Positions 1 to 64,000 of a DNA stretch of 64,000 bases are shown here, piece after piece (the stretch's first letter is position 1; the number at the start of each line of letters is the position of its first letter). The DNA is from Styela clava. Its lineage: Eukaryota; Chordata; Ascidiacea; Stolidobranchia; Styelidae. Both the position numbers and the translations under genes were made by a program. The notes under the pieces were generated by a model. That model saw nothing but the letters and a program-made list of their open reading frames with translations. It was not told the origin of the DNA and did not search any database. The stretch lies in the NCBI RefSeq assembly GCF_964204865.1, contig NC_135259.1, positions 19,230,974 through 19,294,973 of the forward strand. The letters are read 5' to 3'.

Positions 1-462
1 TGTACTCTTTGCGACCCCTAACTTGTGTGGGAAACCCTGGTTTATCAGACATGAGAAACCAGGTCAGGTTCAATACATTTTGAGCTATGGCGACTGACAG
101 GATCTATAACGTAAGTGACCAAACTTTTCTAGACTTTGAAAATAGTATTGGAAGCCAAAAGTGAGGACCATGTGTCGAAATTGATTTGACGCGAAGCAGT
201 ACTTGAGAAGAATAAAATTGAATTTGAGAATAATTGTGCAAACAGTTGGTTCAGGGGGTGATTGAACCTGTTCTAGGAATGCCAAGCGAACCTTTTCTTA
301 TATTTTTAAACGTTAGACGATTGAAGTAAATGGGTTACATGCACCGCAGATGATTCTTCGTTTTATATATGGCGTTATTTATAAGATGCAGAGGAGGTAA
401 AATTTAAAGCGGTAAATGAGAAACATCGGCGCAATGGTCGTGTATTGAAAATAAAAATTGTT
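1..462. other. Gene-free stretch with a possible tRNA-Thr relic
   Basis: No gene is recognised. The segment around 85-102 reads like the 5' end of the tRNA-Thr gene found at 1655-1727 (minus orientation, 'gagctatggcgactga'), and 10-45 vaguely resembles its anticodon arm. The match is too broken to call a gene. Confidence 0.3.
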
Positions 463-520
463 TCATGCGAGGCTCGAACTCACAGCTACCGTATTGCCAC
501 GGAGTTGTCAATTACAGCAT
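463..520 (-). pseudogene. tRNA-Ile(UAU) 3'-half relic
   Basis: On the minus strand this resembles the 3' half of the tRNA-Ile(UAU) genes of this window. The T-arm complement 'gaggctcgaactcaca' is intact and is followed by a decayed anticodon arm and intron ('ccgtattgccacggagttgtc'). The 5' half and acceptor stem are missing, so it cannot be functional. Confidence 0.5.
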
Positions 521-1087
521 TAGTGATTATTATTGTAACGCATTCGTTTACAGCCGTTACTGCCTATTTTATAGTTTTCGGAGCTGTTGTTCGGCGTTGC
601 ATCAGACCAGTTATTTGTTGAATCATACTTGGGAATAGTTAGCTGTCCTATATAATATTCAGCAAACTAGAAGTTTAGATGTTGCGCACTTCAAACCAAT
701 AAAACTAACTGGGGTAGATGAAAGCATGCAAAATGCAGAACTTTATGTTACGTCTAAAGCCAAATACGTAACATGAACCGCGTACTCCAAACGACACCAA
801 AATTAAGAGGCGGACGCGTCGCCCGAAAAGTTTACTTGTAGGGTAAACCTAAATTAAAGTTTTAGGACCCTACTTTGAAACAATATAGTATATTCCAGTT
901 AGCGGAATCTACATATATCGAGTTTCCTTTCCAGTTAGGTTTTGGAAAATGCCATCAGTGACGAATGTTATCAGATCTTGTGGGAGTTAGTTAGAAAATG
1001 GTTTACAGAGTTTCAAGCCGTACGAGGGAAAAATAAATCAGACCAACAGACAGAGAAGCGCGACAAGGCATTTCTTCATCTTAAAGG
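521..1087. other. Gene-free stretch
   Basis: AT-rich sequence with no coding, RNA or repeat signal that I can recognise. Confidence 0.5.
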
Positions 1088-1177
1088 TGCTCCAGGTGAG
1101 GCTCGAACTCACAACCTCCGCATTGCTCCGTAGCTGTCTTATAAGTACGGCGCGCTAACCGATTGCGCCACTGGAGC
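1088..1177 (-). tRNA. tRNA-Ile (anticodon UAU) with 16-nt intron
   Basis: Full 90-nt gene. The acceptor stem GCTCCAG/CTGGAGC has discriminator A, the D stem is GCGC/GCGC, and the T arm is GTGAG-TTCGAGC-CTCAC. The anticodon stem CCGTA/TGCGG encloses loop CTTATAA, so the anticodon is TAT, which decodes AUA. A 16-nt intron sits after position 37, the canonical site for eukaryotic nuclear tRNA introns; tRNA-Ile(UAU) is one of the animal tRNAs known to carry one. No CCA is encoded. This copy differs from the array copies in its intron (GACAGCTACGGAGCA) and in A38. It looks functional. Confidence 0.93.
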
Positions 1178-1363
1178 TGGCAGTTTTGTCGTAGACATGT
1201 GGACTGAGGTATGGCGGCTGGCAAAGCTTTATGCCCAAATTACATAAATATGATTTCCCAATGATGTTTTTTTTTCACAACGACTCTGTTATATTCTATC
1301 ATTTGTGTACTGTTATGCTAAACAATTAAGCATCAAAATCACAGTTGCAATGTCAAAAACGCA

Positions 1364-1398
1364 CCCTATGTGGGACTCGAACCCACAATTCCTGGCTT
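1364..1398 (-). pseudogene. tRNA-Arg-like 3' fragment
   Basis: On the minus strand this reads as the end of an anticodon arm plus T arm, with 'gtgggttcgagtcccaca' inside a tRNA-Arg(CCU)-like 3' half. The sequence departs from any tRNA upstream. Identity as Arg is from memory of the family and is tentative. Confidence 0.35.
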
Positions 1399-1565
1399 GA
1401 TCACAATCACACCAGATGAGAATAATCAAAATCTAATAAGGTCAAGCCAAATAAGTCAATCATATAAGATTTTCTTCTCATGCTAATAGGTGAACGTAAT
1501 AAATAAAATCTCAGCACTAACCTAAATGTAATTGGTCTCTTTTTAGACTTCAAAAAATAGTCATA

Positions 1566-1589
1566 AGCCACCAGTGAGGATCGAACTCA
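1566..1589 (-). pseudogene. tRNA-Thr 3' fragment
   Basis: A 24-base copy of the last part of the tRNA-Thr gene that lies about 90 bp further on (acceptor 3' strand and T arm), breaking off abruptly into unrelated sequence. It looks like a truncated local duplicate. Confidence 0.7.
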
Positions 1590-1654
1590 AGAGGCGGCCG
1601 GTGTTACCTCAAAATGAGAGAGAATCTCTTCAAACTTTGCAAAACAATAATTAA

Positions 1655-1727
1655 AGCCACCAGTGAGGATCGAACTCACGACCCCTGGTTTACAAGACCA
1701 GTGCTCTAACCACTGAGCTATGGCGGC
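1655..1727 (-). tRNA. tRNA-Thr (anticodon UGU)
   Basis: 73-nt gene without intron. The acceptor stem GCCGCCA/TGGTGGC has one G-T pair and discriminator T. The D arm is GCTC-AGTGGTTA-GAGC and the anticodon arm CTGGT-CTTGTAA-ACCAG gives anticodon TGT. The variable loop is GGGTC and the T arm is GTGAG-TTCGATC-CTCAC. All stems pair fully. A TTTT run lies about 10 nt downstream on the minus strand as a possible Pol III terminator. No CCA is encoded, as expected for eukaryotes. Confidence 0.95.
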
Positions 1728-2217
1728 TGACGTGACTGTGGCGTCGCTGTAAATTATATAAAGTATGTAGATTACTGGTATCGAGCAAGATAGGAGGGTA
1801 AACCAAACACAGACTTCAAACCAAATAAACAGATACAACCGTGTTGAGTAAGCCAATCAAAAAGCCCTGACTTGACAGGTTGTGTTTAGAATTTGTTATG
1901 ATCTGCTGATAGAAGCCCAGAACGCATCCTGAATGGGACTCAAAGCCTATCCCAAGATATTTGATATGCCAATGACCTTCCAGAAGGCAGGAAACGCAAT
2001 TAAGTAAACACTAGCTAAATACTTTAACGAGAACAAAAGTGACTGGGAATGGTAGGAACATGCCCAAACATATAATATAGGACTGGAGGATGATTTGTAT
2101 CAAAATAAATTAACAAATTCGGTCGCTGCTGACACTATAAACCCGCAATATTTTTATTTTTCCCTTGTTTTAGGTACCTAGGATAAATTTGTTTGAACTC
2201 AGTATGGAATAATACTA
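1728..2217. other. Gene-free stretch
   Basis: Nothing recognisable apart from weak tRNA-like words around 1930-1990 that do not fold into a tRNA. Confidence 0.45.
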
Positions 2218-2240
2218 GCTCCAATGGCGCGATCGGTTTA
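2218..2240 (+). pseudogene. tRNA-Ile(UAU) 5' fragment
   Basis: Begins like the acceptor and D arm of the tRNA-Ile genes (gctccaatggcgcgatcggt), then diverges completely. It is only 23 nt and non-functional. Confidence 0.6.
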
Positions 2241-2353
2241 TAAAAATACCCTTCGACCTATAATTTGGCGACCTTATAGAAAAAACTTTTTTCGTAGTTG
2301 CTCAAGAACGGTTGTATATTTTCAAATGTTTTCATATGCTTCGGGACTTCTCC

Positions 2354-2443
2354 GCTCCAGTGGCGCAATCGGTTAGCGCGCCGTACTTATAAAACAGATA
2401 CGGAGTGATGCGGAGGTTGTGAGTTCGATCCTCACCTGGAGCA
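2354..2443 (+). tRNA. tRNA-Ile (UAU) with 16-nt intron
   Basis: Full 90-nt copy with intact acceptor, D and T arms (T loop TTCGATC) and anticodon loop CTTATAA. The intron reads AAACAGATACGGAGTG and keeps the TACGG block. Followed at once by a TTTT run, a good Pol III terminator. The 60 bp upstream are shared with the copies at 13953 and, inverted, 7832, so the flank was duplicated along with the gene. Confidence 0.92.
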
Positions 2444-2589
2444 GTTTTGAATTTAGACTCGCGACATACCGGTGAATCTCAGACATTTAGCTGGGCCACA
2501 CAAAAAAAATAGTGTACACAACGAATTATAATGATAAAGGCAACGAGAAAACGGCGAGTGATTTAAAGCAGCGACAAGAGCAAAATCAT

Positions 2590-2735
2590 GTGTTTTACCC
2601 ATGTGAGCAGTTTTTTAAACACAAACCGTCGGATCAGAATTTTATGCTTGGTGGTGTTGAACATCAGTCACACTGAATGGCTTGGCTCGGTCAGGTTACG
2701 ACCCGCAGGGCCGCCTGTTACACAACCCTGGTTAA
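2590..2735. repeat. Fragment of a CAGGGGTGTGCAAC-type hAT-like MITE
   Basis: Contains the block ending 'gggccgcctgtta' also seen near 3240, 7660, 9050 and 13410. The related, fuller element is at 33196-33796. It lies between two tRNA-Ile genes. Confidence 0.5.
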
Positions 2736-2901
2736 GTAAGTCCAGCACAAAATAATATTAATCGAATATGAATGTGTTATAGAAGGAATTAGCGACAAGC
2801 AAAAGTAGTTCAATCAGAATTAAAAGGGCGTGGAACACACAGGGTTCGATCCGACCTGCTGCGTTAAAGCAATTGAGAATTTGCTCTGCCGGCTATCCTC
2901 C

Positions 2902-2991
2902 GCTCCAGTGGCGCAATCGGTTAGCGCGCTGTACTTATATGACAGTTACGGAGTGGTGCGGAGGTTGTGAGTTCGATCCTCACCTGGAGCA
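2902..2991 (+). tRNA. tRNA-Ile (UAU) with 16-nt intron
   Basis: Full 90-nt copy. C28 is T, which still wobble-pairs with G42 in the anticodon stem (CTGTA/TGCGG). Loop CTTATAT, T loop TTCGATC. No nearby TTTT terminator follows. Probably functional but slightly weaker than the consensus. Confidence 0.85.
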
Positions 2992-3104
2992 CCTGGAACT
3001 TCAAACACCAAGCTGGGCCACACAAAAATGTACAACACAACAAATTACGCTAATATAGTTACCGCGAAAACGACGAAAGATTTAACGCAGCGACAAAAAC
3101 AAAA

Positions 3105-3265
3105 AACATGTGTTTTTACCCATGAATGCGCCTTTTTAAGCATCAACTGTCGGATAATGATTTTATATCCAATGGGGAAAATCTGAGTAATGACAAGGGC
3201 CACACTAAATGGCTTTGCGAACCGGGGCGTGGCCCGCGGGCCGCCTGTTGTCCACCCTGCTTTAA
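3105..3265. repeat. Fragment of a CAGGGGTGTGCAAC-type hAT-like MITE
   Basis: Holds 'gacaagggccacacta' and 'gtggcccgcgggccgcc', shared with the other members of this family in the tRNA region. Confidence 0.55.
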
Positions 3266-3588
3266 ACAATATCATGTTTTTTGAACAAAGGTCATGAATA
3301 AAGGTCATTATTCCAAATCTGAATTTAGGATCAATGCTTGTTATTTTAACATAATAATAGAACGGTCAATACCTTAAACCACCATAAACACACTGAAAAT
3401 AATGTTAGTGACCAAAAATCAATTTCTTGATGAAAGCGATGTGATCTTAGTGTCCAGTAAATAGACTGACTGTTATCATGAAAGGTAGTGAAATAAATTG
3501 TCGTCTTTACTAGAGATGACCTTAATCAGAGCTGGTTGAGTCCTGTTGATATCAGAGTACGATGTTCACTACTTTGATTAGGTTAAGT
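3266..3588. other. Gene-free stretch
   Basis: No gene or repeat recognised between the MITE fragment and the hAT transposon. Confidence 0.5.
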
Positions 3589-3596
3589 AATTTGGT
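3589..3596. repeat. Target-site duplication, left (aatttggt)
   Basis: Eight bases directly left of the hAT element; matches aatttgga on the right at 7 of 8 positions. Eight bp is the length hAT transposases make. Confidence 0.8.
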
Positions 3597-6500
3597 CAGT
3601 GGCGGCGCGTGGTCATTTTGACAACCGGGGCAAGCTACTGCGGGACCAAGTCACCCTACCCTACGGGGACAGGATGAGCGCTGTAAGTTCTCCCATCATT
3701 TTATGAGTATAAAAACCATTCCATCGGTAACAACCAATCGGCAAAAGCGACAATTTTTAACGATAAGAAAGTGTCTTTAAAACCGGTCCAAGTCAAGGGA
3801 TTAATAAATATAGACATAGTTTATTTTGAAACCTCTTTCAAAAGGAAAGGCAATATTTACCCAGATAAATACAATGACATATTAACAGAAACTTCGGGAA
3901 AGCAGACAAAACCTAAAATAAGGTTTAAAACGTTACTTTGAAGAAAGGAAAGTTAATGCAAAGATAAGGACATGCGTCGCTCACTCATAGATATATATGC
4001 TGCTAGACTTCTACTGCTTGAACATATATGCAACACGCCGCGGTTTCTTGAAAGCAAAATGCTCAATAACGCGCTGATTAAAGTCATGCATCCCAGAAAT
4101 AACGTCTCTGTGAATGGATAAAACAGCCAAGGAATTTAATCTATCTTGCTTCATTGTGTTTCTGAGATACGTTTTAATACGCTTCAGCGTGCTGAATGTT
4201 CGCTCTGCGTCGGCGGAAGAAATAGGCGTCGTCAAAATGATGTCCAGAAACTTTGCAGACGCCGCAAAGGTAGTTACTAGAGTGTTATCTATGAGGAACC
4301 CATAGAGCGCGCAAGTTGATGTGATGTTCAAAAAAGTTTGATTGGTGTATATACATCGCAATTCATTTTCCAATTTACCCACGTTTATCATGGGGTAAAA
4401 TTTGGAGACAGTAGCCAACAAATGGATGGGAAATTAACGTGAAAATTTTGAAAAATTTTTGGGGTTCATCAAAGAGAACGCGGCAAGGTGTTCAGTGCGC
4501 AGACGATCGCCTATTTGATTCACCAGAATGTCACAGCATTCCTTTGCAGACAAAATCAAACGCTGCGTTGTTTGCCCGCGGCGTAAAGAAGCACTCCATG
4601 TGTCGTCGTATTTTATTGTTTCCCGGATACAAGATACAGCATCGCAGAAGTCTGAATACACGACTGCACAGACGCTCCATCCATTAGCCTTGACTGCAAT
4701 GCGCCGTATAATACATCCACGTGATAGAATATTGTGGAGAAAAAAGAGAGAAAAAATGAAAACTCACCATCTTCTAGCAGACGCTTTAGACCTGCCGCCT
4801 CCCTCACAGAGCGTTCGTCCCAAACCGGAGAGCTCTGAATGCCATTGAAACACTCAATGAGCTCAGACCTAATTTCGGACACGCCCTGCACCACGCGTGA
4901 TTGGAAGTTCCAACGTGTTGGTGCACAAGCTGGGAGACGGCGGCTACATATCTGGCGAAGGAGGTCAGAGCGCTTCGGCGAAACGAAAAAAAATGAAGAA
5001 AACCCCGAAACATTTGCAAAAAATATACGGACGAGAGGGGTATCAAGACACATATTTTTAATAACGAGGTTAAATTGGTGTGCATAACAATGTAAAAAAT
5101 GCGCATGAGGAAAATCTTCTTTTATATAAACTTGAACACCATGTTTCGACCCACTCATGACTGCCGCGCCGTCATAAGTTTGAGCTATCAATTTTGACTT
5201 CGCGTTGTAAGGCTGTAACACTTCTTTCAGTACAGTCGATATCCCGCAAGCCGTGCAAGCAACGATTGGTACAAAGCTGTGAAATCTCTCGGTAGGTTTA
5301 CCATCTTTCACAAACCGAAAAATCACAGCCAGTTGGGAAACGCACGTGATGTCAGTTGTCTCGTCAGACTGAATCGAAAGGAACTGGCAATTCTCAATTT
5401 CCAGAGCCAAATGTTGTAAATAAATTTTATACATTGAGTCGAGCAAATCATTTTGGATATCCTTAGATGTCCATTTCGAAACAGTTGCGGCATCAAGATG
5501 ATCTCTCAATACTGTATCTAGGGATGCGGTGTATTCCACCATATCCAAAAATACCCCTCTATTAGAAGAGCCAGCCCGTTCATCGTGCCCACGGAGGGAC
5601 AGCTCGTGACAACCAATGAACTTCAAAACGTCTATCAATCGACCGAGAACATGGCGGTTTTTCTCGACGTTTTGGTTGTGCCGACGAATAGAAACCGCGC
5701 GTCCTTCATCCAACTGTGCTGCAATATTAACATTTCCGAATGTTCGGTATTTTACTGCATTGTCCAGATGCTCCATAGAAGATTGATGATCCCTGGCACG
5801 CTCGGAAAGATGTTTAAGATCTCTAAAACCAAATTTACACCAACGTGAGTCACGGGCGGTAGCAAAAAGTAGGCAATAAAAACAAAAAAGTGCATTTTTG
5901 TCCTCGCTGTAACACAACCATTCGTGTTTTTTATACCAAGTTTCTGCGCAGAATGTACGCCGACGCTTTCCTCCGTCATGGGATTGTTCCAGTGAACAAT
6001 TTTTTGGTTGATAAGGCCCAGGACGTTGTACCTCTAATTTTTGTTCCAGCGGCAGCTGCGAAAACGGAGTGCGAAGTAGTGCATCAACCTTATTCATTAT
6101 GAGGTCTAAGGCTAAGAAATGCAAAGCCGGAAAGAAGTGAGGAGCTCAAAAGGAATGTGGAAAATCGAAAGCAAATGGACTAAAGGTCTCTAACTGATTC
6201 AAATAGCGAAACAAGCGACAAAAACGAAGGCGAGGAAAGTATCAACTCTTCAAGCAACCAACGAACGAGGAGGAATGCGTGAATATGTCAACACGTTGTT
6301 GTAAGAAACGTCGGCATTGTGTCGTCATAATTTCGGGGCTAGCCCCGATGATTTAGTAAAAGAAACAGAAAACAAACGAGACAAACGCGGCGAGTGGAAG
6401 ATAAAAGAGAGAATACGATATACAATGAGCAACCGGGGCAAAATCGGCGTCGCCCCGTCGACGTTCGGCGAAGGCTTTGCGAGCGAAAAATGAACCATGT

Positions 6501-6627
6501 CGGGAGAATATGGCTAGTGTAGACAGTCTGTGCAACCGATATTGAGGTATTTTTCGAATATTTTTTATTATACCGAAAAAACAACCGGGGCATTGCCCCG
6601 GTTGGCCCTATTGACGCGCCGCCACTG
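3597..6627. mobile_element. hAT-superfamily DNA transposon (autonomous-type, broken)
   Basis: A 3,031-bp element bounded by inverted repeats starting CAGTGGCGGCGCGT and flanked by an 8-bp target duplication. The subterminal regions at both ends carry the word caaccggggc and palindromes of the type gggctagcccc, which are candidate transposase-binding sites (inference). It carries one minus-strand transposase gene (4011-6124). The transposase has a TTF zinc finger and a C-terminal hAT dimerisation region, as in ZMYM/DUF4371-type hAT elements. Boundaries are strongly supported by the inverted repeats and the duplication together. Confidence 0.9.
4011..6124 (-). pseudogene. hAT transposase (TTF zinc finger/DUF4371/hATC type), one frameshift and one stop
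   Basis: The first 503 residues are open (6124 to 4613). Residues about 55-120 look like a TTF zinc finger (C81, C84, H113, H119). The RNase H-like region has QSDET with D254 and TYDGA with D318, the usual hAT acidic sites, then HCYAH near 345-349 and APTRW near 401-405. Reading then has to change frame within about 4613-4690. The next frame runs to an in-frame TAA at 4434-4436 and resumes in the same frame to 4011, ending in the hATC region with DAERTFS. So only two lesions separate it from a full-length gene, implying recent loss. The true start may lie upstream of the ATG at 6124. Confidence 0.88.
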
Positions 6628-6635
6628 AATTTGGA
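6628..6635. repeat. Target-site duplication, right (aatttgga)
   Basis: Right-hand partner of the 8-bp duplication flanking the hAT element. Confidence 0.8.
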
Positions 6636-7100
6636 ACATGCCTATAGAGAACATACCTTTTGGGAAGGCGTCCTAGAATAATGAAGGTTTTGAGTACAAT
6701 AATGTATTTTGGTCACCCTATATATATATTTATTTATGTATCTAAGTATGGGCTTTGTTTAACTAAAATGTAGAAATATCTATAACAAGGATCCTTGACC
6801 AGATGCCGAGCAGAGAGCGATGAGTTTAGTTAATATTGAAGTATATAATTCATTGATAGCTATGTCAATAAATCAAAATATCATGTGATGAGATCTACTG
6901 AGTCTTGTTGATTGGATAAAATGAATTTAATGTAGTAAAGTATGGAATTTATCGAGTTTTTTATTGCGATCTTTGCTATCGTGTGTGCTATCTTGCTTTG
7001 AATAAACAAACGCTAATCAGAGCTGGTTGAAGATGCTTGTGTTTGACAGTGAAGTGTAAAATGAGGCATAGTAGGATGTTAGCTAGAATCGACTTTGGAA
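6636..7100. other. Gene-free AT-rich stretch
   Basis: No coding or RNA signal is recognised. From about 7100 the sequence becomes the 5' flank shared by dispersed tRNA-Ile copies. Confidence 0.5.
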
Positions 7101-7157
7101 AATAGCTGTTTCGAACTCCAAAAATCCGAATGTTTTCACATGGCTTGAAAACTATCC

Positions 7158-7247
7158 GCTCCAGTGGCGCAATCGGTTAGCGCGCCATACTTATATGACA
7201 GTTACGGAGTGATGCGGAGGTTGTGAGTTCGATCCTCACTCGGAGCA
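7158..7247 (+). tRNA. tRNA-Ile (UAU), weakened copy
   Basis: Full 90-nt copy with loop CTTATAT. The anticodon stem carries G29 to A (CCATA against TGCGG), and the 3' acceptor strand reads TCGGAGC, giving an A-C mismatch in the acceptor stem. A TTTTT run follows, so it may still be transcribed. Likely decaying. Confidence 0.7.
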
Positions 7248-7562
7248 ATTTTGAATCTTGCATGCCAGACCATCAAATTTAAGTTTGAACAATAGCACGT
7301 GAGTCTGATACTGGATACAGCGCAATAATGTCCAAGCCACGATGAACCATTGTTCGCCGTTTCTTTTGTAAAGGTTCGTATAAAATATAGGCCATTGAAC
7401 ACCACTTGGAATCATTCAAATACATATTTTCAGGTTATTTAAGGGTCGATTGATGGCAAGGGTGAGCAATATTTTCCTCACCTAGAGCAACTTATTTGTT
7501 TATTACTGCATGTAACCGCAACATCAATGGCTGTTTGGTCCCAACGCTGGTATGAAAAAGCG

Positions 7563-7606
7563 GCTCCAGTGGCGCAATCGGTTAGCGCGCCGTACTTATG
7601 TGACAG
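7563..7606 (+). pseudogene. tRNA-Ile(UAU) 5' half
   Basis: Identical in style to the array copies through the anticodon and start of the intron. It then jumps after 'gacag' into the CAGGGGTGTGCAAC-type MITE sequence, so the 3' half is missing. Confidence 0.8.
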
Positions 7607-7682
7607 AGTGTTGATAAGGGCCACACTAAATAGCTCGACGGGTTGGGTTGTGGCCCGCGGGCCGCCTGTTGAACACCACTGA
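7607..7682. repeat. hAT-like MITE fragment fused to a tRNA half
   Basis: Contains 'ggcccgcgggccgcctgt' and joins directly to the truncated tRNA at 7563-7606. The junction shows a rearrangement between the two repeat types. Confidence 0.55.
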
Positions 7683-7831
7683 TTTATGGGTATCATTAAA
7701 TGTGAAGTAGAGAGAATACCAGGATATATACCATGTAAACATTTTGAAATAGAATTAGTAAAAATCGATATCAGTCATCAGGTTTTATCATTCAAAAGGT
7801 TCTTGCATGGCTCAGCTTGCGTGGAAAAAAT

Positions 7832-7921
7832 TGCTCCAGGTGAGGCTCGAACTCACAACCTCCGCATCGCTCCGTAGCTGTCATATAAGTACGGCGCGCT
7901 AACCGATTGCGCCACTGGAGC
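7832..7921 (-). tRNA. tRNA-Ile (UAU) with 16-nt intron
   Basis: Full-length minus-strand copy with intact acceptor, D and T arms, anticodon TAT and intron TACGG block. A run of six T follows on its own strand. Its 5' flank (7922-7980) is the inverted counterpart of the flank of 2354 and 13953. Confidence 0.92.
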
Positions 7922-8095
7922 GGACAAGTCCCGTAGCATATAAAAACATTCGAAAAAATACAACCGTCCTTTATTTAAATATGTTTCGTACTCAAGCCAC
8001 AATCTACCACGATGCGTCATGATAAAAGAGTTAAATATTGGTTACCATAGGAAGCGAGTCGAAAGGTTAGTAGTAGAATAGAAGAAGGCCAGCCC

Positions 8096-8186
8096 GCTCT
8101 ATTGGCGCGATCTGTTAGTGCGCCGTACTCTCAGGACAGTTACGGAGTGATGCGCGAGGTTGTGAGTTGGAGCCTCACCTGGAGCA
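8096..8186 (+). pseudogene. tRNA-Ile-derived copy with altered anticodon loop
   Basis: 91 nt. The acceptor begins GCTCTAT, the D region reads GCGCGATCTGTTAGTGCGC, and the anticodon loop is CTCTCAG, so position 34-36 would read CUC instead of UAU. The 3' anticodon strand has an insertion (tgcgcgagg) and the T loop is TTGGAGC. Shares its 75-bp upstream flank with 10956-11045. Probably a pseudogene. Confidence 0.65.
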
Positions 8187-8260
8187 ACCTATTTGTTTAT
8201 TACTGTATTGTAACCCCAATATCAATCGCTGATTGGTCCCAACGCTGGTCTGAAAATGCG

Positions 8261-8350
8261 GCTCCAGTGGCGCAATCGGTTAGCGCACCGTACTTATATG
8301 GCAGTTACGGAGTGATGCGGAGGTTGTGAGTTCGAGCCTCACCTGGAGCA
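8261..8350 (+). tRNA. tRNA-Ile (UAU) with 16-nt intron
   Basis: Full 90-nt copy, with G26 to A and intron TGGCAGTTACGGAGTG. All stems pair. Lies 165 bp after the previous copy and 163 bp before the next, so 8096-8512 is a three-unit tandem array. No TTTT before the next unit. Confidence 0.87.
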
Positions 8351-8423
8351 ACTTATTTGTTTATTACTGCATGTAACCGCAATATCAATCGCTGATTGGT
8401 CCCAACGCTTGTCTGAAAATGCG

Positions 8424-8512
8424 GCTCCAGTGGCGCAATCGGTTAGCGAGCCGTACTTATATGACAGTGACGGAGTGACGCGGAGGTTGTGAGTTCCAGC
8501 CTCACCTGGAGG
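8424..8512 (+). pseudogene. tRNA-Ile (UAU), decayed copy
   Basis: Keeps the TAT anticodon. The T loop is TTCCAGC, which damages the internal Pol III B box, the intron block is TGACGG, and the acceptor end lost its final bases (ctggagg). A T6 run follows. Third unit of the 8096-8512 array. Confidence 0.65.
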
Positions 8513-8919
8513 TTTTTTACTTTTGCATGCTAAACCCATCAAAGTACTGTTTAAACAATTGCAAATGAGTCTGATACCGGATGAAACGGTAAATAATTTT
8601 AAGCCACGATGCACCATTGTTCGCCGCTTTTTCTGCAGATGTTCGCATAATATATAGGTCAATGTTTACCATTTACAGAGTTTCAGATCATTGAGAGGTT
8701 TATTTATAGCGGGGGTTGTGCAATATTTTTTTCCTTTGAAGCATATAAACAACTTCAGACATCCAGTGGGAGCCATACAAAAAGTACACAGCGAATTAAA
8801 AATATAGCGACAACCAGACACCGCGGGAAAGGCAAGATAAGGGAATACGGCTATGGTTTACCCTCCCAGGTATAAAAGCACCGGGGAAACTGGATTTACC
8901 GCAGCTGCAAGTGCAAAAA
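8513..8919. other. tRNA 3' flank and gene-free DNA
   Basis: The first part ('tgcatgctaaacccatcaa') resembles the 3' flanks at 7250, 9755 and 13200, so a block downstream of the tRNA is also duplicated. Nothing else is recognised. Confidence 0.4.
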
Positions 8920-9080
8920 TGATTATGTATTTTTACCCATGTGAACGGCTAGTCAAACAAACTGTCTAATTAGAATTTTATGCTTGATGGGGAAAATCTG
9001 AGTGTTGACAAGGGCCACACTTAATAGCTCGACGGGTTGTGTTGTGGCCCGCGTGCCGCTTGTTGCACGCCCCTGATTTA
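8920..9080. repeat. hAT-like MITE fragment
   Basis: Same family as 3105-3265, with 'gatggggaaaatctgag' and 'gtggcccgcgtgccgct'. Confidence 0.55.
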
Positions 9081-9152
9081 TGAGTATCATTAACTGTGAA
9101 GTATAGAAAATATCAGCATATATATCATGTAAACATTTTGAAATCCGATTGC

Positions 9153-9173
9153 GACCGATTGCGCCACTGGAGC
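9153..9173 (-). pseudogene. tRNA-Ile 5' fragment
   Basis: Minus-strand acceptor and D arm only (complement of gctccagtggcgcaatcgg), followed by the shared 5' flank at 9174-9235. Confidence 0.6.
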
Positions 9174-9645
9174 GGACAAGCCCCGAAGCATATGAAAACA
9201 TTTGAAAAACAAATCCATTCTTGAGCAAATACAAAAAAAGGATTTCCTATAAGATGGCCAAATTATGGGTCGAAGGTTATTCTTACTTCATTTTAAAATC
9301 ATATATTTATTTATTACGGATTAATTCAGTTGGTTGTTGATCGTTGTTGAAAACCTCAATAAAGGTGAATTCCCAATCTTGATTCAATGAGAGTGAATAT
9401 ATAGTATAGCAAGAAAGAAACCAGAATCGAGCTTTGAACATTAGTTATGTTTCCAACTCAAGCCACACTCTAGCTAATAATCTGCCAGCTCAATACTAAA
9501 TGTGACGCAATGATACCTATATAGGTGACCCAATATCGCGTAAATGTTGAAATACAAAATTTAAGGGTATTGTGAATAAGTTAAATATTGGTTACCATTG
9601 AAAGCGAGTCGAAGAGATAGCAAGAGAATAGGACGACGCCTATCC

Positions 9646-9742
9646 GCTCCACTGGCGCAATGCCGCAATCGGTTAGCACGCCGTGATTATGAAACAGCTA
9701 CGAAGTGATGCCGAGGTTGTGAGTTCGAGCCTCGCCTGGAGC
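9646..9742 (+). pseudogene. tRNA-Ile-derived copy with internal insertion
   Basis: Full-length but degenerate. A short duplication (cgcaatgccgcaat) disrupts the D arm, the anticodon region reads CCGTGATTATGA, and the T stem is CTCGC. The anticodon stem 3' side is TGCCG. Not expected to fold properly. Confidence 0.65.
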
Positions 9743-10079
9743 GTTATATTCTTGCACGCCAAACCATCAAAGTACTTTTTGAGCAATGGCACGTGACTTT
9801 GATACTGGGTGCAGCAGTAAATAATGTCCAAGCCACAATGCACTATTGTTCACCGTCTCTTTTTCAAATGTCCGCATAAAGTATATGTCATTGAATACAA
9901 TACCACTATTGATAGGGCCGAAATAGGGGTCTCACTAAATATGTAGTAGAGAGAATATTAGAATATATATCACGGTAATATTTGAAATAGAATCATTTAT
10001 AATCGATGTAGGCCGGAGCGGACAAGTACCGACTTAACTGAAAACATTCGAAAAAATACAACCATTCTTGTATAAATTT

Positions 10080-10727
10080 GAGTTGGGTTGCGCGAGACTA
10101 AGTTCCTATCTTTTCTCTATGCCTTTATGCTAGTGGATCCGTATGCGTATACTGCAAGGATACTGTAGCTGGAATAAACATGACTATTCTATTCAATTAA
10201 AGAGTCCAGCTGCACACTAACACAAATGTATTTCTGTAACGTTTCGTCCGACCAGAGTCAGACTTCCTCAGACAAGTTTACAACAATGGCAAGAAATTCA
10301 GCAATAACTTATAACCTTTTTTAATTTTGAAATTGGTTCTCACCAGACTAAGCCTTGATTTATGTTTAAATGTTGGTTTACTTCCTCGTGGTTCTCTAAG
10401 TGCCCATAATTTCAATTACATTTTGTTACCCATCATTTTTGTAAATGCAATAATAAAACTTTTTTTTTTTTTTTAATTACATCTGAAATGAGCTCCACTG
10501 ATATTCGTGGTTCTAATCTTCCCATCATTACTTTTACGGCTAAATGCAAATTAAATGTTTATGCATTGTTACGTCATACTTGATTTGATATTTCAAATTC
10601 ATTTACCAAATTTATTTCTTGCCATTGTTGTAAACTGCTTGTCTGAGGAAGTATGACTTTGGTCGGACGAAACGTTACAGAAATACATTTGTGTTAGTGT
10701 GCAGCTGGACTATTTAATTGAATAGAA
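10080..10727. mobile_element. Foldback element with ~110-bp inverted arms (FB1)
   Basis: Left arm about 10188-10297 and right arm about 10612-10727 are near-perfect inverted copies, including gtgcagctgga, acagaaatacatttgtg and the block CTGAGGA-stem-GAAAC. A further left extension (10080-10187) matches the copy at 40397 and, inverted, the fragment at 25045-25200. No protein is encoded. Each arm carries a hammerhead-like core (see findings). Class is uncertain: a foldback DNA element or inverted copies of a Penelope-like terminal repeat. Confidence 0.65.
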
Positions 10728-10879
10728 CATTCTTGTATATATTATGTTTCGAACTCAAGCCACAATCTACCTAAATATCTAACGACGCAATGCATAATGT
10801 AACATTTTATTACCTGTATAGAAATATAGGTGTCTTGGCCCAATTCCGCGTAAATATTAAAATACTAAGTTTTAGGTCA

Positions 10880-10955
10880 TGATAAAAGACGTAAATATTG
10901 GTTACCGTAGGAAGCGAGTCGAAAGGTTAGTAGTAGAATAGGAGGAGGCCAGCCC
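10880..10955. repeat. Duplicated 5' flank of tRNA-Ile copies
   Basis: Nearly the same as 8020-8095, upstream of the 8096 copy (shared words ggaagcgagtcgaaaggtta and tagtagaatagga). A related block precedes 9646 and 13633. Its duplication with the tRNA shows DNA-level copying. Confidence 0.7.
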
Positions 10956-11045
10956 GCTCCATTGGCGCGATCTGTTAGTGCGCCGTACTTGCAGGACAGT
11001 TACGGAGTGATGCGGAGGTTGTGAGTTGAAACCTCACCTGGAGCA
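10956..11045 (+). pseudogene. tRNA-Ile-derived copy, anticodon reads UGC
   Basis: 90 nt, first unit of the large array. The anticodon loop is CTTGCAG, so positions 34-36 read UGC (an alanine anticodon) in an isoleucine tRNA body. The acceptor reads GCTCCAT and the T loop TTGAAAC, which weakens the B box. Sister of the 8096 copy. Probably not functional. If it were charged with Ile it would misread Ala codons. Confidence 0.65.
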
Positions 11046-11119
11046 ACCTGTTTGTTTATTACTGTATTTTAACCCCAACAATAGTGGCAAATTGTTCAGA
11101 ACGCTGGCTGGAAAGAGGG

Positions 11120-11209
11120 ACTCCAGTGGCGCAATCGGTTAGCGCGCCGTACTTATATGACAGTTACGGAGTGATGCGGAGGTTGTGAGTTCGAGCCTCA
11201 CCTGGAGCA
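11120..11209 (+). tRNA. tRNA-Ile (UAU), A1 variant
   Basis: Consensus except that base 1 is A, losing the first acceptor pair with C72. No TTTT in the following spacer. Confidence 0.78.
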
Positions 11210-11282
11210 ACTTATTTGTTTATTACTGCATGTAACCGCAACATTAATGGCTGATTGGTCCCAACGCTGGTCTGAAAAAGCG

Positions 11283-11372
11283 GCTCCAGTGGCGCAATCG
11301 GTTAGCGTGCCGTACTTATATGACAGTTACGGAGTGATGCGGAGGTTTTGAGTTCGAGCCTCACCTGGAGCA
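11283..11372 (+). tRNA. tRNA-Ile (UAU), G49T variant
   Basis: Consensus except for T at the first T-stem position (ggttttgagttcgag) and a T in the base before the anticodon stem (GCGTGCCGTA). One T-stem pair is lost. No terminator before the next unit. Confidence 0.78.
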
Positions 11373-11445
11373 ACTTATTTGTTTATTACTGCATGTAACC
11401 GCAACATTAATGGCTGATTGGTCCCAACGCTGGTCTGAAAAAGCG

Positions 11446-11535
11446 GCTCCAGTGGCGCAATCGGTTAGCGCGCCATACTTATATGACAGTTACGGGGTGA
11501 TGCGGAGGTTGTGAGTTCAAGCCTCACCTGGAGCA
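11446..11535 (+). tRNA. tRNA-Ile (UAU), CCATA stem variant
   Basis: Has A29 opposite C41 in the anticodon stem (a mismatch), intron GGGGTG, and T loop TTCAAGC. No terminator before the next unit. Function doubtful. Confidence 0.7.
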
Positions 11536-11607
11536 ACTTATTTGTTTATTACTGCATGTGACCTCAACATTAGTGGCTGATTGGTCCCAACGCTGGCCTG
11601 AAAAGCG

Positions 11608-11697
11608 GCTCCAGTGGCGCAATCGGTTAGCGCGCCGTACTTATATGACAGTTACGGAGTGATGCGGAGGTTGTGAGTTCGAGCCTCACCTGGAGCA
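11608..11697 (+). tRNA. tRNA-Ile (UAU) with 16-nt intron, consensus copy
   Basis: Matches the array consensus throughout: GCTCCAG/CTGGAGC acceptor, GCGC D stem, CCGTA-CTTATA anticodon side, 16-nt intron with GACAGTTACGG, TGCGG, T loop TTCGAGC. A T6 run 12 nt downstream can terminate Pol III. Confidence 0.93.
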
Positions 11698-11770
11698 ACT
11701 TATTTGTTTTTTACTGCATGTGACCTCAACATTAATGGCTGATTGGTCCCAACGCTGGTCTGAAAAAGCG

Positions 11771-11860
11771 GCTCCAGTGGCGCAATCGGTTAGCGCGCCG
11801 TACTTATATGACAGTTACGGAGTGATGCGGAGGTTGTGAGTTCAAGCCTCACCTGGAGCA
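11771..11860 (+). tRNA. tRNA-Ile (UAU), TTCAAGC T loop
   Basis: Consensus except T loop TTCAAGC, a variant also seen in functional animal tRNAs of this type. No TTTT before the next unit. Confidence 0.87.
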
Positions 11861-11933
11861 ACTTATTTGTTTATTACTGCATGTGACCTCAACATTAGTG
11901 GCTGATTGGTCCCAACGCTGGCCTGAAAAAGCG

Positions 11934-12023
11934 GCTCCAGTGGCGCAATCGGTTAGCGCGCCGTACTTATATGACAGTTACGGAGTGATGCGGAGGTTGT
12001 GAGTTCGAGCCTCACCTGGAGCA
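11934..12023 (+). tRNA. tRNA-Ile (UAU), consensus copy
   Basis: Identical to 11608-11697, and followed by the same T6 run. Confidence 0.93.
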
Positions 12024-12096
12024 ACTTATTTGTTTTTTACTGCATGTGACCTCAACATTAATGGCTGATTGGTCCCAACGCTGGCCTGAAAAAGCG

Positions 12097-12186
12097 GCTC
12101 CAGTGGCGCAATCGGTTAGCGCGCCGTACTTATATGACAGTTACGGAGTGATGCGGAGGTTGTGAGTTCGAGCCTCACCTGGAGCA
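12097..12186 (+). tRNA. tRNA-Ile (UAU), consensus copy
   Basis: Identical to 11608-11697, and followed by a T6 run. Confidence 0.93.
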
Positions 12187-12259
12187 ACTTATTTGTTTTT
12201 TACTGCATGTGACCTCAACATTAATGGCTGATTGGTCCCAACGCTGGTCTGAAAAAGCG

Positions 12260-12349
12260 GCTCCAGTGGCGCAATCGGTTAGCGCGCCGTACTTATATGA
12301 CAGTTACGGAGTGATGCGGAGGTTGTGAGTTCGAGCCTCACCTGGAGCA
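12260..12349 (+). tRNA. tRNA-Ile (UAU), consensus copy
   Basis: Identical tRNA to 11608-11697. The spacer is the long type, and the first TTTT is about 60 nt downstream (attgttttagg). Confidence 0.92.
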
Positions 12350-12437
12350 GCTTATTTGCTTATTACTGCATGTAAACGCAACATCAATGATTGAGTGATG
12401 TTGGCAGATTGTTTTAGGACGCTGGCTGGAAAGAGCG

Positions 12438-12527
12438 GCTCCAGTGGCGCAATCGGTTAGCGCGCCGTACTTATATGACAGTTACGGAGTAATGCGGAGG
12501 TTGTGAGTTCGAGCCTCACCTGGAGCA
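12438..12527 (+). tRNA. tRNA-Ile (UAU), intron variant
   Basis: Consensus except the intron ends GAGTA. A run of at least seven T follows almost immediately, the strongest terminator in the array. Confidence 0.92.
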
Positions 12528-12601
12528 ACTTTTTTTCTTTCTTACTGTTTGTAACCTCAACATCAGTGGCAGATTGGTCCCAACGCTTGTCTGAAAAAGC
12601 G

Positions 12602-12691
12602 GCTCCAGTGGCACAATCGGTTAGCGCGCCGTACTTATATGACAGATACGGAGTGATGCGGAGGTTGTGAGTTTGAGCCTCACCTGGAGCA
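12602..12691 (+). tRNA. tRNA-Ile (UAU), GCAC D stem
   Basis: The D stem reads GCAC against GCGC, giving an A-C mismatch in the A-box region; the T loop is TTTGAGC. No TTTT before the next unit. Likely reduced function. Confidence 0.75.
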
Positions 12692-12764
12692 ACTTATTTG
12701 TTTATTACTGCATGTAACCGCAACATTAATGGCTGATTGGTCCCAACGCTGGTCTGAAAAAGCG

Positions 12765-12854
12765 GCTCCAGTGGCGCAATCGGTTAGCGCGCCGTACTTA
12801 TATGACAGTTACGGAGTGATGCGGAGGTTGTGAGTTCGAGTCTCACCTGGAGCA
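12765..12854 (+). tRNA. tRNA-Ile (UAU), T-loop TTCGAGT
   Basis: Consensus except the last T-loop base. No TTTT in the following spacer. Confidence 0.86.
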
Positions 12855-12941
12855 AATTATTTGTTTATTACTGCATGTAACCGCAACATCAATGATTGAG
12901 TGATGTTGGCAGATTGTTCAGAACGCTGGCTGGAAAGAGCG

Positions 12942-13031
12942 GCTCCAGTGGCGCAATCGGTTAGCGCGCCGTACTTATATAACAGTTACGGAGTGATGCG
13001 GAGGTTGCGAGTTCGAGCCTAACCTGGAGCA
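12942..13031 (+). pseudogene. tRNA-Ile (UAU), T-stem damaged
   Basis: The T arm reads GCGAG-TTCGAGC-CTAAC, losing two stem pairs. The intron begins TAACAG. A T6 run follows. Probably a decaying copy. Confidence 0.65.
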
Positions 13032-13104
13032 ACTTTTTTCTTTATTACTGTTTGTAACCTCAGCATCAGTGACAGATTGGTCCCAACGCTTGTCTGAAAA
13101 AGCG

Positions 13105-13194
13105 GCTCCAGTGGCACAATCGGTTAGCGCGCCGTACTTATATAACAGTTACGGAGTGATGCGGAGGTTGTGAGTTCGAGCCTCACCTGGAGCA
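13105..13194 (+). tRNA. tRNA-Ile (UAU), last array unit
   Basis: GCAC D stem as in 12602, otherwise intact, with T loop TTCGAGC. Followed by TTTTA. Last unit before the array breaks into the dispersed-copy 3' flank. Confidence 0.78.
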
Positions 13195-13319
13195 ATTTTA
13201 CTCTTGCACGCTAAAAAGTTCTTTTTGAATATTGACACCTGATACTGGGTGCAGCAGAAAAAAATGTCCAAGCAACGATGCGCCATTGTTCGCCGTTTCT
13301 TTTGCAAATGTTCGGTTAG

Positions 13320-13432
13320 AATATGTGAAAAACTGTCTAATTAAAATTTTACACTTGATGGGGAAAATCTGACTGTTGACAAAAAATACTTTAAATAGCT
13401 TAGCGGGGCAAGTTGCCTGTTGCACACTCCTG
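13320..13432. repeat. hAT-like MITE fragment
   Basis: Shortened member of the family at 3105 and 8920 (gatggggaaaatctgactg; the GC-rich core is mostly lost). Confidence 0.45.
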
Positions 13433-13632
13433 ATTTATTAGTACCATTATTTTGAATTAGAGAGAATATCAGTATTTATATCATGAAATGAATATCATGA
13501 ATATAGGTGTCTTGGCCCAATACCGCGCAAATATTAAAATACTAAGTTTTAGGTCATGATAAAAGATGTAAATATTGGTTACCATAGGAAGCGCGTCGAA
13601 ATGTTAGCAGGGTAATAGTATTGCGCCTGCCC

Positions 13633-13722
13633 GCTCCAGTGGCGCAATCGGTTAGCGCGCCGTACTTATATGACAGATACGGAGTGATGCGGAAGTTGTG
13701 AGTTTGAGCTTCACCTGGAGCA
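13633..13722 (+). tRNA. tRNA-Ile (UAU), dispersed copy
   Basis: Full length. The T arm is GTGAG-TTTGAGC-TTCAC with one G-T pair and the variable region reads GAAGTT. The upstream flank resembles that of 10956. The first T run downstream is only TTT. Confidence 0.78.
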
Positions 13723-13952
13723 ACTTTATTTCATGCAAGCTCAGCCTTAAAAAAATGGAACGATAGCACCTGATTAACCTATATCCACTTTTACTATTCT
13801 ATTTCTAAATGTCAGCATGATCTATATTTTGGTTACAATCAAGTAAAATAACCTTCGATCTATATTTTGTGCTTCAAGAAAAACTTTCTTCAGTATTTGC
13901 TCACGAATGGTTATGTTTTTTCAAATGTTTTCATATGACTTCTAACCTGTCC

Positions 13953-14042
13953 GCTCCAGTGGCGCAATCGGTTAGCGCGCCGTACGTATATGATAGATAC
14001 GGAGTGATGCGGAGGTTGTGAGTTCGAGCCTCACCTGGAGCA
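13953..14042 (+). pseudogene. tRNA-Ile (UAU) lacking U33
   Basis: All stems are intact and a TTTT run follows, but the anticodon loop is CGTATAT: the universally conserved U33 is G. The anticodon still reads TAT. Could be transcribed yet not work in translation. Confidence 0.7.
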
Positions 14043-14740
14043 GTTTTGACCCCCACAATTGACATTTATAAAATATGAACCTGATGTCTATTGGTTGCAT
14101 AAACAAAATGTTTGCAAATGGCCTTCCGTAAAGCAATTTATCTTGTACGTGTGAATATACCTTTTTATTAATTAATCTCTGGATTGCTTCTCCCTGCTCA
14201 TGTTCCTCAGTTCATAGTCGAGCCGTTTTAAACTTGTTGTTATGGGTAGAATCGATTTACAAGTATTAATTATTATAGATGAGATTGCTGACAAGAAAAA
14301 TAAATCATCATAAAACTGCCTTAAGTATTAGCCGAACGAAACTTTCTGTTGGATTGTTCCGTTAATGTTTGCTTACCTAGATGCATTTAAAAGCAGTAAA
14401 AGTTTTGGGTTTTTCTTTCAGAACAGCGCATAGCGTAATTATTATAGTAGAGACTGCTGATAAGAAAATATTATAAACCTGGTTTTAGTAATTATGAGTT
14501 GAGCGAAAACAAATGATGCGCATTTAACGAATGTTGACGCATAAGATCATGAACATTGTAGAATCGTGGTAGCTTTATGAACACATAAGAATAATGATTA
14601 AATTGGTGATTTGAACATAGTGGAAAAGTTCATCGTTTCAATTATGTGTTCGTCATATATATGCTTGTTTATCTTTTTTTTAATTTATTAATACCACAAT
14701 ATAGTCATCCAATAACTGTGAATCCTATATATACCAGTTA
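14043..14740. other. Gene-free AT-rich stretch
   Basis: No coding, tRNA or known repeat is seen. Confidence 0.5.
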
Positions 14741-14815
14741 AGTTTGGGGGAGGCCGTGGTTCGTATTATAAATAGACCATCTTATCGGCTTTCCTCTACA
14801 CGGGATAAATATTAA
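14740..14815 (-). repeat. Fragment of the 'cccgggataaat' dispersed repeat
   Basis: Shares 'gaggccgtggttc' and 'gataaatattaaaatcc' with copies at 16835, 17690, 19205, 33882, 41293 and 60755. The family runs from a cccgacatgga word to a cccgggataaat word. Confidence 0.5.
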
Positions 14816-14830
14816 AATCCGATCTTTAGT

Positions 14831-15132
14831 TATTACTTATCGATCTTAAGATCGGTGAGCATGTTGATAGGTATTTGTCTGTCTGTCTGTCTGTGTTTTT
14901 TTGTTTGTCTGTTAGATGAACGCGATATCTCACGAAGGCGAGGTTGAATCTGCTCCAAATCTGTGCATTCATCATATCTCGGACCAGAAGCCTATTGATT
15001 TTGGATGAATTATGTCGTATAATTAGCGAGTTATTAATTAATTAGTGATGGGACACGCGGTGTCACTATAGAGTCATGAATCGAAACCGCAGTTTCGATC
15101 GATAAGTCTTCGGTCTCCGACCGATATTCTCG
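14831..15132 (+). repeat. TATCGAT-hairpin repeat family, copy 1
   Basis: Begins TTACTTATCGATC with a cgatcttaagatcg hairpin, then (gtct)n, then a body with 'tctcggaccagaagccta' and 'gtgatgggacac'. It ends in GATCGATAAGT, the inverse of the start. Six copies occur in the window. Non-coding, type unknown. Confidence 0.75.
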
Positions 15133-15550
15133 TTCGATTGTTGGTCTTTACTCAATCCAATTTGTTCTTCATGGAACATGTTTTTCAGTAGTAATGAAAT
15201 ATTAATACGTGTTGATCAGATTTGTGTCCCCGTCTATGAAGATCTAGATAAGATCTTTACATTGTATAAGCCGTCTTGTTCCTTACCTTTCCCCCGGATA
15301 ATTATAATCTAATTTGTCTTTGTGGATTTAGATAACATCTTTACATTGTAAAAGCGGCAATAGCGTTTGCGAAACACGTTATTCAGTCGAATTATGTATG
15401 GATCTAATTTGTCTTTGTCGATTTACATAAGCTCTTTACATTGTAAAGTCGGAAGAGCTTATCAGCACTAGATATGGATAATTTGGTCCTAATTTACGGT
15501 TATTGGAGCTATACGCTGCGGCTCATTAGCATGAACAGATTGTGTCATGG

Positions 15551-15660
15551 GGACCTCCAGAAGTATGTGCACCAAGATGGCGCACAACCTGAACATAGTA
15601 TGTGTACCAGGTTAGGGTTCAGGTTGTGAGCCATGTTCATGCACATACTTCGGGAGCGCC
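15551..15660. mobile_element. Palindromic MITE, CAAGATGGCG family, copy 1
   Basis: 110-bp inverted-repeat element, ends ggacctccagaagtatg and catacttcgggagcgcc. Flanks are tgtcatgg and tgtcatag, an 8-bp duplication with one mismatch. Confidence 0.85.
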
Positions 15661-15924
15661 TGTCATAGTGGTTACAATTGTTCCAGATTAAGCTCAACCT
15701 TAAAACATTCGCATCCAGTCTCCTCTTCAGTTCTCAGTTTAGAATGAAGAGGGTCTCCAAATCTAGGGGTTGATAAACATTTAGTTATTATCGATAACTA
15801 AAACTATTTGACCGTGGACACTCTCCTTTAATATCCATTCACCTATCTTTCATAAGTTCTCACAAAATTTTAATCGCGAGTTTCAACTGAATATATAAAT
15901 TGTAAAATAATTCTTTGTTTAGTT

Positions 15925-16358
15925 CAGGGGTCGGCAAACTTTCGTCGTTCGCGGGTCAAAATTAACGGTTGCATGTCATTGGCGGGCCGCACATATTTTT
16001 GAAAAGTTAAAAACCGAAGGAATGGCCAATGAATCACATTTTTTCACTCAGATTTCAGTTAAGTTTCAAGCAGTGCGCGAAGACTGATTATTTGAATATT
16101 TTCTGAGTCATTAAACCATTTGCACACAGCATCAACTTTTTTACGTTCTGTTGCCATTTGTCTAATTATATTCAATTATAGGCTCATTAAACGAGTCATT
16201 GTGAATTATATACTTGTTAGGTTATAATACATTTTAGTGTCTCAAAACAAATTCTGTTACGTAAAGATTATAATCGTCAATACAGCTGTTTTGTTAATAT
16301 AATTCAGGGAAGCGCCGCGGGCCGGATTATATTGTCGGCCGTAGTTTGCCGACCCCTG
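15925..16358. mobile_element. hAT-like MITE, CAGGGGTCGGCAAACT ends
   Basis: 434-bp non-coding element with inverted ends CAGGGGTCGGCAAACT and AGTTTGCCGACCCCTG. It is flanked by a perfect 8-bp duplication, gtttagtt (15917-15924 and 16359-16366). Confidence 0.93.
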
Positions 16359-16507
16359 GTTTAGTTGTTCAATCCAATTTGTTCTTCACTAAACTTGTTG
16401 TTCTGTAGTAAATAAATGTTGATACGTGTTGATTTCTGTTTTTGTCTCTGTGGATTTAGATAAGAAATTTACATTGTAAAAGCGCAATAGCTTAGTAGCC
16501 CGAAACA

Positions 16508-16694
16508 ATGACCGTACATTTGAGCCCATGCGTATATCCACAGGTTCAATCTATATGCGGGTGCTAAAACCCATGGGTTAGGGTTAGTATGGTTTTAACT
16601 ATCCGTGAAACAAAAAAAATTCCATAGGTGCAATAGCATACAGGTGCAATTGTCATGGGTTCAAATGTACGTGGGTTCAAATGTAATGGAACCG
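16508..16694 (+). repeat. 'GTTCAAATGTAC' repeat, copy 1
   Basis: Starts gaccgtacatttgagccc and ends in tandem 'gtgggttcaaatgta' words, which are imperfect inverted ends. Positions 16603-16694 are identical to 60043-60134. Confidence 0.75.
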
Positions 16695-16951
16695 CCCGAA
16701 ACATGAATAAAACAAACCAAATTCCCCGATTAAAACCATGGTATATAATGTATTATTTCGCTGATATTGATTGCAAAACCTCTACATGTGTTTTCAGAAA
16801 CGATCAATATCTTTTCGTACAACGACTAACGAATCCTGTGCCCGACATGGACTGGTAACCGGACAAGAGGCCGTGGTTCATCTTATTAACCCGTCACATC
16901 TGTTTTCCTCTCCCCGGGATGAATATGAAAATTATATGCTTTTGAATTAGT

Positions 16952-17255
16952 TGTTACTTATCGATTTTAATCGGTAAGTATGTTGATAGGTATTTGTCTG
17001 TTTGTCTGTCTGCTTGTCTGTTAGATGCACGCGATATCTCACGAAAGCAATATTAAATCTGCTCCATGTTTTGCATGTGCATTCATCATATGTCGGACCA
17101 GAATCCTATTGATTTTGGATGAATTATGTCGTATAATTAGCGAATTATTATTTAATTAGTGATGGGACACAAGGTGTCACTATGAAGTAAGAGCGCTGTT
17201 TTGGGGATCCCCTAACTTTCGATCGATAAGTCTTCGGCCTCTAACCGATATTCTC
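16952..17255 (+). repeat. TATCGAT-hairpin repeat family, copy 2
   Basis: Same start hairpin (cgattttaatcg), body and GATCGATAAGT end as copy 1. Confidence 0.75.
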
Positions 17256-19299
17256 CTTTGGTTTTTGACCGTTCTTCAATAAACATGTTATTTGGTAGTA
17301 ATATTGATATATTAATATACATTGATCTGATTTCGTTTCTGTGGAATTAGATAAGATCTTTACATTGTAGAACCGGGATAGCCTATTAACACAGAACATA
17401 ACTTGGTCGCGTTTCCAAATTTAGAGGGTGGTAAATATTTTGCTCAGTTGGTTTTTGAACTTATTATTCAGTAGGTATGAGCTATTAAATACGTATTGAT
17501 CTAATTTGTCTCTGTGAATTTTTAGAAGATCTCTACTTTGTAAAAGCGGAATAGCTTATAAAAACGAAACATGAATAAGAGAGACAAATTGCTATATAAA
17601 AAGATGTGTGTATTTCACTCGATTTCACTGTCATTGAATCAATCCATGCATCTGAAACAAAAAGATGGCTAACTAACCTCATACCCGACATGGACTAATA
17701 ACCAGAGAAGAGGCCGTAGTTCTTCATATAATTGAGCCGTCTTATATGTTTTTTCTTCCCAGACTATTTATTAAAATCCTATCCTTGTAGATCAATTGTT
17801 CGGTTCGTTTTTGGTCGCTGTTAAATCCAATTTGGTATTCACGAAACATGTTATTAAGTAGTAATGAAATATTAATATACATTGATGTAATTTGTCTCTG
17901 TGGATTTAGATAAGATATTTACATTGTAAATGCGGAAAAGAATGTTAAAACAAAACATGAATAAAAAAGTCAAATCAATATATTGGAAAAAAGATTTATA
18001 TTTTGCTTTATTTCACGGTTATTGCAGCTGCGACTCAGTAATTTGTACAGATGATAGTCACGGTGGTTAAAAACTCCCAACATTCGCAACCAGTATGTTA
18101 CCCAGTTTTTCATTTTCGTGGGAATTTGAGGGGATGTTAAATATTTTGCTATTATCGATAAATAGGACAATTTGGTCTAATGGTTAAAATCGTTCCAGAT
18201 GAAGCTCGAACTCACAACATCAGCATCTAGTATTCTCCCCAAATTTCATTTTAGGGGTTCAAATTTAGGTGTCGGTAAATATTTCTCGATGAATAAAACT
18301 ATTTGGTCGTGGACACTCTCCCAGACTATCCATCTATTTTTCAGAACTTCCCACAAAATATAAATATCGGGTCTTTATTTCCAGATCTCAACTTTTTATA
18401 TAAATTGTATGCTAGTTGTTCGTTTGGTTGTTTGACTGAATTTGTTCAGTAGCAATATACTCAATATATATATTGATCCAATTCGTCTTTGTGAATTTAG
18501 ATAGGATCTTTAGTCTTTATATTGTAAAAGCGGAATAGCTTATTACCACAAAACATGAATAATATAATCAAATCCATATATAAAAACATGAGAAATCCTT
18601 TTTTGCTCTATTTCACGGTTATTGGACTATAATCTACGGGTCAATAGTTTGGACAGACGTTATGGTGGTTAAAATTGTTCCAGGTGAGGCTCGAACTCCC
18701 AACATCCGCATCCAGTATGCTCCCACGATTTATCATTTTAGGGGGGATTTAGGGAGTGTTAATACTTGCTATTATGAATAAATATACCTTTTTGATCGAG
18801 GACACTTTGCCAGACTATCCATTTATCTTCCATAAGTTCCCACAAATATAAGTTGCGGGTCTATTTTTTAAAATATTAACTTATTATATAAATTATACAC
18901 CAGTTGTCTGTTTGGTTGTGTTGATTGTTGATCAATTCAATTTGTTCTTCACGAAACATGTTATTCAATAGTAATAAAATAGTATTACGTGTTGATCTGA
19001 TTCGTGTCTTTGTCGCTGTAGATTTAAATAAAATCTCTACATTGTGAAGCCGGAATAGCTTATTAAAACGAAACATGAATAAAATAGACAAATTCCCAGA
19101 TTGAAAGCATGGCGTATAAATTATTTCACTATTATTGATTTGAAATCGGGATTTGTCCTCGCGTGTGTTTTCAGAAACGGTCAATAACCAACCGTCTAAT
19201 GTTAACTAATCCCCTAACGAGAGTTTGTGCCATATAATTAGGCCGTCTTATCTGCTTACTTTTCTCTGGGCTAATTATTAAAATCTTATTCTATCCTCC

Positions 19300-20970
19300 A
19301 ACCATCAATGTTTTTAAACAGCAAAAATATTATCGATTTTATTGATCGATTCATTATATATTCTCACGACGTTGAAATATTTAATAGTTGGCATCAGAAA
19401 TCGATATTCTAAAAATCAAAATCATTTTCATGTAATTAGCAAGACTCATCAATAGTTACGTATTTACATCGCATTTATTCCGCGGACATAAGTAAATATT
19501 GGTCGCCATTGTTGGTACAATGAGAAATTCGCGTTATGCAGTCACTAGGCAGTCGCCCCGGGAAACAGAAGCAAATATTTTACTATTACTTTAATTTATT
19601 CATTCTCATGTATAACAACATTTATAATTTGTTTATCTCCCGAATTATTTTCGAAGTTAGGTATTAGGAGCATCGTTTTCAGAAACTCGCCCGGGCATCA
19701 GAAACGACCCAGTTGGGAAGTAATGAAGATCTTAGCAAATTATGGCGACGAGTAATTGCTAAGGTTCCATCGATATATGCTCATCTGCATCGTAGTTTTT
19801 TGAAGCTTTTTCCGCAGTGTTTACATAGAAATAATAATAATTTAATTGATTTTCTTGCAGTGTAAACATTGTTAGTATTTAAAAATCAATTTCCTAAAAT
19901 GAAACGTTTGCGAAACTCGAAGAAAGAAAGGCTTTATTCTTATTTGAATATGATAAGGTACGGGCGTATTTTGCCATAATGTCAGAATAATTGGAGAACG
20001 GTAATTCTACTTAACGTAACGTTTAGCCAGTTTGTTTCCTAGCTTTTCATTTTGGGAGGGAGGTGTCTCCAAATTCAAGAGGTGGTAGATATTCTGTAAT
20101 TAGTAATAAAACTATTTGTGGTGTATGAAAATATTTTATGTATTTGAGTGATCATCTTATATAAGCCATTTTCTGGATATTCAAATACAATTTTATTTAC
20201 AGTAAGAATTAAAGTGTGGACATCTCAAATTTAGAGATGGAGGGTTGAAATTGTAAGGGGATGTCCACCCCCTATAGTTGGGGGGGGAATTACCTGCGTT
20301 TGCGAAATTCCAGGGTAATTTTTTTATGCGGCTTCTGTGACCAAGTGATTTGAAAAATAACGCTAATGAAGTATGATTTTTACATATGGATTAAGTAACT
20401 TTTAATGGCATTTAATGGTAGCCGTAAATTTGCTGTGATGAGTTTCTTTTACTTTTAAGTGTTAACTTACTTGGAGCGAATAATGGCAAAAAAAAAATAA
20501 ACTTAATTATAAACTTTTAGTTCAAACCTTTTTCATCACGACAGATCTAAATATAAAGGACATATTGGTTAGGAATGCACGCCCGTCATGCTCCCGGTCC
20601 ATAGACCTGGCCAAAGAAGCAAGTTAGCGGCAATTGCAGTGGGAAATAAATTCTAATAAATGTGAACACCCTTTTACCCTATTCTTGACAGCCATGTAAC
20701 TCTGTAAAGAGATCAGTGGCTGGCTGCCTTTATCTGGCCTTGTTAGGTACGAGTGAGCGTCGTATTACTGCTCTAAGAAAAATAAAAAAAATTGCGCCCG
20801 CCCTCCCAAAAATATTGAATTTGGCTGCCCTCTCTTTATATAAGATTAGATATAATAGCTACATGCGATAAGCGTCTCATAAAAAAACATATATTATACA
20901 AGTCGGTAATAATGTCATCTATTTTTTGTGAAGATAACTTGATAGGTAATATCAAAAATTGATCTTTGTT
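19300..20970. other. Gene-free stretch
   Basis: No gene, RNA or repeat family recognised. Several short G-runs are present near 20230-20290. Confidence 0.45.
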
Positions 20971-20974
20971 TAGC

Positions 20975-21165
20975 ACATGGGTCTCAAACTAAATTTACCC
21001 AGGGACCACCGGAGGCACAAAACAAGTTGAACATTTATTGAAAAAATTAAGACTGAAAAAAAAATAACGGAAGATAACTAACATTAAACTTTCATACTAA
21101 GAAGGGGCCACAAACTATCGTCCTGCGGGCCGAAATTGGCCCCCGGGCCAATTTCTTGGGATAAA
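20975..21165. repeat. Decayed hAT-like MITE
   Basis: Has 'gggtctcaaac' on the left and 'ggccacaaactatcgtcctgc' on the right, typical of the family with CAGTGGTTCTCAAAC ends. Boundaries are unclear. Confidence 0.35.
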
Positions 21166-21639
21166 TACTAGGGATTAGTAATGTTTTGATAATATAGATT
21201 TCTCATTGGCGAACGTTTTCTGTAAGCAACTTTTTTTAAATCTTACACTAATAATTCTGATAATGGTCTTAGTAACTCTTAACATTTAGGTGTGACACCT
21301 TGCTTAGAGTGAAGTGTTATGAGAAGGAATGTAAAACGAAAAGGTGTATGTGTCACGGATTTTAATGTTTGTGTTGATATATTTTATATTGCTCTGAATG
21401 CTATTTCCCAAACCCTTGATTTAGGCAGTTTAGGCCAGGTCTAGACTCTACCCACACTGTAGAAAAAATTGTAATTTTACAGCCATTTCTTTGTAAAAAA
21501 AAATACGCCTCTACCCATCACCCACGAGGTGTAAGATAAAATAGTTTTTGCTCTCTTCTTGTCGGGAAAGGCTGTGCGTCGGTGGCTTTTGAGTTGTGTT
21601 TGCTGTCATTATTGTTGTCATAAGTGTGGAGTTGCCGTA

Positions 21640-21775
21640 CAATTGAATAAACAATTAATCCGGAATATAGATTTTTTGGAACTATTTACACACAGTAGTC
21701 CGGCGTCTGGCCCGGTTAGCAGTTCATGTCGGGTATGGGGTTAGTAAGGCTGTTATTTGTTTCAGATGCATGGAC
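21640..21775 (+). repeat. Fragment of the 'cccgggataaat' dispersed repeat
   Basis: Contains 'catgtcgggtatggggtta' and 'gatgcatggacttgattt', shared with 33960-34030 and 41395-41455. Confidence 0.5.
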
Positions 21776-22081
21776 TTGATTTAATCAATGCGATACCTGA
21801 ACCCATTTTTTTTCAAGGTAGCGATCATAACCCCGCTGAATGTTTCAATGTAAATGTAAACAGTTTTGAAATGCCATTGGTTTAATACTGCACGATTTTT
21901 CGAAAAACGTTCCATTTCACTTTAAGACCTTTAGTGTCTGTTGCTTTAGTTGGTAATATATTTTTATTTGTGAATTAAATTTTTGTTCCTAAGCTTTGGA
22001 AACATGCGATACTTCCCACTCACGGAACCCTATCAGCCATGAATCGAGATCACAAGTCAAAGTTTGCAAAAAAAAATCATA

Positions 22082-22107
22082 ATTATATATATATATATAT
22101 ATATATC
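22082..22107. repeat. (AT)n microsatellite
   Basis: Simple AT repeat of about 24 bp. Confidence 0.9.
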
Positions 22108-22413
22108 ACCGTAATTAAGCTACCAGTGCCTTTTCCATGAATAAGTCGATCTGGCACACATTCCAAATCAATATACTTTATTTCACTGAACATAATTCGA
22201 TTACTCGAAACATCGCCATTCACAGTCCACCGCATGTTTGGTAATTTGAGCATTTTGTGACAAGTTCGGAACTCGGTATAGATAAGCAGTGTTTTTTTAG
22301 CAAAAATGGATTGATTTTCGTAATGAACTTAAAAGTGAGGTGAAAAAACACACAGTTTGCGAACTAGACCAGGCTATTTTTTTGTTCGTTTGTTGGTAAT
22401 ATATCTTAGAGTT

Positions 22414-22738
22414 TTATTACTTATCGATTTTAATCGGTAAGTATGTTGATAGGTATTTGTCTGTCTGTATGTCTGTCTGTCTGTTAGATACACGCGATAT
22501 CTCACGAAAGCTTGAATCTGCTCCAAATTTTGCATGTGCATTCATCTTATCTCGGACCAGAAGCCTATTGATTTTGGATAAATTATGTCGTAAAATTAGC
22601 GAGTTATTGCTTAATTAATGATGGGACACACGGTGTCACTATGGAATAAGAGCGCATGAATCGAAACCGCAGTTTCTGTTTTGAGGGCTCCCCTAACTTT
22701 CGATCGATAAGTCTTCGGTCTCTGACCGACATTCTCGT
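22414..22738 (+). repeat. TATCGAT-hairpin repeat family, copy 3
   Basis: Complete copy, from TTACTTATCGATTTTAATCGG to GATCGATAAGTCTTCGG, with a (gtct)n tract. Confidence 0.75.
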
Positions 22739-22739
22739 T

Positions 22740-24190
22740 ATATCTTTGAGGTTATGTGTGTACGTGTGTGTGTATGGATTCATTTAATACTTTTAAGTCA
22801 GTGAACACGTACTACTTCTCTTGCCAACACTTTTTAAATACTGCACTTTTTAAGCCTTACTAGCCGATAATATTTGTTTGTTTTTACCAACTATTTTATC
22901 GTACGACGTAAGGCTAAGAAGAAACGGGACTGACGTCACAGATTGCGCAACACGATTAACCATCGGTAATCAACACTTTTGCAGTGTGGCGTAATATGTG
23001 TTCTTTGTTTAACAGCTGTTTTGACACAATATCGCAATTATTTTTGCTTTTCAGGATCCATAAGTGAATGTTATAAATTTCTTGTTTCTCATGAACTTAA
23101 TGCATTCTGGAACACTGTCCGGGCCCCGCATCCGCTTTAGGGGGCTCTCACAATTTGATGAATGTAATGAGAAATGTAAAATGACGGTAAAATCACGTTA
23201 TAAAGGAATTTTTTGTTTTAAATATTTGAACTCAATGAAGCTTCTAACAGACATCATTGACAACCCGTCTGTCATCGTCAAGTCAATCAATCAAAATGAC
23301 ATGTGTTTGTCATCCGATACTTGTTTTGTCTTCGTCACAATGCAATGAAGAATTGTATGAAATCACAATCAGCAGACAACTTGTTCGCCGCTTTGAAAGA
23401 TGTCATTTTTAATGATGATAAACAACCATTTATCGAAGTTTTGTGAAGGCCGCCATGTGAAAGTGAAGAGAACAATTGTTGTAATTAAAAAACAACGTCA
23501 CAGACACATTTAAATTACGTTGTTATGACATTGTGTTATGTTAAAGTAGCGCAAATTCGCGTCTCTTGTTGTAGTTACTAACCCACTTGGTTTAGGGTAG
23601 GATTTCCTATTTATCTTGGAATAACGATAGGATGACTGACGCCCTCTCGCTCAGATATCAGTTCCCATTGGAAATTGGTAAATGCCCCGTAAATCAATAT
23701 ACACAGAATTTCAAGGCATGAGCCACTGTAACCGGTAGAGCTGGACATTTTTGAATACTTGATGATTTCAGAATCGAATCGAATTTTTTTATTTTTTTCG
23801 AATAGAATCGATCTCGAATACTTGGAAGTAATTTGAACTTTACAACGACGTAGTTATGTGTGACTTTTATTTCATCACAATGGCTTCTCATAACACATAA
23901 ATAAATGAAAACATAGAATCCATCACTTAGTTAGTCAGTTCACGGAGCTGTCACACACAATAAGAAGAATGTTTAATCAATAACTCCATGGGAAGGAAAG
24001 AGTCATATGTCAGATTTGCATTTTTTTTAAATGGCTCCGATGAAAAAATTAGGAATTCACCTCGGCCTTTGGCGGACAAAAAAGACGACAATTTGAAAAT
24101 TTCGTCTGAACCGATTCAAATAATAACGTAAACGTAATTCGAACGTACCGGCGCGGGGTTACGCGAAACACAAAACGGACATAAATATAT
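22740..24190. other. Gene-free stretch
   Basis: No supported gene. A 94-codon open frame at 23064-23348 follows an acceptor-like 'ttttgcttttcag' at about 23040 but matches no family I know. 23740-23830 carries TTCGAATCGAAT-type sequence like the element at 51588. Confidence 0.4.
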
Positions 24191-24205
24191 TCACCAAAAA
24201 TTTTT

Positions 24206-24405
24206 GGCGCTCCAGAAGTGTGTGTACCAATATGGAGGTAACTAATTTTGTTTGCCTACCTCTACATCAAGTTGTGTAAAGGGACTGGGGGCGGGGGGTA
24301 TATTACCTTGGCTAACACAAACAGTCCCCGACTCGTAATAGAACTAAAATAAGGAAAATTGGAATAAAATTATGCCCTAACCTGGACACACTCTACGGAA
24401 GTACT
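24206..24405. mobile_element. Asymmetric relative of the CAAGATGGCG MITE family
   Basis: Starts ggcgctccagaagtgtg and ends near 'tacggaagtact', with the inner words 'acatcaagttgtgtaaag' and 'acagtccccgactcgtaat'. The same body occurs at 35532, 41001, 47271, 50328, 54790, 57543 and 58038. Confidence 0.7.
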
Positions 24406-24600
24406 GGATTTTAAACCTACAAACCCACACAAGATAATCAGCGGCGGGTGGCAAGCCTGTTCCAGGACAATTTCGATTCCTCGAAATTATTTAAACTATC
24501 ATATTTTTTTTTTGAGTCATCGGCTATGCTTCCAATGAAATAAATATAAAAATCTTTTGCTATCGCAAATAGGCCAAGTCGAAGTAAATTTTACCTAAGC
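24398..24600 (+). repeat. Long dispersed repeat, inverted partner of 54612-54800
   Basis: About 200 bp including 'ataatcagcggcggg', 'ttccaggacaatttcg' and 'gtcatcggctatgcttcc', present in reverse at 54612-54800 with high similarity. In both places it abuts the asymmetric MITE. Confidence 0.75.
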
Positions 24601-25044
24601 TTTGGGGGTTTGGAAAATTTGAAATATTTGTCACGTGACGCATTTTTTTATACTTTGAGTCGTAATTTACGTGACCGTGGTCAGCTTTGCGTCTACCCGG
24701 AAACCGGAAGGATTACTGAATGACATTCCTACGTTGTGTGCGTAAAATATGTTTTGAAGCATTGTGACTTCTTGTTCTATTGTAATGTACATAATGTATC
24801 AAATTTCTGAATTGTGACAAAACATTACCCTATTGTTTTTTCATTCACAATGAAGGAAGCTTGGGCCATTCATGAAAAAGTATCAAGTTTCGAGCTTTAT
24901 CTCTGCCCCATATTTAAACGTTTTCTAAAAAATCCTGTTTTGCTAAAACTGTCAAAATCATTGCAGAATAGTATTTAATTGTGATTGATTGACGGATTGG
25001 ATTGCCTTTTTTAATTGGCTGATTGTATTTATATTGCAGATTGT

Positions 25045-25200
25045 CGTCAAGAAACGTTACAGAAATACATTTGTGTTAGTGTGCAGCAAGACTCTTGAAT
25101 CAAATAGTATAGTCTTATGTATTTTTGCCAAAGCATCCTTGCGTTACGCGTATACGGATCCACTTCCACAAAGGCACAGAGCAAAGAAAGGTAGTCAGTC
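25045..25200. repeat. Foldback family fragment (FB2)
   Basis: Single arm with 'aaacgttacagaaatacatt' and 'gtgttagtgtgcagc', followed by the outer part seen inverted at 10080-10187. The opposite arm is missing. Confidence 0.6.
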
Positions 25201-25374
25201 TTGCGTAAGAAGAATTTTAGTGTCGGAATTTAGAAGTTTATTACGAATCAGGAGGCCAAATATTGTAATTGTAGGAGAGAGAGATTTTATTATCACTAAC
25301 AAGTCATTACATTTGAAGCATTTGATACAGAAAAAATAGTTAAACAATAATTGATTGATTAATATTTGTGAGGG

Positions 25375-25420
25375 TTAGTTACCTCCATATTGGTACACAT
25401 ATTTCTCGAGCGCCAGAAAT
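25375..25420. repeat. End fragment of the asymmetric MITE
   Basis: Reads 'gttacctccatattggtac' through 'gagcgcc', the terminal part of the family at 50328-50545. Confidence 0.5.
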
Positions 25421-25842
25421 CATTTAGATGCTGACATGAGCAAACTACGGCCAGTTGGGTGAATCAACCTGGCCCGCATGATGCTGCCACAACCAAACTA
25501 AAACCAAATTTCGATGTTTTATCTGTAAAATCCCTCGAGGAGTTTGTTAAGATTGCGATTGAATTTAGTTCTGGCACGAGACTTATTGTTTTCCACTTGC
25601 TTTTGTAACACTGTAAATATTGTTCATAAAATATAACTTTTGACTTAACATGGCCCGTCAATCTAGGTGGGCAAAATTTTTGGCTCCTGGTCCAAAAACT
25701 TTGCCCACCCTTGAGATATAGCATCAGCGATGAAATATAGTTGAAATAGAAATAAAATGTATATGTGTGTATTATCGGGGCAGAGCTTCTTTAACTGTTG
25801 CCGAGGCCTAGATAATAATAATAACCGGAAATTGGGATTTTG

Positions 25843-25952
25843 GGACCTCCTGAAGTATGCGCACCAAGATGGCGCACAACCTGAACTCAGGTGGTGTACC
25901 AGGTTAGGGTTCAGGTTGTGCGACATCTTGGTGCGCATACTTCGCGAGTACC
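25843..25952. mobile_element. Palindromic MITE, CAAGATGGCG family, copy 2
   Basis: 110-bp inverted repeat, perfect 8-bp target duplication ggattttg at 25835-25842 and 25953-25960. Confidence 0.93.
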
Positions 25953-26059
25953 GGATTTTGTTATGAGAAGTGGATTCGTCATTACATGCAATTATTACCT
26001 TTAAGCTAGGTACGAAATCGCGATTAAAGTAACTTACGTGCATTGTGTATACAGTACTT

Positions 26060-26250
26060 GGATCTTTTGTACAAAGCCCCCGTCAGTAATGCAAAAATGT
26101 GATACCCATGTGATACCCACCACGTTTAAAAATAACAGATTAGGAATTATCCGGTTTGAGTTTTAATTTGAGTTTTAATTTTAACAATTATTTGAAAATT
26201 CGAATTTCCAGCGAGACATATCGATTAATATTATCCCGATGGGCTACGAT
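26060..26250. repeat. Mosaic of two dispersed repeats
   Basis: 'cttttgtacaaagcccccg' is the end of the GTACAAAG/CTTCGTAC family (see 32263). It is followed by 'aggaattatccggtttgag' and 'gaaaattcgaatttccagcg', shared with 46945-47040 and 63545-63620. Confidence 0.45.
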
Positions 26251-26259
26251 ATTTCTTAC

Positions 26260-27980
26260 TCTCATCTCGGATTTGAATATGTCTTCAAAGTCGATCAAAA
26301 TTTGATTGTCGATGTAGCTGATTGAATAAACCGATGTCTGTCTCAATGCTGTCGATATTTAGGTGTTTTTGCAAGTTTTGAAAGTGTATTTACATTGCCC
26401 TTCTCTGGCACATAGCAAGGCTTTTATGGATATCGAATTTTATGCCTTCAATAAAGAATGTCGCGTTCACTGAAAGTAGTTTTTGATGCAAATTAAACTA
26501 TTAATATTCCATAGACAACACCGTTGAATTTGAAAACTAAATCTAAACTACAAAACTAGACATATCAGAATTAAAATCTGTAAATTCAGAATAGTTGAAT
26601 CCCATGTTAACAACTGCGTGTGAACGATTGATTGAGCAATTATGAAATCATCAAAGCTCATTAAACAGAACAAAAATATTGTTATGATATCACCACAGTT
26701 AAACTTGTGGGTAGGAATTTCGAATTTGATTTTCTTTTTCTCACTAAGAGATAGAAAATTCCAAATAAGTTCGGCATTCGAGACTTTCTACGTTTCAATT
26801 TATAATTTTGATTCTAATAGTCATATAATTTTATGCCTTCAATTAAGAATGTCTCGTTCTTTGGGAAAAATTACAATAAGATTTTCTAGGTTCCCAGACT
26901 TTTCAAAATCTCGGTCTTGCCGCCCCATTTTCACTGCCTGACAGTCATCAACGGTGACCTTTTTCTTTGTTTATAAAAACTCTAACTTGATATTTTATTT
27001 AATTTAAGGTAATTTTGTGTGTAGTTAGTTTGTTTAATGTATTGTATATAGTCAAAGTCGCGAGTTATATCGCGTAATAATATTATATTATGATGTCATA
27101 TTTGTATTTGCTTTGAGATTATGTTATTAGGGATTTTCTTGAAATTAGCTGAGATCAAGTTAAAATTAAATTGAAGTGTGACACGGGGCTTCCAAGGTAT
27201 TGCGCAAGATGGCGCTCAGCCATTGATATTATTTGTCAAATTCAACAATATCATTTGGAAATTGTTTTTTTCTCGAAACTTTATTTATGTCACTAATAAT
27301 TGTAAGTTTTGGCGAAAATTTAAAATATGGTTTTTCTAAATAGAAAACTTTAAGTCAAATTTCTGTTTTAATTCAATTTTCTCGTTTTTCACTCATATAT
27401 TTTAAGTCATTTTATTCCTAAAATTAAATTATTGGTCTTATTCAATTTCCAACTCCTATTAAAAATTGAAGAAAAACATTCTGTTTTGTTTACAGTTTCA
27501 AGTAAAAAAAGTAAGATTTCGAACGATTGAAAAAGATCATCGGGCGACAAAAATTTCATTCTAATACTTGAAATGATTTTGTTTTGACATAAAACATCTT
27601 GTACAATGATTATCATTCTATCTCTCGTTGAATGATATTTATCAGGTTTAGGTTTAAGTACCTAAACCCCAATACTCGGGTCCAGTTGAGTTTAAAGTCG
27701 GGTCAATCACTGAGTAAGTCTCACTGGCGAAGACCGAGCACGCCAGTGGTAGGACGCAACCTGTCAAAACCTTCGCAAAAAGGACTTCAAACTGACAGGG
27801 TTTCTTGGAGGTGTTATTATGTGCCTTATTTATTTACCAGACCTACGTTTGGTTCAAACAACTGCATGTCAAATATTAGGGTTGTGAACATTTTGGTGTA
27901 TGTTCCAGTTGCAACGCTCGATTACTCTTACTATCAGATTGTACAAACACATCTTTTAAACAACACCCCCGCCATACAAA
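26260..27980. other. Gene-free AT-rich stretch
   Basis: Two similar words, 'ttatgccttcaataaagaatgtcgcgttc' type, recur near 26440 and 26832, so part is duplicated. No protein family is recognised in the open frames here. Confidence 0.4.
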
Positions 27981-27989
27981 AACGTAAAC

Positions 27990-28110
27990 GCTCAAACTAA
28001 GAAAATTAGTAATTATTTAGTTAGGGTTAGGGTTGCAGATTTCCCTGAATATTTAAATTTTCAATTCATTCATCCATTACTAACCCGAACCCGAACTTAA
28101 TATTTACTAA
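27990..28110. repeat. Palindromic repeat with 'ttagggttagggtt' arms, copy 1
   Basis: 'aaaattagtaattatttagt' on the left and 'taatatttactaatttt' on the right are inverse. Related copies are at 32885-33010 and 63545-63660. Confidence 0.5.
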
Positions 28111-28189
28111 TTTTCATTTCCAAAAGTCGCGGGGTTGTTTAACTCAAATCTCACATTATTGCATTAGTGGCGGAGGCTCCGTACAAAGG

Positions 28190-29165
28190 ATCCAAAACAA
28201 AAGTTGTGTAAGATCTGAGCCATTTATTTTAATATTAAAGCATAATTGGCCATGGCTTCAAGTCTATACGCAACTCCCGGGGGTGCTTGGACATCAATGC
28301 AATCTTTCAGTCACAAACAAATTACGCTCCTGCAAAGGCCTATCAAACGTCATTTGTTTAAAAATAAGCGTTCTTAATTTCATTTAAGCATGCTATAATA
28401 ACTGTTTCTAGTCTGTAGAAGGATTAATATCCTGGGTGGAAGTTTAGTGACGTCATACTTTTATTGACGTCATCAAATTTGTACGTCAGCTTTGTGCTAT
28501 ATTGATAAGACTTCACTCTCGTCACGTTTAAGTTTAGCGTGACGTCATATTTTTAATGACATCATCAAACTTATACGTCAGCTTTATTCTATATTGATAA
28601 GGTTTCAATCTCACCACGATAGCTGTATCACAGGAGGTAAATGCGCTTTTAGTTTGAAAACATTGCTTTAAGTCTCCAAATTTGTCACTTCACATGATTG
28701 ATTGTACGGCAGACTTTAATGTTTGTATTAGTGGCGGGAATGTTTTTCTCAAAGCTTGCATTTTTGCATTATTTTCTTTTCTACAAAATTTGTGTAATAT
28801 TTGATCTATTAATTTTAGTATTAAAGCACAATTGGTCGTGACTTCAAGTCTATACGCAACTCCCAAGGGTACTTGGACATCGATACAATCTTTCGATCAC
28901 AAACAAATTACGCCCGAACAAAGGGCCTTCGCGCGTCATTTGTTTAAAAATAATTACCATTTATGCATGCAATAATAACTGTTTGTAGTCCGTAGAAGGA
29001 TTTGTAGTCTCGGTGAAATTTTAGTGACGTCATACTTTTAATGACGTTATCAAAGTTATACGTCAGCTTAGTGCTACACTCTCGCCACGATAGCCGTATC
29101 ACAGGAAATAAATGCGCCGTGAGTTTGAAAACATTGCGAACCTCTGCAAACTGCACTACGCCATT
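28190..29165 (+). repeat. Tandem duplication, ~600-bp unit with TGACGTCA sites
   Basis: 28220-28650 and 28820-29110 repeat each other ('cttcaagtctatacgcaact', 'ggtaaatgcgc'-type words). A partial third copy is at 29370-29480 ('gtcacttgtttaaaaatgag'). TGACGTCA occurs near 28450, 28467 and 29023. Confidence 0.75.
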
Positions 29166-29479
29166 AAGTGTCTAAATTTATCACTTTACGTAATCGAATT
29201 GCATAGTGCAGTTTGCAGACTTAAAAGCAGGATATTAACTTGACATAGTCTAGTTTATTCTAACCTACTTAAAACAAACAAAATCGAAAAAAATAGTGGT
29301 GGGCCATTAACAGGATAGTGCCCTTACCCCAGTTATTCCAATCTGACCTAAGACCTGGCAGGGAAAACACGCCCGAGCAAAGACTCATCGAACGTCACTT
29401 GTTTAAAAATGAGCGTTATAATCACTATTTATTATAATCACTTCATATTTCCTATGGCGTCATCAAATGTATACGTCAG

Positions 29480-30390
29480 AGCACAGAAACAACATCAACT
29501 ATCGCATTGGTTAATTGTGCATATATCATAAATCGTTATCTTGTCGTAATTTTATGCTGATGGAGTTGTCTTTTCTTTTTATTGCGTTGCGATTTATACA
29601 TGGTGATCCCTCAAAATACGAAACGCAAAAATTTCTTTATCACTGATGGGAAAATGAAAAAAAATTATTGAACACTTGAACTTCTGTGTATAATTGTACC
29701 CAGAAGTTCCAGCAATCTGGAAACCCCACCTGACACACGGTGTAATACAGTGGTGAAATATTGAAAAAATGCGTTTCGAGAAGAGCTTGGTATGCCATCC
29801 TGAATATTGAATTACTCTCCAAAATATAAATCTGATGTAAAATTTCTGTAAGCGGTAATGCAGCAGCAAAAGTCTCACTGATATGAAATAAGAAAAGTGA
29901 TATCGTCTTTTTGTCGGTCTGATATTTTCTTGAAAAGTAACTTAATACCAGCGTATACATATATATATATATATAGCGAAGTAAATTATCACGAATTTAC
30001 GATAGTGAAACATCCATTTGCCCCTTTGCACACATAAGTATTATTCGAATGCTTCATTTTCCAAAACTACACTGAACTAATACTTGATACTTTTTTCTTT
30101 GGAAGTCGCAAAGCTTTGTTTTTTAGGTGAATTAATTCAATTATGTTTCGTTTTCACTGTTTGAAATTTGTGTTATCATTGCTCGTGGCATTTCACAAAT
30201 ACTTTTAAAAATATCAGAACTATATTCTCACAAATTTCGGCTAGTACATGGACGACGACTTTGACACGCGACCTTAAAAGTGTCGCACACTCCTGGTGTA
30301 ATATAATGGGTTGGCAATGTCAGCAAATGGTTGCACCATGCATCTCAGTGTCTTCTTATATTGTGCCTTGTTTTATGCGTCTTGTAAAAA
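29480..30390. other. Gene-free stretch
   Basis: Contains an (AT)n tract at about 29957-29975. No gene is recognised. Confidence 0.45.
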
Positions 30391-30394
30391 AATG

Positions 30395-30498
30395 GGCGCT
30401 CCGGGAAGATTCGTATCAAGATGACGCACAACCTGAACCTGCTCACATACTATGTTCAGGTTGTACGCCATCTTGGTACGAATACTTCAGGAGCAACC
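30395..30498. mobile_element. Palindromic MITE, CAAGATGGCG family, copy 3
   Basis: 104-bp inverted repeat with ends ggcgctccgggaaga and tcaggagcaacc. It sits between A-rich 8-mers (aaaaaatg/aaaaaaat) that fit a target duplication. Confidence 0.8.
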
Positions 30499-30499
30499 A

Positions 30500-31340
30500 A
30501 AAAAATGAACTGAGCTATTGCGTCTGCAAATTTGACAATTTACGTAATTGCGTGGCACGTTTGAATGTTTGTATTGATGATGTTTACTGTGACTGTCAGG
30601 AAACTGTCGTCGTATCCTTAAGTTAAATAGTTTGACCTCAGAAAACACCCTTTTAAAGCAATTTGTTTATTTATCTTTGCATATTTGAGTTGAAATACAT
30701 TTTCCCTGAGGCTGTAAAGTGGCCTTAACAAGATGAAGATAATTTGCAAATGCTGAGTGACGCAAAATGAAATGTTGTTAATGAACTAAGCTTGCGTGTA
30801 TTGTTTTCCAAATTTATAGGTAGGAAACGTGCTTCGACTACTTTAATGTCTCACAGCCTGTAGCTTTCAAAATTAACTTTAGATAAACATAATCAAATAA
30901 CACCAAGAGAGCAATAACAGCTAACCTAACCTAACATAGCTTATTTAAACCTGATATGAGCAGAATCAACGATAAATACACGGATAAGTGGTGGTGGGGC
31001 TATATCAGTATAGTAATACTCTGCCCTACCTAAATTAACTGAATCAGATAAACTGAACAGTATTCCTTCCTTTCCCTTGAAGCATGGAATCTTAATTCGA
31101 CAGTTTATGTTTAAAAAGGCCTTCACATGGGTAAAAACACATATTGATAATACATAATGCTCCAAAAAAGGCTCAAGCAAGCGAGCCGTCGCGATCAGTC
31201 TCTATGTTCCAGGATACTTAGCAGTGATACAGGCATTTAAATCATTTAAAATCATAGACGACGATGGCAGCTGTCCCCCGAGAGTTGAAGAATATTAGAA
31301 CGTCAGTCAGTCAAGTATTATATTGCATTAAGTTGTTATG
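30500..31340. other. Gene-free stretch
   Basis: No gene is recognised. Around 31060-31150 'cgacagtttatgtttaaaaa' resembles the 33290 part of the CAGGGGTGTGCAAC MITE. Confidence 0.4.
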
Positions 31341-31349
31341 GCTGAATAC

Positions 31350-31985
31350 GACCCAACGGTTAATAGCATTTAGTAAGGTAGACTAGTAGTGCAGACAGTT
31401 TGTCGCAGTGCGACGGGTGACAACTTAGCCGTTTAGGTTGAAATAGAGTTTATAAAAACGACTCTCTGTATATTTTTTGCGTTCATTTGTCATTTTTATT
31501 TTTAAACATTGCTCTTAAATGACTTATGGCAAAAATGTTTTGAGGGCAAAGTTAGGTACAGACTCTACGATTAATGGCATTTAGTAAAATAAACAAATAG
31601 TGCAGTCAGTTAGTTGCAGCGCAGAGCAACGGGCACAATAGCAATGCCATTTTGGTTAAAATATTGTTCATTTAACAGAGCTCTCTGCACTTTTTTGTTC
31701 ATTCGTCCTTTTTATTCTTAAACATTGCCCTTAAATGACTGGCTGAAACGTCTTGAAGACAAAGTTAGGTACATGACCCTACAATTGATGGCATTTAGTA
31801 AGATAGACAAATAGTGCAGTCGCCAGTCAGTTCTTTGCAACGCAGAGCAACGGGCATCAAAGCCGTTTTTGTTACATTAGTGTTTATAAAACAGAGCTAT
31901 CTGAATTTTTTTTTCATTTTTCGTTTTTATTCCTAACATTAGCATCAAATAACTGGCAGAAAGTGTTCAAAGCAGAATTGGGTAT
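31350..31985 (+). repeat. Three-unit tandem repeat, ~212 bp
   Basis: Units start near 31350, 31561 and 31775 at 'taatagcatttagtaa'-type words, each with 'tagtgcagtcag' and 'acgggcac'-type words and ending in 'tgaagacaaagttaggtac'. Confidence 0.8.
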
Positions 31986-32089
31986 TTTTATACAAGAGAG
32001 GGTGGCTACATTAGTTGAAAGTTACGAAAAGTCGAAAACCACTGGGTTAAAGCATTAGCTTTGCTTTTATAATTCTGTTGTCGTGGCAG

Positions 32090-32140
32090 ATTTAACCAGG
32101 GTGAATATCTCGGGTTCGGATCCCAAATCCGTTTTTATGA
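32090..32140 (+). other. T-arm-like sequence
   Basis: 'ctcgggttcggatcccaaat' has B-box-like sequence but no accompanying D or anticodon arm. Confidence 0.25.
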
Positions 32141-32262
32141 GTTGCAAATGGTTTTATTGCCGATAACAGAATATTTAACACCGCTTAAAATTAGAATACC
32201 TAAGCATAAGAAATGAAAATAACAAAGAAATTTTGGATATTTTGATCGTTGGCGAGGGTGTC

Positions 32263-32870
32263 TTTTGGCAGGGGCTTCGTACGAAGGATCCCAATTTTTT
32301 TCTAATCGTTACGCGTTGAAGTTTTTTTTTTCTAATCGTTATAGAACTTTGTGTGGAAACTCAAAACTCAAGCTTGCAAGACTTTGCAAGAGCTATATGA
32401 TATGTCTGTCAAAATTGATAGCACATGATCCATTTTTCTATTCTATACGTTTTCTTCAATTTTACTGATAAATATAGATTATTTTGTAAGACGTGTATAT
32501 AGATACGCCTTTCGTCCCGAACAAGGATATTCACAAGCAGCCATAGTTAGGTAAGTAGAGTCCTTAGAGTGCAAACCATAACTCCTTTTTTTCGTGTTCT
32601 GCAACTTGCGGACAAATTCCTGTTTAATTTGTCAAATGCGGTCGCAGTTTGTCTGATTTTGTCGGTTATCATCCCTACGGGAATGCAACAGTGACGCATG
32701 GAAGACCACATACTTCATGCACAGGACCACAGACGCCTGGTTAGAATGTGGGTAGTGGCTTTGTATGTATAATGTAATAAATTGATGCTCTGATTGTGCG
32801 GTAAATGAGTTCAGTACTAGTAAATGGTAGAACATGATTCGGATCTTCTGTACGAAGCCCCTACCAAAAA
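32263..32870. mobile_element. MITE-like element with GGGGCTTCGTAC ends
   Basis: Inverted ends 'ttggcaggggcttcgtacga' on the left and 'tacgaagcccctaccaaaa' on the right. Related ends stand at 26060, 28165 and 46680. Non-coding. Confidence 0.65.
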
Positions 32871-32884
32871 ACAGCGTCAACGCT

Positions 32885-33010
32885 TAAAATAAGAAAATTA
32901 GTAATTTCCAGTTAGGGTTTGGGTTAGCATTGCGGATTGCAGATTACAAATCAGGCTTCGGTCTAACCCAAACCTAAACTCGATATTTGCTAATTTTACA
33001 TCGTAAAACG
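32885..33010. repeat. Palindromic repeat with 'agttagggtttgggtta' arms, copy 2
   Basis: Left 'aagaaaattagtaatttcca' and right 'tatttgctaattttaca' with an inverted TAACCC/GGGTTA core. Confidence 0.6.
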
Positions 33011-33195
33011 TCGTGTTTTTTTTTTCTCAAATTCATATTTTAGCATTTGTACAAAAGGCTTTTTACCCCTTTGTCTTCTCCCCGTGATTCTCGCGTGCTC
33101 TTTTATTTCCAAAATGACTTGTACACTAAGTAACGAGAATTTTCAGTTCAGAAATTTTAAGGTGAGCCTGGTAAGATGCTTCACGTGTGGTATAG

Positions 33196-33796
33196 CAGGG
33201 GTGTGCAACATGCGGCCCGCGGGACACAACATGGCCCATCAAGACATTTAGTATGGCCCTTGTCAACACTCAGATTTCCCCTTCAAGCATAAAGTCCGAC
33301 AGTTTATGTTCAAAAAGTCGCTCCCCTGAGTAAAAATACTCAATGTTTGGTGCTCCTGAAGTATGCGCACCAAGATGTCGCATAACCTAAACCCTAACCT
33401 GGTACACAACCTGAGTTCAGGTTGTGCGCCATCTTGGTTCGCATACTTCAGGAAGTCCCAATGTTTTTTGCTTTTGTAGCTGCATCAAATCTTTCGTCGT
33501 TTTACCCGGTGCTTTCATTACTTCAAGGCTAAGCGATTGTCGCTGATGTAGTCATTGTCGCTAATGTATTTCGTCAGTTAAGGGTTGATTAAAACTTCTG
33601 TTCAAGCTGAACAAACAATGCATAAAACTCAATGCAAGAAATGTCAAGTTTCCTACTAAAATGTTAAATAAAAAAATCGCATTTTGAGAGGTTTTTAATT
33701 TTTTGTGTACATGGCAAACAATTTTTTTTGTGTGGCTCAGCTTTAGATGTCTGAAGTTGGTTGTATGGACATCCGGCAAAAATGCTGCACCCCCTG
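33196..33796. mobile_element. hAT-like MITE, CAGGGGTGTGCAAC ends, with a nested MITE
   Basis: Left end caggggtgtgcaacatgcgg, right end 'atgctgcaccccctg'. It contains 'atggcccttgtcaacactc', the same block (inverted) as the fragments in the tRNA region. A clean 8-bp duplication is not visible (tatag is shared, off by one). The palindromic MITE at 33349-33458 is inserted in it. Confidence 0.65.
33349..33458. mobile_element. Palindromic MITE, CAAGATGGCG family, copy 4 (nested)
   Basis: 110 bp, perfect 8-bp duplication caatgttt at 33341-33348 and 33459-33466, inserted inside the older element at 33196-33796. Confidence 0.92.
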
Positions 33797-33881
33797 CTAT
33801 AGATCTTTGTGGTAGATAAAAAAAAATACTCTGATTTGCGTTAATGTGTTTACGTCAGACGTGACGTATACGGTAGTTCAA

Positions 33882-34040
33882 GAATAGGATATGATTTACA
33901 TATTTATCCCGGGTGAGAGGAAAGCCGATAAGACGACTTAACCATATGGCGAACCACGGCCTCTCGTCCGGTTACTAGTCCATGTCGGGTATGGGATTAT
34001 TTAGCCAGTTACTTGTTTTCGGAAGCATGGCCGTAACCGA
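33882..34040 (+). repeat. 'cccgggataaat' dispersed repeat, forward copy
   Basis: Runs 'catatttatcccgggtgaga', 'ccgataagacgacttaacca', 'tagtccatgtcgggtatggg'. The same order is at 41293-41455 and the inverse at 60755-60900. Confidence 0.7.
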
Positions 34041-34311
34041 CGAAGCGGTTTTGTAAACCACCCTTGAGATCAAGTTTATTTTTGCAAACAGCAATTGCAT
34101 TTTGACAAATGACGTAATAAGAAGAAAAAACTGAAGATTGTGATCTCGAAAATCGCGGGCAAATATAGAGATGGTTATCTCAATCGGCGAGAAGGTTATA
34201 GCTTTGTGATATTATTTCTACCTCTGTACTCTTGTATTGAGCTTTGTATGAAGAAAAATGTTGAAGTATTGCAAAAAACATACAATAGATCTTCGAGATG
34301 ATTGTCTATAA

Positions 34312-34645
34312 CAGTGGTCTTAGTGGTGATTGTTTATAACGGTTGTTCCTGTGATAACATGTTCCACCAAGGGGCACAGAGCATTTGGAAGGGGGCCACA
34401 ATTCTTGGCGCAAAACTGATTTTACTTTTCTCTTGACACGAAAACTCCCTGTTCTTACTAGTTTCATTGCTTGATAAGGTTATTTTACAGAGTGTTTTCA
34501 CTTTGTTGTGCGTTTAAACATAATAATTTTATTTAAAATGTACCAATTTAAATAACATTATAAATACCACTGGAATGATAAATCTTCATGATTGCTGAAA
34601 GCCTGCAAAAGCGGGTCCAGAGCTATAAAAGGTTGTGAACCACTG
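34312..34645. mobile_element. hAT-like MITE, CAGTGGTC ends
   Basis: 334 bp from cagtggtcttagtgg to ggttgtgaaccactg. Flanks gtctataa and gttcataa match at 6 of 8. The inner part 'aaaactgattttacttttct' is shared with 56850-56910. Confidence 0.75.
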
Positions 34646-34720
34646 GTTCATAACTATTTCCTGAACTAAATTGCAATCTACAGATATAGTTCGTTCCGAG
34701 CAGCCAAAAGCCTGCAGCGC

Positions 34721-35220
34721 ATTATTATAGGCTTTTTTGATTTCATAAACTGGATGAAATGTCGAGGCACTTAACTTGGAAAGAATAAAAAAAACTTTTT
34801 TTTAAAAAAGTTTGTAAACATCTAAATCAGGCTACCTACATTGTCTTGTTCCGATTAAAAATCCTGAAGCGCATTATTATAGGCTTTTTTGATTTCATAA
34901 ACTGGATGATATGTCGAGGCACTTAACTTGGAAGAAAAACAAACTTTTTTTTAGAAAAGTTTGTAAACATCTAAATAAGGCTACCTACATTGTCTTGTTC
35001 CGATTAAAAATCCTGATACGCATTATTATAGACTTTTTTGTTTTTATATACTGGATGATATGTCGAGGCACTTAACTTGGAAAAAAAAAACTTTTTTTTT
35101 AGAAAAGTTTGTAAACATCTAAATAAGGCTACCTACATTGTCTTGTTCCGATTAAAAATCCTGATACGCATTATTATAGACTTTTTTGTTTTTATATACT
35201 GGATGATATATCGAAGCATA
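34721..35220 (+). repeat. Tandem repeat, ~150-bp unit, three and a half copies
   Basis: 'attattatag' starts stand at 34721, 34873, 35022 and 35170. Units include 'ggatgatatgtcgaggcact' and 'taaacatctaaataaggcta'. Confidence 0.85.
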
Positions 35221-35531
35221 CAACTTGGTACAAATACCAATTTCTCAAAGTTCGTAAACATCCGAATCAGAGCAAAATCACGTAGGATTTAAATCGATAT
35301 AATGTCAGTAATGGCTGCGAAAACATGTTATGTCATAACGTGACTCAAGTTATTATGTCTTCGACTCAATTCCACCTCCTAATTTAAGCTTAGTCGATTA
35401 TTTAGCGTACATGTTGACGAAGCTGTTTTGAAAGTCTCCGAAATCTATATGCGTACTTACAATTCTTTCTCGGGCGCGGAATAGATAAAACGGAAGCTTC
35501 AGGGATGGCAGCTATGAGATATACGTTGTAC

Positions 35532-35700
35532 GGTATTCTCGTAGTATGTGTAGCAGGTCAAGGTTGAGCCATAATTTTATTCTGATTTTCCCTATTTTAG
35601 TTCTATTATGAGTTCGGGGACTGTGATAGCTAAGTGAATATACCCCCTGCCCATAGGTTTTGGTCCCTTCACACAACTTGATGATATCGGTCCATAATTG
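35532..35700. repeat. Asymmetric MITE, truncated copy
   Basis: Begins ggtattctcgtagtatg, has 'ttagttctattatgagttcg' and 'cacacaacttgatg', and lacks the far end. Confidence 0.6.
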
Positions 35701-35709
35701 GTCGTACAT

Positions 35710-36580
35710 GTTGACGAATCAGTTTTGGACAACTTATTTTGGTATGTAAATGTTTTTTTTAAATAAATGATATAACGGGAAGCGTCAGGTAGCTATACAT
35801 AGTCTTACAGTGATGAACAACTTATTAATAATTGACTGAGAATTCCTCTCTAAAACAATACCTTATGGGGCATGGAAAACATCCATTTTTACTTTTGAAT
35901 GCGCCAACAAATTTGTTTTTAATATACTCGGAGGTGAACGAAGAAACTTTGAAGAACGAGAAAAACAACTTTCAGTTTGAAGAGTAATGCTTGCTTTTAT
36001 CATGAAAGTCATCTCGAAAATATTTTTATTCCCATCAGCAAATCTTTGCAAAAATACTCATTCAAACTACTGTATCAAGATGTAATATTCTCATAACGAT
36101 ATTCCCAACCAAGCGAGGGATACTGATAGATCGAATCTTAAAGAAAGGCCCATATGCTTCACAAAGGCCTCAAATTTATAGAAATACTGTTAAATTTTCG
36201 TGAAATTTACAATTTTTTTAACAGTACAGTGATTACAAATACATACCCAATTTCGTCAGCGATAAATGATCGGTAGCCCAGATAAATGGATAGGATCTGA
36301 GGCCACGCTGACAGACAGTTTCTCATTCATAATGTAGCAATCGGAATTTTAAAAGTCTTGTGGTAGCAAAACGAGTCGTCGTCAAAGGAGAAAGTTGTAA
36401 ACAGGTTATAAACAGCAGCTCTGATGGTCTGTATTATTCATTAGATGAGAAGGAGCTAGCAACCGTTATAGAATGTAAATGTACAGGGTGTTCATAATGT
36501 CCTTTTACAATTTCAATTTATTATGAAGTCAGTTCTCAATATATATACCTAAATTAATCAGGTTTTTTATATTTAAATCA
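35710..36580. other. Gene-free stretch
   Basis: No gene or repeat family recognised. Confidence 0.45.
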
Positions 36581-36587
36581 TTAATTG

Positions 36588-36700
36588 GGTGCTCCCGAAG
36601 TATTCGTACGAAGATGGCGCACAACCTGAACATTGTATGTGTACCAGGTTAGGGTTGTTCAGGTTGTGCGTCATCTTGGTACGAATACTTCCGGAGCGCC
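36588..36700. mobile_element. Palindromic MITE, CAAGATGGCG family, copy 5
   Basis: 113 bp, flanks attaattg and agtaattg (7 of 8). Confidence 0.88.
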
Positions 36701-36719
36701 AGTAATTGTTAAGTATTTT

Positions 36720-37290
36720 TACTTAATTTATTACATCTGTGAGGGCTAAAACAGTATATGGTGTCGAAAAATTCCCTTGTGATGATGATGGTAGTTGCTT
36801 TGTAGAGTGGATGTGTACTAGTCAAAGGGTCTTATGAACGTGTTTTTATTAAATATAGTGGTATTAATGCTGCACAGTCTTGATGTCTCGAGCCTGTCGG
36901 AATGTTTGAAGTAGTTTGAATGATCTGATATGAACTTTTACACCTGAAAATGAAATGTAAACTCAAAAGTGAGCAAGACGAAGCTTGTATGCTTTTAGAG
37001 TGATGTTTTTAAACAGGAAGGGTGTAATAATACTACATACTATGCAAAAACATCAATGTGTTTTTATACCAAAATACTGTTCGATACATCGTATATAGAA
37101 TCAGTTTAATATTTTATTGAAAAAGTATCTTTTTTGTATAAAAACACAAAAAGCCAAATACGTGTGTTCATATTATTGACTGGTTTTAAGTCTGTGACAT
37201 GTCCGACTGAATTTTTATATAGTTAAGCAATGCTATGGTGGTACTGATTATCTTTCTAGTGTAAGGATTTATTGTCGTATTGTCGTAATA
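36720..37290. other. Gene-free stretch
   Basis: AT-rich, no signal seen. Confidence 0.45.
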
Positions 37291-37296
37291 TGAATG

Positions 37297-37445
37297 CCCC
37301 CCCCCCCCCCCCCAAAAAAAAAAAACAAACCTAACGGAGTATTGCTGTATTGATGCGTAAAAAGGTAGGGGAACAACGGTGGGATCATATGAAGATCCTC
37401 CCACCCCCCAGAAAATCTAATTAGGTAGGGGGGGGGGGGGGGGGG
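37297..37445. repeat. C17 and G18 homopolymer tracts in inverted order
   Basis: C17 at 37297-37313 followed by A12, then G18 at 37428-37445, about 115 bp apart. The two tracts can pair with each other or form four-stranded structures. Confidence 0.8.
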
Positions 37446-37559
37446 TAAAAAATATAAACCCAAGCGAAGTACACGATTGAAACGGTGCCTTACGTAATCT
37501 TACGTTAGGATGAAGCCGAAAAGACATATAGCATAGCGTACGCCCATTCATTCGGAATC

Positions 37560-37812
37560 CACAAATTTCGCCGCAGGAAATATCGCAGCAGGAAATTTCG
37601 CCTCATAGGAAATATCGCAGCAAGTGCATTTTGCTGTAAAACAAGTATTTGTGATAAAAACAGTCAGGTTTATGGGGTTAGGGTATACTCTTAAATAACG
37701 AATCTTTTTTAAATAAAAAGAGACTTCAAAAACCTAACTGTTTTTATCACTAATACTTGTTTTACAGCAAATTGCATTGGTGGAGTATCCTGCGGTGAGA
37801 TTTCCTAGAACC
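37560..37812. mobile_element. Hairpin MITE with ~47-bp inverted arms
   Basis: Arms 37625-37671 and 37729-37777 are near-perfect inverse ('gctgtaaaacaagtatt' and 'aatacttgttttacagc'). Flanking words 'cgccgcaggaaat' and 'cctgcggtgagatttcc' suggest outer ends. No target duplication is seen. Confidence 0.65.
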
Positions 37813-37814
37813 CG

Positions 37815-38590
37815 CTCATTCATTCATCTGGATTCTAGAATCTAGATTTTAAAAGAACACCAAGCTTGTACCGGACGTTGTTCAGAGTGAAAAAAAAAAT
37901 GGTGACGGCTCTATGAAAAAAGCATTAGGTATAAATTCATTTTATTTAAACGTTTATTTAACGCTCTCACTTTTGCCGACTCGATAATTGGTTTATCTCA
38001 GTCAACTTTCAGCTCCGAATTTAATATTGACTTGCAACCTGGTTTATAAATTTATTTACTCTTTCAATCAACGAATCGGTGCCCACTTCAATAGAAAGCT
38101 CAAGCATTGAACTCTTGACCTATTAATCAGGAAACGACGTTCCAGTAGATTACGATTTCAAAGCGGTCATTTCGGTGTCAAATGTCACGAACCCGGATAT
38201 TGAAAGATTTGATCAGTCAACTAGCATTATGGGCATTGGAAATTGCTTGTGTTTTCTAAGCCCAGCGGAACATTGCATAAAGGCAACTAGAAATGGCTAG
38301 TCATGGCTAGAAACACTCTTCGGAAAAATTTCGTCCAAAAAAGAAAGTTCAAACATTGAAACAACCCACGAAAAAGATTCGCCGTGAAAAACATATTTTT
38401 CTATTATTTTTGGAAAATTTTCTTATAAACTTACGAGTCACATTAAATTAACTCTGCGGTATTAAATGATTCAATTTTCATTAGTCGGAATTCCGTAGAA
38501 CTTAATCCCAAGGGATGATCTGTGACCCGTGGCGTCTGCTAGCATGAAGTTCAGTGTTAAAGAATATTTCTGTATAACTGTAAAGCAATT
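37815..38590. other. Gene-free stretch
   Basis: No gene is recognised. The short 'gaactcttgacctatta' near 38107 has a tRNA-like flavour but no fold. Confidence 0.4.
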
Positions 38591-38595
38591 TTTTA

Positions 38596-38829
38596 GGTAA
38601 TCCGTAAGTATGTGAACCAAGATGGCGGACACCGGAACGTAGTATGTGTACCAGGTTAGGGTTAGGCCATAATTTTAGGTACAAATACTACAGGAGTCAC
38701 TTGGCTAGTCCCCGAACTCAATAATAATAGAACCAAAATAAGAAAAATTAGAATAAAATTATGGCCTAACCTGGTACACATACTGCGTTCCGGTGTCCGC
38801 CATCTTGGTTCACATACTTCGGGAGTACC
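38596..38829. mobile_element. Long-form CAAGATGGCG MITE, copy 6
   Basis: 234 bp. The ends are the palindromic family (tatgtgaaccaagatggcgg and inverse) while the centre has the asymmetric family's 'ggccataattttaggt' and 'tagtccccgaactc', linking the two families. Flanks fit 8 bp with a one-base shift. Confidence 0.82.
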
Positions 38830-39071
38830 AATTTTTGTAGCTTGGAACGACCATCAAGACTTTTTAAACCCAACGTTTTCCGGCCTCCACCCGGGTCCGA
38901 TAGCTGTTTTTGTCTAAGTTGGCAATTAGAAATGTCATAACCCACCTTTTTAAAATTCCTGCCCTGTTGGGAACATACTGATATTGATAATAGTATGTAG
39001 TGAAAAACTTGATATAACATGCTCATCCATAAAAACCAGATGAATTAATATTTACCTTTTCGATATTAGAC

Positions 39072-39312
39072 AGAGGCGTAGGTGGAGGCGAGTGGTAGTT
39101 GGGGGTTGAAGGACGGACCCCCTCCCTTTGAAATGTGAACAAAAAGCACTTTTCTGTATAGCACTAATTCGTACATTAAAACGCATTTCATACCCCCAAG
39201 ACACTGGACAACCCACCCAAACTCGTTAGCTGTTACGGTCTAACGACAATTCTAACAGAGAAATTCAGACCCCCCCACCCTCTTAGAAAATGCTTGGCTA
39301 CGCTCCTGCAGT
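39072..39312. repeat. GCGTAG/CTACGC-ended repeat
   Basis: Left 'cagaggcgtaggtgg', right 'ttggctacgctcctg'. Holds pyrimidine-rich runs. Similar ends are at 50730-50925 and 62388. Confidence 0.4.
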
Positions 39313-39763
39313 GACTCGACAAAATTATTTTCGTGATTCTCGAGCCAGAGACCCAGATGACGCTTGGCTTGAATCGCAACTCAGGGTCACGGATTTTTAA
39401 TTTTATTTTTCAATGTATGACTCATTCAGGTCGCATTATTATTGTCAGTACTTCTCCATTACATAGTATATTAATATTTAATTTACTGCCGTAAAAGTTC
39501 CCGTTGCCAGATTTATATTAAAATTTGTTGAATGAAGACTAAAACGTCCAACGCTATACAATGGCGTATCTAGGGCAGTACCATGGGCGCGGTTTGTATA
39601 GTGTAGCGAAAAGACAAAGAATGGAACGTTTGGATAAAATAATTCCAAATTATAAATGATTAAAACACTTATTTTTACTTAAATGACGCACCACAGGTGT
39701 CGCTGCTTGATAACCAGTATTGGTTTTTCGCGCCCTCTCCACCCTGTGATACCATTTTTTACG

Positions 39764-40086
39764 TTTATTACTTATCGATCTTTAGATCGGTAAGTATGTT
39801 GATACGTCTGTGCCGTAGGTATACGTCTGTCTGTCTGTTTGTCTGTCTGTTAGATGCACGCGATATCTCACGAATGCGTGTTTGAATCTGCTCCAAATTT
39901 TGTATGTGCTTTCATCATATCTCGGACCAGAAGCCTATTGATTTTGGATAAATTATGTCGTATAATTAGCGAGTTATTAATTAATTAGTGATGGGACACA
40001 AGGTGTCACTATGGAGTAAGAGCCTTGATTTGGGGGATCCCCTAACTTTCGATCGATAAATCTTCGGTCTTTGACCGATATTCTCG
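39764..40086 (+). repeat. TATCGAT-hairpin repeat family, copy 4
   Basis: Complete copy. It interrupts a sequence ('gtgtcgctgcttgataacca') whose uninterrupted relative is at about 44437-44575, giving an approximate empty site. Confidence 0.8.
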
Positions 40087-40396
40087 TCCTTTATTTTATT
40101 CGTGCAAAGTGAATTTACATGATGGTGAAAAAATAAAATACTGATCTGATAACTGTACAAGGATGGCATTCCAACAATAACCGTTTGTGAAGATTGTCAA
40201 CTAAGGAATATGGGGCGCATTTTTGAACTTTGCCAGTGTCGCCGTTTTACGTAGTTATGCCACTGACGCTCTTCAATCTTGTTATTACTGTTCAATTCAC
40301 GTTAAGTTAGCAGTGTCGCCATATTGGGAATAATGATCGAGCATTGACTTCGGGGAATAAGAGTATATTGAAAATTCCATCATCACAAATTCAATT

Positions 40397-40640
40397 ATGA
40401 GTTTGGTTGCGCGAGACTCCCTATGCTTTCCCGATGTCTTTATGTTAGTGGATGCGTATAATGCAAGGATGGTGTAGCAGGAATAAACGTGACTATACTA
40501 TGCAATCCAAGAGTCCCGCCGCACACTAACACAAATGTATTCCTGTAACGTTCCGTCTGAGGAAGTCTGACTTTCGTCGGACGAAACGTGACAGAAATAT
40601 ATTTGTGTTAGTGTGCAGAAGGACTCTTTAATTGCATATG
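40397..40640. mobile_element. Foldback element, short form (FB3)
   Basis: Outer segment as at 10080, then arms 'cacactaacacaaatgta' (40522 on) and 'atttgtgttagtgtgcag' (to 40619). The centre has CTGAGGA at 40557-40563 and GAAAC at 40583-40587, separated by a 7-bp stem. Confidence 0.7.
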
Positions 40641-41000
40641 ACCACAAATTCATTTGCAAATTGTAAAAATACTCTTTTGTTGTTTTTAAATCTGACGAGC
40701 TTATAGTCTCAAATCTATGAATATCACATTGAAAAAATGGCGCCGTTGAGATCACTGACTTACTATATGACGTCATATAACCCATAATTACGTCACAGTA
40801 CAGAGTCTTGTGTCTGCTTTTAAGTAAATATTGCATTCCGTTGCATATACGATCGAAAAAGTAACGTGTAATACGGCGACTCTCGTGACGCGTTATTTTT
40901 CCGAGAAAAAAGAACGGTTTGCGAAAGAAAAACACTGCGATACCTCATTACGTTTCGCGATTGCGGTGCGCATTACGCTTTGATCTGTTTACTGTGTATC

Positions 41001-41214
41001 GGCTACTCTCGTAGTATGTGATTAGGGTAGGGTTAGGCGATAATTTTATTCCAATTTTTGTTGTTTTAGTTCTATTACGAGTTCGGGGACTGTTTGTGTT
41101 AGCCAAGTGAATATAGACCCTGCCCATAGGTTTCAGTCCCTTTACACAACTCGATGTAAAGTAGGCGAACAAAAATTGTTACTTCCATATTGGTGCACAC
41201 ACATCTGGAGTGCC
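41001..41214. mobile_element. Asymmetric MITE copy
   Basis: From ggctactctcgtagtatg to 'ctggagtgcc', with the body as in 24206. Flanks gtgtatcg and gtgtattg match at 7 of 8. Confidence 0.78.
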
Positions 41215-41292
41215 GTGTATTGTATATAGCAGTGCGGGTGAAAATTAAGCGAGACACTTTTTGAGGTTCCGTGAGTTTTGGGAGTACTGTAA

Positions 41293-41455
41293 GATTCGAT
41301 AGGATAGGATTTACAAATTTATCCCGGGGGAGAGAAAAGCCGATAAGACGGCTTAATCATGCGGCGAACGACGGCATCTTGTCCGGTTACCAGTCCATGT
41401 CGGGTAAGAGATTAGTTAGCCAGGTATTTGTTTTCAGACGCATGGACTTGATTTG
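41293..41455 (+). repeat. 'cccgggataaat' dispersed repeat, forward copy
   Basis: 'atttatcccgggggagag' through 'gcatggacttgatttgactc', parallel to 33882-34040. Confidence 0.7.
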
Positions 41456-41978
41456 ACTCGACTGGAGTTTCTCTTAAATTCGACGGTGTCAGTGTTAATT
41501 TCCCAATGCCTATTTGTATGAAATGATATTTTTTGCATCAAAAAATAGTGAGAAAAAAAAACAAAAGCCGTTCGAGTAGTGTGGATATGTACGTGAATAT
41601 TACATTGAGTAAACTGGAGGAAGTCACGATTTAAAGTTTACGAGAGAAATACGATAGTAGTTTTTTTGCATTTTATATTTTGTAAAAACTTTTCTTCAAT
41701 GTTGGAGTAAACGGCACTAAAATGTGTGGCTTTCATACATTTATGGGTGTTTTGAATAATTAATAATAGTGTTCCGATATGAGCCCCCTAGCATAAAATG
41801 AATTTCATGGAGATGCAAACAATAAGCGGCACTGGTATGTAGGTTTTTGATCTTGCCGGATTGAATGCCATTTTTCCCTTGCCAGGTTTTCGAAAAAGAG
41901 TAGGAGGTATTAGTTGAAATATGGCAGTATAGTATTGTCATATACGAAGAGGAAAGAATTATTTTCTGTGTACTAGAT

Positions 41979-42316
41979 CAGGGCTACTCAACTGGCGGAC
42001 CGCGGTCCGAATCCGGACCTTTCGACCATTCAATTTGGACCGCGTCTGCTTGTTTATTTTGGCAGCATAAGCATCGTTTTATAGTTTTAGATGATTTTGA
42101 TACAATTCAAATACACAGCTATACAGTTTGTCGTACTGGTACCAATGTGCGATATTTGTGTCCATATTTGCGAGCCATTTATTGCTATTGTATTAAATGT
42201 AATATTGCATCTGACGTTTCGTTTATTCAATGGAATAAATTTTCTGTAATGTCCGGAACCCAGTAATTTCGAAGTTTCGTTAGCGTTCCTTTGGTGAAAA
42301 TAGTTGAGTAGCCCTG
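41979..42316. mobile_element. hAT-like MITE, CAGGGCTACTCAACT ends
   Basis: 338 bp with inverted ends CAGGGCTACTCAACT and AGTTGAGTAGCCCTG and a perfect 8-bp duplication tactagat at 41971-41978 and 42317-42324. Confidence 0.94.
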
Positions 42317-42329
42317 TACTAGATGATGG

Positions 42330-43220
42330 GTTCTCAAACTTTTGGTGTTATGGAGCTTGTGAAGAGATTGACTATTATTTACGGAGTACCACAATAAATT
42401 TATAAAAATTACATGTTGGAACATACAGTTAATGTCATATTTGAATTACTGCATTGTTGCCACATTTTGACGCTATCGTTGTCAAATTTTAAATATGCCG
42501 ATATTGGTATTTAAACGGTTACAGAATTCGCCAAGCCAGTATCTTAATAAGTAAACGAATAGCTAGCGGAACCTTCGCATTATATTATTTTGTGAGGATG
42601 GTATCGTGCCAAGATCCCTCGCACGCAGAAAATTAGTCGAATTTTGCTTTAAAGAGTAGAACAAGTTAATGAAAATGAACAAGCAAATGTTATTTGTTTA
42701 AAGCCAATGTATTTCTCGCGCTCCACCTCAAAAATAACTAGCTAGAAAACACGTTGAAAATGCGTGGATGGAACGTTAATATCCAAAATAGTATTCTAGT
42801 GAGGTTGACTTTGCGTCGTGGTTCCCTTGCGTCTCAAAGCTGTATTATGATGTCACTTATTGAACTATGACGTCATTTTTACTATGTTTATAGTTATTGT
42901 GAAGTCATATTTTCTCATTTTTTATTTATTAACACTTGTCCAATTGAAATCCCACTTTGACCTAATCCATTATGTCATTCTGAAACGCGTAGACTTGTAT
43001 AACGATCCAAGTTACTGCACAGATTGATTTTAGAGATCCTCGTACTTTTAACCTTAATAGTCCACGATTTCTAACGCAGATTCTTCAATCGTGCGTTTTC
43101 GAATTGCTGAACACGGTAGGACATCAAAAGAATTCAACGTATTTAGCATCGATTCGTAGTGGACACCTTGTCAGGATATCATACATACCATATATCGACA
43201 TAGGCTGCTAATATGTTGTA
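42330..43220. other. Gene-free stretch with MITE debris
   Basis: 'gggttctcaaacttttggtg' at 42327 and 'gcgctccacctcaaaaataa' at 42718 resemble parts of the element at 61592-62137. TGACGTCA occurs near 42870. Confidence 0.4.
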
Positions 43221-43225
43221 TATAT

Positions 43226-43337
43226 TAGGGTTGCCATATATTAAAAGACAAAATCCCTGACAAAATTTTGATGAGACCGGTTGACCAATTTTACAATCAA
43301 AACACTTATATGAAAAACCTGACATATGGCAACCCTA
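43226..43337. mobile_element. Small MITE, TAGGGTTGCCATAT ends
   Basis: 112 bp from tagggttgccatat to atatggcaaccct a; inverted ends are perfect over 14 bases. No target duplication can be fixed because the flank is TA-rich. Confidence 0.75.
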
Positions 43338-43439
43338 GGCTATATGGCAACCCAATAAGCCGCTGCGGAGGAGGCCATTGAAATGGCGTTTAGTGCCACA
43401 TATGCATCCCCATTCTCAACCCGCTGTCTGTAAAGCAAC

Positions 43440-44670
43440 ACAGTAACCCTCCACGAAGGAAGCCATTCAAATTACAATTACGAAACTTAATTATTACGTT
43501 TCCCAAACAACTTCGCTTCTCGACTGATCAAACCAGCTAGTTACGTATCAGGTATAATAGAATTAAGTGCGCTAGTAATTTAACGAATAGTGCGTTTGAT
43601 TGGCAGTACATATGTAATATATTTGCTTGACAAGGTAGAAATGGACTTTGAAGTAATTAGAATCGACCAGCAGTGGACATCTCGAGAAGCTGACATGCAT
43701 AGCAAACTGTATATCGATTCCGACCGCTAATATGTCTATATGGCAGACCTTTCACGAAGGTGGCCATTCATATAGCGATTGGGACCTTTTATCCACACAT
43801 ATACCCAACCTACTGTGTATAGGGCAGCTCTTAGGAAACGACCATTCAAATGGTAAATTCATTCAACATCAGACGCGATCGACTGCTCGAGACGTGGCGA
43901 CCGACCAGTCGATCGCGATCGACGTATTATTAATAAGGGGTGACCGTACATTTGAACCCATGTGTATATCATCGGGTTCATTCTATATGCGGGTGCTAAA
44001 ACCCATGTGCGGGGTTGGTATAGGTTCAAATATCCTCAAAATAAAAACTTTTTCATAGGTGTCATAGTATGCAGGTGCAATTGTCGTGGGTTCAAATGTA
44101 CATGGGTTCAAATGTACGTGGGTTCAAATGTAATGGAACCTCAATAAGGCAGCGCAGTAGCCGTTCGCGGAGGTGACTATTCAAATAACGATTGGGAACA
44201 TATACCCATCCTTATTCCATACCCGATGACTCCATAGCTGCCCAATAGCAAAAGGATACCATTCAAATTACAATAACGAAACTTAACTATTATGTCGTCT
44301 TCACAAACATCTTCGCTTTCCCACTGATTATCAAAGTTAGTCAAACATCAGGTATAAACGAATTTATTGTGATAATAATTTAACTAACAATAGGCTTTTT
44401 GACAGCACACATGTCTTATATTTGCTGGACGAGAAATGGGTGCCACTGCTCTATAACCAAATTTGGTTTCTAGCGGCTCCCTCGCCCTGAAATTCTTTTT
44501 AATAGTTTATTACAATTTGATATCAAGTGTGCTTTCAGTATGCTGAAAAAATAAATTACTGATTACTGGACTTTAAAGTAATTAGAATCGGCCAGCTGTG
44601 GACATCGCGCGAAGCTGACATGCATAGCATAAATCGTTCCCTACCGCTAATCTTCGTTTTCCCAGCCGAT
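43440..44670. repeat. Segmental duplication with insertions
   Basis: 43440-43730 and 44205-44450 repeat ('attacaattacgaaacttaa', 'ggtataatagaatt'-type words), and 'agctgacatgcatagca' recurs at 43690 and 44612. The GTTCAAATGTAC repeat (43940-44141) sits between them. Confidence 0.65.
43940..44141 (+). repeat. 'GTTCAAATGTAC' repeat, copy 2
   Basis: From gaccgtacatttgaaccc to three tandem 'gggttcaaatgta' words, parallel to 16508-16694. Confidence 0.75.
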
Positions 44671-44984
44671 TAGCTCAGCTTAATTATATATAATGTATAA
44701 ATGGAAATAATAAGATTATAATTTAAAAACAACTCATTTTCTATTTTTTCATAAATTATGTATTCAGTTCAATGCCAGCTCAATAGCCTGATCTCCGGAA
44801 ATATAATTAAAATAGCGATAGGACACCTCTATTAATTTCAATTACCTATTGATGATGTTGAAACTCGTTACTCTCAAATCGAACGTGAAGCAATGAACAC
44901 CTTCACTTGTACCTATATGGAGTAAAAACCAATGTTATTACTGACCACAGACCGTTGGTTAGTATATTTACAGTATTTGGATGT

Positions 44985-45080
44985 CTATCCAATTAAAGAG
45001 TCCAGCTGCATATCAACATATATATTTCTGTAACGTCTCGTCTGACCAGAGTCAGACTTCCTCAGACAAGCAACAAGGGG
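44985..45080. repeat. Foldback family fragment (FB4)
   Basis: One arm: 'ccaattaaagagtccagctg' through 'cagacttcctcagacaagca'. Confidence 0.6.
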
Positions 45081-45226
45081 TGGGAAAATTGTTTAGTATA
45101 AGAGCCGCATGTAGCATGTTAGAAATATGTGAGAGCCTCATAATTTTTGAAATTAATAATATTAGATTACCGTGAACTGATAAGAATTTTGCACAAACGT
45201 ATAATAACAATATTTCAAAGTATATA

Positions 45227-45478
45227 TTATTAATTATCGATTTTAATCGGTAAGTATGTTGATAGATATTTGTCTGTCTGTATGTATGTCTGTATGTATG
45301 TCTATTTGTCTGTTAGATGCACGCGATATCTCACGAAAGTGAGATTGAATCTGCTCCAGATTTTGCATGTGGATTCATCTTGTCTCGGACCAGAAGCCTG
45401 TTGATTTTGGGCGAATTATGTCATATAATTAGCGAGTTATTATTTAATTAGTGATAGGACACAAGGTGTCACTATGTA
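45227..45478 (+). repeat. TATCGAT-hairpin repeat family, copy 5 (3' truncated)
   Basis: Start hairpin, (gtct/gtat)n and body to 'gtgataggacacaaggtgtc'; the GATCGATAAGT end is missing. Confidence 0.7.
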
Positions 45479-45675
45479 GCAATCGCCTAATTAAAAGAAA
45501 ACTGTTACGCTATAGTTTCTCTTAGTTAAATTTGGATAATATATGATTATTGCCAGCGAGAAGAGCCGCATAAAAAACTCGAGCCGAGCGAGCGAGCCGC
45601 GGTTTGCCCACCGTTGACATAGAGGAAAGGTAGGGAGTTACTAACGCGCAACCCAATTCAAGGCTTCTAGTAGTG

Positions 45676-45750
45676 TCGGCAACCTTTTTCAAATGACGGA
45701 CCGGTAGAACCTGATCGAAAGTTTGGCGGACCATCTTTATACAAACGAAC
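45676..45750. repeat. hAT-like MITE end fragment
   Basis: 'gtcggcaacctttttcaaat' and 'cggaccggtagaacctg' resemble the CAGGGGTCGGCAAAC class. Confidence 0.4.
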
Positions 45751-45754
45751 TAGA

Positions 45755-46035
45755 CTTATTACTTATCGATCTCGATCGGTAAGTATGTTGATAGGTATTT
45801 GTTGATTTGTTTCACTTTCGTATGTTACGCGATATCTCACGAAAGCAAGGTTCAATCTGCTTCAAATTTTGCATGTGCATTTATCATATCTCGGACCAGA
45901 AGCCTATTGATTGTTGGATAAATTATGTCGTATAATTAGCGAGTTATTGTTTAATTATGCGGTGTCGCTATTGAGTCAGAGCGAAGGAATCGAAACCGCA
46001 GATCGATAAGTCGGTGGTCTCCGATCGCTATCTAG
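45755..46035 (+). repeat. TATCGAT-hairpin repeat family, copy 6
   Basis: Start hairpin cgatctcgatcg, body with a short deletion, end 'gatcgataagtcggtgg'. Confidence 0.72.
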
Positions 46036-46147
46036 TGTAATAACTCATATCATCAATAAATCATTGACATCTTATATTTATCCTAATTATTAACCTAATG
46101 CTTATACGGCGACCTAATACCCTCTTCGGGGAGGCCAATCAAATAGT

Positions 46148-46222
46148 CCTAATTGCAATTAGCTCAGTTGGTTACAGCGTTGTGAACACTATCGCTAATC
46201 TGGGTTCTGTACTAATCCCTCA
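46148..46222 (+). pseudogene. tRNA-like relic
   Basis: 'ttagctcagttggttacagc' is a good D arm and A box. The anticodon and T arms that follow are degraded ('ctgggttctgtactaatccc'). Could be an old tRNA pseudogene or SINE head. Confidence 0.4.
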
Positions 46223-46280
46223 TATTGTTAAATATCTATTTTCGTTAATTAAAATTGACAGAATTATTTACGTTGTGCCT

Positions 46281-46545
46281 AAACATCCTTATTCTGTCAT
46301 AAAACTGCCTCGTGAGATTGATTTAAATCGACGGAGTAATTTAACTTGCATCTAAATATCCTTATTCTGCTAAAAAGATGCCGCGTGGGATTGATTTGAA
46401 TTGACAGAATAATTTAACTTGTATCTAAATATCCTTATTTTGCCATAAAACTGCAGCGTGGGATTGATTTAAATTGACAGAATATTTCACCTTGCATCTG
46501 AATATCCCTATTCTGCCGAAACTGCCGCGTGGGATTTTAATTGTA
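46281..46545 (+). repeat. Tandem repeat, ~73-bp unit, four copies
   Basis: Starts at 46281, 46353, 46428 and 46501 ('aaatatccttattctgc'), with 'gcgtgggattgattt' and 'ttgacagaataatttaactt'. Confidence 0.85.
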
Positions 46546-46729
46546 TGTATTTTGAGTGACTACTTAATTTATTGTCTTGAACGAAGTCACTGTCTTCCTC
46601 CAGTTTTTTTGTTATTTTCTTAAAGCGGGCTCCTTGCCATCTCTTCGAGATAAGTTCTGGTAGCTTCCGGGTACCATTAAGGGATCTCTTGTACAAAGCC
46701 TCCGCCATGAATGCAAAAATCTGATATTT

Positions 46730-46935
46730 GAACCCGTAATTTGAACCCACGTACATTTGAACCCGTATTTTGAACCCACGACAGTTGTATCTGCATACTA
46801 TTGCACCTATGGGAATTTTTTTTACGGATGTTTGAACCCATACTAAACCTAACCCATGGATTTTAGCACCCGCATATAGATTGAACCCGCGGATATACGG
46901 GTGCAAATGTAAGTGGGTTCAAATGTACGGTCACC
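46730..46935 (-). repeat. 'GTTCAAATGTAC' repeat, copy 3, inverted
   Basis: Reverse orientation of 16508-16694. Both ends carry 'gtacatttgaaccc' or its complement, so the family has true inverted ends. Confidence 0.75.
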
Positions 46936-47270
46936 ATTGGAGTAGAACAGCCGCCTTTTAAAATAAAAAAATAGTAATTATCCAGTTAGCTTACGAATGA
47001 TTTGAAAATTTGAATTTCTAGCGCAATATGTTTTTCTAACCCTGCCCCAATGACTCTCTCTAAGCCCGCCGCTGTACAGGTTTATTATAAATATATTTCC
47101 ACTGTCGGCGTACTTCTTATATATAAACGTAACGCGGCCTGAATAGCAAAAGGTAGCACATTTCTGTCTCGAAGAAGCAGAAAGTACATGTTTTTGCTGC
47201 CAATGCCGAAAGCTACAAGACCTATATAGATTTTCGGCGGTGCATTATGCGCCTATGGCTTTGAAATATC

Positions 47271-47483
47271 GGCGCTCCAGAAGTGTGTGTACCAATATGG
47301 GGATAACTAATTTTGTTCGCCTACTTTACATCAAGTTCTGTAAAGGGACGGACGCCTATGGACAGGGAGCATATTCATTTCGCTAACACAGATAGTCCCA
47401 AACTCGTAGTGGAACTAAAATAAGGAAAATCGAAATAAAATTATGGCCTAACCCTAACCTGGTGCACACACTACGGGTGTATA
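47271..47483. mobile_element. Asymmetric MITE with perfect target duplication
   Basis: 213 bp from ggcgctccagaagtgtg. Flanked by gaaatatc at 47263-47270 and 47484-47491, an exact 8-bp duplication. Confidence 0.9.
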
Positions 47484-47499
47484 GAAATATCTTGGATTC

Positions 47500-48255
47500 T
47501 TTGGAACTTATATTTTAACACAAAGCAATTATATTTACCTTCTTGCAGTGTCTATATCGTAGAATTAGCGTATTTTTTTCATAAATACTGGAAGTATTTT
47601 TCACCTACTGGAGATATATAACTACAATTGCCGCAAGAAAGGGATTTATTTCCGGCAGAAAAAATGAATATCACCGACCTTGGAAATGGGTAAGCGAGGG
47701 ACGAATCGGGGGCATTTGAGATTTCAAAGAGTGTTTAGCATCACCGCTAGAAACAAAGCGGATTAGGGTAATATTATTGAGAATGGCAATTTGAGGCTTC
47801 GGCGTATTCTCACGTTTGAAGAGTGAAGTTAAGGGTCTGATCGTCCTACACATTTTATGAAGACTATTTAATCGAATTTCACTCTCCCGGGATAAATGTG
47901 GAACGTCGTATTCTATTCTAACAGTATAAGAAAAAAGTGGCTGCAATATGATAAAGTCGTCGTATCAGCTTTACTCTCCTGATAAAATATTTGTTGCAAC
48001 ATTGGACGTTTTCAAATGAAATTATGAATTTTAACAATTAATGAAGCTCATCTCACTGGCTGGAAACCGGCTCTCTTTCCGTTAATCAAGTTTTATTTTT
48101 TGTTATTATTACTTCGGATTCGTATGTGTTAGTTGCCATAAAGATTCTTGAAGTTGAATAAGAACGTTGCGTTGAAAGAGATTATGCTATTCTTAATTAT
48201 TTATTTTAAATTATCTTCATAGTACTCCAATGATTAAACTCGATTTATCGTCTTT
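47500..48255. other. Upstream region of the receptor exon
   Basis: No repeat or gene is recognised. Would hold the promoter or a 5' exon of the receptor if the gene is active. Confidence 0.35.
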
Positions 48256-48265
48256 ATAACGGAAC

Positions 48266-48445
48266 ATGAATTACCATATTTTTAGTTCTTCGATGCAAAT
48301 GTTCAACTGCGGTCCTCCCCCAGAAGTTCCGTACACATTCCCTACCTATATGGTCATGGCGATTATTAATGGAATCATCGCTGGAGGCGGTATGCTTGGC
48401 AACGCTTTGGTCGTGTTCGTTCTCCTGGTTGCTACGGACAGACAG
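48266..48445 (+). CDS. First coding exon of a putative rhodopsin-family GPCR
   Basis: 60 codons. A short N-terminus with C15 and several prolines is followed by a hydrophobic segment at about 29-56 holding G45-N46 in 'GMLGNALVVFVLLVA', the TM1 signature of class A receptors (N1.50). The frame ends exactly at CAG before a GTATGA donor at 48446, phase 0; reading on gives an immediate stop. An in-frame TAA lies at 48257-48259, so translation starts here at M1 or at M10 (48293). An acceptor-like 'tatttttag' at about 48284 would favour M10 if a 5' exon exists. No exon with TM2-TM7 was recognised downstream to 64000. The subtype cannot be named. It could also be an orphaned exon. Confidence 0.6.
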
Positions 48446-48539
48446 GTATGATTATTTGAATATTAACTTTGAGTTAACATTGAGGATCGTCCCAAGGCAG
48501 GTTTTTTGTTTATTTCTTGTTTTATCATAAAAGAACTTT

Positions 48540-49260
48540 CTTGAACAGCTGGATTCGAGCACAGAGTTTGTATAGGTACATTATTTTTGAAACTTCAGAC
48601 ATCAGGCATAGGTTACGCTTTGAAAATCAGATTTTAAAAAATTCGTTTTCTTTTCTTTTGCAACAACCTTACTTGAACATCTGATTTAGAGCACAAAGTT
48701 TGTTGATACATTGTTTTTAAAACTTCAAGCATCTGGATAGGGTAAAGTTTGTAAATCATATTTCAAAAGCGATTTTCTTTTCGTGCAAATGTATGGCTGC
48801 TCACCGGTCGGTACTCTTTCGCAAAAACCTTTATTGAGCAACTGAATTAGAGCACAAAGTTCGTAGGTACATTGTTTTCAAAACGTTGGGCATCTGGATA
48901 GGTTAAGCTTTGGAAATCATATCGCAAAATTGTGTTTTTAGCTGATTCAGAGAATACAGTTCGTTGGTACATTGTTTATGAAACCTTAGGCATCTGGTTA
49001 GGTTAGGCCAAGTGTGGCCAACACGTCAAACGCGATCAATCGGTGGATCGCAACTGAAGTTTGAGCAATCATGTAACATCTATGGTTTGAGAGAATTTTT
49101 TTTTTTGCTCATTAGATAATATGGATAATTGCAGTTATTAGCATATTCAGCATTTTAATGTGTATGCTCTTATTACCGATCAGTCGATCGCCAGCTATTT
49201 TAAAGTTTTAGCGGTTGAGCAGGTTGGCACACCCTCTGTTTAAGCTTTGAAAATCAGATC
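48540..49260 (+). repeat. Four-unit tandem repeat in the putative receptor intron
   Basis: Units start near 48543, 48671, 48832 and 48940, with words 'gagcacaaagttt', 'ggtacattgttt' and 'gcatctggataggtta'. The fourth is split by the MITE at 49009-49238 and resumes with 'taagctttgaaaatcag'. Confidence 0.8.
49009..49238. mobile_element. hAT-like MITE nested in the tandem repeat
   Basis: Left 'caagtgtggccaac', right 'ggttggcacaccctctg'. Insertion is proven by the interrupted tandem unit; flanks ggttaggc and gtttaagc are similar but decayed. Confidence 0.75.
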
Positions 49261-50320
49261 GCAAAATTGTTTTCTTTTCTTGCAAAAGGACGTCAACCCA
49301 TAGGGTTCTACGTGCGTCAAAACATGTTTTTCTTGCGATCAAGTTCGTTCAATCTTAGACTTCACTAATTAACCGTTATCGATCTTTATTTGAAACGAAA
49401 ATAAATGATCTAGGTATCAGATTTCTTGTTATTGCTTGAAACACTTGAAACACTGTTAAAAAAAATTAGTATTTTAACAGTATATTATAGCGGTGATAGG
49501 CCTTAATACTATCGTAATACTATCTAATTCTAATCCATATAGCGTAGGTTCCCAAAGTGTTCCAGAGCTCCGTTAGAGAAATCTTTGTGGTCCGTGAGAT
49601 ATTTGTTTACCTATTATTAAAATAAATATTTTTTAAATACAAAGCAGCAAATACATCTGCGTCTTTAAATAAAGTAATCTTAGTTTACTCGGATATATTA
49701 ATCGGTAAATTACAATGCGTCTTTTGTTTTTATTTTTCAATTTTGTGTGGGGCTTCGCAAATATCAGTCAACCTTTTCAACAGGCTGCTTAACATTAAAA
49801 GACCAGCCATTAAATAGCTTTTCCAAGTATTGCTATTTCGAGTAAAAGCCCTCGTTATTGGGGGGAAAACTATAGATCGAAAATAATTTAATGGCTGTTT
49901 CAAGAATTGGGTGAGCGAAAAAAAAGACGTAAATATTTTTCCACGGTAATTCTGTGCCAACGTAGCGGTTTTCACGGTAAATTGAGAGCATTCGGTGGCA
50001 TATGGGGCATTATTGATAACATTGTGAAAACACAAACCTTGAAAAATAAACGTTTAACATTACCGTTACAGCAATGTTTAAATATACAGGGTGGTCGCTA
50101 GAAAAACACAAAAATTTGCTTTTCAACGATATTAATATTTGAACAGTAATTTACAGGAATCCTGATTGAACTTGAGAAATTAATTGAGCGTAAAATTTAA
50201 AATAACAGGTATTGAGGTAAATCTTCGTTCTGGAATTTCTTGTCAATTTCTGAAATATTATTTTTATGTTTTCGTTCATAAGATAAGTCCAAGAAACACT
50301 CTCGCAGGTATTTCTCGCCG
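49260..50320. other. Gene-free stretch
   Basis: 'ggttcccaaagtgttccaga' at 49550 looks like another CAGxGxTTCCCAAA MITE end. No exon is seen. Confidence 0.4.
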
Positions 50321-50327
50321 GTACTCC

Positions 50328-50545
50328 GGTACTCCTGTAGTGTGTGTATCAGGTTATGGTTAGGCCATAATTTTATTCCGATTTATTTTCCTATTTTAGT
50401 TCTATTACGAATTCGGGGACTGCATGTGTTAGCCGAATGAATATACCCACTGCCCATAGTTTCCAGTCCTTTTACACAACTTGATGTAAAGTAGGCAAAC
50501 AAAATTAGTTACCCTCCATATTGGTACACACACTTCTGGAGCGCT
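50328..50545. mobile_element. Asymmetric MITE copy
   Basis: ggtactcctgtagtgtg through 'cacttctggagcgct', full body. Confidence 0.75.
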
Positions 50546-51099
50546 GGTATTTTTCTTTTTTTTTGGTGTTTCCTGTTACTTTAAATGGTCTTCGATTATA
50601 AATAAAAAGTCGATTAATTTATCAGGACGACCAGCCTTCTCCTTAATATCTTGGAGACCAATTTAAAATTGTAACCCTCATACATGTACATTGGTAACAT
50701 TATCAAAACGTTCAACATTTACGCCAAAAGCGTAGCCAGAAATTTTCAAAGAAGGAGTGGATGTTCTGAGATTTCTAATTGCCAAGTTAGCCCGTAACAG
50801 CTAGAAAACGTGCAGTTTCAAAAGTCCCAGAGTCTAAAAAGCGTTTACAGAAAAATACCCTCTTTTTGTATTTTAAATGGAGATATTTTCCGACCCTCAA
50901 AGCCATCCCACCGCTACGTCCCCGATTTACGTTGCAGCAATGTTAAAAATTGATGATATTCAAATAGTAATTTACAGGAATCTCGAACTTGAAAAATGAA
51001 TCGAGCGTGAAATTTTAAATAAGAGGTATCAAATTAAACCATCACTCTGATAAATAAGAGGATAAATAAACATTGAAGTCGGTGATCGGGAAACATAAA

Positions 51100-52240
51100 T
51101 GGTATACGAATCAATACAAATTTCATACTATATTCGGTTTCTTTGATATCTTACCAATTCTGCTTTTATGTCAATTATGCAAACAACATTCCCAAAATCT
51201 AATTATAGATTTCACGTCTAAGCCGGTTGGTTCATTTTAATTCGTTCAAAACATTTACATAACGGAAAATTTGATTATGTACTCGAACTTATGATACGCG
51301 GAACTTATACTCTGGCATTTGTACAGTAATGCTACAAGCAAATAGTAAGTAAAACCCTCCTTCAAAATACCCGACTGTTATTGCTGATTAGCCCTTGTAC
51401 CGGAAATAAACAAGAAAGTCGATGCTGGGGGAAGCATAAATAAATAGTATGTAAATCTTGCAATACGTGCCACTTATACTCTGGTTTTTGTACATTCAGG
51501 ATTGTTCATAATGTATGTATTTATATGCATGACGATAGTATTAATAAGCGCCCTAAAAAACGGTTGGAAAACGTCGTTGCAGATTAGTAGGGCATTTCAA
51601 ATCGAATATTCGAATCGAATAGTGAATTATTCGAATCTGTTCAGAGCAAAATTTCAAATCGCCGCCATCTTGTTTTATTCTTACCGCCATATAGTCGACG
51701 TGAATTCCTTAATTTTTTTTATTGTAGCAATACTTTTTTCAATGCAATTATGACATATGACTATTTTCTGTAGTGAGTTATTGATAAAAACGTGTTTCTT
51801 ATTGTGTGTGAACGCTCAGCAATCTGTCTGAGTGCTTTATTCTACGTTTTCAGTAATTCATTCGTTGAAAGGGCCAATTACTATAAAAAAAAATCGCATG
51901 CAATTCTATATCTCCCAAGTATTCGAGTTTCGATTCGATTCGAAAAATATATTCGATTCGATTCTGAAATCATCAGATATTCGAAAATTCCCAACCCTAC
52001 TAATTAGCCATTGTAACGGATATAAACAAGGAAGTCAATGCCCGGGGAAACAAACAAATAGTATACAAATTTCCTAGTATATTCGGTTTTTTTGATATCT
52101 TACCAATTCTGCTTTTACGTCAATTATGCAAACAACAATCCCAGAATCAAATTATAGATTTCACGTCTAAGCCGGTTGGTTCCTTTTAATTCGTTCAAAA
52201 CATTTACATAACGGTAAATTCGATTATGTTATCCCGAGAT
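51100..52240. repeat. Duplicated ~190-bp block flanking a MITE
   Basis: 51100-51280 and 52055-52240 are close copies ('tttcacgtctaagccggttg', 'gtcaattatgcaaacaaca'). The element 51588-51999 lies between. Confidence 0.8.
51588..51999. mobile_element. hAT-like MITE, TAGGG ends, TTCGAATCGAAT-rich
   Basis: 412 bp, inverted ends tagggcatttcaaatcgaat and its decayed inverse, full of ttcgaat palindromes. Flanks cagattag and ctaattag match at 6 of 8. Confidence 0.78.
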
Positions 52241-52339
52241 ATGGTTATTCTGTCGATTTTAAGTCAAGTTATCTCAAAGCGAGGCGGGGAGAATCGAAAT
52301 AGATTTAATAACAGAACAATTCAATGGGTCGGTCTAAAC

Positions 52340-53193
52340 CAGGGGTTTCTAAGTTGTGGTACATGAACCCCACAAGAACACGTTGGGACTTTTCATTAGG
52401 CACATTTAATTGAGTATTAGAGAAAAAAAACTATCCATACCTTTTCCTTGATTCCGCTGAAATAAATTTGTGTCTGTGGATGTTTTTACTTTTTAAATCT
52501 TTAATTTGGGATATTTCACATGATAATTACGTTTAACCCAAAGTGTTCACTATATGATATGGTCTTTCAAAAAAGTTAAATGCTTTTCGCAATGCGACAC
52601 TGAAAAAAAAGATTATTTGAATGCGGCCTTTGCAAAACAACTTGGCCCTCAGCGCAATAGGCAATTTAATCGTGACTCTGCAAGAAAAACAAAATATTTT
52701 ATAGAGAATTATCGATTTATTCGGCCCTGGACACGTCCAGGTGAACTGAAACGTGGTAATTAATGCTTCCGTACATTCAAATGTCAAAGGTCAATTCTAT
52801 TTAATCTATTTAGGATTTTTCGGAGGACATTATTTGGATTAGATCAGGGTGTAAATGCCTAATGTAAAATCTTTTCTTTACTTTCCGGGCGAGTGAAAGC
52901 CGAAAAATAATTATTTTGAGCTCTATGTTCTGTGCCCCATTAACTTTCTCATGTAAGGAAAAAACTACCAGAAAAAAATAAATTCTTTTTGCAAAGATGA
53001 GCATTTCCACTTTGATAATAAAAATAAAAATAACCATTTAGTAGCAAAAACCAACATTATCATTCATTTCTAAAACCAATAAAAATAACTAATTTATAAC
53101 TCTTAGCAATATTTAATAGATTCGTTGCCACATTGAAAATGTTATTGTGGCCCGGCAGTGATTCTGGGCTATGGCACACTGGTTGAAATACTG
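52340..53193. mobile_element. Possible hAT-like element, CAGGGGTTTCTAAG end
   Basis: Left 'caggggtttctaagttgtgg', right 'tggcacactggttgaaatac' facing inward. The length exceeds the other MITEs and no matching duplication is seen. The open frame at 52554-52763 has no recognised domain. Confidence 0.45.
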
Positions 53194-53253
53194 TGATTTG
53201 GAATCAAACATAATTCGCAATCGCATAGATTTAATATTAATAAAACTGTTAAT

Positions 53254-53730
53254 ACATCGAAAAATGTAACCTCCTCACGAATGACGTCATTCTGTACGTC
53301 GAAAAATGTAACCTCACGAATGACGTCATTCTGTACGTCGAAAAATGTAACCTCCTCACGAATGACGTCATTCTGTACGTCGAAAAATGTAACCTCCTCA
53401 CAAATGACGTCATTCTGTACGTCTAGAAATGTAACCTCCTCACGAATGACGTCATTCTGGACGTCGAGATATGTAACCCCCTCACAAATGACGTCATTCT
53501 GTACATCGAGAAATGTAACCTCCTCACGAATGACGTCATTCTAAACGTCGAGAAATGTGACCTCCTCACGAACGACGTCATTCAGAACATCGAGAAATGA
53601 AACCTCCTCACGAATGACGTCATTCTGAACGAGGGAGACAGAAATCATTCGAACGACGTCATTCAGAACATCGAGAAATGAAACCTCCTCACGAATGACG
53701 TCATTCTGAACGAGGGAGACAGAAATCATT
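53254..53730 (+). repeat. 42-bp minisatellite with TGACGTCA in each unit
   Basis: Unit: acgtcgaaaaatgtaacc, tcctcacgaatgacgtcatt, ctgt. About eleven units; nine have TGACGTCA and two have CGACGTCA. One unit lacks three bases. The last part forms a two-unit higher-order repeat with 'gagggagacagaaatcatt'. TGACGTCA is the full CRE/ATF site. Confidence 0.92.
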
Positions 53731-53734
53731 CAAA

Positions 53735-54600
53735 TGACAAGATGTCAGAATATCATTTTCATTCACACTTTTCGGTTTTTACTGTAATTAGATTTGCACG
53801 TAAAATCCCGTGGGAGACCAAACTGACATTTAGTTTCGCGGCAAAGTATTTTCGATGAACGAAATGTTAAGATGTTTTTATTATGTCACTGACTATCCGA
53901 TTCTCAAATCAATTTTGTTTCCGTGAAGGCCTGGGACAAGGGTTCTCAAACTGACATGATCCGCGGCATCTTCTAAAGACTATTAACGACTGTGTCGTAG
54001 TCAGGGGGGCTGTGGGGCCATGCCCCCTTCCAAAAAATTTCAACAATTTCTTTTTTAATTCAATATTGCGGCATTTGCAGTAGCACATGAATTCATACGC
54101 CGTTCCAACACTATTTTGCTCTATTCTTACAATATTTACTGGAAACTGACTTTTTCTGGCTTGCTATCAATAATCCTTTTACCTTACCAAATCAACCGAA
54201 CGAGACAGATGGAAATGCGCGTTCATATGCCTTGGATAACTCCGACAGCAAACAAAGTACGTCTGTAGAGAGATTATTTAAGATGCTGTTTGATACCGGT
54301 GGCTTCTTTTTATATGGCTTCGTTCGGGGCAAATGGCACGAGAGAGCGTCGTATTACGTCTTTATACAAAGAAAAATTGCCCTCACTCCGAGATTTCGGG
54401 ATGGCCACCCTCTTGATTGTGGCCCCTGCTCTACTTTGAAAATATCATGTTCTGCTTTCAACGCTGAAATTTCTAAAATTGAAATTTCTGATTTCCAAGT
54501 TATACCATAACAGCCAGCGGTGGAGAGTCTTGTGGGTCTTAAAAAAGGTTTTGAGTCACGAAAAATTGCCATGTATGATAAGACAACTGATGGGAGGGTG
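53735..54600. other. Gene-free stretch with MITE debris
   Basis: 'gggttctcaaactgacatga' at 53940 and 'caggggggctgtgggg' at 54002 look like element ends. No gene family in the open frame 54232-54510. Confidence 0.4.
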
Positions 54601-54611
54601 GGTCCGACCTG

Positions 54612-54800
54612 CAAGCCCCGACTTGGCCTATTTGCGATAGGAAAAAATTTTTATATTTATTTCATTGGAAGCATAGCCGATGACTCAAAAATAAAATATG
54701 ATAGTTTAAATGATTTCGAGAGACCGAAATTGTCCTGGAACAGGCTTGTCCCCCGCCGCTGATTATCTTGTGTGGGTTTAAAATCCAGTATTTCCGTTAG
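54612..54800 (-). repeat. Inverted partner of 24398-24600
   Basis: Reverse copy with the same order of words and adjacent MITE. Confidence 0.75.
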
Positions 54801-54985
54801 AGTGTGTCCAGGTTAGGGCATAATTTTATTCCAATTGTCCTTATTTTAGTACTATTACGAGTCGGGGACTGTTTGTGTTAGCCAAGTTAATATTCCTCCC
54901 GCCCCCAGTCCCTTTACACAACTTGATGTAAATTAAGCGAACAAAATTAGTTACCTCCATCTTAGTACATACACTTCTGGATCGA
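54790..54985. mobile_element. Asymmetric MITE copy
   Basis: 'ccgttagagtgtgtccaggt' to 'cacttctggatcg', inverse orientation of 24206. Confidence 0.68.
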
Positions 54986-54989
54986 CCTT

Positions 54990-55955
54990 CAAAACATTAC
55001 CATCGAGTGAAACATTTTTTATGAGAGTTCAGAAGTTTCGAGCGCCCTCAATTTATTACACCCTTAGGGGGAGAGAGGATTTAAAACCGAGGTGTTAACC
55101 TGCAATGCAATGTTTATCCTAAGTATTGATGCCGTAAGTGAATTTAACTAAATATACTCGAGAGTATTTTTTGACGGTATTTCCGCATAAATGACAAATA
55201 GAATTGCATCAAAGCGACACAAAAAACTTTTTGGCATATTTTTTTGCACGTGACACTCTCTTGGGAGTTGGACAAATTTAATTACGCGAAAAAAATATTC
55301 AAAATTGTGACGTTAATTTATTTTGCCTTTAAATAAACTTTGCCGCAATAAGGAGCGTTTTGTGCCCGCGATGCAAACATTTGGGGACGTTTGTTGGAAG
55401 AATTCGCAAAAATTCACTGTTTGCAAAGTGATTTTAAGAAGCACCAGTAAAAGTGTGATGGAAAATGCGCAATGATTACCGAGAAATGTACTTTGCTATG
55501 AATCTCGATAAGAAACCTGGGATCTTTGGTACGATCCGACCCTCAACTCTTAACCCCATGGTAAACACGTCAAGGGCGTAAATGAATTGGATAGGCAATA
55601 CGGAACCCGGAAATTTCGATAAAAATCTAAATGTTCTTATCAGTGCATGCTTATGCAATCTCATGAAGAGCCGTTTTGAATTTAATAGAATGAATCTCGA
55701 AGTTGAAATATACATTTTTCTGTAATAACAAATGTCTATTTTGCCTACCAAGCTTCTCTTAAATGAGATTCATTAATATTTATTGTCAGAATAATGGCAC
55801 CTAAAACTGACCACAAACAGACGAATTGATCGCTTTTATTTGAATATTTCCGATATTGATTTTTTGTATCATGAGACGGGTAGGAAATTTAATATTCACG
55901 TCTTTCGCTCTGATCATGGCCCTGTACAAGCAGTCACTGATACCTAACTGGTAAG
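54990..55955. other. Gene-free stretch
   Basis: No gene or repeat family recognised. Confidence 0.45.
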
Positions 55956-55959
55956 TGGT

Positions 55960-56370
55960 GCAAATGGAGCATGTGAAGCAAGTGGGACACACGTGGTACA
56001 AGTGGGAAATGTGGTACAGTCGGGGCCTTTTACACTCTTGGCACGTCCCTCGGTACAAGTGGGGCATGTGGTACAAGTGGGACAAGGGGTACAAGTGGGG
56101 CATGTGACACTCTCGGTAAAATTTGGGCATGTTTTACAAATGAGGCATGTGATACAAGGGAGGCATGTGGGACGAGTGGGACATGAGATACAAGTGGCGC
56201 ATGCGACACTCTCGGCACGCCCTCGGTACAAGGGGTACAAGTGGGGCATGTGCCACTCTCAGTAAAAGTGGGGCATGTGGTACAAATGAGGCATGGGATA
56301 CAAGGGAGGCATGTGGGACGAGTGCGGCACGCCTTCGGTACAAGAGGTACAACTGGGGCATGTGGGGTAA
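55960..56370 (+). repeat. Minisatellite of ~15-18-bp GTACAAGTGGGGCATGT units
   Basis: Short units are nested in longer blocks of about 145 bp ('cactctcggtaaaatttggg' at 56108 and 'cactctcagtaaaagtgggg' at 56252). Because unit lengths are near multiples of three, several frames on both strands stay open, giving a Cys/Pro/Thr-rich reading on the minus strand. Confidence 0.88.
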
Positions 56371-56789
56371 AGTTGTATAAACATAAAAGAAGAATTCATT
56401 CCTAAAAGATTTCGATTTGAATATATGGCGTAGGAATATATCTCAGCATGTCAGGTAGCCCTGGCTTATGAGAGAGATTCAACAAAATATTCTTACATTT
56501 TGTTGTATTTTGAAGGCTTTTAAATTATTAATACCAAGTCCGAAATCCATTCGGTTATGAAGTACGGAGGTTGAGTGAGTGCATGACAACACTGGACACA
56601 AAAAATGAAAAAAAGTAAAAATACTGGACGAGGCGAACTCATAAATCCGCAAACGATCGAGGGAGATAATAGTGTGAAAAAAGGTAGTATCTGATCTATC
56701 TGAAAAGGGGTATCTGATCTACTTTTTGTTTGAATATAAATTGGGGCGTCTTGGAATTTATTTTAACAAAGCGTCAGCAATTTCCAAAC

Positions 56790-56960
56790 GGGGGCCTATG
56801 TCCTCCAAGGAACCACGAAGCAGTTGGAGGGGCCACAATGCTATGCCGAAAACTGATTTGATTTTCTCTTTACAAGAAAACTTCATGTCCTTTCTAGTTT
56901 CATGCTTGATAAGGGAATCACTGGTGTAGATCAGCGATCGCGACTTAGAACTCGCGACAT
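56790..56960. repeat. hAT-like MITE fragment
   Basis: 'gaggggccacaatgctatg' and 'aaaactgatttgattttctc' match the inside of 34312-34645. Confidence 0.55.
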
Positions 56961-57334
56961 TATACAAGTTTTCCACTAATATCTTACGATGTGTACTTTA
57001 CTCTACTACTAAAAAAAAAGGAATCTTCCAGTATATTCCAAATTTCATTATGTTCAAACAATCCATGCTCAACGAAGCATAAACAATCTGTGAAATAACT
57101 TTATCGAGCAATGAAACTAGGAGAAATGGAGAGTTTGGTAACTACTGACTTACGCTTTGTTAATTAAAATAAGTTACAAGATTCCCCGATTGCTATTAAA
57201 ACTAAAAAAGAAAAGAAATCACCTTATCTCACTCAATCGTCTGCGAATTTGTTTTATCCAGGCATCAATAATTTGAAAGCCTTGAAGATACAACAAAATG
57301 CAAAAATATTTTTAAAATCTTTCGTATAAGCTAG

Positions 57335-57420
57335 AAAAGTGGTTCTCAACCATTTTATTTCGCGGCCCATTTTCATCGCGCAAAAAGAGTACCCTTTGTC
57401 TGAGGCGGGGGACTTGTGAC
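57335..57420. repeat. hAT-like MITE end
   Basis: 'agtggttctcaaccatttta' then 'ttcgcggcccattttcatcg'. The far end was not found. Confidence 0.45.
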
Positions 57421-57542
57421 GGTATTTCATAAAGGTATTTCAGCTCAAACGTCTCCTTCTAAACTTTATTAACTGAAGTATGATTCAAATCAATCGCTTT
57501 ATTCTAGAGTTAATAAAATGTTTATTTTTCGCTTTGCTTATT

Positions 57543-57756
57543 GGCGCTCCAGAAGAATGTGTACCAATATTGAGGTAACTAATTTTGTTCACCTAATTTA
57601 CATCAAGTTGTGTAAAGGTGCTGAAACCTACGAGCAGGGGGTATATTCACTTGGCTAATACAGACAGTCCCCGAACTCGTAATCAAACTAAAATAGGAAA
57701 AATTGGAATAAAATTATGGCCCAACCCTAACCTGGTATACATACTACGGGAGTACC
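57543..57756. mobile_element. Asymmetric MITE copy
   Basis: 214 bp, ggcgctccagaagaatg to 'tacgggagtacc'; ends match the family well. Confidence 0.78.
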
Positions 57757-58037
57757 GTTATTTCAGCTCAAAGGTCTCCATCAAAACTTTAATAATAACT
57801 AAAATATGATTAAAATAAATCGCTTTTTGAACTAAACCGCTTGAAATGTACATTTTTTACTTTAATTATTCATTCCAATCAAAGCATTCGAATAACATTT
57901 CAATCCAGTTGACAAGAATTTCCGATGAACCGTGAAATTGGCTTGACTGTTGCCAGTTTTATTGACTGAATCTTTTTCTCATTTTCATTTTTTAATTCAG
58001 TTGAAAGCCACGATCATCTCATTAAACGATATTGACC

Positions 58038-58250
58038 GGTACTCAGCGTGTGTACCAGGTTAGGGTTAGGCCATAATTTTATTCCAATTTTTTAATTATT
58101 TTAGTTCTATTACGAGTTTGGGGACTGTATGTGTTAGCCAAGTGAATATACTCCTTGCACATAAGTTTCAGTCTAGTTACACAACTTGATGTAAAGTAGG
58201 CGAACAAAATTAGATACCTTCATGCTGGTACACATACTTCTGAAGCGCTT
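58038..58250. mobile_element. Asymmetric MITE copy, inverse orientation
   Basis: 'ggtactcagcgtgtgtacca' to 'cttctgaagcgctt'. Confidence 0.75.
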
Positions 58251-59715
58251 GTTAATCTTCTACGGTCTTACAAATTTTTATCCCGCGTCGTGAAAATAGG
58301 GTGAGCAATAAACCAGAACCCAGGTCGTTTCTAATGTTTTATCAATAAGCTATACATGGTGAAACGTCCCCCGCCCCCTCTCAAAAGCCGGGAGAATAAT
58401 CTTTTCAATTTTTCTTCACTTGTCGAGATTTTTTGGTGACGTAACTATCAATTTAAATAAATGAAACCTCATCGATCGGATCTCGAAAAAATATTTGAGA
58501 AAACATTCCACGTCAAAATATATTTGATACCAAACAAAATATAAAAAAAATCCGTAATCTCAGACTTATATCTTCTTTCTGAACTAAGAAGTTCGTAAAA
58601 CGTGCGTTTTCAAAAATCTTGATAGTCTAAAATTCGTTTCAATTTACAAAAAATCGCTTTGTAGGATGCAGAAGAAAATTCCTTTTTTTACATTTCAAAT
58701 AGGGGGGAGACCGACCACACCCTGGCCCTGAGTGTGGCTATGAATCTTTTCGCTATATGATTTTATATGGCTTATCATGAGAAACTCGCATTTCCTTTAA
58801 TCAAAGGTCCAATCTATTTCAATTTTTCACTACTCAAAAATAGAGAGAATCGCTATTATAGCTATTTTTTTATTCTTTTCCTTTGAGACCTGAAAGGCTC
58901 AATATTTGATTCTAAATTTTGCTTCAATTGTTTGTTTCGATTGGAAAAAAAAACGATTTTCCACAACAACAGATAATTTTGCAAAACGTTCGAAATTTCC
59001 CTTCCGTGTCAAAAAGGATTCGTCACATCGGACGCCTTAAATTGCAAATATGGCTAAAAGCGTTATTCCCCCTTTTACAGACTATAAAAACGAGAAAGTG
59101 AATTTTATATTGCGATGCAAAAATAAACAGTGTACAAGATAACGCCCCTTCTAAAAAGCATAACCCAGGTCATTGAAAACATATTCTTAATAGAATATAA
59201 CTTTTGTGCAAAATGTACTAGATTACTGATTACTAGATTACAGAAGTTCAAGTGTTAAATTTATATATATATATCTTCTTTCATTCTCGTAGAAGTATTT
59301 AATAAATTTTTAAGTTCTGTTTTAAGGCATGCTGTATTCTTAATCAAATAAAGCATAACTCATTTTAAAAAATGGTCAAAAAATAACCAGGTCATTAAAT
59401 AATGAATGTTTTTTTTTCCTTTCGAGACTTATGGGGTCAATATTCCACTCTAATTTTTGCTTTTATTGTTTGTTTTGATTGGTCTAACAGTCGCGGAGAA
59501 AAGCGACAACAGTAATCTTACCAGGCGTTCAAAATTACCCTGCGCTTAAAAAAAGGAATTCGTCACACCGAATGTCTTAAATTGCAAATATGGCTAAAAG
59601 CGCGAATCCCCCTTCTGCAGATTATACAAACAAAAAACTGAATTGTTTTGAATGCACGGCAACAATAAACTGCGTACAGGGTAACCCTTCTTCCTAAACG
59701 CATATCCCAAGTCAG

Positions 59716-59951
59716 GGGACTCCCGAAGTATGCGAACCAAGATGGCGGACATCGGAATGTAATATGTGTACTAGGTTAAGGTTAGGCCATAATTTTAGGT
59801 ATAAATACTACGGGAAGCTCTTAGCTAGTCTTCGAACTGATAATAGGACTAAAATAAGGAAAATTGAAAAAAAATTATCGCCTAACCCTAACGTGTTACC
59901 CAGGTTACGTTCCGATGTCCGCCATCTTGGTTCGCATACTTCGGGAGCACC
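59716..59951. mobile_element. Long-form CAAGATGGCG MITE, copy 7
   Basis: 236 bp with perfect 8-bp duplication caagtcag at 59708-59715 and 59952-59959. The second duplication unit near 60218 has a single caagtcag, an intact empty site. Confidence 0.95.
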
Positions 59952-60042
59952 CAAGTCAGTTTGCAACATTATTCTACAAAGAACATAGGGCGGTTCACGT
60001 AACCGCTTGTCGGTTACGGCAGTGTTTCCCAAACTTTGTCGG

Positions 60043-60134
60043 CCGTGAAACAAAAAAAATTCCATAGGTGCAATAGCATACAGGTGCAATTGTCATGGGT
60101 TCAAATGTACGTGGGTTCAAATGTAATGGAACCG
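60043..60134 (+). repeat. 92-bp piece of the GTTCAAATGTAC repeat at a duplication junction
   Basis: Identical to 16603-16694. It joins a truncated MITE end (60020-60044, same as the first 26 bp of 60280-60731) to the start of the next duplication unit. Confidence 0.85.
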
Positions 60135-60279
60135 TTTTGAATGCACGGCAACAATAAACTGCGTACTGGGTAACCCCTCTTCCCAAAGGCATCCCTCTTC
60201 CTAAAGGCATACCCCAAGTCAGTTACAACATATTCTACAGAGAACATTGGGCGTTCACGTAACCGCTTGTCGGTTACGG

Positions 60280-60731
60280 CAGTGTTTCCCAAACTTTGTC
60301 GGCCGCGGACCCTTGTTTTATAATCCTATTTCTGACGGACTCCCACTCTATGCCTAACAATCGGGGAAGAGTAATTTTTCACAATAACACGAACGATATT
60401 AATGTGTTGAATGAGATTGCTTCCGACTGCACTATTATCAATTGTCGTAGCAATTTGTGACAAGCAAATTCGTAGGTCCGACTCTACGGCAAGTCTTGAC
60501 CTATATTTTTACATCAAATTTGTAAGAGATGAAAATGCTGCCTCACACAGGTAGATTTTTCTAATTGCCCATTCTGACACTAATTTTGTCAGCAACTTTT
60601 GTCTAGAACGTTCTAAAGAAAAGAACCAATAGCTTTAAATCAATCATTACAGATTCATTAGACTTTTTTTAATATCGTCCCGGATCCCCTCTGCATTCAT
60701 CACGAACCTTCATGGGTCCGCGGAAACCCTG
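60280..60731. mobile_element. hAT-like MITE, CAGTGTTTCCCAAAC ends
   Basis: 452 bp, right end 'ggaaaccctg', perfect 8-bp duplication ggttacgg at 60272-60279 and 60732-60739. Confidence 0.92.
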
Positions 60732-60754
60732 GGTTACGGCTTTCCCACCATCAA

Positions 60755-60900
60755 CTGCATGCTTCTGAAACAAATAACTGGGTAACTAATCCCATACCCG
60801 ACATGGAATGGTAACCGGACGAGAGGCCGTGGTTCGCCATATGATTAAGTCTTCTTATAGGTTTTTCGCTTCCTCGGGATAAATATGTAAATCCCAACCT
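60755..60900 (-). repeat. 'cccgggataaat' dispersed repeat, inverse copy
   Basis: 'cccatacccgacatggaatg' to 'ctcgggataaatatgtaaat'. Confidence 0.7.
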
Positions 60901-60904
60901 AACA

Positions 60905-61583
60905 GAACTGTGTGCAAAATGTACTAAATTACTTTCTGGTATAATCATACACAACAGAAGATTTAGGTCTTAAATAAAATAATAATTAAATAAATAAAAA
61001 TTATTTTAAATAATTTTCTTCGCTTTTATAGCAGTAATTAAAGAATTTATCCAAGCGATCCATTCTTTCAATTTTATTTGCCAGCTTTATACATGGTGCG
61101 TAAATTACCTGATTAAAACCTATTAAAAATAAAAGTAGATGAATTATGCTTTTACCCAATAAATTCCAGAATTCAAAACAATAATAAATATGATATTATC
61201 AAGCTAAATAATTCATAACTCATTTCAAAGTAAAACAAATAATCCTAAAACGTTGTCTTGTTAAATAATGTTGGAATAACCGCATTCATTATGTATTATC
61301 TATTCATTGAAGTTTATATAAAAGTAAACGAATGTATAATGTCAAATTTTGTGTTGATATTTAAATATTTTATATTGTTTATATAAATCGAGCATATCGT
61401 TTGTTACCGCGCTCGGTGAATTGCCCCGTTTTGAAAAACTTTTAAGTTATCCCGATCAAAAGCACAGAGATGCGAGTGCACCTTTTTTACATGGCGATTA
61501 ATCGGCTCTTTCGCTCTGAATAAGACCACGTCAGATTAGTCACTGATATTTGGGTTGAACTGGAATCTTTCTCGTTCGGCAGT
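60905..61583. other. Gene-free AT-rich stretch
   Basis: No signal seen. Confidence 0.45.
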
Positions 61584-61591
61584 GCCTAACA

Positions 61592-62137
61592 AAGTGGTTC
61601 TCAACGCACGCTTTTTAGAATTTGTCAAGTCTCGCGTCCCACCTGAAAAATAACTATCTAACAATAAGCTACAAATAACAAATAGTAAGGCAAAAGTATG
61701 TTTTATAAAAAAACGCGTCGAAAATACCTGGATGGAACGTAAATGATGTAATAAATGAACAGTTTTGAAATGTAAATATCTAAAATACGGCCAGCAAGTT
61801 CAAAGCTAACAAATATTTTTATTGGAAACGTAGTGGACACAGCGATCGTTTCAAAATTTTGTTGTTATTGTTATTATTTGCACCGTCAACACGTTTTGAA
61901 GAAATTGCTTTTCTCTTCGAATACTGGACCAATTGCTTTGAAATTTTCAGTGGTTAAAGATAAAAAATTTTTTCAGAAGGCTATTACTTTTTTTTGCTCT
62001 ATGACGTCATCAAAATTATGTGACTCTACGTGTCCATATATTTGAGCATAGCTCTCTCTTGTTTTAATTAGCTTCACGCCCTCTCAAAACTTTGTCTACA
62101 CCCCCTCGTGGGCGCGCCCGCCGTTTGAGAGTCACTG
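61592..62137. mobile_element. hAT-like MITE, AAGTGGTTCTCAAC end
   Basis: 546 bp, right end 'ccgtttgagagtcactg', flanks gcctaaca and gtctaacc (6 of 8). TGACGTCA occurs inside near 62002. Confidence 0.75.
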
Positions 62138-62387
62138 GTCTAACCAATTGAATACACTTGAGGTCGCGGCGCGAGATTCGAACCCGAAATGATTTCTAAT
62201 TGATTGGTTGTTTGTGTTTTATTTATGGCATTTCTAAAATTGCGGAATTCGGCGGGAATATTTCTATTCGAAGTTCTATTCGGCAAAAATAAGCAATTTC
62301 AACGCATCAACCATCAAGTCATTCATCCCACAAACATGCTAAATACTAACTGCGGACTTCGTATACTGCTTTATTACAACACGTCAG

Positions 62388-62474
62388 TAGCGTAGCCATG
62401 CACGAGGGTCGGACCAACCCCCAACCCCCCCCCCCCCCCAACCCCCCCCCCCCCCCCCCCCCCCCCACCCCCCC
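62388..62474. repeat. GCGTAGCC end and long poly(C) tract
   Basis: 'cagtagcgtagccatgcac' followed by C-rich runs broken by A at about 62425-62474 and then T10. On the minus strand this is a long G tract. Confidence 0.75.
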
Positions 62475-62579
62475 TTTTTTTTTTGCAATGTAAAAAATCT
62501 GTATTATATATATATTTTTTTTTGTAGCTTGAAACGGTTTTTAAACCTTCAAGTCTTTTTTCCGGACCCACTAGAGCTG

Positions 62580-63540
62580 TTATGGTATCACTTGGCGATT
62601 AGAAATTTCTAAACATCTTACATTCGAAATATTTTTTCTGGTGTAAATTCGTGTAAAAAAAATGCAAAAGAAAACATGTTGACATAGGCAAATACCGCTA
62701 CTTCATCTATAAATACAGTAATCATTCCAATTTGCCATTTTGTGTCCAATTCCCACGCCCACCACGTCACCCAAGCTGTAATAAATTGGATAGAAAGTAC
62801 TGATTCCTTAAAAAATAGTAGTATCTCAATACATATCGTTAGAGACCAGTGAATGGGGCTTTATTCAAAGCAAAAGGCACGAATAATCGTTGTTGAGAAA
62901 ACAAGTGTCCCAGTTGCCCGTGTATTCAACTAAAACATGATCCGCCCTGGGACTCACAATCCACAACACATTACATAGTCCATTACCTTATCTTATGTTT
63001 GACATCAAAATTATTTTTTATGAAGTAAAAAAGTAACAGGATGCAAAACATGTTGGTTTGATGCCGGGAAACGACGTTTTCAATGTATTTTAAAAAAAGG
63101 AGAAACAACCATGATCTCTCCATAAAATCTTGAAAAAATCACGAATTCTTAGGAAACCTGATAAAAATACTAAGATAAGCTTTGATTTCATCTTTTTAAA
63201 ACCCCAAAAAAACACATTTTATCCTTGGCGTGAAAACATACTGAATAATTAAAGTTGCAGGGTGCGATGTCATCGATTAGTGAATGTAAATGGAATCGAA
63301 AACGTGTTTTTTTTTTCGTTTTTAGCTTTTTTGCACCAAAAAAACACGGTATTTTGAAAAAAGTACGTGACCTAGCGTTAGATTATATAGGTACGTTGGT
63401 TTAGGTTGATTGTGTAGGCAACGTCCTGAACATTAAAACTTACATCTTTCAAAAATATCTTCCTGTGTATGGGGGACGTAGCCATACTTGAGTTTCGAAA
63501 CCCTCCCCCTCTCTAATGCACAAATGTAACCACGTACGCC
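62580..63540. other. Gene-free stretch
   Basis: No gene or repeat family recognised; 'gggacgtagccatacttgag' near 63474 resembles the GCGTAGCC ends. Confidence 0.4.
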
Positions 63541-63544
63541 ACGT

Positions 63545-63660
63545 TTTAAAATAACAAATTACTAATTATCTAGTTGGAGTTAGAAATTATTTTAAAAATT
63601 GCATTTCCAACGCAATCTGCATTACTAACCCTAACTGGATAATTACTATTTTTTTTGTTT
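63545..63660. repeat. Palindromic repeat with TAACCCTAACTGG arm, copy 3
   Basis: 'attactaattatctagttgg' and 'ctaaccctaactggataatt' are imperfect inverse, related to 32885-33010 and 46945-47040. Confidence 0.6.
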
Positions 63661-63689
63661 TGTTTTGAGCGGTGGAGGATGTGTTTTTG

Positions 63690-64000
63690 GCGGGGAATTT
63701 TACAAAAAAAACACCTCTTTTTACCATAACCCTGAAATTTAATCGCTTAAAGACTTGGGGCAGACTCGACCAAACGAAGGCTGTTCCTATCAAATTAGCG
63801 GGATTTTGAAATTCTCTTGCATGTAATATTTCGATCTATTCTTTCATGCATATATAAAAATGAGCGCAAATCATGTGTCGTTCAGATTTTAACTATTTTC
63901 TCGATTTTATTTTGATAAATCACAATCGCTTTTTATATATACGGTCAAAGCGGATCGCATTTAGTAGAATATTCTATTTTTAAATTCCCGATATCTATCA
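63690..64000. other. Gene-free stretch to the window edge
   Basis: AT-rich, nothing recognised. Confidence 0.4.

What the first reader, a model, noticed from the sequence alone, without database searches (positions are those of the whole stretch)
7158..14042. Large expansion of an intron-bearing tRNA-Ile(UAU) gene, including a 14-unit tandem array
Counting both ends of the window, about 25 full-length copies and at least five fragments occur in 14 kb, fourteen of them in perfect head-to-tail order at about 163 bp. Known: animals usually carry few genes for this AUA-reading isoacceptor. At least four copies are identical, which suggests recent spread or homogenisation. Inference: this may be the main source of this tRNA, or a satellite made of tRNA genes.
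Basis: partly seen in the sequence, partly recalled or inferred. Interest (0 to 1): 0.85.

Follow-up and report, generated by a model that had tools for sequence, protein, structure and literature searches.

The report
Tandem array of tRNA-Ile(UAU) genes
This is a real tandem cluster of genes for the transfer RNA that reads the codon AUA, but the same animal genome packs several other transfer RNA genes into comparable or larger arrays, so it is a local example of that genome's habit and not a special expansion.

Summary
The first 14 kb hold 25 near-full-length tRNA-Ile(UAU) copies, 21 recognised by ARAGORN or Rfam. Fourteen stand head to tail at 10956-13194 (spacing 162-164 bp, twice 177-178), and four are identical over 90 nt. 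They look like tRNA genes kept under constraint: exons vary about five times less than spacers among 13 units, 2.6 times with the two degenerate units included, and 14 of 25 keep every stem pair. Shared 5' flanks and a duplicated three-unit block point to segmental duplication, not retroposition. The idea that this isoacceptor is specially expanded is not supported: Thr(UGU), Cys(GCA), Lys(UUU) and Ile(AAU) genes also sit in long arrays, and exact anticodon-arm patterns give Thr 111, Cys 73, Ile(UAU) 45, and Trp 8 plus 7. The window holds 17 of those 45; a separate cluster on C18 has eight intact copies. Large tRNA clusters in animals are published (PMC2888827). Many array units lack a Pol III T4 terminator, but so do other arrays here, so no special read-through mechanism is claimed.

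The parts
10956..13194 (+). Tandem array of 14 tRNA-Ile(UAU) units (about 163 bp each, two of 177-178); the first unit (10956) is degenerate; 7 of 14 have all stem pairs
   Evidence: TRF, ARAGORN, Rfam, BLAST and stem check, unit alignment
12260..12695 (+). Three-unit block A (long-spacer unit, T7 unit, plain unit), a higher-order repeat
   Evidence: 95% identical to the block at 12765 over 436 aligned positions
12765..13198 (+). Three-unit block B, duplicate of block A
8096..8511 (+). Short array of the same family, about 2.5 units (8096 degenerate, 8261 with intact stems, 8424 with three stem mismatches)
   Evidence: TRF; stem check
7158..7247 (+). Dispersed tRNA-Ile(UAU) copy with two stem mismatches
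   Evidence: Rfam 43.7 bits, not called by ARAGORN in the window
7832..7921 (-). Dispersed tRNA-Ile(UAU), stems intact, T6 just downstream
9658..9742 (+). Degenerate tRNA-Ile(UAU) copy (86% over 85 nt)
   Evidence: not called by ARAGORN or Rfam
13633..13722 (+). Dispersed tRNA-Ile(UAU), stems intact, no T4 within 15 nt
   Evidence: ARAGORN and stem check; no Rfam hit at the gathering score
13953..14042 (+). Dispersed tRNA-Ile(UAU), stems intact, T4 downstream; T to G before the anticodon (position 33 in my partition)
1088..1177 (-). Dispersed tRNA-Ile(UAU), stems intact, no T4 within 15 nt
2354..2443 (+). Dispersed tRNA-Ile(UAU), stems intact, T4 downstream
2902..2991 (+). Dispersed tRNA-Ile(UAU), stems intact, no T4 within 15 nt
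7563..7606 (+). 5' fragment of the gene (44 nt)

Best explanation
A cluster of ordinary nuclear, intron-bearing tRNA-Ile(UAU) genes in an animal genome, amplified locally by segmental duplication and unequal exchange. It is one of several such arrays in this genome. The intact copies are probably transcribed by Pol III from internal promoters, spliced, and used to read AUA codons; the degenerate copies and fragments are decaying by-products. Shown here: copies, intron-length insert, stem integrity, exon constraint, duplicated flanks, a duplicated three-unit block, and parallel arrays of other isoacceptors. Inferred: transcription, splicing, use in translation, and unequal exchange as the amplifying step.
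For: ARAGORN or Rfam recognises 21 of 25 copies. Among 13 units (12 of the main array plus 8261) mean pairwise difference is 0.025 in exons, 0.048 in the intron and 0.126 in spacers; variable sites are 11 of 74 exon and 31 of 73 spacer positions. Over 53 copies of 90 nt in the fetched loci, mismatches to the reference unit are 0.018 per exon site and 0.088 per intron site, and 23 of 53 have no exon mismatch. The block 12260-12695 is 95% identical to the one at 12765, and some copies share 5' flanks of about 80-133 bp (D2, D5, D6). Other families in arrays: Lys(UUU) on C2, Cys(GCA) on C10, Thr(UGU) on C17 and C13, Ile(AAU) on C13. AUA codons are in use: 109 of 364 Ile codons in 20 kinase-domain stretches.
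Against: Of the 15 units that are followed by another unit, 10 have no T4 starting within 15 nt of the gene end and 9 none within 30 nt, so efficient Pol III termination there is uncertain. Seven of the 14 array units have at least one stem mismatch. With the degenerate units 8096 and 10956 included, exon difference rises to 0.055 against 0.144 in spacers, and exceeds the intron's 0.042. ViennaRNA did not give the cloverleaf as the lowest-energy fold. No expression, chromatin or read data were available.
Confidence: 0.87

Rival explanations
1. Transcriptionally silent tRNA-derived satellite: the units spread as tandem DNA and the tRNA sequence is a passenger.
For: Regular 163-bp period, duplicated three-unit block, degenerate first units; no T4 within 15 nt in 10 of 15 units followed by another.
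Against: Exons vary about five times less than spacers among 13 units, 2.6 times among 15; 7 of 14 array units, and 38 of 53 ninety-nt copies in the fetched loci, keep all stem pairs.
Confidence: 0.08
2. tRNA-derived SINE family dispersed by retroposition.
For: Multiple dispersed copies and fragments.
Against: Some copies share sequence upstream of the gene start, which retroposition of a Pol III transcript would not carry. Copies are concentrated: 32 of 45 exact-arm matches lie on C13 between 19.22 and 19.72 Mb and 9 on C18.
Confidence: 0.02
3. Assembly artefact: a short array was falsely expanded.
For: Two units (11608 and 12097) are identical over 163 bp. No raw reads could be examined.
Against: Of 15 units aligned, that is the only pair shown as identical; the rest differ by point changes or spacer length. 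Separate arrays with other periods exist on C13 at 19.41 and 19.71 Mb and on C18.
Confidence: 0.03

Closest known systems
Large animal tDNA clusters (Nematostella, zebrafish, stickleback; PMC2888827, passages seen)
   Same: Many tRNA genes clustered within 1000 nt (89% in Nematostella, 65% in zebrafish, 87% in stickleback); clusters of fifty and more members
   Different: Nematostella and zebrafish pairs are reported as mostly heterogeneous; this one is a single-isoacceptor array with a short 163-bp unit
Human 1q23.3 tRNA VNTR (PMC4041453, passages seen)
   Same: Head-to-tail tRNA repeat units, kept alike (98%)
   Different: About 7.3-kb units with five tRNA genes each, GC-rich; here a 163-bp unit with one gene. 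That paper calls homogeneous tRNA tandem repeats outside Entamoeba uncommon
Arabidopsis tRNA-Cys(GCA) cluster (PMC10701932, start of abstract in the search listing only)
   Same: One isoacceptor in short repeated units (0.4 kbp)
   Different: Four genes in a plant, against 14 units here
Intron-bearing eukaryotic tRNA-Ile(UAU) (PMC4090602, passages seen)
   Same: UAU anticodon and an intron; in yeast Pus1 pseudouridylates U34 and U36 only on the intron-containing precursor
   Different: Copy number and tandem layout; modification not testable here

Membership tests
Functional tRNA-Ile(UAU) gene | Cloverleaf recognised by tRNA models, anticodon TAT | tested here: met
   21 of 25 window copies by ARAGORN (19 as Ile(tat), one undetermined) or Rfam (20); 8096, 8424, 9658 and 10956 are not recognised. 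A minimum-energy fold did not show the cloverleaf
Functional tRNA-Ile(UAU) gene | Short intron one base 3' of the anticodon | tested here: met
   A 16-nt insert after CTTATA in the reference unit, by my partition; all 45 exact-arm matches span the same 36 bases
Functional tRNA-Ile(UAU) gene | Pol III T4+ terminator just downstream | tested here: inconclusive
   Within 15 nt: 36 of 41 copies outside the arrays of the window, 5 of 15 units followed by another unit. Cys array 0 of 13 and Lys arrays 7 of 17, so its absence is not diagnostic in this genome
Functional tRNA-Ile(UAU) gene | Expression, splicing and charging | not testable with these tools
   No RNA data
Homogeneous tDNA cluster (definition of PMC2888827: same amino acid, neighbours within 1000 nt) | Neighbouring genes of one kind within 1000 nt | tested here: met
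   Unit spacing 162-178 bp
tRNA-derived SINE | Copies share sequence only from the transcription start onward | tested here: not met
   5' flanks of about 80-133 bp shared among some copies (D2, D5, D6)
tRNA-derived SINE | Target-site duplications and poly-A or simple tail | not tested
   Not examined
Satellite DNA without function | Even divergence over the unit | tested here: not met
   Exon 0.025 against spacer 0.126 among 13 units; 0.055 against 0.144 among 15

The most novel reading that the evidence does not exclude
Array units that lack a T4 terminator are read through by Pol III, giving multi-tRNA precursors that are cut into single tRNA-Ile(UAU); units with a T6 or T7 (11608, 11934, 12097, 12438, 12942) act as shared stops. 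Because the Cys(GCA) genes and many Lys(UUU) genes examined here also lack T4, this animal might have widely relaxed Pol III termination in its tRNA arrays.
Probability: 0.1. Interest if true: 0.5.

Novelty: new member of a known kind. Interest (0 to 1): 0.2.

Why it matters
As found, it is a clear example of tRNA genes amplified in tandem, with degenerate first units, a higher-order block and constrained exons. It also shows that a single window can make a genome-wide habit look like a special expansion. It would matter more if tRNA sequencing showed read-through precursors, or unit-specific expression, from arrays that lack the usual terminator.

Tried and rejected
Special expansion of the AUA isoacceptor: rejected after other families gave comparable or larger arrays. 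First-look candidate numbers (42 for Ile(UAU), 187 for Ile(AAU), 247 for Thr(UGU), 249 for Cys) are not gene counts, so exact-pattern counts were used. Those patterns have 19-27 fixed bases, were each made from one copy, miss variants, and also gave a smaller family (Trp: 8 CCA and 7 TCA). Ile(AAU) and Lys(UUU) were not counted by pattern.

Array-specific loss of Pol III termination: first suggested by 5 of 15 array units against 36 of 41 other copies, then weakened because the Cys array has 0 of 13 and the Lys arrays 7 of 17 (17 of the 20 Rfam Lys-array hits were used, three weak or partial ones left out). The Fisher p-values treat related copies as independent and are not true probabilities.

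ViennaRNA did not return the cloverleaf as the minimum-energy form, for the precursor or the spliced form, and the constrained run gave the same fold as the free one; ARAGORN and Rfam were relied on instead.

Naming the animal: a search for COX1 in the assembly found nothing; the species stays unknown. Paper searches listed no title on a tRNA-Ile(UAU) tandem array; only the listed titles and abstract starts were seen (20 of 73, 10 of 31, 2 of 2, 5 of 5), in an open-licence library.
Full report
The observation. The window lies at C13:19230974-19294973 of a 376.6-Mb assembly in 379 contigs. One 90-nt unit matches the window at 25 places of 85 nt or more between 1088 and 14042, plus four short fragments, two of them beyond 18 kb. 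ARAGORN reports 19 tRNA-Ile(TAT), one undetermined and one tRNA-Thr(TGT); Rfam reports 21 tRNA hits, 20 of this family. Together they recognise 21 of the 25. Fourteen units stand head to tail from 10956 to 13194, 162-164 bp apart except for two spacings of 178 and 177. Four copies are identical over 90 nt.

What the copies are. The reference 90-nt copy splits into a 74-nt tRNA and a 16-nt intron after the base 3' of the anticodon; that partition is mine. In 20 fetched stretches of 10 kb there are 58 near-full copies (a 59th, at C13:19229929, is cut by a stretch end), 53 of them 90 nt long. Of these 53, 38 keep all stem pairs and 23 have no exon mismatch to the reference unit. In the window 14 of 25 keep all pairs, nine do not, and two (8096, 9658) could not be scored in this way. 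In the 14-unit array it is 7 of 14. Unit 10956 has lost the TAT anticodon (CTTGCA in place of CTTATA).

Constraint. Among 13 units (12 of the main array plus 8261; the last unit 13105 was not in the alignment, and the degenerate 8096 and 10956 were left out) mean pairwise difference is 0.025 in exons, 0.048 in the intron and 0.126 in spacers. With those two included it is 0.055, 0.042 and 0.144. Variable positions among the 13 are 11 of 74 in exons and 31 of 73 in spacers. A passenger satellite would be expected to vary evenly, so the tRNA part seems to have been kept.

How it spread. Units 12260-12695 and 12765-13198 form a duplicated three-unit block, 95% identical. Some copies share 5' flanks of about 80-133 bp (D2, D5, D6), which fits DNA duplication and not retroposition. 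Separate arrays with other periods lie at C13 19.41 Mb (171 bp), C13 19.71 Mb (164-168 bp) and C18 3.716-3.719 Mb (six copies at five equal steps of 523 bp). Unequal exchange is the inferred mechanism.

The genome-wide picture. An exact anticodon-arm pattern gives 45 tRNA-Ile(UAU) matches in the genome, 17 of them in the window; the reversed control gave 0. Similar patterns give 73 for Cys(GCA), 71 of them in C10:6.846-6.958 Mb, and 111 for Thr(UGU), of which only the first places are listed, most in C17:3.25-3.33 Mb. Patterns for Trp gave 8 (CCA) and 7 (TCA), all on C10. Rfam's tRNA model put 37 of its 63 scored hits in C2:15.88-15.99 Mb; the 18 genes ARAGORN calls in two fetched stretches there are all Lys(UUU). 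Of 40 scored Ile(AAU) matches 35 lie in C13:18.45-18.68 Mb, and in three fetched loci they are found together with repeated Asn and Glu genes. So tandem amplification is seen in several tRNA families here, and the AUA family is not the largest.

Demand. In 20 kinase-domain stretches (5,278 codons) AUA is 109 of 364 Ile codons, 20.7 per thousand, close to ACA (19.7) and to the two Cys codons together (22.1). The Ile(UAU) gene number is thus not high for its codon. This is a small sample of one protein family.

Terminators. Of 15 units followed by another unit (13 in the main array, two in the short one), 5 have T4 or longer starting within 15 nt, against 36 of 41 other copies. Units 11608, 11934 and 12097 share a T6 through the same single-base difference. 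The idea that this array in particular is read through lost weight when the Cys array gave 0 of 13 and the Lys arrays 7 of 17. [quoted passage not shown]

Known comparators. Clusters of fifty and more tRNA genes, and 65-89% clustering in Nematostella, stickleback and zebrafish, are reported in PMC2888827 (passages). A human tRNA VNTR is described in PMC4041453 (passages), which calls homogeneous tRNA tandem repeats uncommon outside Entamoeba. Spread of tRNAs by tandem duplication, and concerted evolution, are discussed in PMC4981973 (passages). The yeast role of the tRNA-Ile(UAU) intron is in PMC4090602 (passages). That animals usually carry few genes for this isoacceptor is recalled, not tested.

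Verdict. A real, ordinary member of a known kind; the special-expansion reading is not supported. Among things noticed in passing, the tRNA-Trp variants with a TCA anticodon may deserve more attention than the finding itself.

Noticed in passing
L030:4101-4174 (G000:C10:6890101-6890174) and six further places in C10:6.894-6.924 Mb: tRNA-Trp genes inside the Cys array carry the anticodon TCA in place of CCA. The one read in full has stems that look intact by eye. Exact patterns give 7 matches with TCA and 8 with CCA; the two patterns differ in length (27 and 23 bases) and miss other variants. If expressed, such tRNAs could read the stop codon UGA. One paper search (three titles listed) showed nothing on such genes in animals.
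   Followed up: partly
L031 (G000:C154:57001-62000), L032 (C216:48001-51000) and other small contigs: In L031 a tight cluster of seven tRNAs (Asp, Tyr, Thr, Gly, Ile(TAT), Pro, Arg; gaps of 1-4 nt) that looks bacterial or phage-like; 22 of 63 tRNA-model hits fall on small contigs of this kind, and where one recurs on a contig it does so about every 44-46 kb. One ORF in L031 matches thymidine kinase. Perhaps a phage, virus or symbiont element in the assembly.
   Followed up: partly
window about 3597-6628: A DNA transposon with inverted ends (CAGTGGCGGC...GCCGCCACTG, read by eye) and a DUF4371 ORF at 4613-6124 on the minus strand lies inside the tRNA cluster. A hAT-like nature is recalled.
   Followed up: partly
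window 10174-10740: A 103-bp inverted repeat, 93% complementary with 361 bp between the arms, just upstream of the array: a possible small transposon (I5).
   Followed up: no
window 18194-18227 and 18676-18712: Two tRNA-Ile(UAU) 3' fragments about 480 bp apart in similar surroundings, outside the main cluster.
   Followed up: no
L034-L036 (G000:C13, about 18.67 Mb): Mixed arrays with Ile(AAU), Asn(GTT), Glu(TTC) and Glu(CTC) genes; the Asn and Glu(TTC) genes recur about every 1.6 kb.
   Followed up: no
window 53253-53712: A 42-bp minisatellite, 11 copies.
   Followed up: no
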